DNA of 49,917 nt, from assembly GCA_944324285.1 (NCBI GenBank), contig CALUVR010000017.1, forward strand, positions 1 to 49,917, written 5' to 3'. Below, in pieces: positions 1 to 49,917 of the stretch. Every line of letters begins with the position of its first letter. The stretch's first letter is position 1. A program made the position numbers and the translations under genes. Origin of the DNA: Candidatus Gastranaerophilales bacterium (GTDB lineage Bacteria; Cyanobacteriota; Vampirovibrionia; Gastranaerophilales; Gastranaerophilaceae). Below the pieces are notes generated by a model. That model did no database searches. It saw only the letters and a program-made list of their open reading frames with translations, and was not told the DNA's origin.

Positions 1-6
1 TGTCAT
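1..6 (-). CDS. Start of an off-window leftward gene (two codons visible)
   Basis: Only ATG (6-4) and the next codon ACA lie inside the window. The call rests on a strong Shine-Dalgarno sequence, AAGGAG at 21-16, nine bases upstream of this ATG on the minus strand. The product cannot be judged. It would be read in the same direction as glmS and the small ORF to its right. Confidence 0.35.
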
Positions 7-33
7 TTCCAATTTCTCCTTAATTTGTTTTTG

Positions 34-45
34 TACCGGCCGGTA
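34..45. other. 12-bp perfect palindrome
   Basis: TACCGGCCGGTA is a perfect GC-rich palindrome without a loop in otherwise AT-rich DNA, just upstream of the ribosome site of the left-edge gene. It could be an operator half-site pair. No second copy was noticed in the window. Confidence 0.3.
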
Positions 46-120
46 AGTTTTTTAATTCCAACCCGGCCACATCATTACGAAACAGTCTACAACCAAAACA
101 TCTGAAAATCAAATTATGTA

Positions 121-285
121 TTAACTTTCCTTAACGTATGAAACACTTAGTTCAATATAATTATTTTCAGATTTCACTATAGCCCAGCGCAGAGGCTTTA
201 TGCCTGCATCAGAAAGTGCGCGCTCTATAATCCCGTCATCAAACGGAAAATTTACTGTTAATTTTATGTTTTCCGACACTATCAA
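121..285 (-). CDS. Small hypothetical protein (about 54 aa) directly downstream of glmS
   Basis: A short leftward frame begins right after the glmS stop and ends with TAA at 123-121. With TTG at 285 as start it encodes 54 residues. A GTG at 279 would give 52. The TTG is favoured because GGAG at 297-294, overlapping the glmS stop, sits eight bases upstream of it but fourteen upstream of the GTG. The peptide has a normal globular composition, including the run DAGIKPLRWAIVKSE, with mixed charge and no membrane helix or signal peptide. It would be read on the glmS transcript. I do not recognise a family. Without homologs it remains a candidate gene. Confidence 0.42.
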   Translation of the reverse strand: MIVSENIKLTVNFPFDDGIIERALSDAGIKPLRWAIVKSENNYIELSVSYVKES

Positions 286-290
286 GTCAA

Positions 291-2135
291 TTACTCCACG
301 GTTACTGATTTCGCGAGGTTTCTCGGCTGGTCAACGTCTTTTCCTAAAAATTCCGCAATATAGTATGCAAGGAGCTGCAACGGTATGATTGCGATAATCG
401 GTGATAGAAGTTCCTGCACTTCAGGTACTTCTATAATATTGTCAAATAAATCCTTTAATTTTTCATCATGAGAATTTGTCAGGGCAATCATTCTTGCATC
501 TCGAGCTTTTGCTTCTTCACTGTTAGATAGAAGTTTTTCGTACACAGAACCTTTCAGAAGAATTGATAATACCGGCATTGTGTTGTCAAGCATTGCGATA
601 GGACCGTGTTTTAATTCGCCTGCCGGATAGCCTGTTGCATTTATATAGCTGATTTCTTTGAGTTTTAAAGCTCCTTCCAGTGCAGTCGGGAAGTTTATGC
701 CGCGAGCTATATAAATGAAATCTTTTGTATTAGCGTAAACTCTTGCACAGTGCTTAATTTGTTCTTTATGCGAAAGTATCTGCTCAATCTTTTGCGGAAT
801 TTGCATTAATTCGACTTTCAATGACTTCAAATCAGTTTCCGATAGGCTTTCTTTAATTTCTGCCATATACATTGCAAGAAGGTAGAAGGATACAAGCTGT
901 GCAATATAAGATTTTGTTGCAGCAACAGAAACCTCAATCCCTGCATTGACAGAAAGCAAACTATCAGCTTCGCGCGCCATAGCAGAATCCGGACGGTTTG
1001 TGATTATCAGTATATGCGAACCTTTTGCCTTGGATTGTTTTATCGCTGTCAACGTATCGGCGGTTTCGCCTGATTGCGAAACTCCTATTACAAGAGTATG
1101 CGAATCTGTTACGGTTTTTCTATATATATATTCGCTGGACGCTTCCACATCAACAGGAATACCGCAGAAATTTTCAATAATATATTTCCCAATCATTGCG
1201 GCATGTAACGAGGTTCCGCAGGCAATAATCTGTATTCTGTTTAAATGTTTCAGAGTTTCTTTTGTAAGTTTAACTTCATTTAAAATAACAGGTTCGTCAC
1301 AGGAATGCATTTTACCGACAAGAATATTTCTTATAACATCCGGCTGCTCATGGATTTCTTTTAACATAAAGTGCTTAAATCCCATTTTGCTCAAGGCTAC
1401 CGGCTCCCATGGTAATATTTCAATCTTTTGCGGCTGTTCTTTACCGTTTTCATCCAGGAGTTTCATGGAATTTTTAGTCAATGTTACTATCTGATTATCG
1501 GTTAAATACATCGCTTTCTTGGTGTGCTTGATAATAGCCGGAACATCAGAGGCAACAAAATATTCACCTTCTCCGATACCAACAAGAAGCGGTGCATTTC
1601 TTTTTGTCGCGACAAGCTTATCTTTTTCGTCATTATGAAGAACACAAAGCGCATAGGCGCCTTCAATATCTTTTGTTGCTAACCTTACTGCTTCTGTCAA
1701 ATTTTTTGTTTCTGCATACTTTCTTGCAATAAGGTGTGCTACGACTTCCGTATCTGTCTGGCTTTTAAAAACACATCCAAGGTCTGAAAGTTTTGCGCGT
1801 AGTTCTTTATAATTTTCAATAATGCCGTTGTGTACAATTACGAGATTTCCGCAATTACATGTGTGCGGATGTGCGTTTAAAACTGTCGGTGCACCATGGG
1901 TTGCCCATCTGATATGACCTATGCCGATCGTAGAGGCGGCAAGTTCTGACCTGTGAGGCATAAGTTCAGCGCTTAAATTTTCAAGCTTCCCGACAGCTTT
2001 ATACACCTCTATTTTATCAGTGCATCTCACTGCAATCCCTGATGAATCATACCCCCTGTATTCAAGCTGTTTTAATCCGTCCAATAAAATATCAACAACA
2101 GATTTATTTCCAATATATCCTACTATTCCACACAT
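291..2135 (-). CDS. glmS: Glutamine--fructose-6-phosphate aminotransferase (isomerizing)
   Basis: Makes glucosamine-6-phosphate from fructose-6-phosphate and glutamine in the cytoplasm, the first committed step to UDP-GlcNAc for peptidoglycan and other envelope polymers. The 614-residue product starts MCGIVGYIG, placing the catalytic N-terminal cysteine (Cys2, exposed after Met removal) at the right position. A GTG fifteen bases upstream is rejected because the Cys must be N-terminal; the ATG at 2135 also has GGAGAG at a good distance. Domains: Ntn-type glutaminase (about 1-240, with RWATHG and AHPH), two SIS sugar-isomerase domains (about 285-600), and the family C-terminus ending in AKSVTVE. 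Length is normal. It is separated from the upstream atp operon by a terminator and has its own promoter-like sequence. The leader of about 30 nt is too short for a glmS ribozyme. Confidence 0.97.
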   Translation of the reverse strand: MCGIVGYIGNKSVVDILLDGLKQLEYRGYDSSGIAVRCTDKIEVYKAVGKLENLSAELMPHRSELAASTIGIGHIRWATHGAPTVLNAHPHTCNCGNLVIVHNGIIENYKELRAKLSDLGCVFKSQTDTEVVAHLIARKYAETKNLTEAVRLATKDIEGAYALCVLHNDEKDKLVATKRNAPLLVGIGEGEYFVASDVPAIIKHTKKAMYLTDNQIVTLTKNSMKLLDENGKEQPQKIEILPWEPVALSKMGFKHFMLKEIHEQPDVIRNILVGKMHSCDEPVILNEVKLTKETLKHLNRIQIIACGTSLHAAMIGKYIIENFCGIPVDVEASSEYIYRKTVTDSHTLVIGVSQSGETADTLTAIKQSKAKGSHILIITNRPDSAMAREADSLLSVNAGIEVSVAATKSYIAQLVSFYLLAMYMAEIKESLSETDLKSLKVELMQIPQKIEQILSHKEQIKHCARVYANTKDFIYIARGINFPTALEGALKLKEISYINATGYPAGELKHGPIAMLDNTMPVLSILLKGSVYEKLLSNSEEAKARDARMIALTNSHDEKLKDLFDNIIEVPEVQELLSPIIAIIPLQLLAYYIAEFLGKDVDQPRNLAKSVTVE

Positions 2136-2170
2136 ATCTTTTCTCTCCACTAAACCTAGATTATAAAAAT

Positions 2171-2199
2171 ATTATATCATTAAAATTTTTATTTCGGAA
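2171..2199 (-). promoter_or_regulatory. Probable glmS promoter
   Basis: On the minus strand a perfect TATAAT lies at 2176-2171. A weak -35 (TTCCGA) lies roughly 17 bases further upstream. The predicted transcript start is near 2164, about 29 nt before the glmS ATG. It lies between the atp terminator and glmS. Confidence 0.45.
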
Positions 2200-2237
2200 T
2201 TCCTTATAAAAGTTTTACATGCACATTCAGTTGCCAG

Positions 2238-2280
2238 TAAAAATAAAACACGCAGTTTTTAGTTTCCCTGCGTGTTTTTA
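2238..2280 (-). terminator. Terminator after the atp operon
   Basis: Inverted repeat ACACGCAG (2248-2255) / CTGCGTGT (2268-2275) with a 12-nt loop. On the minus strand it is followed by TTTATTTTT, a typical rho-independent terminator. It directly follows the gamma subunit gene. T residues on the other side could make it work in both directions. Confidence 0.85.
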
Positions 2281-2303
2281 AAATCTTCTGCTTCTGCAAA
2301 TTT

Positions 2304-3233
2304 CTAACTAATCTGTTGTGCGCCAGATACGACTTCTACGATTTCCTGTGTAATTGCAGCCTGTCTTGATTTGTTGAATTCAATAGATAATGTATTAATC
2401 ATTTTTTCAGCGTTAGTTGTAGCGGCGGACATAGCGGTCATTCTTGATGCAAGTTCGCTTGCCTGAGCCTCCAGTACCGCTTGATAAATGATATTGGTAA
2501 TATACATCGGTACAACTTTTTGTAATACATTATGCATATCAGGTTCAAATTCCATTATCGGATCAATTACGTTATCGTGTAATTTTGCTTCCTTTTCATC
2601 TGGCTGTTGAAGAGGAAGAACCTCCCATGCTTCAACAAAATAACTCATCATGTTCTTAAATCTTGTTGTTATAATCTCAATTTTGTCAATTTTTTTATTG
2701 ACAAAATATTCAGCCAAATCCTCAACAACAAGTGAACATGTTGTCCCGGACGGATTATTTGCAACCTCAAGATAAGTTTTGGCAATCTCACAATCTAAGT
2801 TTTCGACTTTTCTTTTCAGTGCCGAAATACCTTTTTGACCTATAATAAAGAGAATTACATGAACTCCTTTTGCGTTATAATCCTGAATTGCCTTGAGAGT
2901 TTTTCTTACAACGTTAGCATTATAAGCTCCTGCAAGCCCTTTGTTTGATGTAATAACAAGCATTCCTGCCGTTTTTAATTCTCTTGTCTGCAGCAATTCC
3001 GGATAATTGTCAACGGCAGATTTTATTTTTAGCGTAGTTGCACTGTATGCGCCGACAGAATTTAACAGTTTCTGAAACATTCCGTTCAATTCCGCTGTAA
3101 ATGGACGTGACGCTTTTACTGTACTTTCCGCTTTTTTTACTTTTGCCGCTGCAACCATTTTCATTGCACGGGTTATTTTCTTTGTACTTTCAACACTTTT
3201 TATTCTGTTTTTTATGTCTTTAAGATTTGCCAT
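2304..3233 (-). CDS. atpG: ATP synthase gamma subunit
   Basis: Central rotor shaft of F1, coupling c-ring rotation to catalysis in the alpha/beta hexamer. The 309-residue product opens with the classic gamma N-terminus (NLKDIKNRIKSVESTKKITRAMKMVAAAK) split here as NLKDIKNRIKSVESTKKIT followed by RAMKMVAAAK. It ends with the conserved C-terminal helix around ASRMTAMSAATTNAEKMI. It is slightly longer than the usual 285-290 aa; the extra residues seem to lie in the first third (about 45-75), not in the place of the regulatory insertion of cyanobacterial gamma. That placement is inferred without an alignment. It is last in the operon, 17 nt after the small zinc-finger gene, and is followed by a terminator. 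In cyanobacterial nomenclature this gene is called atpC. Confidence 0.96.
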   Translation of the reverse strand: MANLKDIKNRIKSVESTKKITRAMKMVAAAKVKKAESTVKASRPFTAELNGMFQKLLNSVGAYSATTLKIKSAVDNYPELLQTRELKTAGMLVITSNKGLAGAYNANVVRKTLKAIQDYNAKGVHVILFIIGQKGISALKRKVENLDCEIAKTYLEVANNPSGTTCSLVVEDLAEYFVNKKIDKIEIITTRFKNMMSYFVEAWEVLPLQQPDEKEAKLHDNVIDPIMEFEPDMHNVLQKVVPMYITNIIYQAVLEAQASELASRMTAMSAATTNAEKMINTLSIEFNKSRQAAITQEIVEVVSGAQQIS

Positions 3234-3250
3234 ATCTTTTTTCCGTTATA

Positions 3251-3460
3251 TTAGTCAAAAATAAGTAATAAAATCAAAGCTACCAGTACTATATACAAAA
3301 ATGTTTTCCACAATTTTGTACGATTGAGTTTACCGATACAGCTTTTATCATTACATGTAATAACTGCATTCTGATTATTCATGCATTCAAGGCATAAGCC
3401 TTTTCCGCATACAGTACATATTCCAAATGCATCTCTATCGTGGTGATTGTAACATTTCAT
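3251..3460 (-). CDS. Small zinc-finger (B-box-like) membrane protein inside the atp operon
   Basis: A 69-residue protein between the alpha and gamma subunit genes, with 14 nt and 17 nt gaps and a good ribosome site (GGAG before ATG 3460). Residues 3-41 are rich in paired Cys/His: C3-x2-H6, C15-x2-C18, C23-x2-C26 and C36-x4-C41, resembling a B-box-type zinc finger. Residues about 50-68 are a strongly hydrophobic helix, so it is probably tail-anchored with the finger in the cytoplasm. It is not a standard ATP synthase subunit. Co-transcription suggests a role in assembly or regulation of the complex, but that is inference; it could also be an unrelated insert tolerated in the operon. Confidence 0.8.
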   Translation of the reverse strand: MKCYNHHDRDAFGICTVCGKGLCLECMNNQNAVITCNDKSCIGKLNRTKLWKTFLYIVLVALILLLIFD

Positions 3461-3474
3461 GATAAATTCTCCTT

Positions 3475-4986
3475 TTAGAAGGTTTTCTTAAATGCTTCAA
3501 GCTGTTCTTTCAATAATTTTTTATCTTCATCAGAAAGTGCACTGCCCGCATTCAGGTTATCTACGAGTTCTTTCAAATTTGAATTCAAATGAACGAACCA
3601 GTCCTTTTTGAATTTTGCAATATCAGTATTCGGAACATCGTCAAGAATACCTTCATTTGCCGCAAATAGTATTGAAACCTGTTCGGCAACGCTAAGCGGA
3701 GCATATTGAGGCTGTTTTAATACCTCCGTCAATTTTTCACCGCGGAGAAGCTGATTTTTAGTAGCCTGATCCAAGTCTGATGCGAATTGAGCGAAGGCTT
3801 CCAATTCTCTGAATTGAGCCAAATCAAGTCTTAATTTACCTGCTACTTGTTTGATAGCTTTAGTCTGGGCTGCGCCGCCTACACGTGATACAGAAATACC
3901 TGCGTTGATTGCCGGTCTTACGCCTGAGTTGAACAAGTTTGTTTCCAGGAATATCTGTCCGTCAGTAATTGAAATTACGTTTGTCGGAATATATGCTGAA
4001 ACGTCGCCTGCCTGTGTTTCAATAATAGGAAGTGCAGTAATACTCCCGCCTCCGAGGTTGTCATTTAATTTTACCGCACGTTCAAGAAGTCTTGAGTGCA
4101 GGTAGAATACATCGCCAGGATAAGCTTCACGTCCAGGTGGTCTTTTCAAAAGCAAACTCATTGCACGGTATGCCTGAGCGTGTTTACTCAAATCATCATA
4201 TACAATTAAGACATCTTTACCCTGTTCCATAAATTCTTCACCAACAGCGACACCCGCAAACGGTGCAATATACTGTAACGGTGCAGATTCGTTCGCCGTA
4301 GCTGAAACTATGATTGAATAATCCATAGCTCCGTGTTCTTCAAGAGTTTTGGCAATTTGCGCAACTGTTGAGGCTTTTTGTCCGATTGCAACATATATAC
4401 AAATTACGTTTTTACCTTTCTGGTTAATGATTGTATCAACAGCAATTGCAGTTTTACCGGTTTGTCTGTCACCGATAATTAACTCACGCTGACCTCTTCC
4501 GATAGGAGTCAGTGCATCAATTGAAGTTAACCCTGTTTGCAGAGGCTGATGTACAGATTTTCTGGTAACAATACCGGGAGCAACTCTTTCAATAGGTCTT
4601 GTTTTTGTATATTCGTAGTCGCCCTTGCCGTCAATTGCCTTACCAGTCGGGTCAATAATTCTTCCGATTAATCCGTCGCCAACAGGAACAGATGCAATTC
4701 TTCCGGTTGTTCTGACTGTCATTCCCTCTTTAATCTGGGTGTATTCACCGAGAATTACAACACCAACATTATCTTCATCAAGGTTCAGAGTAATACCAAG
4801 CGTATCTTTGCCGTCATCAAATACAACAAGTTCACTCGCCATAACGTTTCTTAAACCATAAATTCTTGCAATACCGTCACCGATTTCGATTACCGTACCG
4901 GTATTTGAAATTTCTGTTGTTGATTCATAATTTTCAATTTTGCTTTTAATAATTGAACTTATTTCATCGGGTTTTATCAGTACCAT
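3475..4986 (-). CDS. atpA: ATP synthase alpha subunit
   Basis: Non-catalytic nucleotide-binding subunit of F1, alternating with beta in the hexamer. The 503 residues match the family length. The Walker A motif [11 protein letters not shown] is present, as is the conserved stretch [20 protein letters not shown], and SISDGQIFLE-type sequence appears as [11 protein letters not shown]. The N-terminal segment (about 1-90) is the beta-barrel domain. The start ATG 4986 has AGAGG six bases upstream. The gene lies 15 nt after delta. The catalytic beta gene (atpD) and epsilon gene are not in the window, as in cyanobacteria where they form a separate operon. Confidence 0.98.
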
Positions 4987-5001
4987 AGTTAACCTCTTAT
5001 C

Positions 5002-5559
5002 TTACCTTAACATCAAATCTTTTTTTAATTTAGCAAGCCTGTTTTTGATACTCATATCAATAACATCATCATCAATTTTGATTACAAGACCTGCTATAAT
5101 ATCGTTATCTAATTCCCAATCCGGCTGAACTGTTTTGTTTAGTTTATTCTCAAGTTTTTGAACAACCTGTTGTTTTTCTTCTTCGGATAATTCTATCGCC
5201 GAAACAACCGTTACCGGCTGAATATTGTAGATATCATTTAATTTTTCTATATATGCTCTATAAATTTGAGAAAATTCACCAAATCTTTTCTTTTCAATTA
5301 AAATTTTTAGAAAATCAAGCATTGTATTACCGATTTCATTTTTGAAAATTTCTTCAACAATACTGATTTTCGTTTCGTAAGGAATAGTCGGATTATTTAA
5401 TATTTCTTTTAATTCCGGCGACATATTTAGAATCTGGCGGATATTTTCAAAATCTCTGCTTATATCTTCAAATGTCGACTGCTTATCATTCACGATGCCT
5501 ATTAATGCGTTCGCGTAATTCTTTGCGGAAATGGAAATATGTTCTGTTGAATTCTTCAT
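5002..5559 (-). CDS. atpH: ATP synthase delta subunit (OSCP)
   Basis: Peripheral-stalk protein that fixes the b/b' stalk to the top of F1. The 185-residue product has the usual two-part layout: an N-terminal helical bundle (about 8-110, with SAKNYANALIGIV) and a C-terminal domain with the family signature near VSAIELSEEEKQQV and the basic tail MSIKNRLAKLKKDL. The gene begins three nucleotides after the b stop, so translation is probably coupled. No clear independent ribosome site is seen. Confidence 0.93.
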   Translation of the reverse strand: MKNSTEHISISAKNYANALIGIVNDKQSTFEDISRDFENIRQILNMSPELKEILNNPTIPYETKISIVEEIFKNEIGNTMLDFLKILIEKKRFGEFSQIYRAYIEKLNDIYNIQPVTVVSAIELSEEEKQQVVQKLENKLNKTVQPDWELDNDIIAGLVIKIDDDVIDMSIKNRLAKLKKDLMLR

Positions 5560-5562
5560 AGC

Positions 5563-6072
5563 TTACAACTGTATCCTGTCTAATTCTTGTATGCTTTCAC
5601 CAATATATTTATCATGCAAATCAGGTCTGTTTTTAAGCGTGTTAATTATATGGTTTTTAGCAATAGCAACTGCCGCCGCTGCTGCTTTTTCTGTAAGTTT
5701 AGCAGATAAGCTTTTTTCTTCGGTGGCTATAGTTTTATCAACGCTGGAGTGAATTATTTCAATACGTTTTTCAGTATCTTCAAGAATGTTGTCAGAAATA
5801 GTTTTTGCAGTGTTATCCGCCAAATCCATCTGGGCTTTTATGTCGCTTTCCAGATTTTTAACGGAATCTTTTGCCTTTGATAATTTTTCTCCGGCAAGTT
5901 CTTTTGATTTTTTAACGTTTTCAATCGCGTTAATTATATCCTGCTGTAATTTTCCGATAAAGTTGGAAACATTGATTTTTTTGAATAAAAACCAGAATAT
6001 TGCCACCAGTAATACAAAGTTAAATGTATTACTTCTGACTATTATATCCCATATTTCTGCAAATTCTTTCAT
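5563..6072 (-). CDS. atpF: ATP synthase b subunit
   Basis: Membrane-anchored stalk subunit linking Fo to F1. The 169-residue product has one N-terminal hydrophobic helix (about 13-30, NTFNFVLLVAIFWFLFKKI) and then a long charged, Ala/Lys/Glu-rich helix, as expected. The gene starts one nucleotide after the b' stop and ends three before delta. Its sequence differs clearly from the adjacent b' gene, so this is a heterodimeric b/b' stalk and not a recent duplication. That arrangement is typical of cyanobacteria, chloroplasts and some other bacteria. Confidence 0.93.
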   Translation of the reverse strand: MKEFAEIWDIIVRSNTFNFVLLVAIFWFLFKKINVSNFIGKLQQDIINAIENVKKSKELAGEKLSKAKDSVKNLESDIKAQMDLADNTAKTISDNILEDTEKRIEIIHSSVDKTIATEEKSLSAKLTEKAAAAAVAIAKNHIINTLKNRPDLHDKYIGESIQELDRIQL

Positions 6073-6073
6073 T

Positions 6074-6541
6074 CTAACTGATTACCTTATTTATGACTTC
6101 ACTGTTTACATCGTTAATAGGAGTATATTCACCGAGAATTTTCTGCGAAATATTTTCAGCAAGCTCTTTGATGTTGCCTTTGAGTGCTTCTTTTGTCTGT
6201 TCAGCCTGAGAATAAAGTTCATTTTTTGCTGCCAGAATATTTTCACTGCTGAGTTTTTTTGCTTCATCTGTACGCTTTTGGGCATCATCTTTGGCAATTG
6301 TAACTTTGTCATTAATAAGCTTTTTAGCATCGTCGTGAGCTTTGTTCAGCTTAAATTCTCTGTCTGCGGTAATTCTGTCGGCTTCATCAGACATATTTCG
6401 TGCAACTTTTGTAGTTTCGTCAATAAACCCCTGTCTTTCGGATATGATATTACCCAGAGGTTTATAGAATATCATATTCATAATAAAGGTGAATATGAGG
6501 AAACTAATCATTGAAACTAAAAATGTTGCATTAAATTCCAT
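6074..6541 (-). CDS. atpF2: ATP synthase b' subunit
   Basis: Second stalk subunit. The 155-residue product has an N-terminal membrane helix (about 5-27, TFLVSMISFLIFTFIMNMI) followed by the b/b' hallmark YKPLGNIISERQGFIDE and a long coiled-coil helix rich in Ala, Lys and Glu. It lies directly between c and b with one-nucleotide gaps on both sides, matching the order c-b'-b of cyanobacterial atp operons (where it is named atpG). The presence of separate b and b' genes is one of the best lineage clues in the window. Confidence 0.92.
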   Translation of the reverse strand: MEFNATFLVSMISFLIFTFIMNMIFYKPLGNIISERQGFIDETTKVARNMSDEADRITADREFKLNKAHDDAKKLINDKVTIAKDDAQKRTDEAKKLSSENILAAKNELYSQAEQTKEALKGNIKELAENISQKILGEYTPINDVNSEVINKVIS

Positions 6542-6542
6542 A

Positions 6543-6785
6543 TTACATAAGTCCTATCAATTTAGCAGCTACAACAAGTGCGTACAAAGTACAAGCTTCT
6601 GATAACGCAGCACCCAAAAGAAAGAAACCAAATGCTTTACCTGCGATTTCAGGTTGTCTTGAGATTGCATCCATAAGACCTTTTGTTGCAATACCGATAC
6701 CGAGTCCGGCACCGATTGCACCAAAACCGATTGCGATACCGCCGCCTAACTTAGCAAGTTCCATAGTTGTGTTTGTGTCGATCAT
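6543..6785 (-). CDS. atpE: ATP synthase c subunit (proteolipid), proton type
   Basis: Forms the membrane rotor ring. The 80-residue hairpin has two hydrophobic helices, a GxGxGxG packing motif in helix 1 (G25-A-G-L-G-I-G31), the polar loop R43-Q-P-E and the ion-carrying carboxylate E63 in helix 2. Aligned by RQPE to sodium-binding c subunits (Ilyobacter/Propionigenium), the sodium-ligand Gln is replaced by I30, and the Ser/Thr after the Glu by A64. The local pattern E-A-x-T-x-Y is that of proton-binding rings. AAGGAG precedes ATG 6785. The gene follows atpB by 42 nt. Confidence 0.96.
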   Translation of the reverse strand: MIDTNTTMELAKLGGGIAIGFGAIGAGLGIGIATKGLMDAISRQPEIAGKAFGFFLLGAALSEACTLYALVVAAKLIGLM

Positions 6786-6827
6786 AATTTTCTCCTTATT
6801 TTAATTGTAGTCTTTGTAGTTATTTAA

Positions 6828-7526
6828 TTAATGCTCATCTCCGGTTGCTGCGGAAACATAGGCTATTGTCAGCATCATAAATACCGTAGCCTGAATAAAT
6901 GCTACAAGAATTTCAAATAGCATAACCGGCAGCGGGAGCAGATATGCAAATAAACCAAGTGCCACAGATACAAGAATTTCACCTGCAAGAATATTTGCAA
7001 AAAGACGGATTGCCAAACTTAAAGGTCTTGTTATCATTTCAATAAGTTCTACAAGCGTCATTATGACTCCTGTAAAAGATAATTCGTGAAATAAAAACTT
7101 AAATCCTTTAGCTTTAAATCCCATAAATACGTAATATACCAGAACAATAATTGCCATGGCAGCCGTTAGGTTCAGGTCGTTGGTAGGGGAAGCCAGTTCC
7201 CCTTGTTTAAGATGGATTAATCTTAAAGGAAGCTGCCCCATTAAGTTTGCCGTCAAAATAAACAAAAATAATGATGCAACAAGCGGTACATGATGTCTGT
7301 TTTTATTCGGAATCATTGTATCAAGAGTTCCCCAGAAGAACTGCATAACGGATTCACATACAGCTTGAAGTTTTGTCGGAACCATTGTGAGTTTTCTGGT
7401 AGCAATAAGTGCAAAAATTATAACAACAGCCATTGCAAACCACATGGTAAATATGGTATCAAGATTAAAACTCATTGCATGCCCTGCAATTACCGTGTTA
7501 TATATCCAGTGACCTGTTTCACTCAT
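6828..7526 (-). CDS. atpB: ATP synthase a subunit
   Basis: Stator channel of Fo. The 232-residue hydrophobic protein (about five to six membrane helices) carries the family signature RPLSLAIRLFANILAGE, including the essential Arg in AIRLFAN, and the C-terminal segment AFIQATVFMMLTIAYVSAA. It is the first gene of the operon. ATG 7526 has GAGGGG upstream. No atpI-like gene precedes it; the divergent neighbour is birA. Confidence 0.96.
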   Translation of the reverse strand: MSETGHWIYNTVIAGHAMSFNLDTIFTMWFAMAVVIIFALIATRKLTMVPTKLQAVCESVMQFFWGTLDTMIPNKNRHHVPLVASLFLFILTANLMGQLPLRLIHLKQGELASPTNDLNLTAAMAIIVLVYYVFMGFKAKGFKFLFHELSFTGVIMTLVELIEMITRPLSLAIRLFANILAGEILVSVALGLFAYLLPLPVMLFEILVAFIQATVFMMLTIAYVSAATGDEH

Positions 7527-7551
7527 GTTAAATTCCCCTCTTCTTGTTTTT

Positions 7552-7579
7552 ATTTTAACTCGTAAAAAAAAAATCGCAA
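7552..7579 (-). promoter_or_regulatory. Probable atp operon promoter
   Basis: On the minus strand, TTGCGA (7579-7574) and TAAAAT (7557-7552) are separated by 16 bases, ten of them a T run. The transcript would start near 7546, about 20 nt before atpB, leaving room for the GAGGGG ribosome site. The spacing is acceptable and the match is moderate. Confidence 0.45.
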
Positions 7580-7632
7580 ATTTTTTTTGTTTGCTTTAAA
7601 ATGTATTCTGTTGGCAAAATTTTCGGGGATTA

Positions 7633-8352
7633 ATGAGAGAAGTTTATTTAAAAAAAATAAATTCGACAAACATATACGGGAAAGAGCATCTGGCTGAATT
7701 GGATGACAAAACCATCATATATGCTGACCGCCAAACCTCAGGTCACGGCAGACTTTCTAGAAGCTGGATTGATTTGGGCGGAGATAATTTGTTTTTGTCT
7801 TTTATCTTAAAACCTTCTGTTAGTTTTAAAGAGCTTTATTCCAACCTATCGCAGTATCTTTCGGTTATTTTATGTAAACTGCTTGAAAAATATAATGTCA
7901 TGCCTGAAATAAAATGGCCTAATGATGTACTTGTTAACGGAGGAAAAATTGCCGGCATATTGGCGGAAACCGTTATGAAAGGAAATGATTTTAAAGGAAT
8001 TGTCCTAGGGATAGGTGTTAATCTGAATGCACAAAAGAAAGATTTACATCTGATAGCTGATAAAAAAGTTACAGCTTTAAATATTGAAACTGAACGTCCT
8101 GTTGATGGAGCAGCTTTTAGAAAAGAATTATGCTCATTGTTTTTTGAAAATTATGATAAATTTTTGGAGGAAGGTTTTCCTTATATTGAGAATTATTATT
8201 CCTCGCATGCCTGTTTTTTGAATAAAGAAATATGTGTAAAAGTTTTTAATAAAGAAGTCAAAGGAGTTGCAAAATGTCTTACTAAAAACGGAGAACTTTT
8301 GCTCTTTGACGGGGAAAAAGATTTGATAATTAATATGGGAGATATATTATGA
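7633..8352 (+). CDS. birA: Biotin--[biotin carboxyl carrier] protein ligase
   Basis: Attaches biotin to the conserved Lys of biotin-carrier domains via biotinyl-AMP. The 239-residue protein begins directly with the catalytic domain and has no N-terminal DNA-binding domain, so it is a monofunctional ligase and not a BirA repressor. Family motifs: SGHGRLSRSW (biotin/ATP loop, usually GRGRxGRxW), LFLSFILKP, KWPNDVLVNGGKIAGILAE with the catalytic Lys, and a small C-terminal SH3-like domain. ATG 7633 has GGGGA upstream. Its stop overlaps the start of oadG (ATGA), so it heads the decarboxylase operon. The likely substrate is the biotin domain of OadA two genes downstream. Confidence 0.93.
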   Translation: MREVYLKKINSTNIYGKEHLAELDDKTIIYADRQTSGHGRLSRSWIDLGGDNLFLSFILKPSVSFKELYSNLSQYLSVILCKLLEKYNVMPEIKWPNDVLVNGGKIAGILAETVMKGNDFKGIVLGIGVNLNAQKKDLHLIADKKVTALNIETERPVDGAAFRKELCSLFFENYDKFLEEGFPYIENYYSSHACFLNKEICVKVFNKEVKGVAKCLTKNGELLLFDGEKDLIINMGDIL

Positions 8353-8591
8353 GTGAATTTTTAATGCATTTAAAGGAAGGGCTTGTCCTCTTGGCTATAG
8401 GTATGGGGGTTGTATTTTCATTCCTTTTTATAATGGTTCTTGCGATGAATGCCATGTCAATATTTATAAGATGGCTTAATAAATTTTTCCCGGAAGAAAT
8501 TGAAGTTGTAGAAAAAAAAGGCTATAAGAAAAATATTTCGGAAGATGAGGCGATTGCTGTTGCGATAGCGGTTGCAAAGGCTCAAGGATAA
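8349..8591 (+). CDS. oadG: Oxaloacetate decarboxylase gamma-like subunit
   Basis: An 80-residue single-span membrane protein. The helix (about 11-33) carries GMGVVFSFLFIMVLAMNAMS, the pattern of the OadG family, followed by a charged tail (EEIEVVEKKGYKK) and an Ala/Val-rich C-terminus. In this enzyme family gamma tethers the soluble alpha subunit to the membrane beta subunit. It overlaps birA by four bases and precedes oadA by 33 nt. The identification relies on pattern and context because the family is short and divergent. Confidence 0.82.
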   Translation: MSEFLMHLKEGLVLLAIGMGVVFSFLFIMVLAMNAMSIFIRWLNKFFPEEIEVVEKKGYKKNISEDEAIAVAIAVAKAQG

Positions 8592-8624
8592 TTTTGAAAT
8601 TAATTGTTTGAAAGGATATAAATT

Positions 8625-10412
8625 ATGGGAAAGAAACTGATTAAAGTAATGGATACCTCTTTTAGAGATGGATTTCAGTCTGTTTACGGCGCGAGAGTTT
8701 TTGTGGATGATTTTCTTCCTGCTCTTCAATCTGCAGTAAATGCGGGGATTAATCATTTTGAAGTTGCAGGGGGCGCTAGATTTCAATCTCCTATTTTCTA
8801 CTGCAGAGAAAATGCATTTGAAACAATGGATAAGATAAGAGCTGCTGTCGGACCGGATGTCAATTTGCAGTCCCTTGCCAGAGGTGTTAATGTTGTAGGA
8901 CTGGATTCCCAACCGAGAGATATTATAAATCTTCACGCAAAATTGTTTAAAAAGCATGGTGTGACGACTGTCAGAAACTTTGACGCCTTGAATGATGTTA
9001 ATAATTTGATTTACTCAGGTCAATGCATACGCGATAACGGCTTACGGCATGAAGTAACCATAACTATGATGGAGCTTCCGATTGGATGTGAAGGCGCTCA
9101 TGATGTAGCTTTTTACGAAAAAGTTTTAAGAAATATTCTTGATGCTGGAGTACCGTTTGACAGTTTAGCATTTAAAGATGCCTCGGGAACTTCTAATCCG
9201 CATAAGGTGTATGAAACAATTAAAAGAACAAGAGAAATCTTAGGTAATGATGTTCATATAAGATTTCATTCACACGAAACTGCCGGCACAGGGCTTGCTG
9301 CTTACCTTGCGGCACTTGATGGCGGCGCTGACGGTATTGATTTATCAATGAAACCTGTATCTGGCGGAACTGCTCAGCCTGACATTGTTTCTATGTGGCA
9401 TGCTGTTAAGGGTACTGATTACGATTTGGGTATTAATATTGAAAAAATTCTGGAAACAGAAGAAATATTTAAAGAATGTATGAAAGATTACTTCCTTCCG
9501 CCGGAAGCCTTAGCTGTTAATCCAATGATTATTCAGTCCCCGCTTCCGGGTGGCGCTTTGACTGCAAATACTCAGATGCTCCGCGATAACAACTTAATGG
9601 ATAAATTCCCAGAAGTTGTTGCTGCAATGAAAGAGGTTGTTATGAAAGGAGGTTTCGGAACATCTGTTACTCCTGTATCGCAGTTCTATTTCCAGCAGGC
9701 ATTTAATAATGTAATGTTCGGGTCGTGGAAAAAAATTGCAGAAGGCTACGGGAAAATGGTTCTCGGATATTTCGGTAAAACGCCTTGCGAACCTGATGCC
9801 GAGGTTGTCAGAATTGCATCTGAACAGCTAAATCTTAAACCGACAACAGAACTTGTTGTTGATATTAATGACAAAGATGATTCTAAAGGTATTAAAGCCG
9901 CAATAAAGCGTCTTGAAGATGCCGGATTGCCTGTTAATGATGAAAATATCTTTATTTCTGCTGCATGCAAAGAAAAAGGTATTTTATTCCTTGAAGGTAA
10001 AGGAACAATTGGTGTCAGAAAATGTGAAAAAGGTGAAGCGGAACCAAAATCGGATGCTTCAAACGGTTACACGGTAACTGTTAACGGTAAAAAATACGCT
10101 GTTGCAATTGAAGGTAAAAAAGCTACAGTTAACGGAAAACTCTATGATATAGATGTTAAAGCCGGCATTGAAGCTCATACGCATGAAACAAGTGGAGAGG
10201 CTGCTCCTGTCAAGGCGGCACTTCCGGGGAATGTGTTGAAGGTTCTCGTTTCATCAGGCGACAGTATAGTAGAAGGCGACGTAATTGCCGTTATTGAAGC
10301 TATGAAAATGGAAACGGAAATTAAATCTCCTCTGTCAGGTGTCGTAAAGTCCGTTGAAATTGAAGCGGGAGATAAGGTAAAAACAGGCGATGTGCTTGTT
10401 ACGGTCGGCTAG
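8625..10412 (+). CDS. oadA: Oxaloacetate decarboxylase alpha subunit (biotin carboxyltransferase)
   Basis: Transfers the carboxyl group of oxaloacetate to biotin, giving pyruvate; OadB then decarboxylates the carboxybiotin and pumps sodium. The 595 residues comprise a TIM-barrel carboxyltransferase of the HMGL/PYC type (about 5-270: DTSFRDGFQS, RFHSHETAG metal-binding His pair, and VSGGTAQPD), a conserved PYC/OADA middle domain (to about 460), a linker, and a biotinyl domain at the C-terminus with the EAMKMET biotin site. It could in principle be a pyruvate carboxylase B subunit, but the flanking oadG and oadB and the absence of a biotin carboxylase gene favour the decarboxylase. AAAGGA precedes ATG 8625. 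Confidence 0.95.
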   Translation: MGKKLIKVMDTSFRDGFQSVYGARVFVDDFLPALQSAVNAGINHFEVAGGARFQSPIFYCRENAFETMDKIRAAVGPDVNLQSLARGVNVVGLDSQPRDIINLHAKLFKKHGVTTVRNFDALNDVNNLIYSGQCIRDNGLRHEVTITMMELPIGCEGAHDVAFYEKVLRNILDAGVPFDSLAFKDASGTSNPHKVYETIKRTREILGNDVHIRFHSHETAGTGLAAYLAALDGGADGIDLSMKPVSGGTAQPDIVSMWHAVKGTDYDLGINIEKILETEEIFKECMKDYFLPPEALAVNPMIIQSPLPGGALTANTQMLRDNNLMDKFPEVVAAMKEVVMKGGFGTSVTPVSQFYFQQAFNNVMFGSWKKIAEGYGKMVLGYFGKTPCEPDAEVVRIASEQLNLKPTTELVVDINDKDDSKGIKAAIKRLEDAGLPVNDENIFISAACKEKGILFLEGKGTIGVRKCEKGEAEPKSDASNGYTVTVNGKKYAVAIEGKKATVNGKLYDIDVKAGIEAHTHETSGEAAPVKAALPGNVLKVLVSSGDSIVEGDVIAVIEAMKMETEIKSPLSGVVKSVEIEAGDKVKTGDVLVTVG

Positions 10413-10437
10413 TCAATTATAAGAAAAGGATAGAAAA

Positions 10438-11613
10438 ATGGATATATTAGACAGTTTAGGAAAATTATGGCAGTCCACGGGGATTGCAAATTTTATACAA
10501 CCGCCGGATCCGTCTATTACAAGCGGGTTTGAGCAATTTTTACATCAGTTTGGCTCTCCTATTATGCTTATAATCTGCTGTTTCCTCCTGTGGCTGGGGA
10601 TAAAAAAACAGTTTGAACCTTTGTTGCTTGTACCTATTGCATTCGGGGGATTGTTGTCAAATATTCCGGTCGCAGATATTGCAGGTCCGAACGGATTTTT
10701 AGGAATTATTTATGAAGCTGGTATACATAAAGGATTATTCCCTTTAATAATCTTTATGGGGGTTGGCGCTATGACAGATTTCGGTCCTTTGATTGCTAAC
10801 CCTAAAACAGCACTTTTAGGAGGTGCTGCACAATTTGGAATTTTTGCAGCGCTGCTCCTTGCTTTGTGTTGTTTCGGATTTACTCTGCCGCAGTCAGGTG
10901 CTATTGGTATTATCGGCGGAGCAGATGGACCGACATCAATTTACGTTACAACAAAGCTTGCGCCTGAACTTTTAGGTGCAATTGCTGTTGCTGCTTATTC
11001 TTATATGGCACTTGTTCCAGTTATTCAGCCGCCTATTATGAAACTTTTGACAACGGAAGAAGAACGTAAAATTGAAATGAAACAGTTGAGGGAAGTTTCA
11101 AAGCGTGAGAAGATTATATTTCCGCTTGTGGTGCTCGGGCTTTGTATAATCTTCCTGCCTGATGCGTGTCCTCTTATTGGTGCATTGACATTCGGCAACC
11201 TTTGTAAAGAGTGTGGCGTTGTTGAAAGATTATCAGACACAATGCAGAATGCTTTAATTAATATCGTAACTATTTTCCTGGGACTTTCTGTCGGGTCTAA
11301 ACTTTCGGCGGATCAGTTTTTAACAACTCAGACGTTATTTATTCTTGTTCTTGGAATACTTGCATTCGGTTTTGCAACCGCAGGCGGGGTATTGTTTGCT
11401 AAAGTTATGAATCTTTTCTCGAAAGAAAAAATCAACCCGCTTATCGGCTCTGCCGGGGTTTCAGCTGTTCCTATGGCAGCAAGGGTTTCAAATAAGGTCG
11501 GTTTAGAGGCTAATCCTCAAAACTACTTATTGATGCACGCTATGGGTCCGAATGTTGCGGGTGTAATCGGTTCAGGTGTAGCTGCAGGTATTTTACTTGC
11601 CTTGTGTAAATAG
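10438..11613 (+). CDS. oadB: Sodium-pumping oxaloacetate decarboxylase beta subunit
   Basis: Membrane subunit that decarboxylates carboxybiotin and exports Na+. The 391-residue protein is polytopic (roughly nine helices). It contains the family hallmark [19 protein letters not shown] with the Asp implicated in sodium binding, followed by [20 protein letters not shown], and the late segment [20 protein letters not shown]. These segments are almost identical to those of characterised OadB/MmdB/GcdB subunits. Methylmalonyl- or glutaconyl-CoA decarboxylases share the beta subunit, so the substrate is set by the alpha subunit, which is of the oxaloacetate type here. It is last in the operon and followed by a strong terminator. 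Confidence 0.96.
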
Positions 11614-11637
11614 TTTATATCATATATAAAAGAAAAA

Positions 11638-11667
11638 GACTTGCCGGTTTTCGGCGGGTCTTTTTTT
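11638..11667 (+). terminator. Terminator of the birA-oadGAB operon
   Basis: GACTTGCCG / CGGCGGGTC form a 9-bp stem with two G-U pairs and a five-base loop, followed by seven Ts. It starts 25 nt after the oadB stop and touches the end of the convergent hypothetical gene. Confidence 0.88.
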
Positions 11668-12112
11668 AAGGATTTATTCTAGTTTCTTTTATGATTGAGA
11701 TTTTACCATTTGCAACTTTGTAGCCTGTTATTTCATCATCAATCTGAATATTGAGGGTATTTCCCATCTTTTTTATAATTTGATTTATTTCTTGAGTCAT
11801 TTGTTCAGTGGGCAGCGATTTTATTCTGTTTGATATATGCGCAATTGCCGGATTGTTAGTTTTTATCATAACGCCCGAAGATATTGTGTATAGATCCAAA
11901 GCTAGCGGTGTTTTTGCAAAATCTTTAATATCAGTTTTTTTTAGACAAAATAATTTTGAAAAAATTGAAAATAGACCGTCCGGCTTTTCTATAGTTTCGT
12001 TGCTTAATTTCCCAGTGGTACACTCAAGAACTTCTTTGGTCGGTAATTTGAAATTTTTTAGAGCACAAAAATTAGGGGTATAATTGGGAGTAGTTATGTT
12101 ATTTGTAATCAT
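11666..12112 (-). CDS. Hypothetical protein with N-terminal PNFCALK motif
   Basis: A 148-residue cytoplasmic-looking protein with no signal peptide or membrane helix. I do not recognise a domain. The N-terminus is low in charge and Asn/Thr/Pro-rich, then contains PNFCALKNFKLP, resembling the Ser-Phe-x-Gly-like start of three other hypothetical proteins in this window. The rest is mixed alpha/beta with a C-terminal part rich in Ile and Lys. ATG 12112 has a modest ribosome site (AAGGAGAAAT). It stands alone, convergent with oadB and divergent from glgC. It is probably specific to the lineage. Confidence 0.72.
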   Translation of the reverse strand: MITNNITTPNYTPNFCALKNFKLPTKEVLECTTGKLSNETIEKPDGLFSIFSKLFCLKKTDIKDFAKTPLALDLYTISSGVMIKTNNPAIAHISNRIKSLPTEQMTQEINQIIKKMGNTLNIQIDDEITGYKVANGKISIIKETRINP

Positions 12113-12235
12113 TATTTCTCCTTATTTTTCTTGTAAATTTTCAAATGTTCATAAAGAAAAATTTTTGCTATTTTTTCTGAAACTTTTTAGGAAAAATAAT
12201 TATTAAGTATTAGTGCATTTTTTCCATGACTTTTG

Positions 12236-12266
12236 TATAATTTTTGTATAGATAATAAAAGAGGGG
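12236..12266 (+). promoter_or_regulatory. glgC -10 box and ribosome-binding site
   Basis: A perfect TATAAT at 12236-12241 predicts a transcript start near 12248. GAGGGG at 12261-12266 lies five bases... four bases before the ATG at 12271 and is the ribosome site. No good -35 hexamer is visible 16-18 bases upstream. Confidence 0.5.
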
Positions 12267-12270
12267 TAAT

Positions 12271-13506
12271 ATGTCTATTGATGATGCATTGGTTATGATA
12301 CTTGCTGGCGGGGAAGGCAAAAGACTTCTTCCTTTGACAAAAGACCGGGCAAAGCCTGCTGTTCCTTTTGGAGGAAGATACAGAATTATTGATTTTGTTC
12401 TGAATAATTTTATTAATTCCGGATTTTTTAAGATTAAAGTTTTGACACAATATAAATCTGATTCACTTAATAAGCATATTACGCGTGGCTGGGCATTGTC
12501 ACCGTTTTTGAACCAGTATGTAGATTTGGCGCCTGCTCAGATGAGAACAGGCAGTGACTGGTACAGAGGAACTGCTGATGCTATTTATCAGAATGTTTTT
12601 CATATAACTGATGAAGATCCTGATTATGTATGTATCTTTGGCGGAGATCATGTCTACAAAATGGATGTTTCGCAAATGTTGAATTTTCATAAAAAGAAAA
12701 ATGCGGATTTGACGATTTCGGCTATTCCTATACCGATTGAAGAAGCTTCTGAATTTGGAATTATTGAGGTTGATGACAACTGGAAGCTTATTAATTTTGT
12801 TGAAAAACCAAAAGAAAAGCCTAAATCAATCCCAGGAAATCCTGATAAATGCCTGGCTTCAATGGGAAATTATATATTTAACAAGGATATTCTTCTAAAA
12901 GCTCTGAATGAAGACGAGCAGATAACTTCATCCAGCCACGATTTCGGGAAAAATGTTATCCCTATGCTTTTAGAGGAAGGCAAAGATATTTATATTTATA
13001 ACTTTGCTACAAACGAATTTTCTGGAATAACTGATGCGGAGCGCGGGTACTGGCGAGATGTAGGAAGCATTGATGCATACTGGCAGGCTAATATGGATTT
13101 ATTGGAATCTAATCCCGAATTAAATCTTTATTCAAAAGATTGGCCTTTGAGAACTTTTAATTATAACTACCCGCCTGCAAAATTTGTATGGCAGGAAGGC
13201 GACCGAGTCGGTATGGCAACGAATTCACTTGTGTCAGAAGGCTGTGTTGTTTCTGGCGGAAGTATTTCCCGATGTGTTCTTTCTCCAAACGTTAGAGTAA
13301 ACAGTTATTCTCAGGTATATGAAAGTATATTAATGGAAGATGTCAATGTCGGCAGATATTCAAGAATTAAACGTGCGATTATCGATAAAAATGTTCAGAT
13401 ACCGCCGAATACGCGGATTGGCTATAATAGAGAGGAAGATATCCGCCGCGGATTTCATGTTTCTCCAAATGGAGTAACTGTAGTACCTAAAGGCGCTATT
13501 CTTTAA
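12271..13506 (+). CDS. glgC: Glucose-1-phosphate adenylyltransferase
   Basis: Makes ADP-glucose from glucose-1-phosphate and ATP, the regulated step of bacterial glycogen synthesis. The 411 residues match the family: N-terminal nucleotidyltransferase domain with [30 protein letters not shown] and [10 protein letters not shown], the sugar-binding FVEKP, and a C-terminal left-handed beta-helix (about 290-411) with hexapeptide-like turns. It is a single gene with its own -10 box, not followed by other glycogen genes. The organism therefore probably stores glycogen. Confidence 0.97.
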
Positions 13507-13623
13507 TTTTTGTTTGAGTTATTATTGCTCTTGCCGGATAAATATTTACTTAAAGTTTCTTAAAATTATCGTTTTTTCAAGCAATTTTAGAGCTTTATTA
13601 TCTTTATTCTCTTGGGTAGTAAT

Positions 13624-14163
13624 ATGGCGTCAACAGATAAAATATCTAATATCAGTTTCGGAAATTCGTTTACCTCACGGCTTGGTGCTGCGGGTAAGCG
13701 AATTTATAATGCCATGCCTAATTTTAAGCCGATATCTAATGCAAGATTTATAAAAGGTATAGAAAATTTCGGGAAAAAGTGTACTTCCGACAAACAAAGA
13801 CTTATCCTTGGTGTGTCTGCAATTCTTATGCAGCCGCCAATTGACGCCCATAATAAAAATGTTGACGAAAAAACGAGAAAGGTTTCTGTCGCAAGAACTA
13901 TTGCCAAAATTATTGCCGGTACCCTGACCGGTGTTGCAATTCGCTGGGGTTGTATTAAGGCTATGAATATGAAAATATTTGAGCCGTCGAATTTCTTTAA
14001 AGTTTCAAAAGATGCCTTTGACCAGTACAAGAACGCAATGGGGACAATTGTTGCGCTTGTTGTCATGATGTTTACAAACTTTCTTATTGACGCACCTCTT
14101 ACCAAATTCCTTACAAACATCATGATTGATAAGGATGATTCTCCGGGAGGTGCTAAAAAATGA
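13624..14163 (+). CDS. Hypothetical membrane protein with N-terminal ISFGNSF motif
   Basis: A 179-residue protein of unknown function. The ATG at 13624 is preferred over a TTG twelve bases upstream. The N-terminus is polar and contains NISFGNSF, matching the short motif seen in other hypothetical proteins here. Two hydrophobic segments follow (about residues 92-112 and 138-157), the first preceded by basic residues. The last four bases overlap the next gene (ATGA), so the two proteins are translationally coupled and probably interact. No known domain is recognised. It may be specific to gut 'Melainabacteria'. Confidence 0.75.
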   Translation: MASTDKISNISFGNSFTSRLGAAGKRIYNAMPNFKPISNARFIKGIENFGKKCTSDKQRLILGVSAILMQPPIDAHNKNVDEKTRKVSVARTIAKIIAGTLTGVAIRWGCIKAMNMKIFEPSNFFKVSKDAFDQYKNAMGTIVALVVMMFTNFLIDAPLTKFLTNIMIDKDDSPGGAKK

Positions 14164-14843
14164 AAACTCCCGATGTAATTAAAAATTTAGGAAAATGGTC
14201 AGCAGGAAGATTCAGTGCATTTAAAAATATCATCCTTGAAAAATACGGTGAGCAGCCGGGGAAAATGCTTGTTCATACAGGGGTTTTAGGATGGATTTTA
14301 TCATCTCTTGCACAGGTCGGCGCAGTATTCTTTAATGATAAGATTTCACCTGAACAAAAAGTTTTCCTTATCCCGCAGGAAATTGCAGATGCTGTTGTTA
14401 ATATTCTTTCATTTTATGTCGTAACAAATTCAGTTAAAGACATAGCCTCAAAGCTAGTTACCACAGGAAAACTTACTACTCCTGCAATTTTGAATTATCT
14501 AAAGAAAACAGGGATTAAAATCCCTAAGAAAAAAGGTGACGCATCTCCTATAGGAAAGTGGGATTTCGATATAACAAAGCTTGCAAACTTTGATGAAATT
14601 TCACCAAACTTTAAAGCTTTCAAAAACGGGGTTGATGTCGGGGCAAGTATGCTCGGTTCAATCCTTTCCTGCAACCTTATAACGCCGATTTTGCGTAACG
14701 AATACGCCTCAAAGCAGCAAAAAAGTATGATTTCAAAAATGCAGAATAATAAAAATCTGCGAAATCTTGAAAGTCCGCGCGGGATTTCTATGGCTGAATA
14801 TCAGCGCAGAGCCTATGCCAAATACGGTAATTTAAAAGTGTAA
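14160..14843 (+). CDS. Hypothetical membrane protein coupled to the preceding gene
   Basis: A 227-residue protein with three likely membrane-associated segments (about 36-58, 70-92 and 161-181), joined by a basic, Lys-rich loop near residue 120 (LKKTGIKIPKKKGD). The C-terminal tail is positively charged. It overlaps the upstream gene by four bases and its 3' end overlaps the convergent anti-sigma gene by 12 bases. No family is recognised. The pair reads like two subunits of one membrane system, which is inference from the overlap and similar build. Confidence 0.75.
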   Translation: MKTPDVIKNLGKWSAGRFSAFKNIILEKYGEQPGKMLVHTGVLGWILSSLAQVGAVFFNDKISPEQKVFLIPQEIADAVVNILSFYVVTNSVKDIASKLVTTGKLTTPAILNYLKKTGIKIPKKKGDASPIGKWDFDITKLANFDEISPNFKAFKNGVDVGASMLGSILSCNLITPILRNEYASKQQKSMISKMQNNKNLRNLESPRGISMAEYQRRAYAKYGNLKV

Positions 14844-15383
14844 CAGGTTTATTAGTCCTATTATCATAAACACCATTATGCTAACAAATATCCCGACAAG
14901 TTTGTAGAATGGTTTAGTTGAGTCGGGAGGAGTATTTTCATACATTTTTTCCATAGTTTTTCTTGCATAATCCTCTTTTAAATCATTTTTTGTCCTGTTA
15001 AAGGAAGAGTGCAAAAGCTGTTTGAAAGCATAAACCTTTTCTAAATCTTTCCTCGCCAGAGGATTTGATATTGCTATTTTTTTTATTTTAATATTTTCAT
15101 TGTCACTTAATTCATTATCTATGTATGCTGAAAGATTTGCTTTAAACTTTTCGTACTGAGCTGTTTCATATTCGCTGAAATCAGTGATTTCTTCCTCATT
15201 AATTTTAGATTTAATTTCAGAAAAATTTTCTAAAATCCGCTTAAGCTTTAAATATTTTTCCTGACATTTATCGCAAGAGTGAAGGTGTTCTCTCACCGCA
15301 ATGCTGAGGCTTTCATCAAGTTTATTTTCAATGTAAAAAGTAAGAAGTGCAACTACCTGGTTACAATTTAGCTGATGATGCAT
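14832..15383 (-). CDS. Anti-sigma factor with ZAS zinc finger and one membrane helix
   Basis: The 183-residue product has the zinc-binding anti-sigma signature H33-x3-C37-x2-C40 with an upstream C7 (NCNQVV). A long charged helical region follows, with a single C-terminal membrane helix (about 161-181, VGIFVSIMVFMIIGLINLL). Such proteins hold their ECF sigma factor at the membrane until a signal arrives. The gene begins 14 nt after the sigma gene, the standard arrangement. The extracytoplasmic part is almost absent (two or three residues), so the signal is probably sensed in the cytoplasm or membrane. Confidence 0.85.
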   Translation of the reverse strand: MHHQLNCNQVVALLTFYIENKLDESLSIAVREHLHSCDKCQEKYLKLKRILENFSEIKSKINEEEITDFSEYETAQYEKFKANLSAYIDNELSDNENIKIKKIAISNPLARKDLEKVYAFKQLLHSSFNRTKNDLKEDYARKTMEKMYENTPPDSTKPFYKLVGIFVSIMVFMIIGLINLLHF

Positions 15384-15397
15384 ATATATTTTCCTTT

Positions 15398-15997
15398 CTA
15401 TATGTACGACTTTAATCCCTCTTGAAGCTTTAATCTTGCACGGGAAATTCTTGATTTAACTGTTCCGACGCTTGAATTTGTTGCTTCTGCAATTTCTTCA
15501 TAACTCAGCCCCTGAAGTTCCCTTAAAACTATAGCAATCCTGAATTGTTCAGGAAGTGTACGTATTGCATCTTTAATTATCCGCTCAAGTTCAGATGAAA
15601 TGCATTTTTCCGGCGGCTTGCATTTTTTATCTGGAATTATTGATTTCAATGAAAAATTTGTTTCATCCCCCTGTTCCTCGTCTATTGAGATTATTTCGGG
15701 TTTTCTGGCTGCTTTTCTTAGCTCATCGTAAAAAAGATTTGTTACAATTTGATTAAGCCAGCGTTTAAAATGTTTGGGATTTTTTAGAGAATTGATATTT
15801 TTAGCGACTCGAAGAAGTGCTTCTTGAGTTAAATCAGCGATATTTTCCCGTTTTCGGGCAAGATAAGAAAACGTGGCAAAGACATTTTTTTGCTCACGCC
15901 TGATTAATTCTTCAAGCGCTTTCAAATCATTTTGCTGTGAAAAAACGACCAGTTCTTCCGTGGTCATTTTACGATATTGCAGCTTATTAGAGGACAT
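15398..15997 (-). CDS. ECF-type RNA polymerase sigma factor
   Basis: A 199-residue group 4 sigma factor. Region 2 (about 25-95) has DLTQEALLRVAKNI and FKRWLNQIVTNLFYDELRK. Region 4 (about 135-195) has LPEQFRIAIVLRELQGLSYEEIAEATNSSVGTVKSR as separate runs (LPEQFRIAIVLRELQGLSY, EEIAEATNSSVGTVKSRISR). It directs polymerase to a stress regulon and is held by the anti-sigma factor encoded next. AAGGAG at 16010-16005 lies seven bases before ATG 15997 and is partly within a small hairpin, so translation may be controlled. Confidence 0.93.
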   Translation of the reverse strand: MSSNKLQYRKMTTEELVVFSQQNDLKALEELIRREQKNVFATFSYLARKRENIADLTQEALLRVAKNINSLKNPKHFKRWLNQIVTNLFYDELRKAARKPEIISIDEEQGDETNFSLKSIIPDKKCKPPEKCISSELERIIKDAIRTLPEQFRIAIVLRELQGLSYEEIAEATNSSVGTVKSRISRARLKLQEGLKSYI

Positions 15998-16006
15998 TAC
16001 AAATCT

Positions 16007-16025
16007 CCTTACTCCAATGGTAAGG
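16007..16025 (-). promoter_or_regulatory. Hairpin overlapping the sigma-factor ribosome site
   Basis: On the minus strand CCTTAC (16025-16020) can pair with GTAAGG (16012-16007) across seven bases. The 3' arm shares four bases with the AAGGAG Shine-Dalgarno sequence (16010-16005). Folding would hide the ribosome site. Six base pairs is weak, so this is a candidate only. Confidence 0.35.
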
Positions 16026-16096
16026 AATTTTTTTCAGTATTTACACACGCAAAAATACACAGGGGGCGGGCAATATTTTTTTGAGAAAGATTAGAA

Positions 16097-17338
16097 TTAT
16101 TCTGCCGAAATATGTCCGCGTAAGGCTGTATATGCCGCAACATAAGGGGATGCAAGGTAAATAAATCCGTTTACATTACCCATTCTTCCCTGGAAATTTC
16201 TGTTTTGCGTAGCAAGGCAGACTTCACCATCAGCGAGGGTTCCGGCATGAACCCCGACACAAGGTCCGCAGCCCGGAGGTAGAATTGTAGCGTTTGCTTC
16301 TACAAATGTTTTAATTAAACCTTCGTCAAGTGCCTGCAGATAAACATCCTTTGATGCAGGGCAGATAAGCATTCTGACACCATCATGGACTTTTCTTCCA
16401 TCAAGAATTTCAGCGACAATTCTTAAATCTTCTATTCTGCCGTTTGTACATGTGCCGACAAATACCTGATTAACCTTAACGTCTTTTAATTCTTCGACAG
16501 GTTTTGTGTTATCAACTGTATGCGGGCATGAAACAGTATGTACGATATCCTCCGCATTAATTTTAATTACTCTTTCGTAAACAGCATCGCTGTCCGGTCT
16601 TATTGTACGAAATTTATCTTCTCTTCCTCTGGATTTTAAAAATGCTTTAGTCTTTTCATCAGCCACAAATAATCCGGCTTTAGCACCTGCCTCAACAGCC
16701 ATATTTGCAAGAGTAAATCTTTCTGACATTGACATATTTTCAATTGTATCTCCGCAGAATTCCAGAGCCTTATAAGTTGCCCCGTCAGCGCCAATCATTC
16801 CAATCAGGTGAAGCATTAAATCTTTTGAACAAATTCCAGGTTTAAATTTTCCTGTAACTTCGATTTTAAAAGTTGCTGGAACTTTGAGCCAGGTTTTTCC
16901 GAGCGCCATTGCAACCGCAATATCCGTAGACCCCATGCCTGTTGCAAATGCGCCGAGTGCGCCGGATGTGCAGGTATGAGAATCTGCTCCAACAAGAATT
17001 TCTCCCGGGTTTACAAAGGTTTCAACAAGCCTCTGGTGGCAAACTCCTGCACCTACATCTGATAAAACTGCGCCGTATTCTTTTGAAAATTCTCTAAGAA
17101 CTGTATGTGTGTTAGAAAGCTCTTTTCTCGGACTTGGTGATGCGTGATCAATAAAGAGAATACTTCTTTCAGGGTTTTTGAGTTTTGGAATGCCAAGCTT
17201 TTTAAATTCCTGAACTGTTAAAGGTCCTGTGCCGTCCTGTACTGCAGCGACATCAACATTCGCAATTACAAGTTCACCTGCGTGCACATCTTTTCCTGCA
17301 TGTTCAGAAATAATTTTTTCCGCTAAAGTCATTCCCAT
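16097..17338 (-). CDS. leuC: 3-isopropylmalate / homoaconitate dehydratase large subunit
   Basis: Aconitase-family [4Fe-4S] hydro-lyase subunit. The 413-residue length is that of the short LeuC/HacA type (about 420 aa) rather than the 465-aa enterobacterial LeuC. Cluster-binding cysteines are visible in GTCTNG and LPPGCGPCVG. Substrate motifs include DHASPSP, GADSHTCTSGALGAFATG and TQNRNFQGRMG. A small subunit (LeuD/HacB) is required but is not in the window. With the synthase-family enzyme upstream, it could serve leucine synthesis or a homocitrate-type chain elongation. The first ATG (17338) is chosen because AAGGAG is placed seven bases upstream. Confidence 0.88.
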   Translation of the reverse strand: MGMTLAEKIISEHAGKDVHAGELVIANVDVAAVQDGTGPLTVQEFKKLGIPKLKNPERSILFIDHASPSPRKELSNTHTVLREFSKEYGAVLSDVGAGVCHQRLVETFVNPGEILVGADSHTCTSGALGAFATGMGSTDIAVAMALGKTWLKVPATFKIEVTGKFKPGICSKDLMLHLIGMIGADGATYKALEFCGDTIENMSMSERFTLANMAVEAGAKAGLFVADEKTKAFLKSRGREDKFRTIRPDSDAVYERVIKINAEDIVHTVSCPHTVDNTKPVEELKDVKVNQVFVGTCTNGRIEDLRIVAEILDGRKVHDGVRMLICPASKDVYLQALDEGLIKTFVEANATILPPGCGPCVGVHAGTLADGEVCLATQNRNFQGRMGNVNGFIYLASPYVAAYTALRGHISAE

Positions 17339-17361
17339 ATAAATTCTCCTTATTTTTCTTT

Positions 17362-17370
17362 ATTTTAGCA
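17362..17370 (-). promoter_or_regulatory. Possible extended -10 promoter for leuC
   Basis: On the minus strand TGCTAAAAT (17370-17362) matches an extended -10 element, 24 bases before the leuC start codon. No good -35 is seen. It lies between the gene scar and leuC and would make leuC independent of the upstream genes. Confidence 0.35.
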
Positions 17371-17390
17371 TGAAAAACTTATTTTGAACT

Positions 17391-17792
17391 TTATTTATTT
17401 TTTCCTAAAAAATCCTGCCAGTAATTTCCGTCCCCTTGCGGGTTTACGTTTTGCATTGCATAGTATGCGCAGGCTGCCTGATTTTTGACATTTGAGCTGC
17501 TTTTGCAATTTTCTTTTCCTGTAATGAAAAAATTCGTAGAACTATGATCGCCAACAGTACCTCCTTCCGGATTATCTTTATGCGGCTGCCCCATTGGCAA
17601 AACATATCCGTCTGTTGTGAAATAGAAGATAAATAAATCGTATCCGTAACGGTTTGGTCTTTTGGTACCGTTTATATCTACGCATACAACTGGACCGTCA
17701 TCACCCTGACTAATAAAATCTCCGACAAATGAATATATTCTGCCGCCGGTTTCAGAATAAAATCCGCTGTCGTCGCATGGTCCCATTGTCAA
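17391..17792 (-). pseudogene. 5'-truncated type IV pilin-like protein
   Basis: The 133-residue frame looks like the C-terminal half of a pilin or pseudopilin. It contains VCVDINGTKRPNRYGYDLFI, matching the DxNGxxxPNxxGxDxF pattern of such proteins, and ends with paired cysteines (ENCKSS, QAACAYYAM) and NYWQDFLG, a pattern I associate with pilin-like proteins of this group. The prepilin leader and hydrophobic N-terminal helix are missing. Upstream the frame runs only a few codons into unrelated sequence before a stop, without a good ATG or ribosome site. It is therefore a remnant whose 5' end was lost at about 17793, where a second gene remnant begins. Confidence 0.72.
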
Positions 17793-17933
17793 TTTTTTGC
17801 TGAAATGATTGATTTATCACGGGAACATCTTGCCTGTATTGAAACAGGAAAAGAATATATTAGCCTCAGAAAACTCTTCTTGACTGCAGATGTTCTTGGA
17901 GTGCCTGTTAAATCTTTAATTGATTTTGATTAA
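17793..17933 (+). pseudogene. 5'-truncated XRE-type helix-turn-helix regulator
   Basis: Reading rightward from the pilin junction, the frame gives FFAEMIDLSREHLACIETGK, then EYISLRKLFLTADVLGVPVK and SLIDFD before TAA at 17931. This is the second half of an XRE/Cro-type DNA-binding domain: the recognition helix, IETGK, and the VLGVPVxxL end. The first helix and start codon are missing. No ATG with a ribosome site precedes it in frame. Along with the pilin fragment it forms a scar where two genes lost their 5' ends. It is too short for most gene callers. Confidence 0.72.
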
Positions 17934-17987
17934 TTATTATTTAAAATTCCCCGCACATGAGAAAACAGATTTTGCAAAATAAAATTA

Positions 17988-18461
17988 TTATTCCGAGAGT
18001 TTGGACACATCGACCCAGCCTGATGCATGACTTAATTCTTCAAGTTCAGTAAGGGTTAATTTAATCGCTGAATTTCCGCTGCCGCATGCAGGGTAAACTG
18101 TTTCAAATCGCTTTAAAGAGTCATCCAGATAGATTTTCACATTTTTATTTTCAATCGCAAAAGGGCAAACTCCGCCGATTGCGTGCCCTGTAAATTCTAT
18201 AACTTCTTCAGGAGAAAGCATTTTTGCTTTCAAGCCAAATTGTGATTTAAATTTTTTATTATCAATTCTTGCGTCTCCTGCCGCGACGACTAAGATTGCC
18301 CCCTCAGGAATTTTGAAGGATAGAGTTTTTGCAATCCTCTCTGGCTCCACGCCGAGCGCTTCTGCCGCAAGCTGTACAGTCGCACTGGAGTGCTCGAGTT
18401 CAATTATATCTTTTTCTCTGTTAAATTGTTTTAAATATTCTCTTACTTTTTCAATTGACAT
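17988..18461 (-). CDS. YbaK/EbsC-family aminoacyl-tRNA deacylase
   Basis: A 157-residue single-domain protein of the YbaK/ProRS-editing family, which clears mischarged tRNAs such as Cys- or Ala-tRNA(Pro). Seen: the N-terminal SSATVQLAAEALGVEPERIAK, recorded here as SATVQLAAEALG plus VEPERIAKTL, the basic loop DNKKFKSQFG, the substrate-pocket segment GHAIGGVCPF, and the late YPACGSGNSAIKLT. These are the family hallmarks. The exact tRNA substrate cannot be told from sequence. It starts one nucleotide after the synthase stop and is co-transcribed with it, with no obvious functional link. Confidence 0.87.
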   Translation of the reverse strand: MSIEKVREYLKQFNREKDIIELEHSSATVQLAAEALGVEPERIAKTLSFKIPEGAILVVAAGDARIDNKKFKSQFGLKAKMLSPEEVIEFTGHAIGGVCPFAIENKNVKIYLDDSLKRFETVYPACGSGNSAIKLTLTELEELSHASGWVDVSKLSE

Positions 18462-18462
18462 A

Positions 18463-19767
18463 TTATACTATCTTGCATGATTCAATAACTGTACCGACTC
18501 TTTCTTTGATTGCACCGTGCGGTTCATAGTATGGAGATACTGTCATGATTTTTGCCGCAATATCAGGATAATAGTATATAAACCTTAATTCGCTTGATGT
18601 AAGCGGTTTTTGTGTATGAACGTTTGCATAGCGGACAAGTTCAAGGATGTTTCTTGCTTCATGTTCATCTTTAAATTCAAGTTCAAGGTTGTTATATACG
18701 TTTCTGAAACCTTTAATTCCACCGTATTCACCTGTTGTAATCATTCTGCCTGTTTCGATGATTTCAGGCTCGCCTCTTCCCAGTTCTTCAAAGTCATAGA
18801 GTTCGTAGTTGCGGCGGTCTTTCAGTGCGCCATCTGCGTGAATGCCTGATTCATGCGCAAACGCGTTATCGCCAACAGCAGGCTGGTTCATCGGGATAGG
18901 TACACCGAAAGCATAAGATGTATACTTGGCAAGCTGCCATGCTTTACTTAAATCAATATTTTCATCAATTTTGTATTTATCCTGAAACCCTGCGGATTTT
19001 AAAATAGCAAGCAGGCAGGATACTAAATCCGCATTGCCGGCACGTTCTCCCATACCGTTAATTGCTGTATTTATATAGGCATTTACCCCTGCATCAATTG
19101 CGGCTTTTGCGCCCATTACAGAACAGCCGACCGCCATCCCTAAATCATTATGGTAGTGAAGTTCTATATCCATGCCGGTTTCGCGAGCAATTTTGTTAAT
19201 TCTTGCGTATGCGGTCTGCGGATCTTCATAACCGAGAGTGTCGCAGTATCTGAAACGGCGCGCACCTGCTTTTTGTGCTGTTTTTGCATATTTTATAAGA
19301 AATTCAATATCGCTTCTTGAAGCATCCTCTGCATTAACTCCGATAATTTCTGCGCCTTTTTTTACAGCGCATTCAACTGCTTCTTTTGTCATTGCTAGAA
19401 TATCATCAGCAGTCTTTTTGCCGAGGTATTTCCCGTGAATCATCTGTTCTGATGTTGATTGTGAAAGATTGACGTTTTTTAATTTCGGAACATTGTTGAA
19501 AGAAAGTTCAACATCACTTGCAATCCCTCTCATCCAGCCTGAAAGTTTTGTTTTTCTAATGGCGCCTCTTTCAACGAGTTCTAGGTTGCCGTTGAGGTAA
19601 TTGATTTCGTGCTTTGTTGTCGGAAAACCAAATTCAGATTGAGTTATTCCCATATTATCAAGCATTAGATTGATAATTGTTTTTTCAAGTTTTGCAAGCC
19701 CTAATCTGGAAGTTTGAACTCCGTCCCTGTTTGTGACATCAACAAAGTAAATTCTGTTTTCTTTCAT
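18463..19767 (-). CDS. Homocitrate / 2-isopropylmalate synthase-family enzyme
   Basis: A DRE-TIM metallolyase that condenses acetyl-CoA with a 2-oxo acid. The 434 residues include VDVTNRDGVQTSR (metal and catalytic Arg-Asp), ELHYHNDLGMA (metal-binding HxH), NGMGERAGNADL and AHESGIHADGAL. It is shorter than typical LeuA (about 510 aa) and lacks an obvious leucine-binding regulatory domain, which fits homocitrate synthase/NifV-like enzymes, but (R)-citramalate or unregulated isopropylmalate synthases are possible. The leuC-type dehydratase nearby supports the same pathway. AAGGAG is well placed before ATG 19767. A short inverted repeat (19784-19797) sits in the leader. Confidence 0.8.
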   Translation of the reverse strand: MKENRIYFVDVTNRDGVQTSRLGLAKLEKTIINLMLDNMGITQSEFGFPTTKHEINYLNGNLELVERGAIRKTKLSGWMRGIASDVELSFNNVPKLKNVNLSQSTSEQMIHGKYLGKKTADDILAMTKEAVECAVKKGAEIIGVNAEDASRSDIEFLIKYAKTAQKAGARRFRYCDTLGYEDPQTAYARINKIARETGMDIELHYHNDLGMAVGCSVMGAKAAIDAGVNAYINTAINGMGERAGNADLVSCLLAILKSAGFQDKYKIDENIDLSKAWQLAKYTSYAFGVPIPMNQPAVGDNAFAHESGIHADGALKDRRNYELYDFEELGRGEPEIIETGRMITTGEYGGIKGFRNVYNNLELEFKDEHEARNILELVRYANVHTQKPLTSSELRFIYYYPDIAAKIMTVSPYYEPHGAIKERVGTVIESCKIV

Positions 19768-19818
19768 ATTTGCTCCTTATCATTAAGCCCCTGCTTATGC
19801 AAAATATTATTAAATAAC

Positions 19819-19847
19819 TTGCTTTTTTAAAAAAAGTTATTTACAAT
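19819..19847 (+). promoter_or_regulatory. Possible promoter of the TPR gene
   Basis: TTGCTT (19819-19824) and TACAAT (19842-19847) are separated by 17 bases, giving a start near 19854 and a leader of about 40 nt. The -35 is weak. No Shine-Dalgarno sequence precedes the ATG at 19895. Confidence 0.35.
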
Positions 19848-19894
19848 GATAATAGTTTATTTCCGCAAGAATTGCAAGAATTTAAGATTAAATT

Positions 19895-21487
19895 ATGAAT
19901 AATACTAAACAGTTAGAAAAGAAGATTAACAAAGAATATAAAACAGGAAATGTAAAATGTGCGATTGAGCTTTGCCAGATAGGTTTGCAGGAAGATCCGA
20001 CAAACGCGGATTTACATGTAAGGCTTGGAGATTTATATCTCGCCTGGCATCTCGATATTTATAATTCATGCCAGTATATTGATGAAGCTATAACAGAATA
20101 CCAGCGTGCACTTGAATCCTACATTGATAGTGCGGAAATCTATTTTAAAATAGGTCAGGCTCATTACTATAAAGGAGATTTGGATAAGGCTATAAATTAT
20201 TTTGATATGGCAATTTCTAAAAAGCCTAAACTTGCTAAAGCTTATTATCTTCTTGCTGAAACTTACACAAAAAAATCAAGGTTTATGGAAGCGGCACTTA
20301 ATGCAAGAAAAGCTATTAAATATAAACCTTTTGCAAATTCCTGTGCTCACTTCTTGCTTTCAAATCTTTATAATGTTTCATCAGTAAAATCTTTAAAGAT
20401 GAAAATAAAGTCGAAGTGGGAATATATTCTGTCGCTTTTGACTTTGCCGTTTGACCTTCAGGCAATGAAAAATGTCGGAAAATTTCTCTCTTATCTGAAA
20501 TTTTTCCCTATGCTTGTGAAATGTATGTACCTTGTTCAGACAAGAAAATTTGAAAGTGCAATTGAAACGTATGCCGAGGCTATTGAAAAAGCTCCCGGAT
20601 TTGTGCCTTTGTACTCGCTTCTCGGGGATGTTTACTGCGCAATAGGCAGATACGATGATGCTATTACCGAATACAAAATGGCTATATGGCTTGACAGTTT
20701 AAATATTGAAGCATACAGACACCTCTGTCAGGCGTATGAAGAAATCGGCGACTATGACAGTGCTGTTGAAATTTATCAGAAATTAATTCAGATTATGCCG
20801 AATATGCCGGATGTTCACTCAAACCTTGCAAATATTTTATTTGTAAAAGGCGATATAGATGGGGCTATTTCGCATTTCCAAACTGCGGTTACGCTAAATC
20901 CTAAAAAGCAGTGGACAAGTGTTATAAACCAAACTCTCGGTTTTGTTTATCAGGAATCTAAAAAGGATTTGGATGCTGCGATTACCTCTTATCAAAGTGC
21001 ATATTTGCAAACTCCTGAGGATATTGATATTTACATAAATCTCGGCAGTGCATTTTATGATAAAGAAGATTTTGCAAACGCGCTGACGGTATATAGAAAC
21101 GCGCTTGACCTGGAGCCTAATAATCCGAAAATCCACTGCAACCTCGGCTTTCTATACTGGGGAAATGGTGATTTGGATGAGGCAATAAAAGAGTATGAAC
21201 TTGCGATAGAATTTGACAATAATTACGATATCGCATATAACAATCTTGGTGTAATTTATCTTGACGATTTAGGCAGGGTTCAAAAAGCAATTGAACTTTT
21301 CAAAAAATCAATCGAATGCAACCCTAATTATGCACTAGCGCATTTTAACCTTGCGCGTGCAATAACAATTACTGGTGACAAGATTGAAGCAGCAAAATTA
21401 TACCAGATATCGCAAGATATCAATAAAATTACAAACGAAATTGACCCGCAGGAAATTGTCGATAAAATCAACGGGTTATTTAGCTGA
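19895..21487 (+). CDS. Tetratricopeptide-repeat protein
   Basis: The 530-residue product is almost entirely TPR repeats (about eleven to twelve 34-residue units). Typical units are PTNADLHVRLGDLYLAW, AEIYFKIGQAHYYKGDLDKA, PKIHCNLGFLYWGNGDLDEA and DIAYNNLGVIYLDD. A break at about residues 165-215 holds a more hydrophobic, non-TPR linker near FPMLVKCMYLV. There is no signal peptide, so it is probably a cytoplasmic scaffold. Function cannot be assigned from repeats alone. It overlaps the convergent small gene by 12 bases. Confidence 0.88.
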   Translation: MNNTKQLEKKINKEYKTGNVKCAIELCQIGLQEDPTNADLHVRLGDLYLAWHLDIYNSCQYIDEAITEYQRALESYIDSAEIYFKIGQAHYYKGDLDKAINYFDMAISKKPKLAKAYYLLAETYTKKSRFMEAALNARKAIKYKPFANSCAHFLLSNLYNVSSVKSLKMKIKSKWEYILSLLTLPFDLQAMKNVGKFLSYLKFFPMLVKCMYLVQTRKFESAIETYAEAIEKAPGFVPLYSLLGDVYCAIGRYDDAITEYKMAIWLDSLNIEAYRHLCQAYEEIGDYDSAVEIYQKLIQIMPNMPDVHSNLANILFVKGDIDGAISHFQTAVTLNPKKQWTSVINQTLGFVYQESKKDLDAAITSYQSAYLQTPEDIDIYINLGSAFYDKEDFANALTVYRNALDLEPNNPKIHCNLGFLYWGNGDLDEAIKEYELAIEFDNNYDIAYNNLGVIYLDDLGRVQKAIELFKKSIECNPNYALAHFNLARAITITGDKIEAAKLYQISQDINKITNEIDPQEIVDKINGLFS

Positions 21488-21676
21488 TTTTTGTTCAGCT
21501 TTTTCATGTTTTTTATTTACGAGGTAATCTTTAACCTTGATGCTTGCTGCAATGCCGGCAGAGGTTCCTACAGCGTCAATTAAGTAGCTCAATCCCGCAA
21601 TACGGTTGTTTTTTACAACTTTATATTCCTGTTCATAGTATGTCCCATTTCCTGGGAAAATGAAGCTTTCATACAA
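21476..21676 (-). CDS. Small hypothetical protein after the sensor kinase
   Basis: A leftward frame of about 66 residues with content such as KNNRIAGLSYLIDAVGTSAG and a Lys/Glu-rich C-terminus. The frame is open further upstream into the kinase gene, but the stretch before residue 1 looks like kinase antiframe sequence. There is no in-frame ATG; TTG at 21676 is the most plausible start, although the AGGAG at about 21700 sits rather far (22 nt) upstream. An ATT start closer to it is conceivable. The end overlaps the TPR gene. It is probably co-transcribed with the kinase. Family unknown. Confidence 0.45.
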   Translation of the reverse strand: MYESFIFPGNGTYYEQEYKVVKNNRIAGLSYLIDAVGTSAGIAASIKVKDYLVNKKHEKAEQKSAK

Positions 21677-21701
21677 AATATGTGAATATTTATTTTTGCT
21701 C

Positions 21702-23480
21702 CTAAACAGAAACTTCAACCGGCGCTGTTGGGAGAATAAAACCGAAAGTAGAACCCTTTCCGACTTCTGAATGCACAAAAACTCGTCCGCCGTGGTGTTT
21801 TTCGATTGTTGTTTTTACAAGGTTCAGACCTAAGCCCGTTCCTTTTATCGTATGAGTGTTATTTTCAACTCTGTAAAATCTGTCAAATATTTTTTTCTGA
21901 TGTTCTGCCGAAATCCCGCAGCCTTGATCTGTTACTGCCACTTCAACTTCTTTTTTCTCAGGCTGGTAATCAAGCGTAATTTTTATCTCCCCGTTTTCAG
22001 GCGAGTATTTAATAGCATTTGAAAGATAATTTGTAAGCGCTCTTTCAATACTGTCATAGTTAAACATAAATTCAGGCGGAATAGATTTTTTGTCGATTGT
22101 AATATGAAGATTATGTTCTTTTGTTAGTACATCAACCTGTCTTGCACATTCTTCTATTAATTGTTCTATATTATTCGGCTCTTTTTCCAATTCCGTATTT
22201 GCCTCAAGACGCGAAAAATCAAGAATATCATTAACCATTCGATTAAGCCTTATAATTTCCTGATTAATCGTTCCGATAAATTCTTTTTGAGTTTCGTAGT
22301 CAAATTCATTTCCGTAATTGTAGAGAGTGTCAATATAGCTTCTTAAAACAGTTACAGGCGTTCTGAGTTCGTGTGAAACATTTGATATAAAGCCTGCCCT
22401 CATCTGTTCCATTTCAGCTTCTTTTGTCATATCAATCAAGACAATTATATAACCGACGTAATCCTTATTTCTGGTAAACATCGGTGAAATAATAGATTTG
22501 ATAACTCTTTTATCAACGTTAATGTTAAATTCAATGGGTTTTTTCTCAATAATTTCAAGAGGTGTATCTTTAAACTGCTCGATTTTTTCTTTAAAACAAT
22601 AGTTTCCTGAGGTGTCAATGTATTGCTGAATAGGTTTATTGAGAACCTGTTCTTCACTAACCTCAAGCAGTGTTTGTGCGTGGTTATTTACAAGAACAAC
22701 ATTGTCATTGTCATCGCATACAACAACTCCGTTTGCTATACTCATCAATACTGATTCAAACTTGTTTCTCTCAAGCATTATTCTATCAATATTTTGTTCT
22801 TCGTAAATGTGCAGACGCGCAGACATATCATTAAATGCGTTGAAAAGTTCTTCAATTTCAGAACTTACATCTTTTGCTTTAATTTTATATCCAAATTCCC
22901 CTGATGAAATTTTCTTAACACCGTTTTGAAGAATTCTGAGTTCACGGGTTATAAGATACGTATTAATGAGGATTACAAACGCAAAAACGACCCACGCAAC
23001 AGTAAATACGAATAAAAGTGACGCTCTTGTAGTGGATGAAATCTGGCTTATAATATTGCCAGAAAGCCCGACAGTCACTGATCCTATAGGTGTTGTGCCG
23101 CCGATTTCCGTAAGAGGTGATGTTACACGTATATTAGTTCTGCTAGGAAGTGAGTGCCGATTTTTGCCGGAATATATAAGTTTTCCGTCAGTATCTCTAA
23201 ATTCAATGAAAACTATATCGTTATGGCTTTTTAGAATACTGTCGGAATGCGCTTTTAGTGTTTCCGTAATTTTATCGGCAGGTAAGTCTTTAGTGATTTC
23301 AACACTTTGAATAGCGAGAGTTTTTGAAATTACCTGCCCGAAATTCTGGTAACCTTCGTTCAACTTTTTTTGAATATTAAAGATTGCAAAAATAGCGATT
23401 GCAACTATTAAAACAGTGCTCAAAAGAAGACCGAAAATAATCAACCTGTTCTGTGTTGTTAAACTAACTTTATTCTGCAT
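21702..23480 (-). CDS. Membrane sensor histidine kinase (PhoR/WalK-like)
   Basis: A 592-residue two-component kinase. Layout: membrane helix 1 (about 13-35), extracytoplasmic sensor (about 36-150), helix 2 (about 152-176), HAMP linker (to about 230), PAS domain (about 240-345), HisKA with the phosphorylated His in FISNVSHELRTPVTVLRSY, and HATPase with N box (ALTNYLSNAIKYSPE), G1 (VTDQGCGIS) and G2 (KGTGLGLNLVKTT). No response regulator gene adjoins it, so the partner lies elsewhere. A consensus promoter puts the transcript start on the A of the ATG, so the mRNA is probably leaderless. Confidence 0.94.
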   Translation of the reverse strand: MQNKVSLTTQNRLIIFGLLLSTVLIVAIAIFAIFNIQKKLNEGYQNFGQVISKTLAIQSVEITKDLPADKITETLKAHSDSILKSHNDIVFIEFRDTDGKLIYSGKNRHSLPSRTNIRVTSPLTEIGGTTPIGSVTVGLSGNIISQISSTTRASLLFVFTVAWVVFAFVILINTYLITRELRILQNGVKKISSGEFGYKIKAKDVSSEIEELFNAFNDMSARLHIYEEQNIDRIMLERNKFESVLMSIANGVVVCDDNDNVVLVNNHAQTLLEVSEEQVLNKPIQQYIDTSGNYCFKEKIEQFKDTPLEIIEKKPIEFNINVDKRVIKSIISPMFTRNKDYVGYIIVLIDMTKEAEMEQMRAGFISNVSHELRTPVTVLRSYIDTLYNYGNEFDYETQKEFIGTINQEIIRLNRMVNDILDFSRLEANTELEKEPNNIEQLIEECARQVDVLTKEHNLHITIDKKSIPPEFMFNYDSIERALTNYLSNAIKYSPENGEIKITLDYQPEKKEVEVAVTDQGCGISAEHQKKIFDRFYRVENNTHTIKGTGLGLNLVKTTIEKHHGGRVFVHSEVGKGSTFGFILPTAPVEVSV

Positions 23481-23486
23481 GATTAA

Positions 23487-23515
23487 ATTATAGCACCCAG
23501 ATTTTGTGTAATCAA
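23487..23515 (-). promoter_or_regulatory. Strong promoter of the sensor kinase; predicts a leaderless mRNA
   Basis: On the minus strand TTGATT (23515-23510), a 17-base spacer ending in TGC, and a perfect TATAAT (23492-23487) form an extended -10 promoter. The usual +1 position, seven bases after the -10, is 23480, the A of the kinase ATG. There is no room for a Shine-Dalgarno sequence. Confidence 0.65.
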
Positions 23516-23602
23516 TAAATTTTTCATATTAAGTTGTATGTGGCTAACATTTAATAAAAGAAAAGCTTCAAGCTTTACAAAGAAATTTTTCTAAGTATAA
23601 AT

Positions 23603-23640
23603 AAAAAGACCCTGCTTAAGCATTAATACAAGGTCCTTTT
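23603..23640 (-). terminator. Terminator after the flavoprotein gene
   Basis: Read on the minus strand, AAAAGGACC pairs with GGTCTTTTT across a loop that contains a GCTTAAGC inner stem, ending in a T run. It lies about 20 nt after the flavoprotein stop. Symmetry allows it to act on rightward transcripts too. Confidence 0.78.
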
Positions 23641-23659
23641 ATCATCTTTTCGCAACAAA

Positions 23660-25033
23660 CTATCTTGCGCAAATCGTTCTAGCTACGTGGACGCCTGATG
23701 CGGAAGCCTGTATAAGTCCGCGGGTTACTCCTGCACCGTCGCCTATTGTAAAGAGATTTTTTACTCCTTCTGTTTCAAGTTCATTTGTTAATTTGACTCT
23801 CGCCGAGTAGAATTTAACCTCTATACCATAGAGAAGTGTATATCTTGAAGCTGTTCCCGGACAGATTTTATCAAGTGCATAGAGCATTTCTATAATACTT
23901 GTCATTTGTCTGTATGGAATGACTAAACTTAAATCCCCCGGAGTTGCACAGGTCAGGGTAGGTGTCAGAACGCTTGATTTAATTCTTTCCGGAGTTGAAC
24001 GTCTGCCGTCAAGCAAATCTCCGAAACGCTGCACAAGAATTCCGCCGCCTAACATATTGGCTAACCTTGCAATATGCTGACCGTACTGTATAGGTTCTTT
24101 AAACGGTTCCGTAAATTTTTCACTCACCAGAAGCGCAAAGTTTGTATTATTAGTTGTTTTTTCTGCGTAACTGTGTCCGTTTACGGTAGATATTCCGTTG
24201 TAGTTTTCCTGAACAACTTCACCGTTCGGGTTCATGCAGAATGTTCTGACTTCATCCCCAAATGTCGGTGAATGATAAATTAATTTTGATTCATATAATT
24301 TATCTGTCAACGGTTCAAATACAGGTGCCGGAAGTTCAACTCTGACACCGATATCAACGGCATTATTTACCATACCGATTTTATTTTTTGCAAATTCCTG
24401 AGTAAGCCAGTCTGCGCCTTCTCTGCCAGGTGCAATTATGGTATATTCTGCAGTAATTGTTTCTCCGTTATCAAGAACTATGCCTTTTACCTGCTCACAT
24501 TCAACAATGAGGCTTTTGGCTGAAACGTTATTTAAAATAGTAATTCTTTCTGCAAGATAATCCTGCATATTCTTAAGAACGTTGAGGCTTCTTTCAGTAC
24601 CGAGGTGTCTTACAGGCGAATAAACAAGTTTTAATTCTGCAAGTACAGCCTGTCTTTCAAGTTCTCTGTAAGTTTTCATATCAGTTCCGAAAACTTCTTC
24701 CGTTGCACCAAAATCAAGATACAATTGATCTGAATAGCTGATTAAATCTTCGACTTTTTCTCTGGACATATAATCTACAAGATGTCCGCCGACATCAGGT
24801 GTGAGAGTTAATTTTCCGTCAGAAAAAGCACCTGCTCCGCCCCATCCGCATAAAAGACCGCATTTTTTGCAGGTCGGACATTTTTCATAACCTTCTCTCA
24901 AAAGGCATTTCCTCTTTTCGATTTTTTCGCCTTTTTCTATTAAAACAACTTTCCAGTCAGGTTTAAGCTTTGTTATTTCAAGAGCCGCAAAAATTCCGGC
25001 AGGTCCTGCACCGATTATCGCAACGTTATACAT
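23660..25033 (-). CDS. FAD-dependent oxidoreductase (flavoprotein dehydrogenase family)
   Basis: A 457-residue protein with an N-terminal FAD-binding Rossmann fold (VAIIGAGPAGIFAALE, residues 3-18) and an acidic strand end (LIEKG). It resembles uncharacterised FAD-dependent dehydrogenases of the COG2509 type. Between the FAD motif and residue 80 it has four cysteines (KCPTCKKCGLLCGWGG), followed by AFSDGKLTLTPD, a pattern typical of that family. The C-terminal FAD motif is FTIGDGAGVTRGLIQASASG. The substrate is unknown. The cysteine cluster could bind metal or be redox-active. It is a single-gene unit followed by a terminator. Confidence 0.88.
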   Translation of the reverse strand: MYNVAIIGAGPAGIFAALEITKLKPDWKVVLIEKGEKIEKRKCLLREGYEKCPTCKKCGLLCGWGGAGAFSDGKLTLTPDVGGHLVDYMSREKVEDLISYSDQLYLDFGATEEVFGTDMKTYRELERQAVLAELKLVYSPVRHLGTERSLNVLKNMQDYLAERITILNNVSAKSLIVECEQVKGIVLDNGETITAEYTIIAPGREGADWLTQEFAKNKIGMVNNAVDIGVRVELPAPVFEPLTDKLYESKLIYHSPTFGDEVRTFCMNPNGEVVQENYNGISTVNGHSYAEKTTNNTNFALLVSEKFTEPFKEPIQYGQHIARLANMLGGGILVQRFGDLLDGRRSTPERIKSSVLTPTLTCATPGDLSLVIPYRQMTSIIEMLYALDKICPGTASRYTLLYGIEVKFYSARVKLTNELETEGVKNLFTIGDGAGVTRGLIQASASGVHVARTICAR

Positions 25034-25119
25034 TTTATTTCCTCATTTGTTATACTGCCAACTTATTAAACATATAATAAACATACCCTGATTTAAAGTC
25101 TTTGTGAAGAATTTGTAAA

Positions 25120-25743
25120 TCAATTTTTAGAGTATGGTATAAATTCTATGTTATCGACATCCATCTTAAAATTTTTCTTTCCGTATTTTTGATTGCTTTT
25201 TAAATAAATATTTAAAATGGTTTCACTGCCTGTTTTAATTTTTGTTTTCGGATCATAACCTTGTCTAATTCTTATGGCACGATTGGATGTAATTTTAGAT
25301 ATCAAATGGCGGTATATTTGCTTTGCTTCATACACCTCAAAACTGTCTTTTGCTGCTGTTAAATTTGCATCTGCCTTTGCTACTCCAAGGTTCTTGCCCG
25401 CATGCGCAAGTTGCTCTGCCTGTGGACCTGTTATTAAAAAATTTTTTCCTTGATTTGTTATAAATCTGAAAAAATTCGAGGCGGTTTTTTTTATAAGTAT
25501 TCCTTTTTCGTAAACTTTACACTTATAGCCGTTTTTTGCTCTGGCATAGTCGTAATCTTTATCAAAATGTGCAAATTTTGTTGCAATTTTTGTTTTTAGT
25601 TCATCGTTTTTAACAGGACCTGCAAGCACTTCTATTAATTTTCGGCATCCTTTTTGTATGTTTTCGCTGTCGATAGCTTCTCGTCCGTCAATGTAGACTC
25701 TGAGAGGTACTACTCCTGTAAAACTCAATGATGAAACCTGCAT
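25120..25743 (-). CDS. Hypothetical protein with N-terminal SLSFTG motif
   Basis: A 207-residue protein starting MQVSSLSFTGVVPLRVYIDG. No signal peptide or membrane helix is visible. The body is basic, with several Lys-rich segments (KKTASNFFRFITNQGKN, KQIYRHLISK). A good ribosome site (AAAGGAG) precedes ATG 25743. It lies 45 nt after the matrixin gene and may be the last gene of that operon. The SFTG start resembles three other proteins in this window. I recognise no catalytic domain. Confidence 0.75.
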   Translation of the reverse strand: MQVSSLSFTGVVPLRVYIDGREAIDSENIQKGCRKLIEVLAGPVKNDELKTKIATKFAHFDKDYDYARAKNGYKCKVYEKGILIKKTASNFFRFITNQGKNFLITGPQAEQLAHAGKNLGVAKADANLTAAKDSFEVYEAKQIYRHLISKITSNRAIRIRQGYDPKTKIKTGSETILNIYLKSNQKYGKKNFKMDVDNIEFIPYSKN

Positions 25744-25788
25744 ATTTGAACTCCTTTATTCATTTAAAACCTCTAAAAAAAAATTTTG

Positions 25789-27132
25789 CTATTCTTCAAT
25801 AAAGGTATCCTTAAAAGGTTTTTTTCTGGTTGATTTTGCATGCTCAATGTTGCTGATTAAATCTGAGATTTCCTCAGAATCGAAATATTCCTGAGCTTTA
25901 CGTGCATTTATCAATGCTTTTGATAAATTTCCTGCGTTCATCTCGACAACTGCCATATTGTAGTATACGATATAGTTATCCTGCGGGGTTTTTGATAATT
26001 CAAGCGCTTTGTTTAGAGCTTTTAATGCATTATTTTTTTGCCCAAGTTGCGCGTATGCAATTCCTAAATCAATGTATCCGTTCGGAATTGCCGGTGCTTT
26101 TTTTATGTAATTTTTGGCTTCTTTTATTTTATCCATCTGCATATCTTCTGCTGTACCTAGGATTATCGGCGGATAGATGAGTTTTTCTTTTTCTATTTTT
26201 GAAACCGGAATATTACTAATGTCAGGCGCAAGATTATAAAGGAGAGTTATTGTGTTTATGTCTTTTGCCGAAATATATTGAAAACTGCTTCTGAATCTTG
26301 TATAGATATTATTTTGCTGTTCTTCATTGGACATATACATCAAATCGTCTGTACTGTAGCTATGTCCCATTATCCCTAGAGCGTGTCCTATTTCGTGCAG
26401 AATTGTGTTGTATAATTCTTTATCCGAAAAATAATTTCCGTAAGCATCTTTATCATACAGGGTAATTGTCATTTTTTTCAGCATATCCACTTTTATGGTC
26501 GGTTCCGTAAATGCAACGACATATTTACAAACTCGTCCGACACAATTGTTTTCCGGCAGCGGCAGAAATTTTATTACAATTTGAGCCTCTTTTGCTTTTT
26601 GCGTAAATGTAAATTTCAAAAATCCGCTTGAAGTTTCCCATTGATTAAGGGCTTTTGATATTTCCTCTCTGTAGTAATCCGGCAGTTTATCGTTTGATGG
26701 GAAATCAATATAAACTTTGAGCGGAAAAGAGGCAATATCCCATCTTATAATTTTGCTGTCGTATGGGGTTTGTTCAATATAGTTTTGTCCGTATTTTTTC
26801 AATATACGTCTTTTCCAAAAATCTGTCTGAACAAGCGCTAATCTGGCGGCACTATCTGTTACATTATCTTTTGAAAGAGCATACATTTCTTTTTGCACGT
26901 TATATGTTGGAGGTATGCTTGCAAGAGCCAGAACATAATTGTATTTATATTCTTTGTTATCGGGTTTTAGATTTTTTGCAATACTTAAATATTTGTGAGC
27001 TTTTTCAAAGTGCTTAACTTTATATTCATTTAAGCCTGCTTTAAAAAATACGGCAGGTAAGAGATTTATTGCGGCTATAATCCCTATAAGAATAGCTGTA
27101 ATTATTAAATATATAGTAAAGTTCTTACGCAT
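25789..27132 (-). CDS. Membrane-anchored matrixin-type zinc metalloprotease with TPRs
   Basis: The 447-residue product (ATG 27132, overlapping the scpB stop by eight bases and preceded by AAGGAT) has an N-terminal membrane anchor (about 6-28, YLIITAILIGIIAAINLLP), a short TPR-like segment (about 30-80) and a metallopeptidase domain (about 130-290). That domain has the extended zinc signature HEIGHALGIMGHS and a Met-turn-like DLMYMSNEE, as in matrixins and related metzincins. C-terminal TPRs follow (about 340-420). The active domain probably faces outside the membrane. A TTG 39 bases further upstream would enlarge the N-terminus but destroys the anchor position. It is the fourth gene of the smc operon. 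Confidence 0.88.
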   Translation of the reverse strand: MRKNFTIYLIITAILIGIIAAINLLPAVFFKAGLNEYKVKHFEKAHKYLSIAKNLKPDNKEYKYNYVLALASIPPTYNVQKEMYALSKDNVTDSAARLALVQTDFWKRRILKKYGQNYIEQTPYDSKIIRWDIASFPLKVYIDFPSNDKLPDYYREEISKALNQWETSSGFLKFTFTQKAKEAQIVIKFLPLPENNCVGRVCKYVVAFTEPTIKVDMLKKMTITLYDKDAYGNYFSDKELYNTILHEIGHALGIMGHSYSTDDLMYMSNEEQQNNIYTRFRSSFQYISAKDINTITLLYNLAPDISNIPVSKIEKEKLIYPPIILGTAEDMQMDKIKEAKNYIKKAPAIPNGYIDLGIAYAQLGQKNNALKALNKALELSKTPQDNYIVYYNMAVVEMNAGNLSKALINARKAQEYFDSEEISDLISNIEHAKSTRKKPFKDTFIEE

Positions 27133-27640
27133 TATCCTTAATACCTTTATCGACTTCCAGAAGTTTTGCAAGTGAGCGGGTGTCGCCTTTTAGTTTAAAA
27201 TATTCAGAAAATTTTGGAGTTGTTTTAAGGTTATAGCTTCTGCCGTTTTTATCCCGTGTTCTGCTGATTAATCCTTTTTCAAGAAGCTCTTGAACATGTT
27301 CATAGGCATTTGAGCCGCGCAATTCTTTTAAATCAGTTTGTCTGATAGGTTCTTTGAGAGCAATAACAGAAAGAGTTCTTAAAACTCCGGGTTTTAATTC
27401 TACGGGACAGAGTTTTTCGACTATATCCATGTGTTCTTCTTTAACCTGAAGAATGTAGCCGTTTTCGTCGTCAATTTCAAGAGCACCTGAGCGGGAGGAG
27501 TAATCCATAATCAAATCCAGCATGGCTTCTTCTACTTTATCCACATCTTCTTCGTTTAAAATTTCCGCTATATCTTTTATGGAAAGAGCCTGTGCCGTTG
27601 TGAATAAAACAGCCTCAATCCGCGCTTTCAACTGTTCCAT
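27125..27640 (-). CDS. scpB: Segregation and condensation protein B
   Basis: Kleisin-interacting winged-helix (KITE) subunit of the Smc-ScpAB condensin, needed for chromosome compaction and segregation. The 171-residue product has two winged-helix domains: LKARIEAVLFTTAQALSIKD at the start and LSVIALKEPIRQTDLKELRG, ELLEKGLISRTRDKNGR in the second half. The ATG at 27640 is preferred over the GTG at 27646 because AGAGG lies five bases before it. It overlaps scpA by 26 bases and the protease gene by 8. Confidence 0.92.
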   Translation of the reverse strand: MEQLKARIEAVLFTTAQALSIKDIAEILNEEDVDKVEEAMLDLIMDYSSRSGALEIDDENGYILQVKEEHMDIVEKLCPVELKPGVLRTLSVIALKEPIRQTDLKELRGSNAYEHVQELLEKGLISRTRDKNGRSYNLKTTPKFSEYFKLKGDTRSLAKLLEVDKGIKDNA

Positions 27641-28415
27641 GTTCACCTCTTACCACGTATAAATCGGAATAGAATTTTTCCTGCACTAAATCGTAGTCAG
27701 ATTCAGCGGAAAGAAAAAGTAAGGCAATATATGCGCTGATTTTATCCATTCCCAGAAGCGTAAGTTCATTTAATTCTACTTTATCCTGATGATCAAAAAT
27801 CTGCCCGAGATTTTCTTTGAGCCTTAATACGCAATCTTCGATGTATTCTTCATGCGCAAGGTTAATAATATCGTCAGGCGTGAATCTTGCATAGGAGCGC
27901 ACTCTGTTTTTGGCGCGTTCGTGAGCCTGTTTTAGAGATTGTTTTTTCTCTAATTTTTCGTAAAATTCCAACTGGCGGATTAAGTCACGCAGGGTTACAA
28001 CGCGGTTTCTGTTGAGTCGTACGCTTGTACGGCGCTGCAGAACATCGTCAATTGTCATTGCATTCGCTGTAGGTACGTAATCCTCCTCCGGATATTCGAC
28101 AATAAAACCATCGTCGTCAAATTCAAGATTGTTTTCAGGTTCATCCTGAAACTGCAAAACATCTACCCCGTCCAGTACGCGGGATTTCATATTCAAAAGA
28201 ACTGATGCAAACAAAAGCGCACGACCTGTTAATCTAAGGTTTTGGGATTTCATCTCGCAAAGGTGCGCAAGATATTTGTCTGTAATATCAACAATATTGA
28301 TGTTCCACGGGTCAATTTTGCCGGCTTTTGCCATGTTTACAAGAAAACCTATGCCTTCATTATCAACATGTTTTTCTATTTCAGGTAAATCTATATTGTT
28401 ATACTGTACTGCCAT
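27615..28415 (-). CDS. scpA: Segregation and condensation protein A (kleisin)
   Basis: The 266-residue kleisin bridges the two Smc heads and binds ScpB. Seen: the N-terminal part with FLVNMAKAGKIDPWNINIVD, DKYLAHLCEMKSQNLRLTGR and LLFASVLLNMKSR, typical of ScpA, a variable acidic middle (about 90-115), and a C-terminal winged helix (about 200-260). The start codon shares one base with the smc stop (TAATG), so translation is coupled. It is slightly longer than the usual 250 aa. Confidence 0.94.
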   Translation of the reverse strand: MAVQYNNIDLPEIEKHVDNEGIGFLVNMAKAGKIDPWNINIVDITDKYLAHLCEMKSQNLRLTGRALLFASVLLNMKSRVLDGVDVLQFQDEPENNLEFDDDGFIVEYPEEDYVPTANAMTIDDVLQRRTSVRLNRNRVVTLRDLIRQLEFYEKLEKKQSLKQAHERAKNRVRSYARFTPDDIINLAHEEYIEDCVLRLKENLGQIFDHQDKVELNELTLLGMDKISAYIALLFLSAESDYDLVQEKFYSDLYVVRGEHGTVESAD

Positions 28416-31400
28416 TAATCTCTTAATTTAACTCCCGTTACTCTTGTGATACCTTTTTCTTTTTGCGTGACACCAATTGTTCTATTAGCTGATTCTATCA
28501 TAGGTTTTCTGTGACTAACTACTATAAATTGCGTATCTTTTGACTGGTTCTGCACCATTTGGGCGATACGTTCAACATTCATTGTATCCAAACTTGCATC
28601 AACTTCGTCAAATGCATAGAATGGCGACGGCATATAACGCTGGATTGCAAACACGAAAGCTAGTGCCGTGAGGGCTTTTTCGCCGCCTGACATACTTTCA
28701 AGACGCTGTAATTTTTTATCTCTCGGCTGCGCTTCAATTGTCAGACCGCCGTTCAGGGGATCATCAGGAAATTCAAGTTTTAATTCCCCTTCGCCTTCTG
28801 ATAATTGATGGAACACTGTTTTAAAGTTTTCGTTTATGTTGTTGAATGTTTTCATAAACGTTTCTTTTTTCAGTTGTTCGTATCCGTTCATTCTGTCTAA
28901 GATTTCTTTGCGTTCTTTTGTGAGAACTTCTATTTGTTCTTTAATCTCTGTCTGGCGTGCAAGTTTTTCATCGTAAGTCGTGAGGGCGCGCATATTTACG
29001 TCCCCGAGTTCCTGCATTTTTTTATCAAGTCTCTGAATTTTTGAAGTTATTTCATCCACAGACATCTCGACAGGTTCAAGCTTATTAATTTCGACGCCGG
29101 AGTCCTCAAGTTCTTTTTTTGCGTTATCTAACTGCGGTTCAAGTTCACGGCGGCGTGCTTTAAAGGATTCTATCTGCTCTGCAATTCTATCAATATCGCT
29201 CATTCGGATGTGCTTTTGTTTTTCCATCTCAATGAGTTCTGAGTTAATCTCATCACGCTGTTTGAGAAGTTCGCCGAGTTTTTCTTCAATTACAGCAATC
29301 TCTTCTTTCAGAACTTCAGCTTTTTTATTTAATTCTTCTACTTCTTTTTTGAAAGTTTCTTTGTCCTGTTCAAGTTTTACATTTGCTTCGTTTTTAGCGG
29401 TAATTTCTTCTTCTTTTGTATTGATTAAACTCTGATTGAAGGCAATTTCGCGCTCAAATTCGCTCTTGTCGTTTTGCGTCTGCATTAATTGAGCCTCCAG
29501 ACGTTTAATTTCATGCTCAACGCCTTCTGTTTTTTCTTTTAAATCCTTTAAATCTTTATCGTTGATTAATTTTTCAATTTCTTCTATTTGAGATTTTGTC
29601 TCAAGAATTTTATCGTAGACTTCGACATTTTTTTCTTCAAGTTTGTCGAGTTTTTTATTTATTTCAGCAATCTGCGGCTCTGTATTTTGGATAAAATCAG
29701 CTTTTTCTTTGAGAACGTTTTCGCTGTTCTCGTAATTTTTCTGCATATTGCTAAGTTCAACAGAGGCTTTAGAATGCTCGCTCACAGCATCGGAGTAATT
29801 TTGTCTGATTGTCTGGAGCTTGCCTTCAAGAGATGATTTTTTGCTTTCTAATGAAGCGAGTCGTTCTTCTAATTCTTTTACTTTATTTTTGAATTCTTCA
29901 AGCTGTTCGTCATCGTTTTGAGAAAAGCTCAGACCGCTTTTTCTCATCGAACCGCCTGTAATTGCGCCGGATTTTTCGAATAATTCGCCGGCAAGTGTAA
30001 CCATTCTGTAGCGTCCGATGAGTTTTTTTGCGCATTCCATATCTTCAACGACAATTGTGTCGCCGACTGCGTAGTAGAAAGCATTAATATATTCATCATC
30101 AAAATCTACAAGGTTAATCGCAAAATCAATTACCCCTTTATCTTTTGGAAGTGAGAGGCGAGTCGGGGCTTTTTGAACCTTATTCAGCGGAATGAATGTT
30201 GTTCTGCCGCCGCCTGATGATTTCAAAAGCTCAATCGCAACGGATGCAACATGCTCATCATCGACAACTATATGCGCCATTCTGCCGCCGAATGCAACTT
30301 CCATTGCGGTTGAGTACTCTTTATCAACCGTACCTAATTTGACAAGAGGTGCGTGAACGCCTTTTAGCTTAGCGTTCATAACAGTATCTATGGCATTTCC
30401 CATACTCTGATTTGCGTACTGTTTTTTAGCCTGCAAATTAGAGAGTTTATTATATGCCATTCTGATATTGTAATTCAGGTCATTAATTTCGTTGTTGGTT
30501 CTGTCTAAATCCTGAAGCGTATTCTGCTGGATTGATTTAAAATCCTGTAATTCTTTTGATAATTCTTCCACCTGCTGTTTTTTAAGGTCAAAGTTTGAAG
30601 TAAAGTTAGCTTTTAATTCTTCAAGTTCTGCAAGTTTTGTTTTTGCAAGCGAGAGCTGCTCGGTCAGATTTTTTAAGTCGTTTTCCAGCGGAAGTTTTTC
30701 TTTTATAAGATTATTTTCTTTATCCTGAAGGTTCTCAAGTTCTTTTCTCAAATTGTTGCGGCGTTCTATATGCTGTTCTGCCGTGCTGCTTAAGCCTGTC
30801 ATATCTTCAAGAATTTTCTTTAATTCGTTACGCTTTTCAACAATATCAAGTTCAATTTTTGCAATATTTTCTTCTTTTAATTTGATATTGAGTTTTGTGT
30901 TTTCAATTTTTTGCTTGAAGTTTTCAATACCGTTTTTGGCATTTTCAACGGTTTTCATATTTTCCAGAATTTGCTTATCCGCAAAGTTAATGGCATTGTG
31001 CTTGCGGTCAATTTCACCTTTCAGGGCTTCTTCCTGACGTTTAAGTTCAAGCTGCTGGGCTTCACCTTTTTCTTTTACAAGTTCTGAAATTTCCTGATAT
31101 TTTGATTTGATAAGTGTTAAACGCTCATCAAGGTCTTTATTTTTTAATTCTTCTTCTTTTTTCTTTTTGGTGAATTCGAGAATATTTGTATGCGCCTGTT
31201 CAAGGTTTCGTTTCAGGTCAAAGAAGCGGACTTTCGTAATCTGGCTTTCAAGTCCTGTTTTTTCTTCGCGTAATTTCTGGTATTTAATCGCGACTTCTCG
31301 TTCTTCCTTTAACTGTTCAAGCATTGCATCAATTTCCGTTAAAATAACTGATGAACGCTCTACTCTTTGTTCAACGTCTGTTAATTCATTGGTTGCCTGC

Positions 31401-31906
31401 TCTATTCGGCGGTCAAAGTCCGCAATCCCCGCAATTTCATCTATGATTTTGCGGCGGTTTTTCGGGGTGCAGTTTGTAATTCCCTGAACATCCCCCTGCA
31501 TCATGACGTTATAGCTGTTCGGGGTGACGTTATATTTTTCAAGAAGCGCATGGACATTAGTGAGAGTTGTGACGCTGTCATTGAGATAATATGTGCTTGC
31601 GTATCCTTGCGAAGATTTTCTGATACGGCGGGCAATACTTAAATCCTGACCGTCCTCCATGTCACCGAATGTTACTTTTACAAAGGCTTCATTCCTTTTT
31701 GTATAAGTAGAAATAAAGTGCGAAAGGTTTTCAGCACGGAGTTCGCTTGCATTCGCAAGACCCAGTGCAAAAAGAACGCTGTCTATAATATTACTTTTTC
31801 CTGACCCGTTTGGCCCTGATACGGTTGTAAAACCTTTTAATAAAGGTATTTCCGAACGGTTGGCAAATGATTTGAAATTATCTATCTCTAACTGTTTTAT
31901 GTACAT
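28415..31906 (-). CDS. smc: Chromosome segregation ATPase Smc
   Basis: The 1163-residue condensin ATPase has a Walker A (GPNGSGKSNI, residues 31-40), a long coiled coil (about 165-495), the hinge (about 505-665, with GVHAPLVKLGTVDKEYSTAM and FGGRMAHIVVDD), the return coiled coil, the ABC signature SMSGGEKALTALAF, and Walker B (FYAFDEVDASLD). ATG 31906 is chosen because MYIKQLEIDNFKSF is the canonical start and AGGG is well placed; the frame is open a further 51 bases upstream. It is the first gene of the operon and has a strong promoter. Together with ScpA and ScpB it forms the full condensin. Confidence 0.98.
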   Translation of the reverse strand: MYIKQLEIDNFKSFANRSEIPLLKGFTTVSGPNGSGKSNIIDSVLFALGLANASELRAENLSHFISTYTKRNEAFVKVTFGDMEDGQDLSIARRIRKSSQGYASTYYLNDSVTTLTNVHALLEKYNVTPNSYNVMMQGDVQGITNCTPKNRRKIIDEIAGIADFDRRIEQATNELTDVEQRVERSSVILTEIDAMLEQLKEEREVAIKYQKLREEKTGLESQITKVRFFDLKRNLEQAHTNILEFTKKKKEEELKNKDLDERLTLIKSKYQEISELVKEKGEAQQLELKRQEEALKGEIDRKHNAINFADKQILENMKTVENAKNGIENFKQKIENTKLNIKLKEENIAKIELDIVEKRNELKKILEDMTGLSSTAEQHIERRNNLRKELENLQDKENNLIKEKLPLENDLKNLTEQLSLAKTKLAELEELKANFTSNFDLKKQQVEELSKELQDFKSIQQNTLQDLDRTNNEINDLNYNIRMAYNKLSNLQAKKQYANQSMGNAIDTVMNAKLKGVHAPLVKLGTVDKEYSTAMEVAFGGRMAHIVVDDEHVASVAIELLKSSGGGRTTFIPLNKVQKAPTRLSLPKDKGVIDFAINLVDFDDEYINAFYYAVGDTIVVEDMECAKKLIGRYRMVTLAGELFEKSGAITGGSMRKSGLSFSQNDDEQLEEFKNKVKELEERLASLESKKSSLEGKLQTIRQNYSDAVSEHSKASVELSNMQKNYENSENVLKEKADFIQNTEPQIAEINKKLDKLEEKNVEVYDKILETKSQIEEIEKLINDKDLKDLKEKTEGVEHEIKRLEAQLMQTQNDKSEFEREIAFNQSLINTKEEEITAKNEANVKLEQDKETFKKEVEELNKKAEVLKEEIAVIEEKLGELLKQRDEINSELIEMEKQKHIRMSDIDRIAEQIESFKARRRELEPQLDNAKKELEDSGVEINKLEPVEMSVDEITSKIQRLDKKMQELGDVNMRALTTYDEKLARQTEIKEQIEVLTKERKEILDRMNGYEQLKKETFMKTFNNINENFKTVFHQLSEGEGELKLEFPDDPLNGGLTIEAQPRDKKLQRLESMSGGEKALTALAFVFAIQRYMPSPFYAFDEVDASLDTMNVERIAQMVQNQSKDTQFIVVSHRKPMIESANRTIGVTQKEKGITRVTGVKLRD

Positions 31907-31928
31907 AATTATCCCTAGTCTTATTACT

Positions 31929-31957
31929 ATTAGACTATACTTATAAATAATTGTCAA
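31929..31957 (-). promoter_or_regulatory. Strong promoter of the smc-scpA-scpB operon
   Basis: On the minus strand a perfect TTGACA (31957-31952), a 17-base spacer, and TCTAAT (31934-31929, five of six consensus bases) give a start near 31922. The leader of about 16 nt holds the AGGG ribosome site of smc. Confidence 0.75.
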
Positions 31958-32038
31958 AATGTTAAACCGTTCTTAATATAATATTCCGGCAGTTTTTTGG
32001 AGATGGTGAGGGCTGTTTTTTTGTAAAAATGTTATTGT

Positions 32039-32749
32039 ATGAAAAAATTGATTGTATTTATTTGTTTAATATGTCTGCCGGTTCTCGCAAGTGACTACGG
32101 AGTTTTTAGACCGGATAATTATAGATATTCTGCTGAAAATGGCGAAATGACACTTTTTATTCTAGATTTTTCAAACAGTATGACCGAATATCTTGACGGG
32201 GTTACAAAGGCACAGCTTATGCTTGATACAATGCGGCAGATCTTACCGTCAATTAGTAAAAACAGCAGAGTCGGATTAAGAGTGTACGGGCACAGAATGG
32301 GGTTTACACCTATTGAAGCCTGCAGAGCTTCTTCTTTAATTGTTCCTATTACTCCGAATAACAGTGCAAATATTGCAGGAGCCCTCGGGTCCGTGGAACC
32401 CCGCGGAATGACACCTATTACTTTTTCCCTAAAACAGGCTGTTAAAAATGATTTTATCGGATTTACCGGCAAAAAACACATTATCCTTTTGACTGACGGC
32501 GGCGAAAATTGTGACGAAAGCCCCTGTAAATATGTTATGGAACTTATAAAGGTGAGAAAAGATGTTACGATTGATGTGATTGCATTTAATATTGATAACC
32601 CTGATGACTTAGATCAATTAGAATGTACGGCACTTGTCACAAGCGGCAAATTCTATACCGCAAATACAGCCGCTGAGCTTGCCAGAAGTCTTAATAATTC
32701 TCTGAATGTTCATAAGGAAGTCGATGCGAAGATTATCCCGAATTATTAG
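32039..32749 (+). CDS. Secreted VWA-domain protein
   Basis: The 236-residue product starts with a signal peptide (1-17, cut after PVLA) and then consists of one von Willebrand factor A domain. The metal-ion site is complete: D-F-S-N-S (DxSxS), a Thr in RGMTPIT, and Asp in LLTDGGEN. Two Cys (GENCDESPC) may form a disulfide. Such domains bind ligands or partner proteins through Mg2+. No membrane anchor follows, so it is probably periplasmic or released. There is no ribosome site before ATG 32039; a TATAAT lies at 31977-31982. It overlaps the convergent PLD gene by four bases. Confidence 0.88.
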   Translation: MKKLIVFICLICLPVLASDYGVFRPDNYRYSAENGEMTLFILDFSNSMTEYLDGVTKAQLMLDTMRQILPSISKNSRVGLRVYGHRMGFTPIEACRASSLIVPITPNNSANIAGALGSVEPRGMTPITFSLKQAVKNDFIGFTGKKHIILLTDGGENCDESPCKYVMELIKVRKDVTIDVIAFNIDNPDDLDQLECTALVTSGKFYTANTAAELARSLNNSLNVHKEVDAKIIPNY

Positions 32750-34524
32750 AGGCAGCCATTGTCAGCAAAATCAATTTTGCCGTCATAATCGTTATCAATT
32801 CCGTCAGAACAAGACCCTATTGAATATTTGCTCTCGGCAGGCGGATTGAATTTGAGGTATTTATCAGGAATTTTTCCCCAGAGATATTTAAAGAAATCTG
32901 AATAAAATCTCGCTATTTTCGGATTTTCTATAATAATCATATTTTCATCATTTTTATTCTCGCCGCTGCTGGAAAAGTTCGTTGAACCCGTCACAACATA
33001 CTTATCATCAATAATCATAACTTTTGAGTGCATTTTGCCTGCGTAATTTTCTATCTTAACCGGAATTCCGCTCTGTCTTAATAAATTCATTGTGGAATGC
33101 CGCGTCGTTGTGCTTGTTGCATCAAGAATTATTTTTACCTCTACACCGCGATACTGTGCCGCTATTAATGCATTGGTAAGCGGTTTGTGTGTGATTAAAA
33201 ACGCCGGCATATAAATGTATTTTTTAGCGGAATTCACAAGCGGCATAAGATTGTTTGTTATAACTTTATCCTGAGGAGAAAACGCGATTGTAATCTTTGT
33301 GCCGTCTGATAAATTTAGTTTTTGTACAGATGTCTTTGCTTTTGTCATGTGAAATTTTCCTTCAAACATCTGTTCAAATTCTTTTTTATAGATTTCCGCC
33401 GCGGATTTTGAATTTATTATCACTACACTGTTTTGATTAAATCCCGAAAATCCAGTCTGTGAAAAATTCATAGAACCTGTAAAAACTTTTTCTCCGTCAA
33501 AGATTGCAAATTTATTGTGCATAAGTGCATTGGTGAGTGCGGCATTACCTTCAATCCTGTCGGCACGCTTATTGACAAATGTTTTTACAAAGTTTTCCGT
33601 ATCAGGGTAATAATTGCCGCCGGATGTTTTTGTATCGTACACAACTCTTATGATGACCCCTCGAGTCATTGCATTTTGAATTGCGGTTCTTACTTTTGGA
33701 ATATCTGTCCAGCCATAGAGCGCTATATCTATTGAAGATTTGGAATTATCTATAAGGTTTACGAATTCACTACAGACGCTGTGCGTGCATTTTTTATCAG
33801 GCTTTAAAACCTTCGTGAAATCAGTAAGAATAATTTTTATATTGCCGTTTGTAATTATATCAGGTGCAGCTTGCTGGATTGGTGAGATTATGTGAGTTTT
33901 CTTCTGTTTCTTAATATGGCAGTATTTGCACGGTTTTGCGTGATTAGGCAGGTCTTTGGCTGATAAAATAACTGCATCGTGTGCTATTTGACCGTATTTA
34001 CAATTAAGTTTGTGGTATTTTGAACTTTTGTGGTTATAGATAACAAGCCGCAGTTTATCGGCGCCTTTTATATTTTCGTTAAATTTGTTTTCATTAGCAG
34101 GTTTTCCTTTCAATATTGCAAAACCGGAAGATTTCAAAAGTTCAGAATAGTTTTTATTGTCAACGTAAATTTCTGCAAATTTGCACTTTGGTGTTGTTTT
34201 CTTAGTGAATTTTACTTTAACTTCTTTACCGTCGAGTATCTTATGCGCAAATTCATCTGACAGATACCCTGCAGCTATTCCTTTTTCAAAAGGCAAATCC
34301 TTGATTTCGTCATTGTATTCTGCAAGGTTTGAGGTGTAACTATTAATTTCCGGCAGGCATATTGTTTCACCGTCATCAACTGTACGGTTCCCGTTCAGGT
34401 CAACTTCAAATTTAACAGGGGTTATTATATTCAAAATTTCTTTTTTGTTTGTGCTCAGAATGTTAAATGCGCTGAAAGCACAAAATAAAATTATTATGAA
34501 AATTACCGATAGTTTTTCTTTCAT
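32746..34524 (-). CDS. Exported phospholipase D-family protein with SNase-like domain
   Basis: A 592-residue multidomain protein. An N-terminal hydrophobic segment (about 6-24) suggests export. Residues about 40-150 resemble a staphylococcal-nuclease-like fold (EVDLNGNRTVDDGETICLPE, EIYVDNKNYSELL). Residues about 155-205 form a His/Cys metal-binding motif (KYHKLNCKYG ... KPCKYCHI). Two HKD motifs follow: HNKFAIFDGEKVFTGSMNFS and HSKVMIIDDKYVVTGSTNFS, both with the full H-K-D set. The C-terminus has a Cys-flanked calcium-binding-like repeat (SDGIDNDYDGKIDF). It could be a nuclease or a phospholipase; the first domain favours nucleic acids. It overlaps the YdjC gene (ATGA). Confidence 0.88.
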   Translation of the reverse strand: MKEKLSVIFIIILFCAFSAFNILSTNKKEILNIITPVKFEVDLNGNRTVDDGETICLPEINSYTSNLAEYNDEIKDLPFEKGIAAGYLSDEFAHKILDGKEVKVKFTKKTTPKCKFAEIYVDNKNYSELLKSSGFAILKGKPANENKFNENIKGADKLRLVIYNHKSSKYHKLNCKYGQIAHDAVILSAKDLPNHAKPCKYCHIKKQKKTHIISPIQQAAPDIITNGNIKIILTDFTKVLKPDKKCTHSVCSEFVNLIDNSKSSIDIALYGWTDIPKVRTAIQNAMTRGVIIRVVYDTKTSGGNYYPDTENFVKTFVNKRADRIEGNAALTNALMHNKFAIFDGEKVFTGSMNFSQTGFSGFNQNSVVIINSKSAAEIYKKEFEQMFEGKFHMTKAKTSVQKLNLSDGTKITIAFSPQDKVITNNLMPLVNSAKKYIYMPAFLITHKPLTNALIAAQYRGVEVKIILDATSTTTRHSTMNLLRQSGIPVKIENYAGKMHSKVMIIDDKYVVTGSTNFSSSGENKNDENMIIIENPKIARFYSDFFKYLWGKIPDKYLKFNPPAESKYSIGSCSDGIDNDYDGKIDFADNGCL

Positions 34525-35366
34525 AGATTTTTAATGCTTATTATTTCATACCCCATCCGGTAAATTGTATCTTTAAGCATGTTATCCGTTGTTATTTCAA
34601 ATTCTGCTGAATGGCTGTCACTCTTTTGATTTTTGTATTTACAAGGATGTATCAGGCATTCCGTAATTATTTCTTTGTCTGCTTCAATGGCTTTTAATCC
34701 GTGTTCAACTGTTTTTGAATTCATCATGCCTGTATAGCCAACTCCTATCAAATAGTCGTTTGTTTTTAGACCGAATTCTGCGGCTGTTTTTTTATTTTTC
34801 TTAGTAAATAAATTCAGCAGTAATATCTTTAATATATTTATAAAAAATGCAGGTGTATAGTTTTTCTTAGCTCCGGGCACAACGTAAAATTCTTCACCCT
34901 GCGTTCTAATGTACGGTATATTGTATTCTCTGGCAAGTCTTGCCGTAAGTTTGAAGATTTCCGGAATTGCGTGGACATGTACGTGTGAATCTATATGCGA
35001 AACTTTTGCTGCTTTTTGAACTTTTTCTATCTGCGCGCGAAATTCTCTTTCAATCTCTTTTAACACCTCTTTTCTCCGGCAATTCAACATAAACCAGAGG
35101 TATCCCCTTTTGAATTTTCCATTGTTATCAGTTAAATATTCACTATGAGTAAGAGCTTTCCCTTCAATTACGTTAAGATGAACAGCTAGTCCCAAATCTT
35201 GACATTCCGGAAGAATTTCATTAATTGCACTTTCAAAAGCTTCTCCGTTTGCACAGATGCTGGCATTTCTCAAAAATCCAAAGTTATAACCCTCCAGAAC
35301 AGCTCTGTTAAAATCCTGATTCATTCCGAAATCATCTGCGTTTAGAATAAATTTTTTATTACTCAT
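34521..35366 (-). CDS. YdjC/ChbG-family carbohydrate deacetylase
   Basis: The 281-residue protein has the family start FILNADDFGMNQDFN (metal-binding Asp pair) and SHIDSHVHVHAIPEIF (metal-binding His). The DDFG and HxH motifs define the ChbG/HpnK family, which removes acetyl groups from N-acetylated sugars. The actual substrate is unknown. It is divergent from a glycosyltransferase 84 bases away and overlaps the exported PLD gene by four bases, which suggests envelope glycan or glycolipid modification. Confidence 0.9.
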   Translation of the reverse strand: MSNKKFILNADDFGMNQDFNRAVLEGYNFGFLRNASICANGEAFESAINEILPECQDLGLAVHLNVIEGKALTHSEYLTDNNGKFKRGYLWFMLNCRRKEVLKEIEREFRAQIEKVQKAAKVSHIDSHVHVHAIPEIFKLTARLAREYNIPYIRTQGEEFYVVPGAKKNYTPAFFINILKILLLNLFTKKNKKTAAEFGLKTNDYLIGVGYTGMMNSKTVEHGLKAIEADKEIITECLIHPCKYKNQKSDSHSAEFEITTDNMLKDTIYRMGYEIISIKNL

Positions 35367-35450
35367 CTTAAAGTTCTATTGCACTCCATTCAAAATTATT
35401 ATATTATAAATTTGTCTGTCAAAGCAAATTGTTACAGAAATGAGGACAAT

Positions 35451-36404
35451 ATGAATAAGCCGATTTTAGCAGTTATTATCCCTTGTTATAATGAAGAATT
35501 ATGTATTGAAAGGACAGTTAAGACTCTTTTCGAAGTCTTAAATACGCTTATTGAAAAAGATAAAATTAATCCGGATAGTTATCTGTACCTTGTTGATGAC
35601 GGCTCCTCCGACAGCACATGGGAGATAATTAAAAAGCTTCATTCTGAAAATAAACTCGTAAAAGCACAGAAATTTATCAGGAACTATGGAAACCAGAAGG
35701 CGCTTCTTGCTGGATTGGAAGCTGTGCGTGAAATCGGCTGTGACTGTGTTATTTCAATTGATGCTGATTTGCAGCAAGATGAATGGTCTATTGAAAAGTT
35801 TATTGATGAATATTCAAAAGGTTTTGATATTGTATCAGGTATTAGAAATGACAGAAAAACTGATACTTTATTCAAAAAGACTACAGCATTATTATTCTAT
35901 AAAATAATGAATCTTCTCGGCGTGAAAATTCCCGTCAACCACTCGGATTACAGACTAATAAGCAGTCGGGCGCTGGAACTTATGGCTCAATACCACGAAA
36001 ATTCTCTTTTTTTACGCGGCTTTTTTCATGAATTAGGCTTGAAAACAGCTTATGTACATTTTGATGTAAAGCAGAGATTTGCCGGAAAATCAAAGTTTAG
36101 TTTAGTTAAATTAATAGAACTATCACTAAGCGGAATCACCTCTTTTAGTATAGTTCCATTGAGAATAATCACAGTTTTAGGGTTTTTGATGGCGCTATTC
36201 GGGTTTGTTGTCGGAGTCGAATCAGTTATTGAAAAGATTTTTTATAACAATTCACCAAACGGGATGACAACAACAATCATATTGCTATGCGTATTCGGAG
36301 GCATTCAGCTCTTTTGCGTTGGAATAATCGGCGAATATGTCGGGCAGGTATACAGAGAAGTGAAAGCTCGTCCGAGATATATTAAAGAGGCTGAATTGAA
36401 GTAA
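35451..36404 (+). CDS. Family 2 glycosyltransferase, GtrB/dolichol-P-mannose synthase type
   Basis: A 317-residue membrane glycosyltransferase with an N-terminal GT-A domain: VIIPCYNEE, DDGSSDSTWEII, and SIDADLQ (DxD). Two C-terminal membrane helices (about 225-255 and 265-290) are followed by the conserved IGEYVGQVYREVKARPRYI. Members move a sugar from a nucleotide donor to a polyprenyl phosphate. The ATG at 35451 is chosen for its GAGGA site; the frame is open 72 bases further upstream. It is divergent from the YdjC-type deacetylase, and the two could act on one lipid-linked sugar. Confidence 0.9.
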   Translation: MNKPILAVIIPCYNEELCIERTVKTLFEVLNTLIEKDKINPDSYLYLVDDGSSDSTWEIIKKLHSENKLVKAQKFIRNYGNQKALLAGLEAVREIGCDCVISIDADLQQDEWSIEKFIDEYSKGFDIVSGIRNDRKTDTLFKKTTALLFYKIMNLLGVKIPVNHSDYRLISSRALELMAQYHENSLFLRGFFHELGLKTAYVHFDVKQRFAGKSKFSLVKLIELSLSGITSFSIVPLRIITVLGFLMALFGFVVGVESVIEKIFYNNSPNGMTTTIILLCVFGGIQLFCVGIIGEYVGQVYREVKARPRYIKEAELK

Positions 36405-36492
36405 TATATGCCGCGTTAATATGCTGGAAATTGTATATTCAGTTAAAAATTTCAAAGTTTTCCTGGAAAAAGTTGAGTTGGATAACGATTGG

Positions 36493-38016
36493 TTATTCAT
36501 TCAGAAACATTTCAAGATTCATTTCAGGCTGTGAATTTCCGACAGGAACGAGTTTTTGAAGCTCAGCCTCTGCTTCGGCTTCACGTTTTGCCTGTTCTTG
36601 TTCTTTTTTGATACGTTCTTTTTCAGCTTGTTGCTTTTCTTTTTCAAGCTTTTTCTGTGCTTTTGCTTCCTCTCGCTGTTTTTTCTTTTCTAAACGGTCT
36701 GCTTCTTTTTGATCTCTGATTGCTTTCTTTTCTTCATACTGCTGAACCGTATCATTACGGGTTGTTGTACCTTTGACTTTTTGCTGGTATTTGTATTCTT
36801 TTACATCTTTTTTGTAGGAAGCTTCCATTTCTTTAATAGTTGCTTCATATTCTTCCGTCATTTTCTTAATTTCTGCTTTATCCTCGGCTTTTTTCCGCTT
36901 TTCTTCTGCTTTTTCAAATTTCTTGGTCATTTTTTCTTCATTATTTAAAATATCTGCAGGAACTACACCGTCTTGAATAATTTTAAACCCGTTAATACTT
37001 ACCTGAACATCCTTATTCGAGAAGGAAATCAATCTGGTTTGTTCGCCGTGACTGTCAATACTCCAGGACCCGAGGAATATCGGATTATCTCCGGTGTAGG
37101 CATAAGCGTAAGAAACTACTCTATCAGGTTCATTCATATCAAATCCGAGAGGATAAATATCCCAACGCTTATCATCAAGATTAAGGTTTTTGTATTGCTT
37201 CCAGTAATAAACTATTGCGGCGCGCAGTTCTTTTAAATCATAAGAAGTTTTAGTCTGGAAGTCATATACAATAGCATTTGTCTGCCATATTCCGTCTTGT
37301 GTGTACCCTATTTTTTCTTTTACCAGCAGCTTAGAGCCGTCTGTGGAAAAATCTATGGGAGTCAGTGTTCTAAATGTATATTTATCAGAAACAGACTTAT
37401 CTGTTGAAAGAATAGGATCAGGCAGACGGTGCATAACGTTTGCCTTCATAATTTTATTTAAGTTAGTATCATTTTCTTCCAGCGGGATTACGAATAAGTC
37501 GCACGCAACGCCGGCACTTGACGGATAATAATAAATTGAAGGATACACAAGTATTGAAAAATCAGGAGAAGCTATCCCCTGGGCATTCTGCTGTCTTTTT
37601 CCGTAGAATTTTCTTTTAATAGAAAGTTCAGGGCTTCCGGGAGGGTTATTATAGCGGACAATTTTATAGGTCGGCTGCGGAACATACTTCATATCCGTGC
37701 CTTTTTCAACTTTAGGAATTTCAATTTCCTGAGTTGTTTTATCCTTAGGGGCTGAAAGAAGTTCGTATTCTTCAACCGTCATAAATCCCGAAGGTTCCCT
37801 GTCCATAACACGCTTTTCGTGTTTTTCCTTTACTTCTTGCTTTTGAAGGTTATGAATATAGCGCATCTCCTGTTGTCTTGCATCCCCTTTAAATGGAGCA
37901 GTTACTTTTTTTTTGACAGTATCGTAGTCCGGCCATTCCCAATCAGGCATTTCAAAAGCAAAGCATGGAGCTATGCAAAAAAAGACAGCAAAAAGAAACG
38001 GGAAAGCCTTCTTCAT
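36493..38016 (-). CDS. Secreted hypothetical protein with C-terminal charged coiled coil
   Basis: The 507-residue product has a signal peptide (1-20, cut after PCFA), a central region (about 100-350) with beta-rich, propeller-like stretches such as FSTDGSKLLVKEKI and VVSYAYAYTGDN, and a long Lys/Glu-rich coiled coil (about 360-485). It starts immediately after the response-regulator stop (TAAATG), so it belongs to the two-component operon and may be a sensor accessory or an output. No known family is recognised. Confidence 0.8.
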   Translation of the reverse strand: MKKAFPFLFAVFFCIAPCFAFEMPDWEWPDYDTVKKKVTAPFKGDARQQEMRYIHNLQKQEVKEKHEKRVMDREPSGFMTVEEYELLSAPKDKTTQEIEIPKVEKGTDMKYVPQPTYKIVRYNNPPGSPELSIKRKFYGKRQQNAQGIASPDFSILVYPSIYYYPSSAGVACDLFVIPLEENDTNLNKIMKANVMHRLPDPILSTDKSVSDKYTFRTLTPIDFSTDGSKLLVKEKIGYTQDGIWQTNAIVYDFQTKTSYDLKELRAAIVYYWKQYKNLNLDDKRWDIYPLGFDMNEPDRVVSYAYAYTGDNPIFLGSWSIDSHGEQTRLISFSNKDVQVSINGFKIIQDGVVPADILNNEEKMTKKFEKAEEKRKKAEDKAEIKKMTEEYEATIKEMEASYKKDVKEYKYQQKVKGTTTRNDTVQQYEEKKAIRDQKEADRLEKKKQREEAKAQKKLEKEKQQAEKERIKKEQEQAKREAEAEAELQKLVPVGNSQPEMNLEMFLNE

Positions 38017-38682
38017 TTAGACAAGACCCTCTTTCATTGCCATAGCCGTTGCTTTTGCACGGGTACGAACATAAAGTTTTTGCAAAATGCTGTGAACGTG
38101 AGTTTTTGTAGTTGATATTGTAATACATAATTTATCGGCAATCTGAGGGTTAGTAAGCCCGTCGACAATAAGCGCCAGAACATCCATTTCGCGCTCTGTC
38201 AGCCCGTAGAGATTTTTTCCGAGTTTATAGTTAATTTCGCCGCGTCTGCCTTCAGTTACATTAGTTCTTCTAATATTTGTAAGAACAACTTTAGCAATAG
38301 CAGGGTCAAGCCAGCCGGTTCCTTCGCTTACGGCAAGCACAGCGGAAAGTGTCTGATCAACTGTTGCACCTTTTGTAATATAACCGTCAGCACCGGCTTT
38401 AAACGCATCAAATATATCGTCTTCATCTTCTCTTGACGTGTACATCAAAATCCTTATATCAGAATTGCCTTCTTTAATCAAACGTGTTGCCTCAATTCCG
38501 TCAATAGTCGGAAGCCCGATATCCATAATTACAAGATCAGGCTTTAATGCAAGCGCCTTATCAACACCCTCCTGTCCGTCGACAGCCATATCCAGAATTT
38601 CAATATTAGGGTTCTTACTCAACACAACAGAAAGCGCCACGCGCGCCATATCCTGATCTTCAATTATAAGCACCTTAACCAT
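38017..38682 (-). CDS. Two-component response regulator, NarL/LuxR type
   Basis: The 221-residue product has a receiver domain (1-120) with the acidic pair IIEDQD and phosphoacceptor Asp in LVIMDIGLPTIDG, a conserved Thr/Ser region, Lys in GYITKGA, and a C-terminal LuxR-type helix-turn-helix (about 155-220: LTEREMDVLALIVDGLTNPQ, TTKTHVHSILQKL). It regulates transcription on phosphorylation. It overlaps the kinase gene by eight bases and is the evident partner of that kinase. Confidence 0.94.
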   Translation of the reverse strand: MVKVLIIEDQDMARVALSVVLSKNPNIEILDMAVDGQEGVDKALALKPDLVIMDIGLPTIDGIEATRLIKEGNSDIRILMYTSREDEDDIFDAFKAGADGYITKGATVDQTLSAVLAVSEGTGWLDPAIAKVVLTNIRRTNVTEGRRGEINYKLGKNLYGLTEREMDVLALIVDGLTNPQIADKLCITISTTKTHVHSILQKLYVRTRAKATAMAMKEGLV

Positions 38683-40252
38683 TTATTACCTGTCTTTCTT
38701 CATTTACAACATCAGTGAGAAGGAAGGTAAATTCACTTCCTTTATTTAATTTGCTTTCAAGCCATATTTTGCCTCCGTGGGCTTCTACAATCTGTCTTGA
38801 AAGATACAGTCCCAAACCTGTTCCGGTAGAACGCTTCTTGGTTGTTCCCTGCGAAAATCTGTTAAAAAGATTCGGGATATCTTCTTTTGGAATTCCGTTA
38901 CCGTTGTCGGTTACAGAGAAGATAAAATCACCTGATTGAACTTTCGCTAATATCACAATTTCACCGTTTTTATTGGTATAATTAACAGCATTTCCGCAAA
39001 GATTTATAATAACCCGCTTAATCTCAGCCTTATCAGCAATAATTTCGGTTTTATCAGTAATATCGCCGAGTTCCAGTTTAAAATTAATATTTTTCTTTTC
39101 TGCAAGCGGTTTCAACTCATGATAACACTGCTCAATTAAATCTTTTACAGGAAAAACAGTTTTACAGAGTTCCAGTTTGCCGCTCTCAAATCTGTAGACT
39201 TCTAATAAAGCATTAACAAGCCCGAGTAAATCTTCGTTACTCTTTAACATGGTCGATAAAAGGACAGATTGTTTTTCCTCAACAGGTCCCAAAGAACCGT
39301 CAAGGAAGAATTTCAGAGTCTGGATTGCAGCAAGCAGCGGAGTACGCAGGTCATGCGTCAAGGTCGCAATAAAATCATCTCTAAGACGTTCGGTTTCCTT
39401 ATGCTTGCTGACATCGCGGATGACCCCGACAAACTTATCTTCATCATTAATTGAGGCAAAATTAATCTCCACAGGAATTTTCCCTTCACCGAGAGAATTT
39501 CTTATATAACAATCCTTCAAAAGGACTTCGCCGCTTTCGTGCGACAATCCCATAATTATGCCGTTTGAATTTTCTCTGAAATTATCAGCAAATTTGCCCA
39601 TAAAGGCAATTTCCTGAAATTTCTTCCTGCAAAGAGCAGCTTCACTCAATCCTGTCATATTTTCACATGCAGGGTTTGCCTGCTCAATATTGCCTTTTGA
39701 ATCAATTATTATAATTCCGTCAGCACAGTAGTTGATAATTCCTGATAATTTGCTGTTTGCTATTGTTAAATCTTTTGTTCTTTCTGCAACAAGCTCTTCT
39801 AAATTATTAGAATATATTTCAAGCTGCTTTTTAGCATTTTCAAGTTCATCAATCTTATCACGCAAATCGCTCAGGATATGGCTTCTTTCAATTCCGTTTC
39901 TAATATTAAAGAGTAAATCATCGTTATCCCACGGCTTTTCTATATATTTATAAAGCCCGATTTCGTTGATTGCTCTTATAGCATTTTCTTTATCCGCATA
40001 ACCCGTAAGTAAAATCATACTGACTTCCGGATAGAGTTTTTTTGCCTCTGTAAGGAATTCAAGCCCGTTCATCTCAGGCATGATAAAATCTGAAATTATT
40101 ATATCCGGCATATTTGATTTTAAAAATTCAACAGCTTCAACAGGATTGTTAAAACAATGAACGTCAGAATATCCCTCAACCTTCAATAAAGTCTTGAAGG
40201 AAGAAGTCACCATCTTTTCATCATCAACAATTACAATTTTCCCTTTTATCAT
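38675..40252 (-). CDS. Soluble hybrid-type kinase: REC-PAS-HisKA-HATPase
   Basis: The 525-residue cytoplasmic kinase begins with a receiver domain (1-125, VIVDDEK and phosphoacceptor D in IIISDFIMPEMNG), then a coiled-coil linker (about 130-170), a PAS domain (about 180-290, GIIIIDSKGNIEQANPACEN), HisKA (His in ATLTHDLRTPLLAAIQ), and HATPase (VTDNGNGIPKED, GTGLGLYLSRQIVE). It has no membrane segments. An N-terminal receiver makes it a downstream relay input for another kinase. ATG 40252 is chosen because it starts the receiver; a promoter-like sequence ends just three bases before it, so the mRNA may have almost no leader. Confidence 0.92.
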   Translation of the reverse strand: MIKGKIVIVDDEKMVTSSFKTLLKVEGYSDVHCFNNPVEAVEFLKSNMPDIIISDFIMPEMNGLEFLTEAKKLYPEVSMILLTGYADKENAIRAINEIGLYKYIEKPWDNDDLLFNIRNGIERSHILSDLRDKIDELENAKKQLEIYSNNLEELVAERTKDLTIANSKLSGIINYCADGIIIIDSKGNIEQANPACENMTGLSEAALCRKKFQEIAFMGKFADNFRENSNGIIMGLSHESGEVLLKDCYIRNSLGEGKIPVEINFASINDEDKFVGVIRDVSKHKETERLRDDFIATLTHDLRTPLLAAIQTLKFFLDGSLGPVEEKQSVLLSTMLKSNEDLLGLVNALLEVYRFESGKLELCKTVFPVKDLIEQCYHELKPLAEKKNINFKLELGDITDKTEIIADKAEIKRVIINLCGNAVNYTNKNGEIVILAKVQSGDFIFSVTDNGNGIPKEDIPNLFNRFSQGTTKKRSTGTGLGLYLSRQIVEAHGGKIWLESKLNKGSEFTFLLTDVVNEERQVING

Positions 40253-40261
40253 AACAACATA

Positions 40262-40290
40262 ATAATACGCTATTTTAGGGATTGAGACAA
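40262..40290 (-). promoter_or_regulatory. Promoter of the REC-PAS kinase operon
   Basis: On the minus strand TTGTCT (40290-40285) and TATTAT (40267-40262) are spaced by 17 bases. The expected +1 is about 40255, three bases before the ATG at 40252. No Shine-Dalgarno sequence is present. Confidence 0.55.
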
Positions 40291-40324
40291 ATTCTTTACA
40301 AAGTTGCAATAATAACAACTTATC

Positions 40325-40916
40325 CCTCTCACTACGAGAGGTTATGGGTAATAAGTGAATAGTGAAGAGTGAGTGGTGAATAGTTCAACAAAAGAATTAG
40401 TCCCTCACGCTTCACTCTTCACCCAGCACTATCAAAACGGCTTGATTGCTTCGGTTAATGCCTCTAAATGACGTAACAGACTCTTGCCGGGAGCAGGCTA
40501 AGAACAAGTCTTGCGACCCCATATACCTTGTGCTGAGGATTTTTCTTTTTTCCCTCTCCCTGCGGGAGAGGGTTAGGGTGAGGTAATAAGAGTGAAAGGT
40601 GAAAAGTGAACGGTGAGTAGTTCAATAAAAAAATGTCCCTTAACTCATCACTTTTCACTCTTCACTTATCTAAAAGGCTGAATTTATCAGTTGTGCATAC
40701 CAGCCCAACTAAGGCACTATGAAAAATGTTACGTCATTCTGAAGGCGCAGCCCGAAAGAATCCAGCTTTTGGAAAGGTGAAACGTGAAGTGCAAAGCGTG
40801 AATAAACTTATTATTATTGAACTACTCACCCATCACTTTTCACCCTTCACTATAAAAAGGCTGGATTGCTTCGCTTACGCTCGCAATGACGTCTTACTCA
40901 CCCTTGCATTTAGAAA
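40325..40916. repeat. Cluster of palindromic intergenic repeats
   Basis: This 590-base gene-free stretch holds no plausible gene. It contains a small palindrome (40325-40341, CCTCTC/GAGAGG), three copies of an AGTGAA-type heptad palindrome (40352-40424, 40588-40670 and, inverted, about 40771-40857), a perfect 9-bp-arm palindrome (40552-40572, CCCTCTCCC tgc GGGAGAGGG) followed by TTAGGGTGAGG, and ATTGCTTCG...ATGACGT tails at 40439-40474 and 40861-40892. Short open frames across it are chance translations. Such non-coding repeats are scattered in many bacterial genomes; mobilisation or RNA structure roles are not shown. Confidence 0.78.
40731..40892. mobile_element. MITE-like element with imperfect terminal inverted repeats
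   Basis: The ends ACGTCATTCTGAAGG (40731-) and TCGCAATGACGT (-40892) are inverted copies of each other. Inverted homology extends about 36 bases inward, with AATCCAGC on one side and GCTGGATT on the other. It encloses the inverted heptad palindrome. There is no transposase, so if it is mobile it depends on an enzyme elsewhere. Its length is 162 bases. Confidence 0.5.
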
Positions 40917-40920
40917 ATAA

Positions 40921-40949
40921 AAAAAGCAGGCATAGTGCCAGCTTTTTTT
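40921..40949 (-). terminator. Terminator after ferritin
   Basis: The hairpin GCAGGC atagt GCCAGC is flanked by A and T runs on both sides (AAAAAGC ... GCTTTTTTT). It lies just downstream of the ferritin stop and can act in both directions. Confidence 0.75.
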
Positions 40950-40957
40950 ACTACATT

Positions 40958-41470
40958 TTACCCTGCATACTTGTGCTGTTTGTATTCGCGGCTGCCAAGG
41001 TCTTTATCCAGATGGTAAAGAACAGATTTTTCCGAACCGAACATTTTCATTTTCTTTATAATTTCATAAACGCTGGCTTCTTCTTCAACCTGTTCTGCTA
41101 TATACCAGTCAATAAAGTTTCTTGTTGCAAGATCGCATTCGTTATCAGTCATTTCAGCAACACAATTAATGCTTTCAGTTACTAATTTTTCGTGGTTATA
41201 GATTTTTTCAAAAACCTGTATAGGGTCATTAAAATTGTATTCAGGTGCTTCAATTTGTTTCAGCTCAACATTTCCGTTCCTTGCAATCAGATAATCAAAA
41301 AGAATCATCCCGTGATCTACTTCTTCGCGAGCCTGAACCTTTGTCCAATTAGAAAATCCTTTAAGACCAATTTCGTCAAAATAAGCAGACATAGCAAGAT
41401 ATAAATAAGCGGAATAGAATTCCTTATTAATTTGCGCATTTAATATTTCCTCTATTTTTTTATTTATCAC
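40958..41470 (-). CDS. ftnA: Ferritin
   Basis: A 170-residue iron-storage protein. The four-helix bundle carries ferroxidase residues in INKEFYSAYLYLAMSAYF and WTKVQAREEVDHGMILFDYL (ExxH), and later EQVEEEASVYEIIKKM. The frame is open far upstream, but the true start is GTG 41470, which has GGAGGG five bases away and begins at the normal ferritin N-terminus (INKKIEEILNAQ). Translation is coupled to desulfoferrodoxin, whose stop it overlaps by 11 bases. Together they store iron and detoxify superoxide. Confidence 0.92.
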   Translation of the reverse strand: MINKKIEEILNAQINKEFYSAYLYLAMSAYFDEIGLKGFSNWTKVQAREEVDHGMILFDYLIARNGNVELKQIEAPEYNFNDPIQVFEKIYNHEKLVTESINCVAEMTDNECDLATRNFIDWYIAEQVEEEASVYEIIKKMKMFGSEKSVLYHLDKDLGSREYKQHKYAG

Positions 41471-41855
41471 TTTTACCCTCCCATAAACCGTGTATGTTAC
41501 AATATTCCAGAGCTGTTTCATTACCGTCGTTTTCGCCGAGAAACATTTTTGGCTCCTCTCCCGGATGTAAATATTGAAGAGTCGCTCTGTTTTTATCTTC
41601 GGAAATTGACTCAATGAACATAATATAGTGCTCATCCGTCATAGGATGAGGAATTGAACCAATAATTATTTCATCGCCGTTATTAAGATGTGCATAAACA
41701 GGAATATGCTTTTCAGTCGCGCCATCTTCCGAGGTATTTGCTTTCATAAGTTCCATGGACTGTCCGCAGCAAACGAGTTCTCCTTCTCCTGAAAGAATGA
41801 CCTGAACAAGATTTCCGCAAATATTACAACGATACATTTCTAATCTTTCAGTCAT
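41460..41855 (-). CDS. dfx: Desulfoferrodoxin (superoxide reductase)
   Basis: The 131-residue two-domain protein reduces superoxide to peroxide without releasing oxygen, a typical defence of anaerobes. The N-terminal desulforedoxin domain has CNIC and VCCGQ (C-x2-C ... C-C) for a rubredoxin-like iron. The C-terminal superoxide-reductase domain has KHIPVYAH, IPHPM, and YCNIHG for the His4-Cys iron site. AAGGAG precedes ATG 41855. It heads an operon with ferritin. Confidence 0.95.
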   Translation of the reverse strand: MTERLEMYRCNICGNLVQVILSGEGELVCCGQSMELMKANTSEDGATEKHIPVYAHLNNGDEIIIGSIPHPMTDEHYIMFIESISEDKNRATLQYLHPGEEPKMFLGENDGNETALEYCNIHGLWEGKSDK

Positions 41856-41986
41856 AAATTTCTCCTTTTCAGGAAAAGTTTATGTTTTTTTGACAAAAAA
41901 CACATTACTCACTATGGCTAATCATATTGTTTAATAATTCTTCACATACACGCAAAAAATATTTTGTTTAACCTTAAAATATTATT

Positions 41987-42721
41987 ATGAAAGTTCAACG
42001 CGTTTCTTTTGGCTCAAACGGTAATTCAGCTGCTCCGCACACTATGACTCGTGCGGGAAATGAATTTTTGTATTATCCGAAGGTAAAAGAAGAAAAGAAA
42101 ATTAAGTCAATCATCTGGAAAACTCTTGGTTCTCTTGCTGCAATTGCTGTTGGCGTTACCCTCTTTAACTTAAAACGCAATAAGCAGCCCTTGAGTATAG
42201 TTGATATTCCGGGTAAAACAATGGGGCTTAATCAAATTAATTACAGAAGAACGGCAAAAGAATTAAAGAAAAAAATCCTTTACCCGATAAAAGCAGGAAT
42301 TACACATAAAAAGAAAGATTTTCATTCAGGATTGATATTGTCAGATACAAAAGATAAACCCTTAAAAGAGGTTCTCTCAGCCTTCTGTGACCACGCTTAC
42401 GAACTTGATATAAGAACAAAAGAAATTCCTCAAAAGCTTTCAAAAGCTGAAAGAAGAAAATGGGTGTTTAATACAATTGAAGAAGCACAAGAACACTACA
42501 AAAAGACAAACCAGTATACTATAATCAATATTGGCAATCTGGATAACCTTATTGATTTAAAAATAGTTAAATCAAAAAACAGCGCAATTGAAGATAAATT
42601 GATAGAAATAAATAAAAATGTTTATTCTGGAATAGTCTGGGTTGCGTGGACTAACAATACCAAATCAATCCCGATGTATTATAATAATCTGCCTGTATTA
42701 GTTACAAAACTCGTGGACTAA
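41987..42721 (+). CDS. Hypothetical protein with N-terminal VSFGS motif
   Basis: A 244-residue protein beginning MKVQRVSFGSNGNSAAP. It has a single hydrophobic segment (about 40-58, IIWKTLGSLAAIAVGVTLF) followed by a basic stretch, then a Lys-rich soluble region. I see no known domain. The short N-terminal motif is shared with three other proteins in the window. There is no Shine-Dalgarno sequence before the ATG; a TAAAAT lies seven bases upstream, which could give a leaderless message. It is divergent from dfx and upstream of the SRP RNA gene. Confidence 0.7.
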   Translation: MKVQRVSFGSNGNSAAPHTMTRAGNEFLYYPKVKEEKKIKSIIWKTLGSLAAIAVGVTLFNLKRNKQPLSIVDIPGKTMGLNQINYRRTAKELKKKILYPIKAGITHKKKDFHSGLILSDTKDKPLKEVLSAFCDHAYELDIRTKEIPQKLSKAERRKWVFNTIEEAQEHYKKTNQYTIINIGNLDNLIDLKIVKSKNSAIEDKLIEINKNVYSGIVWVAWTNNTKSIPMYYNNLPVLVTKLVD

Positions 42722-42800
42722 TTAGTATATTGACTGGAAAAATTAAAGCATTTACACTTGCAGAAGTCAAAACGGCTATTGGAAAAATTTACCTTAAGTA

Positions 42801-42829
42801 TATACATATATAAATTTTTATGCTATATT
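42801..42829 (+). promoter_or_regulatory. Promoter of the SRP RNA gene
   Basis: TATACA (42801-42806), a 17-base spacer ending in TGC, and TATATT (42824-42829) form an extended -10 promoter. The expected start, 42836, is the first base of the AGCCGTGC closing helix of the SRP RNA, which fits very well. Confidence 0.75.
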
Positions 42830-42835
42830 AATAAC

Positions 42836-43097
42836 AGCCGTGCTCCACGGGGAATTGCAATCCCTCGACCCGAAGTGTATGCGGGGTGCAGAGTCTGTTG
42901 TGAGGGTTTTGCAGATAATGTTGAAAATTGAATTGTTGTTGACGTTTAAGGGCAAGATGGCGTAAGCTGTCGAACCGTGTCAGGGCGGAAACGCAGCAGC
43001 ACTAAGACAATCCTTGCGGGTGTTTTGTTTTTAAAAATAGACAGTTTAATCGTAGATGTTATTTGTTAAATTCGATAGACAGAAGGCACGGCTTTTT
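42836..43097 (+). ncRNA. ffs: Signal recognition particle RNA, large (Alu-containing) type
   Basis: The 5' end AGCCGTGC (42836-42843) pairs perfectly with the 3' end GCACGGCT (43086-43093), followed by TTTT, as a closing helix plus terminator. The conserved SRP helix 8 core lies at about 42976-43006, with GTGTCAGGGC and GGAAACGCAGCAGC, and upstream GTTGACGTTTAAGGGC. The 3' segment has GATAGACAGAAGGCACGG. Each of these parts matches the Bacillus subtilis scRNA order, including the Alu-like 5' region. The length of about 260 nt is much more than the 100-nt SRP RNA of most bacteria. It pairs with Ffh to target membrane proteins. Confidence 0.9.
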
Positions 43098-43164
43098 ATC
43101 CTTATCTGGTACCCTCTGTTAACCGCTCAACATTAAAGTTTAGTGGCTGAAATTTTATTTTTAT

Positions 43165-44409
43165 TTATGCATAAGCTGCAAAGTTTTCCAGTTCAGCTTT
43201 AAATTCGTCTTTAGTTACCCCAGGGTAAAGAATATCAAATACACCCTGGTTATCCTGAATCATTGCATACCCATGGTTAACGGCATCATTGAAGCCGTCA
43301 AGATAATGTGAAATAAGCAAATCTTCATATTGAAGCCCGTCAGATAAAACTACAGTTCTAGTTGTCCCATCTGTATATTTCAAGTCGATTTTACCAAGCT
43401 GTTTAACTAAGTTTTCTACTTTAGCGCTAACTCCTTCAATCTTTTTCTTAGCCCAGTCGTCGTCAAAAGCGTCAGTAGAATAATATGTTACCATTTCGTT
43501 TCCGATGTGAGTTGAGTGGATAATTTCGTGCCATAGTGTGCTTGCAACATAGTTTGTGCAATAGTTATTATAAGCCTCATCATCGACTAAGAATTCTACG
43601 CCTGTATAAGAAGTTAATCCTGTTGTAGTTAAGGCTGTATAGAGTTCATCGTAGGTTTTATATGGTCTTTCTGGCATGAAGTAATTAGGGTTAAGAAGGA
43701 TTGATCTTTGTACATGCAGGTGTGTCGGGTCATATCCTATACTTGATCCATCATTCAATGTAGAAGCAGAACTGTACTGTCCGAGTGTATTTGAACTTGC
43801 GTCATAAGTTCCAAAACCTATAGGGAAATCAATATTTTCAATAGCTTTTCTGATTTCAAGAAGGAAAGAAAGTTTCAATTCAGAATCTCCCTGAGCACGT
43901 CCTTCTGCAACTCTTACATTGTAGTTTGCAATATATTCATCAAGCCATTCAGCCATTAAATCAATAGCATTTGAAATTAAATCTCTTTCTTCCGCTGTAT
44001 TTGCCTGAATGCATGCTTTAGCTGCTGTAGTATCAGTTGTTGCGTTAATCTTTGATTTGCCGCTGTATTGAACAAATCCGATTGTTTTTGCTGTTGAGGA
44101 GCGTAATGATGTTAAAAGTGCATCATTTGCTTCCGAGTTAAGAGTGGTTGTGTTTTCTTTTATAATTGATGCAATTTGATCTTCTTCTTTAAGAATGCTG
44201 TCAATTTCTTTTTGAACATCTCCGGACAAAACATCTTCTGCAGTACTAATTTTTTCAACCTTAGAAAGACCGTTTTTAGCAAAACGAGAGGTAATTGAAA
44301 GAAGCCATGTATCATCAGCAACTGTTTCTGTAACGAGTTCAGTGTCTTTCTTTTTATATTCTTCCGTTATTATTGTATTCAGTTTTACGTTCGTAATTTC
44401 TGTTGCCAT
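43165..44409 (-). CDS. Hypothetical protein with HExxH metalloprotease-like motif
   Basis: The 414-residue product has no signal peptide and few hydrophobic segments. At about residues 290-305 it has LWHEIIHSTHIGNE, an HExxH zinc-binding signature with further His and Glu nearby, so it may be a metallopeptidase. The rest is Thr/Ser/Asn-rich in the N-terminal half, with no recognised family. It lies 14 nt after the GLUG-repeat gene and is probably co-transcribed with it. Secretion may be by a non-classical route. The peptidase role is inferred from one motif and needs structural support. Confidence 0.72.
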   Translation of the reverse strand: MATEITNVKLNTIITEEYKKKDTELVTETVADDTWLLSITSRFAKNGLSKVEKISTAEDVLSGDVQKEIDSILKEEDQIASIIKENTTTLNSEANDALLTSLRSSTAKTIGFVQYSGKSKINATTDTTAAKACIQANTAEERDLISNAIDLMAEWLDEYIANYNVRVAEGRAQGDSELKLSFLLEIRKAIENIDFPIGFGTYDASSNTLGQYSSASTLNDGSSIGYDPTHLHVQRSILLNPNYFMPERPYKTYDELYTALTTTGLTSYTGVEFLVDDEAYNNYCTNYVASTLWHEIIHSTHIGNEMVTYYSTDAFDDDWAKKKIEGVSAKVENLVKQLGKIDLKYTDGTTRTVVLSDGLQYEDLLISHYLDGFNDAVNHGYAMIQDNQGVFDILYPGVTKDEFKAELENFAAYA

Positions 44410-44423
44410 TTTTTTACCTTATA

Positions 44424-46451
44424 TTAACCGAATGCTTTGAATGATCTTTCTACGTTTTTATTTAATACATTTTTGATACTTTCTTCTTCTGCAAGTAATG
44501 CATCATATTGAGTATCAATTTTTTTCTGGTCTATTTCATAACGTTTGTCCTGAGCCTGAATAGCTTCCATACCTTTTTGGTATTCAGCTTCTGCCAGAGC
44601 CAGTGCGTTATCATCTTGTTTATCAACGATTGCAGTGCAGCTGTCGAGTGAAACAAGTTCGTAGTCCGTGCCGTTTATGTTGAAACCTTGAGTTGAGTCA
44701 GCTGCTGCCGGCGATACAAGTTGGTATCTGCCGTTTCTGATACCTGTTTCAAGTTCGAGGCTTGAAAGTCCGCCGAAATTTTCATCTTCAACAAGAACTG
44801 TTTCATAAACAGGGACTTCTTTTTTGATTGGTTTTTGTTCATAACCTATTGGCGGCTGAGTTGTATCAGGAGTTTGTTTAGTTTCTTCTTTAGCGAGAGC
44901 ATCTTCCTGAATTTGAGTAAGGTTGAGGACAGGAAGCTTGTTTGTTATAGAAGTTGCCTGATCTTGCTCTCTGTAACCGTCGTCGCCTTCTGTGAGCCAT
45001 ACATTTACTTTTGAACCGTCCGAAAGTGTTTCTGTAGCGGATGTGCCTAAAACGCCCTTGTTTGAATTACCGCTGTCGTAAGTCGGAGATGTTGAATTGC
45101 TCCAGTATAATACGTTGTTGTTATTTCTTGTGTCAAGTGCCATCATATTGGTTACATCCGATTCAAGAACCGGACCGCGGCAGGCGAGGTCTGATGCATT
45201 AATGTTTGAACCGCTTGCGTTTGTAATAGCACCCATCGCAACACAGTTTTTAATTGTTGTTTCGTGAGAGTCATCACCGATAAAGTTGTTAATTGAGTTT
45301 GAGTAGTTAAGTCCAGAACCTAATTTAATATCTACATCAGAATAGCAGTTTTTAATTGTGCTTTCGCCTTTAACGATATTTGTGTTAGCGCCGATAAAAC
45401 CGCCTATGTAACCGAAGCTGTCATCTGCATTCGGTATGTTGATAGTACCGGTTGCGAGGGAATTGCTTACATTACCGTTGCTTAAACCGACTAAGCCGCC
45501 AACTGCTGCTCTTTCAGGTACATAGCCTTCAGGATATGTTGTAGCTTGAAGGTTACACGTGATATTTACATCTGTTGCATTACAGTTTTCAATGGAAGCT
45601 CCGTCTGCAAGGTAGTTAGCCATAGCACCGAGTGCGTCGGTTTCAGCTGAAACATTTGCGCCAACAAGATTAATACTTTTTGCAACCCCGTATAATGAAT
45701 TGAAAAAGCCGGAATCACCGTTTAAACCTTGAATTGTTTCTCCGTTACCATCAAATACGCCTTGGAATCCTGAGATACCATGCCAGTTATATTTGCTCAA
45801 ATCAATTACTTCGCCGTCATCCAGGTCAAGTACATAGTTTTGTAAAGCTGCATCAGGATTTTGTGATAATTGCTGCATCATTGCATCAAAACCGGTTTGG
45901 GATTTAATTGAGATAGCATTAATATCTCTTTCCTGACCGCCAATCATTGTTGTATATGAAACAACTTCCATATCTTCTTCGCCAAGACCTGTTGCTGCTA
46001 CAATCCCGTTCATTTTATCAAGACTTTCAGTTCCGAATGCAGGAATTGTTGCATCCGGTTCTCTAAATGTATCGGTTTCTTCTTTCATTGGATATATAGG
46101 TTTTGTAAGGTCATCTTCATATCCTACGATAACTTCTTCTGTTTTGCCTGTATCGACTTTTTCATAAGTGTAGCCAAGAATTTTTGAACCGTCGTATACA
46201 AACAAATTCTGTGCCTTTAAGTTTTCAAGGGTAATGAGTTCGCTTTTTGTGGAAGCTCCATCAACGGTAAAGATATTCGGATTAATATACAATCTGCTGT
46301 TAGAAAGAGCACGTGTATATTTTTCCTGAATTCTTTCAGAATCCATAGAGAGTCTGATTTTAGCATCAGAAACATTCTGTCCCTGTAATGACAAGTTATT
46401 CAACTGTGCCGTGATATACAATAATCTTGCTTGTGATGCTGACATTCCCAT
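44424..46451 (-). CDS. Large GLUG-repeat protein with a conserved SASQARLL N-terminus
   Basis: The 675-residue product starts MGMSASQARLLYITAQLN. From memory, similar N-termini recur on large proteins of gut 'Melainabacteria'. The middle (about 220-470) has beta-helix-like GLUG repeats such as GGLVGLSNGNVSNSLATGTI and IGGFIGANTNI. The C-terminus (about 580-675) is a Gln/Lys/Glu-rich coiled coil. It could be an adhesin or a surface structure; there is no classic signal peptide. The ATG at 46451 is chosen for its family start and nearby GGGA; the frame is open 45 bases upstream. Confidence 0.75.
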   Translation of the reverse strand: MGMSASQARLLYITAQLNNLSLQGQNVSDAKIRLSMDSERIQEKYTRALSNSRLYINPNIFTVDGASTKSELITLENLKAQNLFVYDGSKILGYTYEKVDTGKTEEVIVGYEDDLTKPIYPMKEETDTFREPDATIPAFGTESLDKMNGIVAATGLGEEDMEVVSYTTMIGGQERDINAISIKSQTGFDAMMQQLSQNPDAALQNYVLDLDDGEVIDLSKYNWHGISGFQGVFDGNGETIQGLNGDSGFFNSLYGVAKSINLVGANVSAETDALGAMANYLADGASIENCNATDVNITCNLQATTYPEGYVPERAAVGGLVGLSNGNVSNSLATGTINIPNADDSFGYIGGFIGANTNIVKGESTIKNCYSDVDIKLGSGLNYSNSINNFIGDDSHETTIKNCVAMGAITNASGSNINASDLACRGPVLESDVTNMMALDTRNNNNVLYWSNSTSPTYDSGNSNKGVLGTSATETLSDGSKVNVWLTEGDDGYREQDQATSITNKLPVLNLTQIQEDALAKEETKQTPDTTQPPIGYEQKPIKKEVPVYETVLVEDENFGGLSSLELETGIRNGRYQLVSPAAADSTQGFNINGTDYELVSLDSCTAIVDKQDDNALALAEAEYQKGMEAIQAQDKRYEIDQKKIDTQYDALLAEEESIKNVLNKNVERSFKAFG

Positions 46452-46542
46452 AATGTTTTCCCTTTTTATTATTTTCCTTAATTGGTATGTCGGCATTTAT
46501 GGCTGTAATCTTCAATTATTTAAGTTATTTGTTACAAATTTG

Positions 46543-46791
46543 TTACATATTTATAAGCTTTAACTTTTCGCTTCTGGGTAGATGTTTTATTCTGTACTCT
46601 TCTTTCATAGCTTCGGATTTTGTGTCAAATTCTTTTTTGTAAACTATTTTAACAGGTTTATGTGCGCGGGTGAATTTCGCGCCTCTTCCATCAAGATGTG
46701 CCTGAAAACGTTTCTCAACGTCATCAGTGTAGCCGCAGTAAAGAGAATTATTCTCAATCAGGAGCATATATGTGTAATATTTTTTATTCAT
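46543..46791 (-). CDS. GIY-YIG (URI-type) endonuclease-family protein
   Basis: An 82-residue single-domain protein. The strand pattern TYMLLIENNSLYCGYTDDVEKR matches the GIY-YIG core in the UPF0213/YhbQ-like form, with the catalytic Arg (EKRFQAH) and the Glu in EAMKEEYRIKHL. Members are predicted structure-specific nucleases of uncertain role. The gene follows a terminator, so it has its own promoter, but none is obvious and no Shine-Dalgarno sequence is visible. Confidence 0.9.
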   Translation of the reverse strand: MNKKYYTYMLLIENNSLYCGYTDDVEKRFQAHLDGRGAKFTRAHKPVKIVYKKEFDTKSEAMKEEYRIKHLPRSEKLKLINM

Positions 46792-46806
46792 AAATTATAA
46801 ATACAA

Positions 46807-46835
46807 TAAAAAAGGCGGTTTGAAATCAACCGCCT
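46807..46835 (-). terminator. Terminator after the Gly/Ser/Cys-rich gene
   Basis: AGGCGGTT (46813-46820) pairs with AACCGCCT (46828-46835) across seven bases. On the minus strand it is followed by a T run (TTTTTTATT). It is a clear rho-independent terminator. Confidence 0.88.
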
Positions 46836-46878
46836 ATATTAATCCATTTTCATTTATTTCTTTACTTATCAACCTTAA

Positions 46879-47238
46879 TTAGCAGAAGGATGAGAAACCT
46901 CCGCCTGAAGAGCAGGAACCTGCGCTGCATCCTCCGCCTGAAAAACCTGCAGATGCTCCGCCGCTAAAACTTCCGCTGCTGATTGTAGATACAGCGCTTG
47001 AAAAACTTGCTAAAAATCCGGTGCTTGCTATGGTAACTGAACCGCCTTCAGAACCTGAATATGATGCATAATCAGGAGTGAAAGGATTTGATGATGTAAA
47101 TGAATCGTAAACCGGAGCTGCAAGCCAGCTTTTCTGTGTATTAAATGCAAGCGAACCTGCTGTTTCTACTGATTCAACCGGTTTCTGGTTAACACCTGTA
47201 TTAAGATTGTTAGAAGCTTTAGCGTTGATAGAATTCAT
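46879..47238 (-). CDS. Small Gly/Ser/Cys-rich protein
   Basis: The 119-residue product has a polar N-terminus (about 1-75, Asn/Ser/Thr-rich) and a low-complexity C-terminal third rich in Gly, Ser, Ala and Cys (SGSFSGGASAGFSGGGC, SAGSCSSGGGFSSFC). Three cysteines lie in the last 20 or so residues, one of them C-terminal. AAGGAG is placed for ATG 47238. It has its own terminator. Possible roles: a surface or secreted structural protein, or a precursor of a modified peptide. No modification enzyme was found next to it, so the second idea is weak. Confidence 0.72.
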   Translation of the reverse strand: MNSINAKASNNLNTGVNQKPVESVETAGSLAFNTQKSWLAAPVYDSFTSSNPFTPDYASYSGSEGGSVTIASTGFLASFSSAVSTISSGSFSGGASAGFSGGGCSAGSCSSGGGFSSFC

Positions 47239-47547
47239 ATATCTTACTCCTTAATATCTGATTAACATTCTCGTGACATATATATAAAAAATTTTTAAAT
47301 TATCCGATTTCAGCATGCTTATTTTCTCGTAACATTCCTTAACATAAATGGCAAAAAATAATTATTACTTGTTTTAAAAAGAATAATCTTAACACGATAT
47401 TTTCATATATAGCAGGATCTCCGGATATTTTCGGAGGTCTTTTGCCTTAAATATAAATCTATAGATTGAGTAAATGTAACCCTTTGATTGATGTCTTTTA
47501 CTTTGAAAACCTATATTCTGATAGTGTGAAGATTAGGGAAAGGGATC
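47239..47547. other. 309-base intergenic region between divergent genes
   Basis: No gene is supported. Seen: two near-identical 12-mers TTCTCGTGACAT and TTCTCGTAACAT (about 47268-47279 and 47323-47334) that could bind a regulator of the leftward gene, an AT-rich middle, and an isolated rightward terminator-like hairpin at 47416-47443. Confidence 0.5.
47416..47443 (+). terminator. Orphan rightward terminator-like hairpin
   Basis: GATCTCCG (47416-47423) pairs with CGGAGGTC (47432-47439) with one G-U pair and an eight-base loop, followed by TTTT. No rightward gene lies upstream, so it may end a small RNA or attenuate the AMIN-like gene. Confidence 0.5.
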
Positions 47548-48195
47548 ATGAAAAAGTTATTTTTAATCTTAACCATATTAATGTTTACAATTACCTCTGC
47601 ATTTGCTGCAGACAACTACTTGAATACAGTTATTCTGGAAGGTTCAGAAAGCGGTTATAATGTTATTTTGCGCACGGATGCTCTGGCGAACGTAAGAAGA
47701 ATACCGGAGGGCGAAAATAAACTTACGCTGGAAGTAAAAGGGGTGAGAGCTTCAAATTCATTAACAACATTTTATAGGAATACCTCAGCTGACAATAGTG
47801 TTATAGTGGAAAATTCAGGTAATAATACGGTAAAAATTCACCTTAATGCAAAGAATGCTGCTGATGCAAACATAATATTTGATACTCCGGCATCATCTCC
47901 TATTGTTGTTTCTGATACTGTATCGAGAGATATGCTTTTGTGGAGTGCACTTGCCTTTGTGGTGCTTTCAGGAATGTTCTTTATGAGTAAGAATATAAAA
48001 GATGATCCGCAAAAAGATATAGAAGAAGCATTACAGAAGAATATGCGTGATAGAGAAATTGAGATGTACAGAAATTACAGAAAAGAGTTTCTGACAATTC
48101 CGAGCATAGACTATAAAATAAAAAATCCGCGTGTTAAAGACGCGATAAGGCGTGCTGATACAATTAGGCACCTGCAAAGAACGGCTAAAAGATAG
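47548..48195 (+). CDS. AMIN-like exported protein with one membrane helix
   Basis: The 215-residue product has a signal peptide (1-21, cut after AFA), a beta-rich domain (about 22-120) resembling AMIN domains of pilus secretins and cell-wall amidases (AVILEGSESGYNVILRT-type strands, seen here as NTVILEGSESGYNVILRTDA), then a membrane helix (about 130-150, LLWSALAFVVLSGMFFMS) and a basic cytoplasmic tail. AMIN domains localise proteins to peptidoglycan. AAAGGGATC precedes ATG 47548. It is first in an operon with a small membrane protein and an SPFH protein. Confidence 0.78.
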   Translation: MKKLFLILTILMFTITSAFAADNYLNTVILEGSESGYNVILRTDALANVRRIPEGENKLTLEVKGVRASNSLTTFYRNTSADNSVIVENSGNNTVKIHLNAKNAADANIIFDTPASSPIVVSDTVSRDMLLWSALAFVVLSGMFFMSKNIKDDPQKDIEEALQKNMRDREIEMYRNYRKEFLTIPSIDYKIKNPRVKDAIRRADTIRHLQRTAKR

Positions 48196-48206
48196 GATAT
48201 TAAAGA

Positions 48207-48398
48207 ATGGCAATCAGAGTTTTATTATTACTGTTGGCACTTGTAATAATCACAAATATAATAATTATAATATGCAGTTATCTATTCAACGTTAACCTTT
48301 ATGAAAAACATGGAAAAGTGATTTTGGGCGGTTTTGGGATACTCGCAATATTTATAGTTGCTGTATATGTAGTGCTGGCAATTATGGGGTTGGTGTGA
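48207..48398 (+). CDS. Small hydrophobic membrane protein
   Basis: A 63-residue product with two membrane helices (about 3-26 and 40-62) joined by a short polar loop (NLYEKHGK). It lies 11 nt after the AMIN-like gene and one nucleotide before the SPFH frame. No family is recognised. The short size and context suggest an accessory of the SPFH protein. Confidence 0.65.
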   Translation: MAIRVLLLLLALVIITNIIIIICSYLFNVNLYEKHGKVILGGFGILAIFIVAVYVVLAIMGLV

Positions 48399-48399
48399 A

Positions 48400-49392
48400 A
48401 TGAGGATTGAACTGATTTTCTGGCTGATAATTTTATTATTGCTTTTGCTATGCCAGTTCGGAGATCTAATTAATAAAATATATAAAAATATATCCCGCCG
48501 CAAGCAACCATCACAAAAAATTATTGATATACAGAATATCGCGACAAAAAGCTCATTATTAAATAATTATATAAAAGAAAGGATGAATACAATGGATAAG
48601 AAAAATTTAGCAACACCTACACTGGTAATATTACTGCTTATAGCATTTATCGTTATTTGTAATCCAATTGCAATAGTGGGCGTTGGTGAACGCGGGGTAA
48701 AAGTAACATTAGGAAAAGTTTCTCCGCAGAGTTACACAGAAGGCATTCACCTGATAACACCTTTTATTTCTAAAATAAAAAATATGAACGTAAAGACTCA
48801 AAAAACTTATATAGAAACAGATTTGTATACCAAAGACATTCAGCAGGCAAAAATATCTTATGTAATAAACTATAATCTTCAGCCTCAAAACGCACATAAT
48901 ATGTATAGAGAAGTCGGCACAGGGTATGTTGATATGGTGTTAATCCCTGTTGCTGAAGGGACGATAAAAGATGTGATAGGGAAGTGGAATGCACAGGATT
49001 TAGTTGCAAACAGAGAAACCGCTACAGTGGATATTTTGCAGAAGCTTCAAAAACAATTAGCCCCGAGATACATAGATGTAACTGGATTTCAGATTACGGA
49101 TATAAATTATTCAAACGTATTTGAAAGATCTATTGAAAGCAAGGTGACAGCGGAACAGGATGCATTAAAAGCAAAAAACAGAACAGTGCAGATTCAAGAA
49201 GAAGCGAAGCAAAAGATAATTTCAGCGGAAGCGGAAGCAAAATCCATGGCAATAAGAGCAAACGCATTAACCCAGAATAAAGCACTTGTTGAATACGAGG
49301 CTGTTCAAAAATGGGACGGACATCTTCCTCAATATATGATGGGAAATACAGTACCTTTTTTGAATATGTCAACCGGAAATTTTAAACGATAA
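48400..49392 (+). CDS. SPFH/prohibitin-family membrane protein
   Basis: The 330-residue frame carries a prohibitin/HflC-like domain (about 90-300): VGVGERGVKVTLGKVSPQSY, AKISYVINYNLQPQNAH, VANRETATVDILQKLQKQLA and a long Ala/Glu/Lys-rich C-terminal helix. Such proteins form large membrane rings that regulate proteases. A start at ATG 48592 (266 aa, AAAGGA eight bases upstream) gives the typical prohibitin length with one N-terminal helix (TLVILLLIAFIVICN). From ATG 48400 a further 64 residues, with their own hydrophobic helix (IFWLIILLLLLL), are in frame without a stop. Both starts are plausible; the longer one is listed because the upstream part also reads like protein. Confidence 0.85.
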   Translation: MRIELIFWLIILLLLLLCQFGDLINKIYKNISRRKQPSQKIIDIQNIATKSSLLNNYIKERMNTMDKKNLATPTLVILLLIAFIVICNPIAIVGVGERGVKVTLGKVSPQSYTEGIHLITPFISKIKNMNVKTQKTYIETDLYTKDIQQAKISYVINYNLQPQNAHNMYREVGTGYVDMVLIPVAEGTIKDVIGKWNAQDLVANRETATVDILQKLQKQLAPRYIDVTGFQITDINYSNVFERSIESKVTAEQDALKAKNRTVQIQEEAKQKIISAEAEAKSMAIRANALTQNKALVEYEAVQKWDGHLPQYMMGNTVPFLNMSTGNFKR

Positions 49393-49421
49393 ATTTGAAC
49401 CTAAATAAATAATCCTTAATC

Positions 49422-49450
49422 ATCCGCTTCCAAAAGAGGCGGATTTTTTT
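49422..49450 (+). terminator. Terminator of the AMIN-SPFH operon
   Basis: ATCCGCTTC (49422-49430) pairs with GAGGCGGAT (49436-49444) across five bases with one T-G pair, followed by a T run to 49450. Confidence 0.85.
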
Positions 49451-49489
49451 AATTCATTAATTTATATATTCCTTGTAAGGAGTATCGTT

Positions 49490-49850
49490 GTACAAAACCT
49501 TCCCACTCTCCAAAAGGACGAGGGGATAAGATTTTTCCCACCTTTAAAAGGTGAAAAAAAGGAAAATTAAAATCCCCTCACCTGCCCTTCGAGTACCCTC
49601 TTTCAAAGTGAGAGGACGGAAAAGTTTGTAAAGATGGGAATTTTTTGGAGCTATTGCGAGGAGCGGTGCGACGAGGCCATTCTGCAATTTAGCCTCCCTT
49701 AGTAAGGGAGGTGGTGCGTTAGCGCCGGAGGGTTTTTCTTTTACCCCTCACCCTACCCTCTATCGTTTGGAGAGGGAGGACTTTCTATCCACCTCGTCGC
49801 GGCATTAATCCCCCCTTGCCCCCCCTTTACAAGGGGGGGCAGCTTTCCCA
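49490..49850. repeat. Second cluster of palindromic repeats
   Basis: A gene-free stretch with many palindromes: CACCTTT/AAAGGTG at 49539-49553, CCTCCCTT agt AAGGGAGG at 49693-49711, a CCCTCACCCTACCCTC...GAGAGGG block at about 49744-49777, and a ten-base-arm palindrome at 49818-49840 (GCCCCCCCTT tac AAGGGGGGGC). A TTGCGAGGAGCGGTGCGACG segment (49655-49674) resembles the tails of the first cluster. No plausible gene is seen. Confidence 0.7.
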
Positions 49851-49852
49851 AT

Positions 49853-49876
49853 AAAAAAGCCGGCTTCTGACCGACT
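49853..49876 (-). terminator. Terminator-like hairpin for an off-window leftward gene
   Basis: On the minus strand AGTCGG pairs with CCGGCT (one G-U) across seven bases, followed by TTTTT. It would end a gene that enters from the right edge. Confidence 0.5.
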
Positions 49877-49917
49877 GTTAATTATGGAAATAAAATTGTA
49901 AAGGGAATATAAAAAGT

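Follow-up and report, generated by a model that had tools for sequence, protein, structure and literature searches.

The DNA analysed here, a stretch of 49,917 nucleotides from a Candidatus Gastranaerophilales genome (the window), carries on its minus strand an atp operon with the gene order a-c-b-b-delta-alpha-X-gamma, in which X stands for a short open reading frame (3251..3460) predicted to specify a 69-residue membrane-anchored B-box-like zinc-finger protein. Directly upstream of X lies atpA, coding for F1 alpha (3475..4986; Pfam PF00006, 1.5e-83), and directly downstream atpG, coding for F1 gamma (2304..3233; PF00231, 8.2e-86), and these Pfam matches bear out a preliminary description, made from the sequence alone, that had placed the gene between alpha and gamma. 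Further upstream, again by Pfam, are atpB (a), atpE (c), two genes for b-type subunits and atpH (delta) (5002..7526), the beta and epsilon genes being absent from the stretch; cyanobacterial atp operons have the same layout, without beta and epsilon. X is single-copy in its own genome and begins with ATG, its 69 codons giving the product MKCYNHHDRDAFGICTVCGKGLCLECMNNQNAVITCNDKSCIGKLNRTKLWKTFLYIVLVALILLLIFD. The tight spacing and dedicated ribosome site noted earlier are likewise evident: 14 nt separate X from the atpA stop and 17 nt from the atpG start, and an AGGAG ribosome-binding site (3469..3473, minus strand, read from 3473 to 3469) precedes it, similar purine-rich sites being present ahead of X in relatives.

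Two parts can be discerned in the product. Residues 1-41 (3338..3460, minus strand) make up a putative B-box-like zinc-binding domain with the ligands C3, H6, C15, C18, C23, C26, C36 and C41, which are all four of the Cys/His pairs (C3/H6, C15/C18, C23/C26, C36/C41) singled out in the preliminary description; this set of ligands points to zinc binding. Residues 50-68 (3257..3313, minus strand) form a hydrophobic segment (mean Kyte-Doolittle 2.58) that stops one residue short of the C-terminus and is predicted to be a single membrane helix, again as first described. The AlphaFold model, of moderate confidence (pLDDT 77.8), has a helix at residues 39-68, with the last 20 residues at about 90 and the first ten at 55. 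Ahead of the membrane segment, residues 37-50 contain four K/R and one D/E, and under the positive-inside rule this basic stretch implies that the finger should be cytosolic. A fold search of the PDB with the model returned only generic zinc-finger shapes (best E at least 1, Z at most 4.1), namely ribosomal zinc proteins, RING, LIM and FYVE, and searching PDB sequences with the profile of the family returned nothing meaningful.

No Fo or F1 subunit and no atp accessory subunit, PF03899 included, was matched by X in the Pfam search, so that such an identity was rejected, in agreement with what had been claimed at the outset. By profile comparison, the domain is homologous to that of membrane-anchored prokaryotic B-box proteins: hhalign of the X profile with B-box/TM proteins of the same phylum gave E-values of 6.4e-15 and 5.5e-9, which are optimistic as single-pair values, with the ligands in register. 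Searches with the family profile also pick up longer membrane proteins from the order and the phylum, in which a start of the form C-x2-H-x8-C-x2-C-x4-C-x2-C is joined to TM2 or to another multi-helix region. X alone scores a weak 14.0 bits against PF00643 (zf-B_box), under the cut-off of 24.1, and two of the homologues that its profile picks up exceed it, at 24.3 and 24.4 bits. The canonical B-box ligand motif is given as CC/HCCCCHH (PMC4506424). The first three pairs of X follow the prokaryotic B-box pattern C-x2-[CH]-x7-9-C-x2-C-x4-C-x2-C, and the last pair, HH in the canonical B-box, is Cys-Cys in X (C-x4/5-C), as is also the case for the phylum's own B-box/TM proteins (CxxC). Proteins combining a B-box with TM2 or with 4TM resemble X in being membrane proteins whose N-terminus carries CxxH-x8-CxxC-x4-CxxC, then C..C, whereas X is much smaller (69 residues, one helix) and resides in an atp operon. 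On the strength of the profile match, the class of the domain is one already known, if poorly understood, and as far as the domain goes the earlier suggestion of a possibly undescribed regulator does not hold. A further match is to DUF2180 (PF09947), a family for which we know of no function: X of the window scores 24.5 bits over residues 1-31 (cut-off 22.2), and 24 of 24 aligned X members match at E<=1, the match being confined to the finger, with one 117-residue form at 16.2, under the cut-off. A literature search turned up no paper about X or DUF2180, nor any describing a gene located between atpA and atpG.

The reading frame recurs under purifying selection at 52 distinct loci, across which codons 1-26 have a pS of 0.82 and a pN of 0.087 (ratio 0.10), the synonymous sites being near saturation. 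The recurrence together with the low pN/pS argues that X is no chance frame, and that its finger is conserved as protein rather than as RNA or DNA; an RNA element beneath the conserved N-terminus is ruled out by the near-saturated synonymous sites. C3-x2-H6-x8-C15-x2-C18-x4-C23-x2-C26 is invariant across the 52 loci. The start MKC[YF]NHHDRDAF is near-frozen, and the spacing of the last ligand pair varies between C-x4-C and C-x5-C, with C-x3-C in two and the last Cys missing in one (L014). The membrane part is loosely constrained: pN/pS is 0.08 in codons 1-26 versus 0.66-0.73 in the remainder of the 69-residue forms, and 0.05 versus 0.24-0.32 in the 117-residue forms. Among relatives the length ranges from 68 to 124 residues and one or two membrane helices are predicted, two in about half of them. 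A variant start in genus g13, MKCYYHHDRDAF, is common to sisters with short (L048, L202) and long (L049, L050) membrane parts, which, taken with the contrasting constraint, suggests that the finger is the working part and the helix looks like a tether.

The arrangement of the ligands is illuminated by three diverged paralogues in two genomes, one in G118 beside the end of a flhA-like gene (L205:2280-2639, plus strand) and a tandem pair in G423, in the vicinity of an adenylate-kinase-like gene (L206:1958-2323 and 2326-2700, plus strand). In all three, C3, H6, C23 and C26 are preserved, whereas positions 15, 18, 36 and 41 no longer carry a ligand. This joint loss of pairs 2 and 4 matches a cross-brace, with pairs 1+3 and 2+4 each holding one zinc, and not a LIM-like pairing of 1+2 and 3+4; a two-zinc cross-brace thus fits the finger of X. 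The near-invariance of all eight ligands might also be taken as a sign that X is a zinc or redox sensor, through which oxidation or zinc loss would switch ATP synthase, for example by blocking ATP hydrolysis upon exposure to oxygen. Cys/His sets like this one usually serve a structural purpose, however, the atp-unlinked paralogues persist without site 2 and X is patchy among organisms of similar lifestyles, all of which makes a sensor very improbable. The lifestyle itself would suit such a device, as the hosts are inferred to live by obligately anaerobic fermentation and to run ATP synthase with limited membrane energization (PMC3787301).

When 383 genomes of the family were searched with the X profile, 52 matched, from 11 of the 41 genera. 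Judged by coordinates, X stands directly upstream of atpG and on the same strand in 49 of the 52; the exceptions are G118 and G423, with their diverged paralogues, and G158, whose weak match (E 8.5e-4) falls within a long murD-like frame and was taken as probably spurious. Similarly, X lies between atpA and atpG in all 34 genome_contigs loci found by protein patterns, a count that overlaps with that of the 52 genomes, many of these contigs coming from the same genomes. Its distance from atpA is 9-32 nt in most loci, and the loci related to X come from Gastranaerophilales/Melainabacteria MAGs, the carriers being non-photosynthetic gut bacteria related to cyanobacteria. The conserved operon place proposed in the preliminary description therefore stands almost wherever X occurs, but the accompanying expectation of presence across close relatives does not: X is lacking in 3 of the 12 testable genomes of the same genus (G002, G003 and G009, with atpA-atpG junctions of 9-10 nt; G007 was left out), and most Gastranaerophilaceae genomes are without it. 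A survey in which the junctions were picked via atpG rather than via X found it absent from other families and classes. X is thus encoded within the atp operon and co-directional with it, as an accessory factor might be, but the operon is often found without it. The evidence for the gene itself, for its position and for purifying selection can be regarded as solid.

In a tree of the alpha subunit, the X-bearing rows are all confined to a single region of the family. Over the full tree X has changed state at least 13 times (6 when counting starred branches alone), and within the clade at least 12 times. The distances of X and alpha are correlated (Mantel r 0.51, with 0 of 999 permutations as high). 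The simplest reading is a single early insertion followed by many losses: X would have entered the atpA-atpG junction once, in an ancestor shared by some of the Gastranaerophilaceae, and would then have been inherited with the operon, its membrane part being rebuilt and the gene lost many times; repeated re-insertion at the same junction is also conceivable. An origin from a mobile element was considered and rejected, with no match in phages, two partial and weak matches in plasmids and none confirmed in viral contigs. These observations bear on the proposal that X is a passenger, selfish or nearly neutral, for instance a toxin-like small membrane protein, spreading or decaying at a permissive site. 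Its patchy distribution, the permissive junction and the fast-changing membrane part would all be expected of such an element; the vertical signal, the want of convincing phage, plasmid or viral matches, the absence of recognisable remnants of X from X-minus atpA-atpG junctions and the strong purifying selection on the finger at 52 loci, which in itself weakens the proposal, render it improbable.

The atpA-atpG junction is in fact unusually tolerant of inserts: 17 of 111 such junctions exceed 150 nt (6 of them flagged with X, in a deduplicated set), versus 2 of 109 at delta-atpA. Several of its other occupants can be named. In G421 (genus g24), an ORF6N-domain gene (PF10543, 7.8e-37; L209:1501-2022) sits between X and atpG, and G035 of the same genus (L094 junction) is without X and apparently retains an ORF6N fragment; besides L209, long X-atpG spacers occur at L024, L030, L031, L032 and L034. 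Junctions without X (L113, L098, L117, L124, L134 and L138) hold genes unrelated to it, among them a ParD-like antitoxin with its neighbour, a glycosyltransferase-like fragment, a pilin-like protein and multi-helix membrane proteins. Similar non-coding DNA (CCCTCACCCG.ATTTCTAAA ... CCCTCTC), which looks like a dispersed repeat, is shared by the L066 and L075 junctions, and the delta-atpA junction of L066 is long too.

This permissiveness feeds the main rival explanation, nearly as likely as the ATP synthase helper favoured below, in which X would be a general membrane B-box protein serving folding, quality control or proteolysis, and the atp slot a permissive site with strong constitutive expression, the target being something other than ATP synthase. 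Apart from the unrelated guests and the patchy presence of X, it draws on the finding of fingers related to X beside flhA, adk and der, by which the B-box domain is evidently not tied to ATP synthase. It also draws on the distribution of B-box/4TM proteins, present in 11 of 22 genomes from other families of the order and in 0 of 60 Gastranaerophilaceae. With such proteins missing, X could be the remaining B-box of the family, though their absence fits either view. The protein found in those other families is a 178-residue B-box/multi-helix membrane protein, carried by G060, G061, G063, G065, G066, G070, G073, G074, G076, G077 and G081. Weighing against a general role, although X has been gained or lost at least 12 times, a copy with all eight ligands intact was found nowhere but the atp operon in the family genomes searched, and X is kept across many genera whereas the other guests are sporadic.

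One paper links prokaryotic B-boxes to membrane proteins, reporting roles in their folding, stability and proteolysis (PMC4506424). These roles, together with the fixed operon place and translation alongside the F1 subunits, point to an assembly or stability helper as the likeliest role, and our leading, if tentative, reading is that X is a lineage-specific, membrane-tethered B-box accessory protein co-made with ATP synthase. The cytosolic two-zinc cross-brace finger (residues 1-41) would be anchored in the membrane through one C-terminal helix, or a pair of them; translated together with the F1 subunits, X would dock by its finger on an assembly intermediate or a newly made subunit, of F1 (alpha/gamma) or of Fo, and aid the assembly or stability of this client at the membrane, as an optional accessory rather than a core subunit. 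By comparison with the gene, its place and its selection, the tie to ATP synthase is less well supported, owing to the frequent loss of X, the openness of the junction to unrelated genes and the lack of any alpha residue tracking X, none having co-varied with it in a test of low power (5 independent pairs on well-supported branches).

The usual small helper of ATP synthase is AtpI. No atpI scored over the cut-off in 59 relatives, and the genomes without X also lack it. The assembly factors AtpI/UncI and Atp1/CGL160 are, like X, small membrane proteins, and X differs from AtpI in having no PF03899 match. AtpTheta is not known to carry zinc ligands and is encoded elsewhere, unlike X. In bacteria, genes for the AtpI/UncI and Atp1/CGL160 proteins accompany those of ATP synthase (PMC4383579, PMC9806626), and AtpTheta, like X a small ATP-synthase-linked protein, is a regulator of the cyanobacterial enzyme in the wider phylum (PMC9241938). 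A more specific version, that X is a dispensable assembly or stability factor, i.e., a B-box with a defined bacterial enzyme client, possibly replacing the missing AtpI, is somewhat unlikely. If true, it would give a core enzyme a clade-specific helper, and this in an order for which no AtpI was found. We know of no clear client for any prokaryotic membrane B-box protein; X would be one whose gene is tied to one well-understood complex, and sister genomes with and without it offer a natural contrast that makes the binding partner of a bacterial B-box directly testable. As for the coupling ion of the enzyme, the c subunit of the window operon (6543-6785, minus strand) looks proton-coupled, the Gln and Ser/Thr of the sodium-binding motif seeming by eye to be absent; an oxaloacetate decarboxylase gamma gene and a gene for a biotin-carrying carboxylase lie near the operon (8349-10412).
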